Origin: an uncultured Nitrosomonadales bacterium
Lineage (GTDB): Bacteria; Pseudomonadota; Gammaproteobacteria; Burkholderiales; Methylophilaceae
Length of the DNA: 18,974 bases
Direction: 5' to 3'
NCBI GenBank assembly: GCA_946481065.1
Contig: CAMLMA010000017.1
Coordinates: 1-18,974, forward strand
Notes under the pieces: generated by a model
The model's input: the letters and a program-made list of their open reading frames with translations, nothing else
Told to the model about the DNA's origin: nothing
Databases searched by the model: none
Shown here: piece by piece, positions 1-18,974 of the stretch
How positions within the stretch are numbered: the first letter of the stretch is position 1
How the letters are laid out: each line of letters starts with the position of its first letter
Program-made: the position numbers and the translations under genes

Positions 1-33
1 GCATCCCCGATACTAGCTTCTCCAATAACCGTT

Positions 34-79
34 CAGCCCGATAAAAAAGCCAGCGATCGCTGGCTTTTTTATCGGGCTG
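34..79. terminator. 46-bp perfect palindrome, probable bidirectional terminator
   Basis: Each arm is 23 bases and the whole is an exact palindrome centred between 56 and 57 on GCGATCGC. Each arm carries a run of six A/T (43-48 and 65-70) flanked by GC-rich blocks (GCCCG and GCCAGC). As RNA from either strand it folds into a hairpin with a U-run on the 3' side. It lies 82 bases beyond the ttcA stop codon, so it would end the minus-strand transcript and also any plus-strand gene entering from the left edge. The U-run is inside the stem rather than after it, so the inner GC-rich hairpin (49-64) is the likely functional terminator. Confidence 0.75.
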
Positions 80-161
80 TCAGAGCAAGTGTCGAGCTTC
101 CGACTTCACGACATGATGCCATGCGAAGAGTCTGGAGGCAGACGTTGCCGAGCGGCAACCG

Positions 162-1070
162 TCAGGCGGCATTGCGCTTGAACTCGATGCGGGTACCCTC
201 GGTACTCGCCAAACTCAACGCTGCGTTGTCTTCCTTGGCGATGTCTCCGAACAACGGGTCCTCATCCGTCGCCAGCGCCTGGCTCATGCCCTTGAAATCA
301 TAGAGGTCGGTATCCGCCAGATGCGAGGGTTCGACATTGGCCATGGCACGAAAGATGTTGTTGATACGGCCGGGTTGCTCGCGCTCCCAGGCCTGCAGCA
401 TCTCCTTCACCTTCTGTCGCTGCAGGTTCTCCTGCGAGCCGCAGAGGTCGCACGGGATGATGGGGAACGCCATCCCGCGGGCGTAGGCGGCGATATCCTT
501 CTCCGCGCAGTAAGCGAGCGGGCGGATAACGATCAACTGACCGTCGTTGGCGGAGAGCTTGGGCGGCATGGCCTTGAGCTTGGCACCAAAGAACATGTTG
601 AGGAACAGCGTCTCCACCATGTCGTCGCGGTGATGGCCAAGGGCGATCTTGTTGGCACCGAGCTCCTTGGCCGTGGTGTAGATGACGCCGCGGCGCAGGC
701 GTGAGCACAGCGAACAAGTGGTCTTGCCCTCGGGGATCTTCTCCTTGACGATGGAGTAGGTGTCGGCTTCGACGATGCGGTAATCCACGCCCAGCTTCTT
801 CAGGTATTCCGGCAGAATATCCTCCGGGAACCCCGGCTGCTTCTGGTCGAGGTTCATGGCGATCAGCTTGAAGTCGACCGGTGCGCGCTCCTGCAAGGCC
901 AGCAGCAACATGAGCATGGCATGCGAATCCTTGCCGCCGCTCATGCACACCAGGATCGTGTCACCCTGTTCGATCATGTTGTAGTCGCCGATGGCCTTGC
1001 CAGTGGCGCTGATCAGGCGGTCACGCAGCTTGAGGAAATTGCCGGAGGCATCGTCTGGGTAGTGTTTCAT
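162..1070 (-). CDS. ttcA: tRNA 2-thiocytidine(32) synthetase TtcA
   Basis: TtcA is the Fe-S enzyme that installs 2-thiocytidine at position 32 of certain tRNAs, using ATP to activate the base. In the 302-residue reading used here, the PP-loop SGGKDS is at residues 44-49. A CSLC pair (C119, C122) and a CDLC pair (C207, C210) supply the cysteines; three of these normally hold the [4Fe-4S] cluster. Other family signatures are [32 protein letters not shown] and [12 protein letters not shown]. Length matches the family (about 300). A longer in-frame GTG start at 1100 exists, but it has no ribosome-binding site and lies inside an inverted repeat, so the ATG at 1070 is preferred. It lies downstream of the pteridine-reductase gene on the same strand. 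Confidence 0.95.
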
Positions 1071-1087
1071 CTGAGCATCATTCCAAC

Positions 1088-1181
1088 TACGGATGGACAC
1101 GGATCAACAGGGATTGGGACCGGGCATGCCGCTGCGCAGTTTTCGCGGGGGTGCATCCGTATTTATCCATGATCATCCGTG
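1088..1181. repeat. MITE-like imperfect inverted repeat between the SDR gene and ttcA
   Basis: Two 27-base arms, 1088-1114 and 1155-1181, match each other in reverse complement at 20 of 27 positions and surround a 40-base centre. Each arm contains repeated GGAT units (ACGGAT, then GGAT, then GGAT about every nine bases). The arms read outward as CACGGAT / TACGGAT. No transposase is present. It lies between the SDR stop codon and the ttcA ATG and covers the alternative GTG start of ttcA. It looks like a small dispersed intergenic repeat; family membership cannot be checked from this window. Confidence 0.6.
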
Positions 1182-1190
1182 GCTAAAGCC

Positions 1191-1943
1191 TTATAAATTA
1201 AGTGAGCGGCCGCCGTCGACGGCGATGACCTGGCCGGTGATGAACGGGGCGTCCTGGATCAGGAAACGCACCGCCTTGGCGACGTCATCCCCTTCGCCGA
1301 TACGTTTGAGCAGGGTCTGCGAGATGACGCGCTGACGATACACCTCATCGAATTGCGGATTGTCCTCAGGCCACAGCACCGGTCCCGGCGCGACGGCATT
1401 GACGCGGACGTCAGGCGCCAGATCCAGCGCCAGCGATTTGGTTAACGTCATGAGGCCGGCCTTGGCCACGCTGTAGACGATGTAACCGCGCTTCGGGCGT
1501 TCGACGTGCATATCGGTGATGTTGACGATGTTCCCATGCTGCTTGCGCAATTCTGCCGCCGCGGCTTGCGCGAGGAACAATGGTGCCTTGAGGTTGGAGC
1601 CGATGAGGTCTTCCCATTGCGTAGCGTCGATCTCGCCGATCTCGGTCGGATAGTAGCTGGAGGCGTTGTTGATGAGCACGTCGAGCTTGCCGAAATGGTG
1701 GATCGTTTCCTGCACCAGGCTTGGCAGGATGCTGAGATTCAGCAGGTCCCCCTGGATGATGGCCGCCGAATTCGGCCGCAGCAGGTTGAGTTCGGATTGC
1801 AGGGCGCGCGCCTCTCCCACCGAGCTTCGATAATGGATCATCAGGTTCGCCCCGCCCGCGTGCAGCAGACGGCAGATAGAAGCGCCAACGCGTTTCGCGC
1901 CGCCGGTGATCAATACGACTTTGTCTTGCAGACCAGAATTCAT
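1191..1943 (-). CDS. Pteridine reductase-type short-chain dehydrogenase (FolM/PTR1-like)
   Basis: This is an NADPH-dependent short-chain dehydrogenase of the pteridine reductase type, expected to reduce dihydropterins (dihydrofolate or dihydromonapterin) in the cytoplasm. In the 250-residue reading, the cofactor motif TGGAKRVG is at 13-20, with the Arg typical of this subgroup. NNAS is at 92-95. The catalytic residues are Y157 and K161 (YSVAK), with Asp144 (TDMH) where most SDRs have Ser. The Asp-x12-Tyr-x3-Lys spacing is the PTR1 signature and is the best evidence for the subgroup. The C-terminal ITGQVIAVDGGRSL is a standard SDR ending. Start: ATG 1943 has a GGA seven bases upstream; in-frame ATGs at 1955 and 1973 exist, the latter only five bases from the divergent gene. 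It precedes ttcA on the minus strand. Confidence 0.85.
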   Translation of the reverse strand: MNSGLQDKVVLITGGAKRVGASICRLLHAGGANLMIHYRSSVGEARALQSELNLLRPNSAAIIQGDLLNLSILPSLVQETIHHFGKLDVLINNASSYYPTEIGEIDATQWEDLIGSNLKAPLFLAQAAAAELRKQHGNIVNITDMHVERPKRGYIVYSVAKAGLMTLTKSLALDLAPDVRVNAVAPGPVLWPEDNPQFDEVYRQRVISQTLLKRIGEGDDVAKAVRFLIQDAPFITGQVIAVDGGRSLNL

Positions 1944-1963
1944 GCGGGGTTCCATCCAGGCAT

Positions 1964-1969
1964 TATAAT
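1964..1969 (+). promoter_or_regulatory. Perfect -10 hexamer immediately before the MidA-type gene
   Basis: TATAAT lies nine bases before the ATG at 1979. No good TTGACA-like box is found 16-18 bases upstream. If this is the promoter, transcription would start at or within a few bases of the ATG, giving a leaderless or nearly leaderless mRNA. That agrees with the absence of a ribosome-binding site. Confidence 0.4.
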
Positions 1970-1978
1970 CCATTCAAT

Positions 1979-3127
1979 ATGACACCATTGCCCATTCCAG
2001 GCGCGGAAGCGCTGCGCCATAGCCAATCCCTTGTAGCGCATATCCGCGAAGAGATCGCCCGTTCTGGAGGCTGGATCGATTTCGCGCATTACATGCAGCT
2101 TGCGCTCTATGCGCCGGGCCTTGGGTATTACAGCGGCGGCGCGGAAAAGTTCGGGGCCGCCGGAGATTTCGTCACGGCGCCAGAACTGTCACCCCTGTTC
2201 GCGCAGTGTCTGGCTCGGCAAGCGGCGCAGGTCTGCGCACAGACCAAGGGCGATATCCTCGAGCTGGGCGCCGGTACCGGACGACTGGCCGTCGAGCTCC
2301 TGCTGGAGCTGCAACGCCTTGGTCAGCTACCGGTGCATTACCTGATCCTGGAAGTGAGCGCATATTTACAGGATATCCAGCGCCAGACCTTGATGGCACA
2401 GCTGCCGCCCGACCTGTTCGCCAGGATCACCTGGCTCGACCACTTGCCGTCCGGCTTTGATGGTCTGGTGCTGGCCAATGAGGTTCTGGATGCCTTGCCG
2501 GTGCATATCGTCGGCCAGCGAGAACATGCGTTCGAGCGCGGTGTATCGTTTGAAGGTGACGCGCTGGTCTGGTCAGACCGGCATCCGCTGCCGCCGACAT
2601 TGAATGCGCTGGCTGCGCCATTAGCCTTGCCGGCCGGCTACCTGACCGAGCTTTGCCCATTGGCCGGCGCGCTCGTCGCGAGTCTTGCCCAAAGTCTGCG
2701 AAGGGGCGTGCTGCTGTTCATCGATTATGGATTCCCGCGCCGCGAGTACTATCATCCACAGCGGGACCATGGCACCTTGATGTGTCATTACAGACATCAC
2801 GCGCATGGCGATCCGTTCATTTATCCAGGTTTGCAGGACATCACGGCACATGTCGATTTCACGGCCGCAGCGGAAGCCGGCGTCGCCAATGGCCTGCGCC
2901 TCGCTGGCTACACCACGCAGGCGCAGTTCCTCATCAACTGCGGCATCACAGAGCTTCTTGGGCAAATCGCGGCCGGGAGCGCGGCTTACCTGCGGCTGGC
3001 GTCGCAAGCGCAGAAGTTATTGTCGCCGGCCGAGATGGGCGAACTGTTCAAGGTGCTCGCCCTGAGCAAGGGCCAGGACGCGCCGCTGCTCGGGTTTGTG
3101 CGTGGCGATAAATCACATGCGCTGTAA
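1979..3127 (+). CDS. Class I SAM-dependent methyltransferase, MidA/NDUFAF7 family
   Basis: This 382-residue protein belongs to the MidA family (DUF185), the bacterial relatives of mitochondrial NDUFAF7, an arginine methyltransferase needed for complex I assembly. The bacterial substrate is not established. Visible features in order: an N-terminal helix with YMQLALYAPGLGYY (38-51), the family motif GDFVTAPELSPLF (62-74), the SAM-binding glycine loop LELGAGTGRL (94-103), the second nucleotide strand LILEVS (122-127), and NEVLDALPV (167-175), a family hallmark near the active site. The C-terminal GITELLGQ region is also typical. Length fits the family (350-400). The ATG has no Shine-Dalgarno. 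It is divergent from the SDR and precedes trmB by 54 bases. Confidence 0.88.
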   Translation: MTPLPIPGAEALRHSQSLVAHIREEIARSGGWIDFAHYMQLALYAPGLGYYSGGAEKFGAAGDFVTAPELSPLFAQCLARQAAQVCAQTKGDILELGAGTGRLAVELLLELQRLGQLPVHYLILEVSAYLQDIQRQTLMAQLPPDLFARITWLDHLPSGFDGLVLANEVLDALPVHIVGQREHAFERGVSFEGDALVWSDRHPLPPTLNALAAPLALPAGYLTELCPLAGALVASLAQSLRRGVLLFIDYGFPRREYYHPQRDHGTLMCHYRHHAHGDPFIYPGLQDITAHVDFTAAAEAGVANGLRLAGYTTQAQFLINCGITELLGQIAAGSAAYLRLASQAQKLLSPAEMGELFKVLALSKGQDAPLLGFVRGDKSHAL

Positions 3128-3153
3128 GCCCGCACCCCGCGGGACGAGTCCGC

Positions 3154-3159
3154 TATAAT
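3154..3159 (+). promoter_or_regulatory. Candidate -10 box for trmB
   Basis: TATAAT lies between the MidA-family stop codon and the trmB ATG (3182), within CGCTATAATCGCGCC. The -35 region (about 3131-3136) does not resemble the consensus, so it is a candidate only. It would let trmB be transcribed separately from the upstream gene, with a leader of about 15-20 bases. Confidence 0.4.
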
Positions 3160-3181
3160 CGCGCCTTCCTCATTCGAAGCC

Positions 3182-3883
3182 ATGTCCATGCAAGACCAAG
3201 ACAACAACGTCAAGCACCGCCCGATCAGAAGCTTCGTGCTGCGTCAGGGGCGTCTGACCGATGCGCAGCAGCGTGCGCTGGAGACCGGCATGCCATTGTT
3301 TGGCGTACCCTATGATCCGGCCGCGCCACTGGATCTCGCCGCCTTGTTCGGCAGGTCCGACAGCCTCAAGATCCTGGAGATCGGTTTCGGCATGGGCGAG
3401 AGCACGGCCAGGATCGCGCAAGCCCAGCCGGAGCGGGATTTTCTGGCAGTGGAAGTGCATACCCCAGGCGTAGGTAGTCTACTCAAGCAGATCCAGGAGG
3501 CCGGCCTCAGCAACCTGCGCATCATCCAGCACGATGCGGTGGAAGTGCTCGACCACATGATCGCGGATGCCAGTCTTGATGGCGTGCATATCTTCTTCCC
3601 CGATCCCTGGCACAAGAAACGTCACCACAAGCGTCGCCTGATCCAGGGCGAGTTCGTCCGGCGGCTATGCCGCAAGCTGAAAGTGGGTGCTTACCTGCAT
3701 GTCGCAACTGACTGGCAGGAATATGCGGAATGGGTACTGGAAGTGTTGCAGGCCGAGCCAGCGCTGGCCAACACCGCCGAGAAGTATGCCGAAAAGCCGG
3801 ATTATCGACCGCTGACCAAATTCGAGAACCGCGGCATCAAACTAGGCCACGGCGTCTGGGATATCATCTTTCGCCGCAGGTGA
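3182..3883 (+). CDS. trmB: tRNA (guanine-N7-)-methyltransferase TrmB
   Basis: TrmB transfers a methyl group from SAM to N7 of G46 in the variable loop of tRNA. In this 233-residue protein the SAM-binding loop is [10 protein letters not shown] (66-75) and VEVH (90-93) forms the second strand. The catalytic and tRNA-binding block [15 protein letters not shown] is at 138-152. ATDW (D177) and TKFENRG (212-218), near the conserved C-terminal LGHGVWD, complete the family set. Length is typical (230-240). An in-frame ATG two codons in (3188) is an alternative start. A hairpin terminator follows, convergent with engB. With ttcA nearby on the other strand, two tRNA modification genes sit in the same neighbourhood, though not in one operon. 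Confidence 0.96.
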
Positions 3884-3905
3884 TTGCTGGCGCGCATCAT
3901 GCCTT

Positions 3906-3940
3906 GTCGCAGTGAGGGCTCTTGCCCATTGCGACTTTTC
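3906..3940 (+). terminator. Intrinsic terminator of trmB
   Basis: The arms are GTCGCAGT (3906-3913) with GGGC (3916-3919), and GCCC (3924-3927) with ATTGCGAC (3928-3935). They pair around a TCTT loop, with a two-base GA bulge and one G-U pair, followed by TTTTC. It lies in the 71-base gap between convergent trmB and engB. The minus strand lacks a U-run after the stem, so it serves mainly trmB. Confidence 0.7.
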
Positions 3941-3954
3941 TCGCGCCTGCCGCT

Positions 3955-4572
3955 TCAATCCGCTTGATCGTTGCTTTCGGCCTGAAACAGCCATTTGCCG
4001 ATGACGGATTCCGCTTCTTCCACGCCTTGTTTCTTGAGGCTGGAAAAGAGTTGCACCGAGCAGTTGCCCCAGATCGTCTCGATCTCCTTACGCACGGCGA
4101 GCAGGGTCTGTCCGGCGGCATTGCGCGACAATTTGTCGGATTTGGTCAGCAAGACATGCACGGGTTTGCCGCTGGGACAGAACCAATCCAGCATCTGCCG
4201 GTCAAGAGGGGTGAGCGGATGGCGGCTATCCATGACCAGCACCAGACCATGCAGGCTGGTGCGATGGCTGAGATAGTTCGATAGCGTCATCTGCCAGTGC
4301 TGGCGCATGGCTTCAGGAACCTTGGCATAACCGTAACCCGGCAGATCCACCAGATAGCGATCGCCACCAAGCTTGAAGAAGTTGATGAGTTGGGTCCGCC
4401 CAGGCTGTTTACTGACGTAAGCGAGGCGGTTGTGGTTGGCCAGCGTGTTCAGCGCGCTGGATTTGCCGGCGTTGGAACGCCCGGCGAACGCCACCTCGAT
4501 GCCGGTCGCCGGTGGCAGGTCGCGCAAGTGATGCGCAGAAATGAAGAATTCGGCGTTTTGGAAAAGCGGCAT
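3955..4572 (-). CDS. engB: Ribosome biogenesis GTP-binding protein EngB (YihA/YsxC)
   Basis: EngB is an essential small GTPase for late assembly of the large ribosomal subunit. The 205-residue protein shows all GTPase boxes: G1 GRSNAGKSS (31-39), G2 Thr in PGRTQ (T60), G3 DLPGYG (76-81), G4 TKSD (143-146), and a G5-like FSSLKKQG (176-183). The N-terminal [13 protein letters not shown] segment before G1 is also characteristic. Length matches the family (about 200). The start ATG has only a weak upstream purine stretch. It is divergent from the cytochrome c4 gene across a 111-base spacer holding a 16-base palindrome, a layout often seen for engB next to cytochrome c4 in this group. Confidence 0.95.
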
Positions 4573-4604
4573 AGGAAGCGATCTCTGGAAAGGCCGAAAA
4601 TGCT

Positions 4605-4620
4605 ACCACGATATCGTGGT
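4605..4620. promoter_or_regulatory. 16-bp perfect palindrome, candidate operator
   Basis: ACCACGATATCGTGGT is exactly self-complementary. The flanks CGAAAA (4595-4600) and TTTTCG (4621-4626) are also complementary if a four-base TGCT insert is allowed. It sits between divergent engB and the cytochrome c4 gene, 32 bases before engB and 63 before the cytochrome. This suggests a dimeric regulator site controlling one or both. No U-run suitable for termination of either gene is placed correctly. Confidence 0.4.
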
Positions 4621-4621
4621 T

Positions 4622-4650
4622 TTCGATAAAATGGCGTGCTTTATATATTC
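4622..4650 (+). promoter_or_regulatory. Candidate promoter of the cytochrome c4 gene
   Basis: A -10-like TATATT (4645-4650) lies 17 bases after TTTCGA (4622-4627), a poor -35 match. The AT-rich stretch leads to a strong ribosome-binding site AGGAG (4674-4678), five bases before the ATG. The -35 element would adjoin the palindrome at 4605-4620, so a protein bound there could compete with polymerase. Confidence 0.35.
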
Positions 4651-4683
4651 AGCATCAACCGATATTGTATTCAGGAGTAGGGT

Positions 4684-5292
4684 ATGAATTTCCGTAACAT
4701 CGCATTGGCGGCAATCGGTCTTTTTATCGCCACCTCAGCCATGGCCGCAGGTGACGCAGCCAAGGGCGCTACCATCGTCAATCAGGTTTGTGCCGCATGT
4801 CATGGCGCGGACGGCAACAGTGCGATCGCGCTCTACCCCAAACTGGCTGGCCAGCATCCTGAATACATCACTAAGCAATTGAAGAACTTCAAAGCTGGTG
4901 AGCGCAATAACCCCATCATGGCAGGCATGGTCGCCAACCTGAGTCCGGAAGACATGGAGAATCTGGGTGCTTATTTCGGTAGCCAGACGCCCAAGGACGG
5001 CACAGCCAAGAGCAATGGCAAGGGTTCTGTCGGCGAGAAGATCTACAAGGGCGGCATCCCGGGTATCGGCGTGCCGGCCTGTGCCTCCTGCCACGGTCCT
5101 ACCGGTGCCGGCATCCCCGTACAATTTCCGCGTCTGGCTGGTCAGCATGCCGAATACATCGTCGCCCAGCTGAAGAGTTTCCACGCGGGCCAGCGTGCCA
5201 ACGATGCAGCGAAGATGATGCGTTCGATCGCCGGCAAGCTGTCGGATGACGACATGGCCGCGGTCGCCGATTACATCCAGGGTTTGAAGTAA
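4684..5292 (+). CDS. Dihaem cytochrome c4, periplasmic electron carrier
   Basis: The 202-residue precursor begins with a Sec signal peptide (basic MNFRN, hydrophobic core, cleavage after ATSAMA at residue 21). Two similar cytochrome c domains follow. The first has haem motif CAACH (36-40), the second CASCH (133-137), and each is followed by a PxLAGQHxEYI repeat (PKLAGQHPEYI, PRLAGQHAEYI). MAGM and MMRS supply the likely axial methionines. Cytochrome c4 carries electrons from the bc1 complex or other donors to terminal oxidases in the periplasm. AGGAG gives a strong ribosome-binding site. It stands directly upstream of resB-ccsA, which attach haem to such proteins, separated by a terminator. 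Confidence 0.93.
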   Translation: MNFRNIALAAIGLFIATSAMAAGDAAKGATIVNQVCAACHGADGNSAIALYPKLAGQHPEYITKQLKNFKAGERNNPIMAGMVANLSPEDMENLGAYFGSQTPKDGTAKSNGKGSVGEKIYKGGIPGIGVPACASCHGPTGAGIPVQFPRLAGQHAEYIVAQLKSFHAGQRANDAAKMMRSIAGKLSDDDMAAVADYIQGLK

Positions 5293-5319
5293 GCGGACAA
5301 CCGATTCTTCCTTGGTACG

Positions 5320-5351
5320 TTTAAGGGTGGCGTGACCACCCTTAAATTTTT
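5320..5351 (+). terminator. Strong intrinsic terminator between cytochrome c4 and resB
   Basis: A perfect 11-base stem (TTTAAGGGTGG, 5320-5330, with CCACCCTTAAA, 5336-5346) encloses the loop CGTGA and continues into TTTTT (5347-5351). It ends only 12 bases before the proposed resB start, leaving little room for a separate resB promoter, so resB-ccsA may depend on read-through. Confidence 0.88.
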
Positions 5352-5363
5352 CCAGAGCCAGCT

Positions 5364-7337
5364 TTGAAGCCAGCAATCACCACCTCCAGACGATTTTATG
5401 AGCTAATGAGCTCGATGCGTTTCGCTGTCAGCCTGCTGACGGTGATCGGCATCGCTTCCATCATCGGCACCGTACTCAAGCAGAACGAGCCTTACGCCAA
5501 TTACATCATCCAGTTCGGCCAGTTCTGGTTCGATTTCTTCGAGATGCTGGGGCTGTACGACGTCTACCACAGCGCCTGGTTCCTGTTGATCCTGCTGTTC
5601 CTCGTGATCTCCACCAGTCTCTGTATCTATCGCAACAGCCCCTTGATGCTGCGTGAGCTGCAGACATACCGTGAAACCGCGACTGAGAAATCCTTACGCG
5701 CCTTCAGTCACAAGCGCGTCTATCAATCGATACATTCTGCAGCGGATACCCGGCAGCGCCTGCAGCAGTTCCTGACATTGCGCGGTTTCCGTTTCAAGAC
5801 CACACAGCATGCCGACGGTAGCGAACTGATCGCGGCCAAGGCTGGTAGCTACCAGCGATTGGGCTACATCTTCACGCATGCCGCGATCGTCATCATCTGC
5901 ATCGGTGGCCTGCTCGACGGCAATGTGCCGTTCAAGGTGCAGGAGTTGCTCGGCTACAAGAAAGTGGAGACGCTCGATATCCCGGTGTCGCAAGTGGCGA
6001 AGGAGAGCCGCCTGACCACGGCCAACCTGTCATTCCGGGCTAACATGACCTTGCCGGAAGGTACTGGTGCCGATGTCGCGTTCCAGCGCATGCGGGATGG
6101 CTACCTGGTGCAGGAGCTGCCATTCCGTATCGAGCTCAAGGATTTTCGTATCGAGCATTACGCGACCGGTCAGCCCAAGTCCTTCGAAAGCGATCTGCTG
6201 ATCGTCGACCCGGACTTGAAAGAGCCTTTGGCCCGCACCATCAGCGTCAATCATCCGCTGATCTACAAGGGCATCGCCATCTACCAGTCGGATTTCCAGG
6301 ACGGTGGTACCAAGCTAAAACTCAATGTCTGGGGCTTGTTCGGCACCCAAACCAAACCGCTGGCGGTCGAAGGCACGATCTTCAAGAAAACGACCCTTGG
6401 CGAAGGCGACGATGCGCTGACCCTGGAATTCAACGATTTCCGTCTTTTCAACATCCTCAACCTGTCGGCAGACGGCAAAGGCAAGCCCCATAACGTTGGC
6501 CCGAGCGTCACCTTCAAGGTGCGCGATACCCAGGGGCAGGCGCGCGAATATATCAATTACATGCAGCCTTTCCTGCTGAGCGGAAAAGCTTATTTCGTCT
6601 CCGGCATGCGTGATAATCCGCAACAGGATTTTCGTTATCTGCGTATCCCGGCGGATGAGGATTTCGGTATCGAAGGCTTCATGAACCTGCGGGCGACATT
6701 GTTCGACCAAGATGCGCATGCCGAGATCGCGCGGAGATTCGCCAAGGCGGCCTTCGGTCAACGGCCGTCGGCTGAGCTCACGCAGCAGCAGTTCGAAGCC
6801 AGCGTGAAGCAGTTGTTGAAAGCTTTCGCGGCCGGTGGTTATACCCGAGTCGCGGATATGATCGAGAAATCCGTGCCGGAGGCGGAGCGCGAGAAGGCTG
6901 CACAAACCTATCTCAAGATCGTCAATGGGGCTGCGTTCGAAGCCTATAACCTGAGCCGTGAACGCAGTGGCAAAGCGCCTGAAGCGCCGACCGAGGCGAA
7001 CCAGCAATTCCTGCAGGAAAGCCTGAATGCCATCAGCGACCTGTATTTCTACGGCGCGCCGTTCTATCTGCAGACCAAGCAATACGAACATCGCGAAGCC
7101 AGTGGCCTCCAGCTGACCAAGTCGCCGGGCAAGAACCTTGTCTATTCCGGTTCCGCGCTGCTGGTGCTCGGTATCTTCGCGATGATCTACATCCGTGAAC
7201 GTCGAATCTGGCTGCTGGTCAAACCCGGCACGTGCGAGGTCTTGTTCGCGATGTCGGCCAACCGCAAGAATCGCGACTTGGATATTGAATACCAACGCTA
7301 TGAAGCACAGCTGGACAGGCTGTTGCGCACCAGTTGA
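5364..7337 (+). CDS. resB: Cytochrome c biogenesis protein ResB (System II, CcsB/Ccs1)
   Basis: ResB partners CcsA/ResC in the System II haem-delivery and cytochrome c synthetase complex of the inner membrane. The 657-residue protein has transmembrane segments near 20-38, 72-89, 166-184 and 592-610. A large periplasmic domain lies between the third and fourth, as the family expects. Family sequences include SSMRFAVSLLTVIGIASIIG (16-35), VLKQNEPY, and HPLIYKGIAIYQSDFQDGG in the periplasmic domain. The start is a TTG at 5364. The frame is open only from 5346 and holds no upstream ATG. ATGs at 5406 and 5415 are alternatives, but would remove residues just before the first membrane segment. The stop is 14 bases before ccsA, so the two are co-transcribed. 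Confidence 0.93.
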   Translation: MKPAITTSRRFYELMSSMRFAVSLLTVIGIASIIGTVLKQNEPYANYIIQFGQFWFDFFEMLGLYDVYHSAWFLLILLFLVISTSLCIYRNSPLMLRELQTYRETATEKSLRAFSHKRVYQSIHSAADTRQRLQQFLTLRGFRFKTTQHADGSELIAAKAGSYQRLGYIFTHAAIVIICIGGLLDGNVPFKVQELLGYKKVETLDIPVSQVAKESRLTTANLSFRANMTLPEGTGADVAFQRMRDGYLVQELPFRIELKDFRIEHYATGQPKSFESDLLIVDPDLKEPLARTISVNHPLIYKGIAIYQSDFQDGGTKLKLNVWGLFGTQTKPLAVEGTIFKKTTLGEGDDALTLEFNDFRLFNILNLSADGKGKPHNVGPSVTFKVRDTQGQAREYINYMQPFLLSGKAYFVSGMRDNPQQDFRYLRIPADEDFGIEGFMNLRATLFDQDAHAEIARRFAKAAFGQRPSAELTQQQFEASVKQLLKAFAAGGYTRVADMIEKSVPEAEREKAAQTYLKIVNGAAFEAYNLSRERSGKAPEAPTEANQQFLQESLNAISDLYFYGAPFYLQTKQYEHREASGLQLTKSPGKNLVYSGSALLVLGIFAMIYIRERRIWLLVKPGTCEVLFAMSANRKNRDLDIEYQRYEAQLDRLLRTS

Positions 7338-7351
7338 AGAAGGAGCATTCG

Positions 7352-8497
7352 ATGAACACCGCTATCCTGGATGATATGCCAGTGCCGTTACTCAAACGAT
7401 TAAGCTGGCAGGATTGGCTCTATGCGCTCGTGTTGGTTGCGGGGGCGGTCTTTGCCTACATGCAATACGGCCAATATATGGATGCTTACGAAAAGACCTT
7501 CCTGTTCGGCGCGGCCGTGCTGTTCAGCTGGCTCGGCTGGCAATGGAAGCCGCTGCGCCTGTTGGTGATCGGCGTCGGTGCCGTCAGCCTGTTCTCGATC
7601 AGCCTATACCATGCGGATCTTGGCCGGGCCAACCAGGTGTTCATGCTCAAATACCTGATATCGAGCCAGTCGGCCGTGATGTGGATGAACGTACTGTTCG
7701 TGCTGGCGATGCTGATCTACTGGGTCGCCTTGTTCGCGCGATCGGATTTCGCTGGAAAATTCGCTTCCAGCTTGACTTGGTCAGCTGTGCTGATGGGTTT
7801 GGTCGGACTTATGGTGCGTTGGTATGAATCCTATCTGATCGCCCCAGATGTCGGGCATATCCCGATCAGTAACCTGTACGAAGTGTTCATCCTGTTCTGT
7901 CTGATCACCGCCATGCTGTATCTCTACTATGAACAGCGCTACAAAACGCGCCAGCTAGGAGGCTTCGTGCTGTTGGTGGTGAGCGCTGCCGTCGGCTTCA
8001 TCCTCTGGTATACCTTCGATCGCCAGGCCAACGAGATCCAGCCTTTGGTACCGGCATTACAGTCGTACTGGATGAAGATCCACGTGCCCGCCAACTTCAT
8101 CGGTTATGGTTCATTCTCACTGGCCGCCATGGTTGCGTTCGCCTACCTGCTGGCACAGCGTGGCATCTTGGCCTCGCGCCTGCCGAGTCTGGAAACGCTC
8201 GATGATGTGATGTACAAGGCGATTGCGGTCGGTTTTGCGTTCTTCACTATCGCCACCATCCTTGGCGCCATGTGGGCGGCAGAGGCTTGGGGAGGTTACT
8301 GGTCCTGGGATCCGAAAGAGACCTGGGCACTGATCGTGTGGCTGAACTACGCGGCCTGGCTACATCTGCGCATGGTCAAGGGCCTGCGTGGACCGGTGTT
8401 GGCCTGGTGGTCGCTGGTGGGCCTGCTGGTGACGACATTCGCTTTCCTGGGCGTCAACATGTTCCTTTCCGGCCTGCACTCCTACGGTACGCTCTAA
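7352..8497 (+). CDS. ccsA: Cytochrome c biogenesis protein CcsA/ResC (System II haem handling)
   Basis: CcsA exports and presents haem for attachment to apocytochromes together with ResB. The 381-residue protein is almost all membrane helices, about eight. Its tryptophan-rich WWD motif WGGYWSWDPKETW is at 313-325, where haem sits. Histidines H244 (KIHVPANF) and H376 (SGLHSYG) flank it as the likely axial ligands. NLYEVFILF (174-182) is another family segment. ATG 7352 has an excellent AGGAG (7341-7345) six bases upstream; a TTG at 7334 in the same frame overlaps the resB stop and is rejected as start. It converges on the histidine kinase gene with only 13 bases between them and no clear terminator. 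Confidence 0.94.
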   Translation: MNTAILDDMPVPLLKRLSWQDWLYALVLVAGAVFAYMQYGQYMDAYEKTFLFGAAVLFSWLGWQWKPLRLLVIGVGAVSLFSISLYHADLGRANQVFMLKYLISSQSAVMWMNVLFVLAMLIYWVALFARSDFAGKFASSLTWSAVLMGLVGLMVRWYESYLIAPDVGHIPISNLYEVFILFCLITAMLYLYYEQRYKTRQLGGFVLLVVSAAVGFILWYTFDRQANEIQPLVPALQSYWMKIHVPANFIGYGSFSLAAMVAFAYLLAQRGILASRLPSLETLDDVMYKAIAVGFAFFTIATILGAMWAAEAWGGYWSWDPKETWALIVWLNYAAWLHLRMVKGLRGPVLAWWSLVGLLVTTFAFLGVNMFLSGLHSYGTL

Positions 8498-8510
8498 CGC
8501 GGTTGCCTTG

Positions 8511-10196
8511 CTAGTTTCCGTGCTGAAGCCGGAACCTCACCACTCCCTCGCGGTTATCCGCGAGGCTCAGATGGTAGCCTGCCTGCGCGGCCTGTCGATG
8601 CGCGTGATAAAGCCCGATGCCGAGTCCGCTCTCTGAGCTGACGTTCTTCTTGAACAACTGCTCTGCGACTGCTACTGGAATCGCCTTGCCTGAGTCCGTG
8701 ACATCGATATGGAAGCGATCCTTTTCCGAGATGGTGCACTGGATCTTGACCGCGGGTTGATGTCGGGACTTTTCAATGGCGTTCTGGATGAGGTTGTCCA
8801 CCACGCTATCCAGGACTTCGGCATCCACCCGCGCATTCATTGGCTCTTCGCCGCTGAAAGTGAGATGGGCGATCTGGCTGTAGCGTTGCTTGAGCGCGGT
8901 CCACCATTGCCCGGCATCCACCATGCGGGCACCTTCCTTGCGCGGGGCTTGCAGTTTATCCAGTGTCAGCGCAAGCCGCTGATTGAGTTGCGGTAACTGT
9001 CGGCGCATAAGGGCTAGCAAGCGCTCGCTCTCGTGATCCGGCGTCTGCTCGGCAGCGCTGCACAGTGCACTCATCGACTGGATCAGGTTCTTGATATCGT
9101 GTGTCAGGCGCGCCCCGGTCTCGTAGACCGCTTGCATGTAAGCCGATTGACGCATCGCTTCCTCGCGTCGCTTCGCCTCATAGAATTCCCCGACGATCTG
9201 CGTCAGCAGCTTGACGTGTATCGTCAACGCCGGCGTCAGCGGCCATTTGGTATAGAGCGACAAATGGAAACTATGGAACTCGAAATCCGCCCGGTGGCTG
9301 CCCTTGTAGCCATATGTGCCATGTCCGTCGTCGGTGATCCAGCTTAAGCCGCTGACCCATGGCAGGGTCGAGATCTCCAGCATGGCGGACTGCGTGAACT
9401 GCTCGGCGCTGGATTCGTGCTCCGCGTGTTCGGCGATATTACGTACCCATTTTTCGAAAGGCATGCCCACGCTCAGTAAATAGCGCGAGAGCAACTGGCC
9501 GAGGCCGGCGAACCCTGCGCGCGGATTCCATAGCCAGCTGATGGTCAGCAAGGTGAACGCAAGCCCGAAGATCACCTTCAGGATGACTTCGGCGTAATTA
9601 GAAGCGCTGGATGCCTGGATCGCGAAACTGCCAAGTACGAGGATCACTGCCAACATCATCAGCAGCAAGGTATAGAAAAAGTCGAGTATGGGCGGTTGAT
9701 CGGCTTCTTCAGGTTCGCGGAAGGTCAGCAAGATGCCCATCGGGATCACTGGCAGGACATAGCTGGCTAGAAAACGTGTCGCAGCGACATCATCCGTCGC
9801 GTCCAGTAACTTGGGCACGACCCACATGATGAGCATGGAGAGTAGATAGCCTGCCGCCAGCAAATAGCCGATTCGGGTCGAGCGCGCGCGCGACGAGAAT
9901 ACCCTGCCTCCCAGCAAGCCGAACAGGCCTGTGAGCCAGAGCGCCAGCAGCCACCATCCGGCGAAGAATATGAGGCTGATGCCGGCGATGAGGAAAAGGA
10001 TGGCTGCAGGCGGGGAAAGCTTGTCGTTGGTGCGCCAGATGGGCTGCCAAAGCAAGAACAAGCCGTAGTGGCATAGGATGATGGCGCGGTCGACGACATC
10101 GTCGAAGCCCCAAAGCAAAACCGCGTGCAAAGAGAGCAGCATCAGCGCCAGTTCCCATTGGCGCGCTTTCAAGGATTGCATGCTGATTCGCGGCAT
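8511..10196 (-). CDS. Orphan membrane sensor histidine kinase (PrsK-like architecture)
   Basis: The 561-residue protein has about eight predicted membrane helices in residues 12-223. A roughly 120-residue soluble linker follows, possibly GAF-like but without a visible signature. The kinase core comes next: H-box GARLTHDIKN with phosphorylatable His366, N-box DNLIQN (467-472), G1 DSG (501-503) and G2 SGLGIGL (523-529). A polytopic N-terminus plus a HATPase of this style resembles PrsK, the kinase of the PEP-CTERM/exopolysaccharide regulatory pair, whose partner PrsR is a sigma-54 activator. The protein is shorter than usual PrsK, so this is a likeness only. No response regulator is encoded in the window. 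It is divergent from a prepilin gene that has a sigma-54-type promoter. ATG 10181 is an alternative start. Confidence 0.85.
   Translation of the reverse strand: MPRISMQSLKARQWELALMLLSLHAVLLWGFDDVVDRAIILCHYGLFLLWQPIWRTNDKLSPPAAILFLIAGISLIFFAGWWLLALWLTGLFGLLGGRVFSSRARSTRIGYLLAAGYLLSMLIMWVVPKLLDATDDVAATRFLASYVLPVIPMGILLTFREPEEADQPPILDFFYTLLLMMLAVILVLGSFAIQASSASNYAEVILKVIFGLAFTLLTISWLWNPRAGFAGLGQLLSRYLLSVGMPFEKWVRNIAEHAEHESSAEQFTQSAMLEISTLPWVSGLSWITDDGHGTYGYKGSHRADFEFHSFHLSLYTKWPLTPALTIHVKLLTQIVGEFYEAKRREEAMRQSAYMQAVYETGARLTHDIKNLIQSMSALCSAAEQTPDHESERLLALMRRQLPQLNQRLALTLDKLQAPRKEGARMVDAGQWWTALKQRYSQIAHLTFSGEEPMNARVDAEVLDSVVDNLIQNAIEKSRHQPAVKIQCTISEKDRFHIDVTDSGKAIPVAVAEQLFKKNVSSESGLGIGLYHAHRQAAQAGYHLSLADNREGVVRFRLQHGN
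8546..8565. other. Perfect hairpin in the 3' end of the histidine kinase gene
   Basis: CCTCGCGG and CCGCGAGG form an eight-base stem around TTAT. It lies inside the kinase reading frame (near residues 548-552) and 48 bases past the ccsA stop. Neither strand has a U-run afterwards, so it is not a classical terminator, but it could block 3' decay of the ccsA transcript, which has no other visible end structure. Confidence 0.4.
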
Positions 10197-10224
10197 CGTG
10201 ACTCATCACCCCAGAGTAAAAGGA

Positions 10225-10279
10225 TGTCGAATAATCGGCATTATCGACAGATTTTCGACATAATTCTTGTGCATCGACA
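10225..10279. promoter_or_regulatory. Four TGTCGA/TCGACA sites, candidate enhancer for a sigma-54 activator
   Basis: The sites are TGTCGA at 10225-10230 and TCGACA at 10244-10249, 10255-10260 and 10274-10279. Start-to-start spacing is 19, 11 and 19. The first is in the opposite orientation to the other three, and sites 1 and 2 form an imperfect inverted repeat (10226-10248). Relative to a start expected near 10360 from the sigma-54 promoter, they lie about 80-135 bases upstream, where activators of RpoN promoters bind. They are also just upstream of the kinase gene on the other strand. Confidence 0.5.
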
Positions 10280-10332
10280 ATAAAATCGGCGCACAACATC
10301 TTGTAATGCTGCGCTATTCGCGGGATTCGGAC

Positions 10333-10349
10333 TTGGCATGAAAAATGCA
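10333..10349 (+). promoter_or_regulatory. Sigma-54 (RpoN) -24/-12 promoter of the prepilin gene
   Basis: TTGGCATG-AAAA-ATGCA matches the RpoN consensus TTGGCACG-N4-TTGCA, with the invariant GG (10335-10336) and GC (10347-10348) at the correct distance. Only the C-to-T in the -24 box and T-to-A in the -12 box depart from it. Transcription would start about 12 bases on, near 10360, leaving a leader of about 60 bases before the ATG at 10422. Pilin genes in several proteobacteria use this kind of promoter. Confidence 0.65.
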
Positions 10350-10421
10350 CCTGTGACAACAAGCAGCATCATGTCTGCGTTTCCATCTACCATTCAGCGC
10401 CGTTGGGCGAAGGATAACATA

Positions 10422-11060
10422 ATGAAAAAGCAGGTTGGGTTCACCCTGATCGAACTGGCGATCGTACTGGTCATTATCGGCTTGTTATTAGGCGGTGTGC
10501 TTAAGGGTCAAGAGTTGATCAATAGCGCCAAGGTCAAGAATATGGCGAGTGACTTCCGTAATATCCAGGTACAAGTCTATTCCTATCAGGACAAGTTCCG
10601 TGCCTTGCCTGGTGATGACAAGGCTGCCACGACCCATGTAGGCGCCACCAATAATGGCGATGGTGACGGTGTGATTGAGGGTGCGTGGAATGCAACTTCA
10701 GGCGAGACTTTCAACTTTTGGCAGCATATTCGATTGGCTGGCTTGGCGACCGGCAGCACTGTGCTGACTGACGCAACCTACTCGCCAACCAATACCGAGG
10801 GCGGTGCCATAGGCGTACAATCGAATCCGCAGAATACGATCACTGGTCTAAGTGGATCATATGCAGTATGTTCGACCGGTGTCCTGGGTAAGTTTGCCAA
10901 GCAACTCGATTCCGCGCTCGATGACGGGAATGTCGAAACCGGCTCTATGCGTGCAACGGCGGTATCTACTCCGGTGACCGGCACAGCGGCTGTTGCCGCA
11001 ACCGCGGTAACCACCGCCAGTTACGATTCCACGAACATGACGGTCTGCATGGCCTTCTAA
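10422..11060 (+). CDS. Orphan type IV-like prepilin / pseudopilin
   Basis: The 212-residue protein starts MKKQVGFTLIELAIVLVIIG, a class III signal. Prepilin peptidase would cut after Gly6, with methylation at Phe7, and Glu11 is the conserved +5 Glu. A single hydrophobic helix runs from about 8 to 28. The segment DKFRALPGDD (57-66) is common to a group of minor, surface-exposed prepilins in betaproteobacteria. A Thr/Ala/Val-rich low-complexity stretch (178-200) precedes the end. Cys150 and Cys209 could form a C-terminal disulfide loop. The start is fixed by GAAGGA (10409-10414) seven bases upstream; an in-frame ATG at 10338 lies inside the sigma-54 promoter. No other pilus gene is near, so the assembly system must be elsewhere. 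A terminator follows. Confidence 0.88.
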   Translation: MKKQVGFTLIELAIVLVIIGLLLGGVLKGQELINSAKVKNMASDFRNIQVQVYSYQDKFRALPGDDKAATTHVGATNNGDGDGVIEGAWNATSGETFNFWQHIRLAGLATGSTVLTDATYSPTNTEGGAIGVQSNPQNTITGLSGSYAVCSTGVLGKFAKQLDSALDDGNVETGSMRATAVSTPVTGTAAVAATAVTTASYDSTNMTVCMAF

Positions 11061-11074
11061 ATCGCAGTCTTATG

Positions 11075-11101
11075 AAAAGCCCGCCTAGGCGGGCTTTTTT
11101 T
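11075..11101 (+). terminator. Intrinsic terminator of the prepilin gene
   Basis: AAAAGCCCGCC (11075-11085) pairs perfectly with GGCGGGCTTTT (11088-11098) around TA, and the T-run extends to seven (11095-11101). It lies 14 bases after the prepilin stop and separates it from the mla operon. Confidence 0.9.
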
Positions 11102-11145
11102 GTTGTCGACTGTACGTAAAGTTATGTCCACAGAACGAATTGCAT

Positions 11146-11151
11146 TAGAAT
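11146..11151 (+). promoter_or_regulatory. Candidate -10 box for the mla operon
   Basis: TAGAAT lies 25 bases before the mlaF ATG, in the 75-base stretch between the preceding terminator and mlaF. No convincing -35 hexamer is present at 16-18 bases (11122-11129 is TTATGTCC). Because a strong terminator precedes it, the mla operon needs its own promoter somewhere in this gap. Confidence 0.3.
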
Positions 11152-11175
11152 AAGCCGCTTAATAAACCTGACCAG

Positions 11176-11988
11176 ATGCAAATGTCTGACAACATCGTCG
11201 AGATCGACAATCTATCCTTCGGTTACAAGGGTCGCTTGCTCCACAAAGGCATCAACATGACTTTCCCACGTGGAAAAGTGGTGGCCATCATGGGCGGTAG
11301 CGGCAGCGGCAAGACGACCTTGCTGCGCCTGATCGGTGGGCAATTGCGCCCAACGCACGGCAAAGTGCTGGTGGATGGCAAGGTGGTGCATAAGCAGGAT
11401 CGGCATGGCTTGTATCTGTTGCGCCGCAAAATGGGCATGTTGTTCCAGTTCGGCGCATTGTTCACCGATCTGTCGGTCTACGAGAACGTGGCGTTTCCGA
11501 TCCGTGAGCACACCGATCTGCCGGAGACCATCATCCGCGATCTGGTCATGATGAAACTGAATGCAGTCGGTTTGCGCGGGGCACGTAACCTGATGCCGAC
11601 CGAGCTGTCTGGCGGCATGGCGCGCCGGGTCGCGCTGGCTCGCGCGATCGCGCTGGATCCGGAGATCATTATGTATGACGAGCCGTTCACGGGCCTCGAC
11701 CCTATCTCGATGAGCGTCACCTGCAACCTGATCAAGCGCCTGAACGATGCGCTTGGCGCGACCTCGATCGTGGTCACGCATGACGTCAAAGAGGCGTTCA
11801 CCATCGCGGATTACGTCTACATCGTGGCCAACGGGGTCGTTGAGGCCGAGGGGACGCCGGAAGATCTGCGTCAATCGACTCAGCCGTTCGTGCATCAGTT
11901 CGTGCATGGCGAGGTCGACGGTCCGGTGCCCTTCCACTATTCGGCGCCTGACTATCGGAAAGATATGCTGAGAGGTCATGATGCTTGA
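11176..11988 (+). CDS. mlaF: Phospholipid ABC transporter ATP-binding protein MlaF
   Basis: MlaF is the ATPase of the MlaFEDB inner-membrane complex, which moves phospholipid between inner and outer membranes to keep outer-leaflet asymmetry. The 270-residue protein has Walker A GGSGSGKTT (40-48), Q-loop Gln91 in LFQFGALFTDLSVYENVAFP (a MlaF/Mkl-type segment), signature LSGGM (144-148) followed by ARRVALARA, Walker B IIMYDEP (164-170, catalytic Glu169) and switch His202 (VTHD). An ATG at 11182 is an alternative start; neither has a clear ribosome-binding site. Its end overlaps mlaE by a few bases. It is the first gene of mlaFEDCB. Confidence 0.95.
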   Translation: MQMSDNIVEIDNLSFGYKGRLLHKGINMTFPRGKVVAIMGGSGSGKTTLLRLIGGQLRPTHGKVLVDGKVVHKQDRHGLYLLRRKMGMLFQFGALFTDLSVYENVAFPIREHTDLPETIIRDLVMMKLNAVGLRGARNLMPTELSGGMARRVALARAIALDPEIIMYDEPFTGLDPISMSVTCNLIKRLNDALGATSIVVTHDVKEAFTIADYVYIVANGVVEAEGTPEDLRQSTQPFVHQFVHGEVDGPVPFHYSAPDYRKDMLRGHDA

Positions 11989-12769
11989 TTCGGTGACCAC
12001 GACACTACGCGGTATCGGCCACAGGATCATCGATCGAGTCTGGCGTCTCGGAGCGGCAGCCCGTTTCTTTGCTTATACGCTCATATATTCGGGTGAAAGT
12101 CTTCGTCGGCTACACCTGACCATCCGCGAGATCTATTTCACCGGGGTGCTGTCCTTGGTGATCATCCTGGTCTCGGCTTTTTTCGTGGGCATGGTGCTGG
12201 CCTTGCAGGGTTATAACACTCTGCAGAAATACGGCTCTTCCGAAGCCATTGGTGTGCTGGTGGCACTTTCGCTGGTGCGCGAACTGGGTCCGGTCGTCAC
12301 AGCCTTGCTGTTCGCTGGTCGTGCCGGAACGGCGATCACTGCCGAGATCGGCCTTATGAAGACGACCGAGCAATTATCGGCGATGGAAATGATGGCAGTG
12401 AGTCCGATCGCACGTGTCGTCGCGCCGCGTTTCTGGGCAGGTGTGATCTCGATGCCGTTGCTCGCAGCGCTTTTCTCCATGGTGGGTATCCTGGGTGGCT
12501 ACCTTGTCGCGGTGCCCCTAATCGGCGTCGATCAAGGCGCATTCTGGTCGCAGATGCAGGCGAACGTCGATTTTCACGCCGACATCGTCAATGGTGTCAT
12601 CAAGAGTGCGGTGTTCGGCGTTGCTTGTACCATGATCGCCTTGTTCGAGGGCTTTGACGCGCCGCCGACAGCCGAGGGTGTCAGCCGCGCCACCACCAGG
12701 ACCGTAGTGAATTCTTCATTGGCCGTGCTGGGGCTGGATTTTGTCCTGACCTCGTTCATGATCAGCTGA
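11981..12769 (+). CDS. mlaE: Phospholipid ABC transporter permease MlaE
   Basis: MlaE is the membrane subunit of the Mla complex. The 262-residue protein has about five membrane helices and the family core SAFFVGMVLALQGYNTLQKY, followed by LVRELGPVVTALLFAGRAGTA and AEIGLMKTTEQLSAMEMM, the cytoplasmic contact with MlaF. The gene overlaps the mlaF stop by eight bases. Two tandem ATG codons occur (11978 and 11981); GAGG at 11972-11975 is five bases from the second and two from the first, so the second is taken as the start. A 17-base gap leads to mlaD. Confidence 0.95.
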   Translation: MLDSVTTTLRGIGHRIIDRVWRLGAAARFFAYTLIYSGESLRRLHLTIREIYFTGVLSLVIILVSAFFVGMVLALQGYNTLQKYGSSEAIGVLVALSLVRELGPVVTALLFAGRAGTAITAEIGLMKTTEQLSAMEMMAVSPIARVVAPRFWAGVISMPLLAALFSMVGILGGYLVAVPLIGVDQGAFWSQMQANVDFHADIVNGVIKSAVFGVACTMIALFEGFDAPPTAEGVSRATTRTVVNSSLAVLGLDFVLTSFMIS

Positions 12770-12786
12770 ACATACAGGGAGTAGAA

Positions 12787-13266
12787 ATGGAACGTACAAC
12801 GATCGATCTATGGGTGGGCATCTTTGCCGCTGCAGGCGCCGCGGCTTTGCTCGGGCTTGCAATGAAGGTGGGTAATCTCACCTCGAGCAATATCGGCGAA
12901 ACCTATACCGTCACCGCGGCTTTCGAGAACATCGGCGGGCTCAAGCCACGCGCGCCCGTAAAAAGCGCGGGTGTCGTTGTCGGCCGTGTCGATGCGATCC
13001 AGTTCGATACGGAAACTTATGAGGCAAAGGTGACCCTAAAGGTGGATAAGCGTTATCCATTCCCCAAGGATACGTTCGCCAATATCTATACGGCTGGTTT
13101 GCTCGGCGAACAATACGTCGGGCTCGAAGCTGGGGGCGAAACAGAGCCCTTGAAGAATGGTGATAAAATTACGCATACACAGGACGCTGTGGTACTGGAA
13201 AAAATGATCAGTCAGTTCCTCTACAACAAGGCGTCTGAATCCAATGATAAGAAAGAGGCGGAATAA
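12787..13266 (+). CDS. mlaD: Phospholipid transporter MCE-domain protein MlaD
   Basis: MlaD forms the hexameric periplasmic ring on the MlaFEB complex that binds and passes phospholipid. The 159-residue protein has one N-terminal membrane anchor (about 8-26), then an MCE domain (about 38-116) with TVTAAFENIGGLKPRAPVK and the characteristic AGVVVGRVDAI and YTAGLLGEQYVGLEAGG. A short helix after it (VLEKMISQFLYNK) matches the part that lines the ring pore. Length is in the normal range (150-180). AGGGAG (12776-12781) is a good ribosome-binding site five bases upstream. It is three bases from mlaC. Confidence 0.95.
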   Translation: MERTTIDLWVGIFAAAGAAALLGLAMKVGNLTSSNIGETYTVTAAFENIGGLKPRAPVKSAGVVVGRVDAIQFDTETYEAKVTLKVDKRYPFPKDTFANIYTAGLLGEQYVGLEAGGETEPLKNGDKITHTQDAVVLEKMISQFLYNKASESNDKKEAE

Positions 13267-13269
13267 AGC

Positions 13270-13866
13270 ATGAAGAGTATTCTCCGGTTTGCATTGAGCT
13301 TGATGATGATCGTGTCCGCGCAGGTTGCGCTGGCGGCAGTCGGTCCTGATGAGCTGGTCAAGAGCACGGCAGACGATGTGCTGAGCGTCATCAAGAAGGA
13401 TAAGGATATCCAGAACGGTGACCAGAAGAAGGTCTTCGCGCTGGCAGAAGAGAAGATCCTGCCGAATTTCAATTTCGATCGCGTCTGCCGTATGGTGTTG
13501 GGCAAGCACTGGCATCGCGCTACCAAGGAACAGCAGGCGGCTTTCCAGCGTGAATTCCGTAGCCTGCTCCTGCGTACCTATGCCACCGCGCTGTCCAAGT
13601 ATCGTAACCAGACGATCGAATACAAACCGATGCGTAGCCAGCCCGGCGATACCGATGTCACAGTCAAGACCGAGATCCTGCAGCCAGGCGGCCAGCCTGT
13701 CGCTGTCGATTATGCCCTCGAAAAGAATGGCGACGGCTGGAAAGTCTATGACATCGTCATCGAAGGGGTGAGCCTGGTGACCAACTATCGCAGCCAATTC
13801 AGCAATGAGATCAAGCAATCCGGCATGGATGGCCTGATCGACAAGCTGGCTGCCAAGAACAAGTAA
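13270..13866 (+). CDS. mlaC: Periplasmic phospholipid-binding protein MlaC
   Basis: MlaC is the soluble shuttle that carries phospholipid between the outer-membrane MlaA complex and MlaD. The 198-residue precursor has a Sec signal peptide (MKSILR, hydrophobic core, cleavage after QVALA at residue 22). The mature Tol_Tol_Ttg2 domain shows DELVKSTADDVLSVIKKDK, FNFDRVCRMVLGKHWHRAT and FQREFRSLLLRTYATALSKY, then VKTEIL and DGWKVYDIVIEGVSLVTNYR, all family signatures. It sits between mlaD and the STAS gene. Confidence 0.95.
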   Translation: MKSILRFALSLMMIVSAQVALAAVGPDELVKSTADDVLSVIKKDKDIQNGDQKKVFALAEEKILPNFNFDRVCRMVLGKHWHRATKEQQAAFQREFRSLLLRTYATALSKYRNQTIEYKPMRSQPGDTDVTVKTEILQPGGQPVAVDYALEKNGDGWKVYDIVIEGVSLVTNYRSQFSNEIKQSGMDGLIDKLAAKNK

Positions 13867-13874
13867 GTTCGCAA

Positions 13875-14168
13875 TTGGCGCAAATCACCTTACAGGAGAA
13901 TCGCTGGCTGGTCAGCGGAGACATCACCGCTGACCATGTCTGCGCATTGCTTGCCGAAAGCAAGGCGCTTGGCAGCAACCGGGACGTCGAGATCGATCTC
14001 GCTGGTGTTTCCGATGTTGATACTGCCAGCATCAGCCTCATGTTCGAATGGCTGCGCGAGGCGCATGCCAGCAAACATAAAGTCACCTTCGCCAATCTGC
14101 CGAAGAACCTGTTGAGCCTGGCGACGCTGTATGGCGTGCTAGAGCTGATTCCGCAAACCGCTCATTGA
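13875..14168 (+). CDS. mlaB: STAS-domain protein MlaB
   Basis: MlaB is the cytoplasmic STAS subunit that binds MlaF and is needed for assembly and activity of the MlaFEDB complex. The 97-residue protein has the STAS pattern: two strands at the N-terminus, then DLAGVSDVDTASISLMFEWL (41-60). VDTA contains the conserved Thr50, equivalent to the functional threonine of E. coli MlaB, and a second half ends TFANLPKNLLSLATLYGV. The start is a TTG eight bases after the mlaC stop; no in-frame ATG occurs before the middle of the domain, and no clear ribosome-binding site is seen. Low translation or coupling to mlaC is plausible. Confidence 0.9.
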   Translation: MAQITLQENRWLVSGDITADHVCALLAESKALGSNRDVEIDLAGVSDVDTASISLMFEWLREAHASKHKVTFANLPKNLLSLATLYGVLELIPQTAH

Positions 14169-14191
14169 GTATCGGGGCGTCGACCCCATAC
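14169..14191 (+). other. Hairpin between mlaB and the ABC exporter ATPase gene
   Basis: GTAT (14169-14172) plus GGGG (14174-14177) pairs with CCCC (14184-14187) plus ATAC (14188-14191), with a single bulged C and a six-base loop. It starts on the base after the mlaB stop and ends eight bases before the ATG of the next gene, which has no Shine-Dalgarno. There is no U-run, so it may stabilise the mla mRNA or limit translation of the exporter. Confidence 0.5.
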
Positions 14192-14199
14192 CAGACCTT

Positions 14200-15099
14200 A
14201 TGATTCCCGCGATTAAACTCGAGCAGGTTCAAAAGCACTTCGGTGGCTTGGCCGCCGTGAAGGGCATCGACCTGACCATTGAACAGGGCGAGTTCTTCGC
14301 TTTGCTTGGTCCGAATGGTGCAGGAAAATCCACGTTGATCAATCTCCTGGCAGGTTTGCTCAAACCGACCAGCGGCAAACTATCCGTACTCGGTTTCGAC
14401 GTCCAGGCGCAATATGCCGATGCCCGGCGCGCCTTGGGCGTCGTGCCGCAGGAACTGGTGTTCGATCCCTTTTTCAATGTGCGCGAGATGCTGCGTTTTC
14501 AGGCGGGCTATTTTGGCCGTGGCCGCGAGAATGACGCGTGGGTGGACGAAGTCATCGAATGCCTGGGTCTGACCGACAAGGCCCACACCAATATGCGCAG
14601 ACTGTCGGGCGGCATGAAGCGGCGCGCGCTGATCGCACAAGCCTTGGCACACAAGCCACCGGTGATCGTGCTCGATGAGCCCACCGCCGGTGTCGATGTC
14701 GAATTGCGACAGATGCTGTGGGAATTCATCAAGCGCCTGAACCGCGAAGGCCACACTATCATCCTCACCACACATTATCTGGAAGAAGCGGAAACCCTGT
14801 GCTCGCGCGTGGCGATGATGAAGCAGGGTGAAATCGTGGCACTGGACAGCACGAAGAATCTGCTCGATCGCATGCCTGGCAAGAATCTGCAGCTCAAGCT
14901 CGGTGGCGCATTGCCATCCAGCCTGATGCATCTCGTCAAGTTCGCAGATGATCACGACTACACACTTGCCTTGAGCGAAGTGGCGCAGGTCGAGTTCGTG
15001 CTGACCGAGTTACGCGCCGCCAATGTCGCTGTCGTCGATATGCAGCTGATCGAAGCCGACCTGGAAGATGTCTTCGTCAACCTGGTGGGGAGGGCATGA
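14200..15099 (+). CDS. ABC-2 type exporter, ATP-binding protein (YadG-like)
   Basis: The 299-residue ATPase of an ABC-2 export system has Walker A GPNGAGKST (37-45), Q-loop Gln84, signature LSGGMKRR (135-142), Walker B VIVLDEPTAGVD (155-166) and switch His192 in TTHYLEEAE. The C-terminal 80 residues form the extra domain typical of drug/polysaccharide-type exporters and end EADLEDVFVNLVG. It resembles E. coli YadG, whose substrate is unknown; I cannot name a substrate here. The stop overlaps the permease gene. Its place between mlaB and ibaG suggests an envelope-related role, but that is inference from context. Confidence 0.9.
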   Translation: MIPAIKLEQVQKHFGGLAAVKGIDLTIEQGEFFALLGPNGAGKSTLINLLAGLLKPTSGKLSVLGFDVQAQYADARRALGVVPQELVFDPFFNVREMLRFQAGYFGRGRENDAWVDEVIECLGLTDKAHTNMRRLSGGMKRRALIAQALAHKPPVIVLDEPTAGVDVELRQMLWEFIKRLNREGHTIILTTHYLEEAETLCSRVAMMKQGEIVALDSTKNLLDRMPGKNLQLKLGGALPSSLMHLVKFADDHDYTLALSEVAQVEFVLTELRAANVAVVDMQLIEADLEDVFVNLVGRA

Positions 15100-15860
15100 T
15101 GACCAATCTGCGTGGGCCATGGACCCTCTTCAAGAAGGAATTGCTTCGTTTCTGGCGCGTGAGCTTCCAGACGGTCGCCGCACCGGTGATGACAGCGTTG
15201 CTCTATCTTCTGGTGTTCTCGCATGTGCTGGAGGGACGGGTACAGGTGCATGGCGTTGGCTACACCACATTCCTCATCCCCGGTCTGATCATGATGTCCG
15301 TGCTGCAGAACGCGTTCGCCAACAGCTCTTCTAGCCTGATCCAGTCCAAGGTCATGGGCAATCTCGTGTTCGTGCTGCTGACGCCGATCTCCTATCTGGA
15401 ATTCTTCCTGGCATTCCTCGCGGCTTCCGTGATTCGCGGCCTGGTCGTTGGCCTCGGCATCTATCTGGTCGCGATCCTGTTCGTCGATCTGCCGCTCACC
15501 TATCCCTGGCTGATCCTGGCGTTTGCTGTGTTTGGCAGTGCGCTGCTTGGCGCCTTTGGTATCGTCGCCGGGATCTGGGCCGACAAGTTCGACCAGATGG
15601 CTGCTTTCCAGAATTTCATCATCATGCCGTTATCTTTCCTTTCCGGTGTGTTCTATTCCATTCATTCCCTGCCGCCATTCTGGCAGGCGGTATCGCATTT
15701 CAATCCGTTCTTCTACATGATCGACGGATTCCGCTATGGCTTTTTCGGGACCGGGGATATATCGCCGGCGATCAGTCTAAGCGTTGTCGGCGGCAGCTTT
15801 TTTGCCCTATCATGGCTGACTTTGAAAATGCTGAAATCCGGCTATAAATTACGGGGTTAG
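15099..15860 (+). CDS. ABC-2 type exporter, permease protein (YadH-like)
   Basis: The roughly 253-residue permease pairs with the preceding ATPase. About six hydrophobic helices follow an amphipathic start with FKKELLRFWRVSFQT, and the ABC-2 signature region includes FLIPGLIMMSVLQNAFANSS, LSFLSGVFYSIHSLPPFWQ and FNPFFYMIDGFRYGFFG. The family is E. coli YadH-like; substrate unknown. Tandem ATGs occur at 15096 and 15099. GGAGG (15089-15093) is five bases from the second, which also overlaps the ATPase stop in a TGATG arrangement, implying translational coupling. Confidence 0.9.
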   Translation: MTNLRGPWTLFKKELLRFWRVSFQTVAAPVMTALLYLLVFSHVLEGRVQVHGVGYTTFLIPGLIMMSVLQNAFANSSSSLIQSKVMGNLVFVLLTPISYLEFFLAFLAASVIRGLVVGLGIYLVAILFVDLPLTYPWLILAFAVFGSALLGAFGIVAGIWADKFDQMAAFQNFIIMPLSFLSGVFYSIHSLPPFWQAVSHFNPFFYMIDGFRYGFFGTGDISPAISLSVVGGSFFALSWLTLKMLKSGYKLRG

Positions 15861-15871
15861 GTAACAACTAG

Positions 15872-16120
15872 ATGCTGCGCGCGGAAGAACTACGGGATTA
15901 CATCATGCAGGGCCTGGCTTGTGATCATGTGCAGGTGATGGGGGATGACGGGCAGCATTTTGAGGCTGTCATCGTTAGCCCGCAATTCGCCGGCAAGAAT
16001 ATGGTGCAGCAGCACCAGATGGTCTACCAGGCTTTGGGTGATCGCATGCGTGAAGAGATCCATGCGCTATCCATGCGAACCTTCACGCCAGAGGCCTGGG
16101 CCAGATTCGTAGAAAAATAA
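15872..16120 (+). CDS. ibaG: BolA family protein IbaG (YrbA)
   Basis: The 82-residue protein is a complete BolA-fold domain. VQVMGDDGQHFEAVIVSPQF carries the conserved His in the variable loop region, and FAGKNMVQQHQMVYQALGDRM is followed by IHALSMRTFTPEAW, the conserved helix-strand end. BolA proteins bind CGFS monothiol glutaredoxins around a shared [2Fe-2S] cluster, and IbaG-type members usually lie between mla genes and murA, as here. The gene begins 11 bases after the exporter permease. The next gene, grxD, encodes exactly the type of partner expected. Confidence 0.93.
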   Translation: MLRAEELRDYIMQGLACDHVQVMGDDGQHFEAVIVSPQFAGKNMVQQHQMVYQALGDRMREEIHALSMRTFTPEAWARFVEK

Positions 16121-16151
16121 GCCGCGGATCAAGCGCGCAGGGGAAGAATAT

Positions 16152-16191
16152 GCGGATATCCCATCCGCCAACCGCCGGCCTCAAGGCTGGC
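16152..16191 (+). other. Two tandem hairpins between ibaG and grxD
   Basis: Hairpin 1: GCGGAT (16152-16157), loop ATCCC, ATCCGC (16163-16168). Hairpin 2: GCCGGCC (16174-16180), loop TCAA, GGCTGGC (16185-16191), a seven-base stem with one G-U pair. No U-run follows either. They lie in the 110-base gap, the only sizeable gap between 11176 and murA, and could adjust the relative mRNA levels of the two genes. Confidence 0.45.
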
Positions 16192-16230
16192 ATACCGACT
16201 TTCAGGCATTCGATATTGGAGAATAGTGCA

Positions 16231-16548
16231 ATGGATACGCAAGAGACCATCAAGAATCAGATCAAGGCCAACCCGGTCGTGCTCTACATGAAGGGTAGCC
16301 CGAAGTTCCCGCAATGTGGCTTCTCGGGATTGGCTGTACAGATCCTGCAGGCAAGCGGCGTCAAGGATTTCGTCGCAGTCGACGTGCTCGCAGACCCCGC
16401 CATCCGTGATGGGATCAAGGTCTACGCCAACTGGCCAACGATTCCGCAGCTCTATATCAAGGGCGAATTCATCGGTGGCGCCGACATCATGCGTGACCTT
16501 TACGAACAGGGTGAATTGCAGAAGCTGCTGCAGGAAGCAGTCGCCTAA
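16231..16548 (+). CDS. grxD: Monothiol CGFS glutaredoxin Grx4/GrxD
   Basis: The 105-residue protein is a single-domain monothiol glutaredoxin that carries and delivers [2Fe-2S] clusters rather than reducing disulfides. The active site KGSPKFPQCGFS has Cys29 in the CGFS motif. WPTIPQLYIKGEFIGGADIM holds the glutathione-binding TIPQ segment (cis-Pro) and GG turn. GGAG at 16218-16221, nine bases before the ATG at 16231, fixes the start; a longer in-frame ATG at 16150 would run through the hairpin region and is unlikely. In E. coli grxD is unlinked to mla/murA, so its insertion between ibaG and murA is informative about partnership with IbaG. Confidence 0.95.
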   Translation: MDTQETIKNQIKANPVVLYMKGSPKFPQCGFSGLAVQILQASGVKDFVAVDVLADPAIRDGIKVYANWPTIPQLYIKGEFIGGADIMRDLYEQGELQKLLQEAVA

Positions 16549-17817
<1,269 letters not shown>

Positions 17818-17844
17818 ACGAGCGGATCATGGCAGTGGGGTGCA

Positions 17845-17859
17845 CGCCGCATGGCGGCG
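17845..17859. other. GC-rich hairpin downstream of murA
   Basis: CGCCGC (17845-17850) and GCGGCG (17854-17859) pair around ATG. It lies 28 bases after the murA stop with no U-run. It could be a weak or Rho-assisted end of the murA transcript before hisG. Confidence 0.3.
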
Positions 17860-17893
17860 CGTAAGTAAGCCCTGATTTGACGGCAAAAAGCAC

Positions 17894-17899
17894 TACAAT
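17894..17899 (+). promoter_or_regulatory. Candidate -10 box for hisG
   Basis: TACAAT is a good -10 hexamer about 84 bases before the hisG ATG. The nearby TTGACG (17877-17882) is a strong -35-like sequence, but the 11-base spacing is too short for both to work together. A promoter is expected in this 165-base gap, and this is the best candidate. Confidence 0.3.
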
Positions 17900-17921
17900 A
17901 GGTGTTTGCGGACGACGCTGG

Positions 17922-17947
17922 ATGGCCTTGGGAAACCAGGGCGCCAT
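17922..17947 (+). promoter_or_regulatory. Leader hairpin in the hisG 5' region
   Basis: ATGGCCTTGG (17922-17931) pairs with CCAGGG (17936-17941) and CCAT (17944-17947) around a GAAA loop, with a two-base CG bulge and one G-U pair. It is a stable ten-pair stem about 35 bases before the hisG ATG, inside the expected leader. No His-codon-rich leader peptide is associated with it. Confidence 0.4.
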
Positions 17948-17982
17948 TCGGAACAATTGCAGTTAACGATAACTTTAAAACT

Positions 17983-18627
17983 ATGATCACCATCGCATTA
18001 TCCAAAGGCCGTATCTTTGAAGAGACGACGCCGTTACTGGCTGCGGCAGGCATCACGGCGCTCGAGGATCCTGAATCTTCGCGCAAGCTGATCCTGCCGA
18101 CCAACCGCGATGACGTGCGACTCATCATCGTGCGCGCCACCGACGTCCCGACCTATGTGCAATACGGCGCCGCTGATCTCGGTATCGCCGGCAAGGACGT
18201 ACTCAACGAGCATGGTGGCGAAGGCCTGTATCAGCCGCTAGACCTCAAGATCGCACGTTGCAAGATGATGGTCGCCGTACGCGAGGATTTCGACTATGAC
18301 GGCTCCATTCGCCGCGGGGCACGGCTGAAGGTCGTCACCAAATACGTCAAGACCGCACGCGAGCATTTCGCCGATAAGGGCATGCACGTCGACCTGATCA
18401 AGCTATACGGCTCCATGGAGCTGGGTCCGCTGGTCGGGCTGGCGGATGCCATTGTCGATCTGGTCAGTACCGGGGGTACCTTGCGCGCGAATAATCTCAA
18501 GGCTGTGGAAGAGATCACCGACATCAGCTCGCGGCTGATCGTCAATCAGGCTTCGCTCAAACTCAAGCGTGGCGCTTTGCAACCTATCATGGATAGTTTT
18601 GCCAAAGCCGTCGCAGACAACAACTAG
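17983..18627 (+). CDS. hisG: ATP phosphoribosyltransferase HisG, short form
   Basis: HisG condenses ATP and PRPP in the first step of histidine biosynthesis. The 214-residue protein is the short form, lacking the C-terminal regulatory ACT-like domain, and therefore needs the HisRS-like partner HisZ, which is not in this window. Signatures: [15 protein letters not shown] at the N-terminus, [14 protein letters not shown] (61-74), [19 protein letters not shown] with the PRPP-binding DLVSTGGTL (159-167). The ATG at 17983 starts directly at the conserved [10 protein letters not shown]. The same frame is open to an ATG-like start at 17902, but that adds non-conserved residues. No good ribosome-binding site is visible. 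It is seven bases from hisD. Confidence 0.95.
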
Positions 18628-18634
18628 GTTCATT

Positions 18635-18974
18635 ATGGATATTCGACGTTTATCAACTACCGATGCTGGCTTCGAGCAGGCGCTGAAGGATCTGCTGGCT
18701 TTTGAAACGGCCCAGGATGACAAGATCGACCAGGTCGTGGCCGATATTTTGCGCGATGTGAAAACCCGCGGTGATGCTGCGGTGCTGGAATACACCCATC
18801 GTTTCGATCGACTCGATGCCGACAGCATGGCTGCGCTGGAGCTGTCTCAGCAGGAACTGAAGGCGGCGCTGGATAGCCTCCCTGCGGACCAGCGCAAGGC
18901 CCTGCGGGAGGCCGCTGACCGCGTGCGCAGCTATCACGAGAAGCAGCTCATGTCGTCCTGGACCTATACCGAAG
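18635..18974 (+). CDS. hisD: Histidinol dehydrogenase HisD, N-terminal part (cut by window edge)
   Basis: An open frame from the ATG at 18635 runs to the last base, giving 113 codons without a stop. It begins [20 protein letters not shown] and continues with [29 protein letters not shown] and [11 protein letters not shown], which match the N-terminal region of HisD, the zinc enzyme that oxidises histidinol to histidine. The full protein should be about 430 residues; the catalytic and zinc-binding residues lie beyond the edge. AGG seven bases upstream and the seven-base gap after hisG indicate a his operon. Confidence 0.93.

Follow-up and report, generated by a model that had tools for sequence, protein, structure and literature searches.

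Elsewhere, PilR drives the pilin gene pilA together with RpoN; it recognises repeated TGTC sites, and the pilA enhancer lies about 100 bp upstream. Our literature search found no paper on the binding of PilR to TGTC sites at pilA. In a second described system, PrsK/PrsR, a 17-nt motif ending in TTTACA and a sigma-54 motif stand ahead of PEP-CTERM genes and, in a few cases, of other genes, according to passages of the study of Haft and colleagues (PMC1569441). An excerpt of another paper reports the RpoN dependence of one PEP-CTERM gene (PMC9850573). For the Methylophilaceae, parts of three papers describe pilus clusters differentially expressed in three members of the family, in passages that do not name the pilin considered here (PMC3728764), the loss of motility and of many two-component systems in planktonic strains (PMC6794327), and one Methylotenera clade without type IV pili (PMC11978286). 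The losses described in these parts of the last two papers fit the small genomes in which we found no kinase of the type studied here. RpoN two-component control of an MSHA-type pilus was not found in the titles and abstracts of the open-licence literature that we searched.

Here we analyse an 18,974-nucleotide stretch of DNA from an uncultured member of the Methylophilaceae (hereafter the window), in which a histidine kinase gene on the minus strand and a prepilin gene (prepilin1) on the plus strand diverge from a 225-bp gap. Comparison of this gap and of its genomic context leads us to propose, as the probable reading, that a PrsK/PrsR-like two-component switch, made of the kinase and of an NtrC-family regulator that we call D, drives an MSHA-type pilin through RpoN.

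The locus resembles PrsK/PrsR in that an activator motif is followed, at a similar spacing (mean of 62.8 nt in the published passage), by a sigma-54 motif, in that an NtrC-like regulator and a membrane kinase have a cell-surface target, and in that EpsA-like genes, which belong to a PEP-CTERM-associated family, carry the same composite site. It differs in its operator, made of TGTCRA-N4-TYGACA pairs and not of the 17-mer ending in TTTACA given in that passage, in its main target, a prepilin, in a kinase and a D that are not in tandem, and in scores that stay below the PrsK and PrsR cutoffs. With PilS/PilR-pilA it would share an RpoN-dependent pilin under a two-component system, with an enhancer about 100 bp upstream, whereas the regulator is a different one, the TGTC sites are inverted instead of repeated, and the machine is of MSHA type. 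With the MSHA pilus (mshL, mshE, mshG and others) it shares an MshL secretin above cutoff and an MshE-like ATPase with a c-di-GMP-binding domain, but an NtrC-family regulator precedes these genes and the putative sigma-54-driven pilin unit is separate.

Results

The divergent kinase and prepilin genes

The features of the locus are collected in Table 1. Among the matches listed, all homologues with a named organism are from Methylophilaceae; the closest locus is from a Methylotenera MAG, with a kinase 87% identical, and the kinase of the nearest relative genome, G001, is 87-88% identical to that of the window. By eye, the N terminus of the kinase shows about eight helices with a membrane-spanning look, plus a GAF-like domain. 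In the predicted structure (mean pLDDT 73.6, pTM 0.45), the N-terminal half is helical, and a small mixed domain and the kinase core are also seen; histidine kinases make up most of its best PDB matches, whose TM-scores over the full model are 0.2-0.3. Downstream of the prepilin gene lies a terminator-like hairpin (one found versus 0.9 expected in shuffles), hence prepilin1 may be a single-gene unit; its description as an orphan in the sequence-only reading holds locally only. No RNA family reached its gathering score in the window. At four other loci (L070, L071, L076 and L078), an ORF of 28-41 codons, which contains one hydrophobic stretch, separates the -12 element from prepilin1; by eye, the window has no such short hydrophobic ORF ahead of prepilin1.

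Table 1. Features of the kinase/prepilin locus (positions in the window)
Feature	Position	Strand	Basis or remark
Divergent orphan histidine kinase, 561 aa	8511..10196	-	Catalytic half closest to PrsK
Operator (putative enhancer), 36 bp	10225..10260	+	EM motif, 62 regions; leave-cluster-out
Inverted repeat A, TGTCGA-N4-TCGGCA	10225..10240	+	One mismatch from perfect
Site 2, TGTCGA	10244..10249	-	Out of register; overlaps left arm of repeat B
Inverted repeat B, CGACAG-N4-TCGACA	10245..10260	+	Right arm perfect, left arm degenerate
Site 4, TGTCGA	10274..10279	-	Outside conserved operator; no motif counterpart
Putative -24/-12 sigma-54 promoter, TGGCATGAAAAATGCA	10334..10349	+	GG-N10-GC spacing; comparison
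AGGA ribosome-binding site	10411..10414	+	By eye
prepilin1, 212 aa, MKKQVGFTLIE leader	10422..11060	+	Pfam N_methyl above cutoff; homologues
Terminator-like hairpin 3' of prepilin	11074..11099	+	Weak alone; position and T-tract fit

A conserved putative sigma-54 promoter

The motif TTGGCATGAAAAATGCA at 10333-10349 has its GG at 10335-10336 and its GC at 10347-10348, with 10 bp between them. The exact pattern TGGCAYG-N5-TGC has this sole match in the window, but because 0.24 matches are expected and 43 of 200 shuffles contain at least one, the match is weak in the window alone. Comparison gives it weight. The 80 kinase loci yielded 62 readable kinase-to-prepilin regions, 18 loci being dropped since the adjacent prepilin start was not found; in these regions plus the window, the promoter element occurs in 62 of 63 (only L042 is without it) versus 54 of 2520 shuffled regions. 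The GG-N10-GC spacing comes with the TGGCAY/TTGC context, the window itself having ATGC and not TTGC. All nine distant kinase-prepilin1 gaps that were scanned also have the element, and RpoN is encoded in the relative G002. The -24/-12 element with correct GG/GC spacing, first seen in the sequence-only reading, is thereby confirmed, and transcription of the prepilin gene would start near 10360.

The putative operator is a double dyad

The sequence-only reading had further proposed four regularly spaced TGTCGA sites (19-11-19). TGTCGA/TCGACA hexamers indeed stand at 10225, 10244, 10255 and 10274, in orientations + - - -. They are four of the 18 in the window, where 10.9 are expected, and P for four sites within 49 nt is about 0.00015, uniform placement being assumed and local composition ignored. 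The exact hexamers are poorly kept, however: at least one occurs in 16 of the 63 regions, at least two in 6, and four in the window only. Four equivalent sites are ruled out by the alignment, and conservation in relatives holds for the -24/-12 element but not for the exact TGTCGA sites, in place of which only a looser double dyad is conserved.

When the sequences upstream of the promoter were searched for motifs without supervision in 62 regions, a 36-bp unit emerged, TGTcaaaAttTtgaCA-N4-tGtcgAaaTtTcgACA, with 30.5 bits, while the same search on two shuffled sets gave 9.2 and 9.3 bits. This unit, the putative operator, consists of two tandem 16-bp inverted repeats TGTCRA-N4-TYGACA separated by 4 bp, with centres 20 bp apart, and the first and third of the four hexamers form its outer arms. 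It exceeds 20 bits in 58 of the 62 regions (L039, L050, L051 and L061 are below). When the motif was rebuilt omitting one cluster of related loci at a time, 61 of 62 regions returned the operator at its position with P<0.02, the exception being L061; for the window, the P of 0.016 is the floor of 60 shuffles. Under a stricter scoring (TGTCG/CGACA only), 6 of 10 Methylophilaceae regions and 8 of 9 distant ones reach P<=0.01, with weak spots at L048 (P 0.39) and L073 (P 0.12, not significant). The distant betaproteobacterial loci have paired TGTC-N8/9-GACA-like dyads with gaps of 4-6 bp (P<=0.01 in 8 of 9).

The operator stands 73 bp before the promoter in the window, and across the regions this distance clusters at 60-65, 70-76, 80-84 and 93-96 bp; in the distant loci it is 73-75 bp in six of the eight measured and 83 and 39 bp in the others. 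These classes are suggestive of helical phasing, a signal partly driven by the large 71-73 class. Among further loci, L068 has operator and promoter ahead of a prepilin and L004 a weak dyad pair, and nothing clear was found in the stretch beside the kinase in L046, L064, L065 and L072. In L064 and L065, operator-plus-promoter matches (17.3 and 10.4 bits) lie outside the kinase gap.

An orphan regulator tracks the kinase

The kinase is not in tandem with an NtrC-type regulator, as it would be in a PilS/PilR-pilA arrangement: no NtrC-type motif was found in the flanks of the 80 kinase loci (up to 10 kb, often shorter), tblastn of D against these flanks found no match, and no kinase motif was found in the kilobase beside D. 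Several EBPs are encoded in each of four relatives examined. One of them, D, is an orphan sigma-54 activator with a receiver, an AAA+ domain and a Fis-type helix.

Of 187 Methylophilaceae genomes, 79 have the kinase and 79 have D; 75 have both and 104 have neither (phi 0.912). Eight genomes break the pairing, four with the kinase only (G044, G125, G165 and G173) and four with D only (G066, G140, G161 and G171). A PilR-like EBP was found in 104 genomes (72 with the kinase, 32 without; seven genomes have the kinase only; phi 0.612), and MshL in 102 (71 with the kinase, 31 without; eight have the kinase only; phi 0.607). The kinase thus tracks D more closely than it tracks the machine or PilR. 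These counts hinge on the E-value cuts (1e-40 for the kinase, 1e-110 for D, 1e-130 for PilR-like and 1e-70 for MshL) and on MAG completeness, and they reflect shared ancestry, not independent events. All 13 distant kinase genomes carry D, with 54-65% identity. D was seen in the relatives, and the window's own genome presumably encodes it too.

In-frame stops occur in two of the D-only matches (four in G066, one in G161), and several D matches in kinase genomes likewise show one stop. The four-stop match (G066:C17:11291-12451), in a genome without a kinase match, is consistent with joint loss.

D heads an MSHA-type pilus cluster

In the five relatives that were read (L121-L124 and L131), D heads a run of pilus genes encoding an ExeA/MshM-like ATPase, a secretin, a TPR protein, an MshE-like ATPase and a GspF-like protein, followed farther downstream, where the stretch reaches, by more pilus genes, a PilX-like protein and a second prepilin. 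Three of the five have a same-strand gene ahead of D, so that D is not necessarily where transcription starts. In G001, the run has the two marks of an MSHA-type machine, an MshL secretin (271 bits, cutoff 250) and an MshE-type ATPase whose c-di-GMP motif is over its cutoff; the other proteins of this run fall below the MSHA-named cutoffs, and several were named by eye. No operator above 12 bits was found near D, considering the two best matches per strand in 12 stretches (L121-L132).

Stretches around D were also read in six distant genomes, four of them picked because D and the kinase lay close. In these four (L187-L190), a single cluster holds D, msh genes, prepilin2 and the kinase, and prepilin1 lies on the far side of the kinase; the L190 stretch stops within the kinase gene, and L073, from the same genome, shows prepilin1. 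In L191 and L192 the kinase is absent from the stretch. In the Methylophilaceae read, the kinase-prepilin1 pair is apart from D and the machine genes. On the strength of linkage only, prepilin1 may be assembled by the MSHA-type machine. The 31 genomes with MshL and without the kinase indicate that the machine can run without this switch.

Genomes G067-G076 and G079-G083 have an MshL 48-54% identical and no kinase or D match, so their MSHA-type machine must be regulated differently. In G004 (L130, 5339-7042), two secreted-looking proteins with basic C-termini, PEP-CTERM-like by eye, are encoded some kilobases from msh genes.

Kinship with PrsK and PrsR

The receiver of D, taken alone from G001, matches PrsR at 6.1e-23 and the next family at 8.2e-12, whereas PrsR is not the best family for three other EBP receivers. 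At full length, NtrC and PrsR score 372 versus 357 bits in G001 and 366 versus 360 in G002, and PrsR ranks first in G200; D scores 357-360 bits with PrsR (TIGR02915) in the three genomes, below the cutoff of 502.6. The catalytic half of the window's kinase likewise matches PrsK at 8.5e-20 and the next family at 2.5e-10, and PrsK (TIGR02916) is its best family with 70.9 bits, below the cutoff of 300. The kinases of L080, L014 and L188 are also closest to PrsK; that of L077, the same gene as in L188, gave no match at a stricter cut. The PilS-like kinase scores 78 bits with PrsK, its best family being AtoS. With the curated cutoffs unmet, we speak of kinship with PrsK/PrsR and not of membership. 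Nor does the site have the 17-nt motif ending in TTTACA or precede a PEP-CTERM gene, the target carrying N_methyl. Cutoffs, motif and target together rule out membership in a PEP-CTERM regulon, although the EpsA-like targets keep a link.

The composite site across genomes

We searched with a sequence-only composite model of operator, spacer and promoter, scoring at most 150 candidates per genome. Among the matches listed, the kinase/prepilin gap ranks first in 19 of the 20 genomes that have both kinase and D, and at least four of these 20 (G002, G003, G006 and G012) lie outside the model's sources; in G057, where it is not the top match, the site is weak (10.0 bits). In 20 genomes without kinase and D, the matches listed peak at 19.4 bits. 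Other DNA (1.94 Mb, both strands) gave 22 matches, 19 at the kinase/prepilin gap (one on the opposite strand) and three in the related distant loci L064, L065 and L068, the last followed by a prepilin.

Weaker matches with a proper promoter precede genes for EpsA-like LuxR regulators in L156, L155 and L162, the one in L156 scoring 185.5 bits with TIGR03020 (cutoff 170). A survey of the 500-bp stretches upstream of 20 EpsA-like genes found promoter and operator in 12 of the 13 from kinase/D genomes (P<=0.02, shuffling), at a distance of 61-65 bp in 11 and of 85 bp in one, and neither element in the seven copies taken from five genomes that lack both kinase and D. A model match had led to the choice of five of the 13, four of which pass and one, from G002, fails; the eight chosen blind all pass. 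No operator was found before 26 other, higher-scoring EpsA copies (23 from kinase genomes), which are those with full flanks among the best 30 EpsA matches and of which 13 have a promoter-like element, nor before the remaining four, whose flanks are incomplete. With 12 of 13 versus none elsewhere, the site belongs to one EpsA subgroup, mostly in closely related genomes; the EpsA copy of the nearest relative, G001 (L204), lacks it. The idea of a single-target regulon was dropped, since the EpsA-like genes carry the same composite site.

Three further sites were noted. In G057 (L151, 1500-1616), a gene for an EpsB_2 (XrtA/PEP-CTERM) glycosyltransferase follows a promoter with one good dyad, the operator scoring 1.0 bit. 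In G163 (L153, minus strand, promoter at 1606 of the reverse strand) and G147 (L157, 1608), an operator-like dyad and a -24/-12 element precede an ORF of about 70 codons, for which we found no family match.

Discussion

Comparison between genomes reveals a conserved promoter and a conserved operator geometry and spacing at this gap, linkage and co-occurrence of kinase, D, machine and pilin, and the same site before EpsA-like genes; it thus speaks for an RpoN promoter with an upstream enhancer, and for two-component rather than constitutive control, as the sequence-only reading had suggested. From this pattern we infer phosphotransfer, binding, RpoN dependence and a signal, in the following order. 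The divergent kinase would phosphorylate D, encoded elsewhere in the chromosome. Once phosphorylated, D would bind the double dyad (10225-10260), probably in the form of two dimers that share one DNA face, loop over the 73 bp and open the sigma-54 polymerase at 10334-10349, and pilin production would be confined to times when the signal is on. An EpsA-like regulator gene is probably activated by D as well in some of the relatives.

The alternative that survives best, though we judge it improbable, is that another sigma-54 activator binds the operator and receives the signal of the kinase, or that D binds and answers another kinase. The several other EBPs in each of four genomes leave room for this, the cognate pairing being deduced, and EpsA-like genes occur also without kinase and D; these copies, however, are the ones without the site (0 of 7), and D is the only activator found in one cluster with kinase and pilin and the only one of four receivers tested that ranks PrsR first.

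Slightly less credible is a role for PilR, which, paired with its adjacent PilS-like kinase, would bind the operator, the divergent kinase being unrelated or feeding PilR. A PilR-like EBP, identified as PilR by eye, does accompany the kinase in 72 of its 79 genomes. On the other hand, it stands without the kinase in 32 genomes, of which the 20 scanned have no composite match above the 19.4-bit peak among those listed, the seven kinase genomes without a PilR-like match retain kinase and D, its receiver is not PrsR-like, and a kinase gene lies directly beside it in three of four genomes (G001, G002 and G003). PilR, which the sequence-only reading had taken as its model, is therefore probably not the activator: it is disfavoured by co-occurrence (phi 0.61 vs 0.91 for D), and it is D that is genetically linked, has the PrsR-like receiver and heads the MSHA-type run.

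That the operator serves mainly the divergent kinase gene, by autoregulation, with the prepilin promoter incidentally close, is very unlikely: 28 bp separate the annotated kinase start from the edge of the operator, so that a kinase promoter must overlap or abut the operator, but across families the operator keeps a distance near 73 bp from the -24/-12 element, or else one about one or two helical turns off, and EpsA-like genes have operator and promoter without a kinase. The operator could nonetheless act on both the kinase and the prepilin gene.

We thus retain the switch made of the divergent kinase and D. A wider view of it is possible, if a little doubtful: that the two descend from a PrsKR-like ancestor and act as an adhesion switch, which co-ordinates an MSHA-type pilin and an EpsA-type matrix regulator through one enhancer design, and that the kinase, whose gene points away from that of the pilin, may sense the membrane pool of the pilin. 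The proposed switch would supply the kinase, the regulator, the DNA site and the targets for an MSHA-type pilus, and would link this pilus to a PEP-CTERM-associated family of regulators. The system is testable in culturable methylotrophs, for example Methylotenera and Methylovorus.
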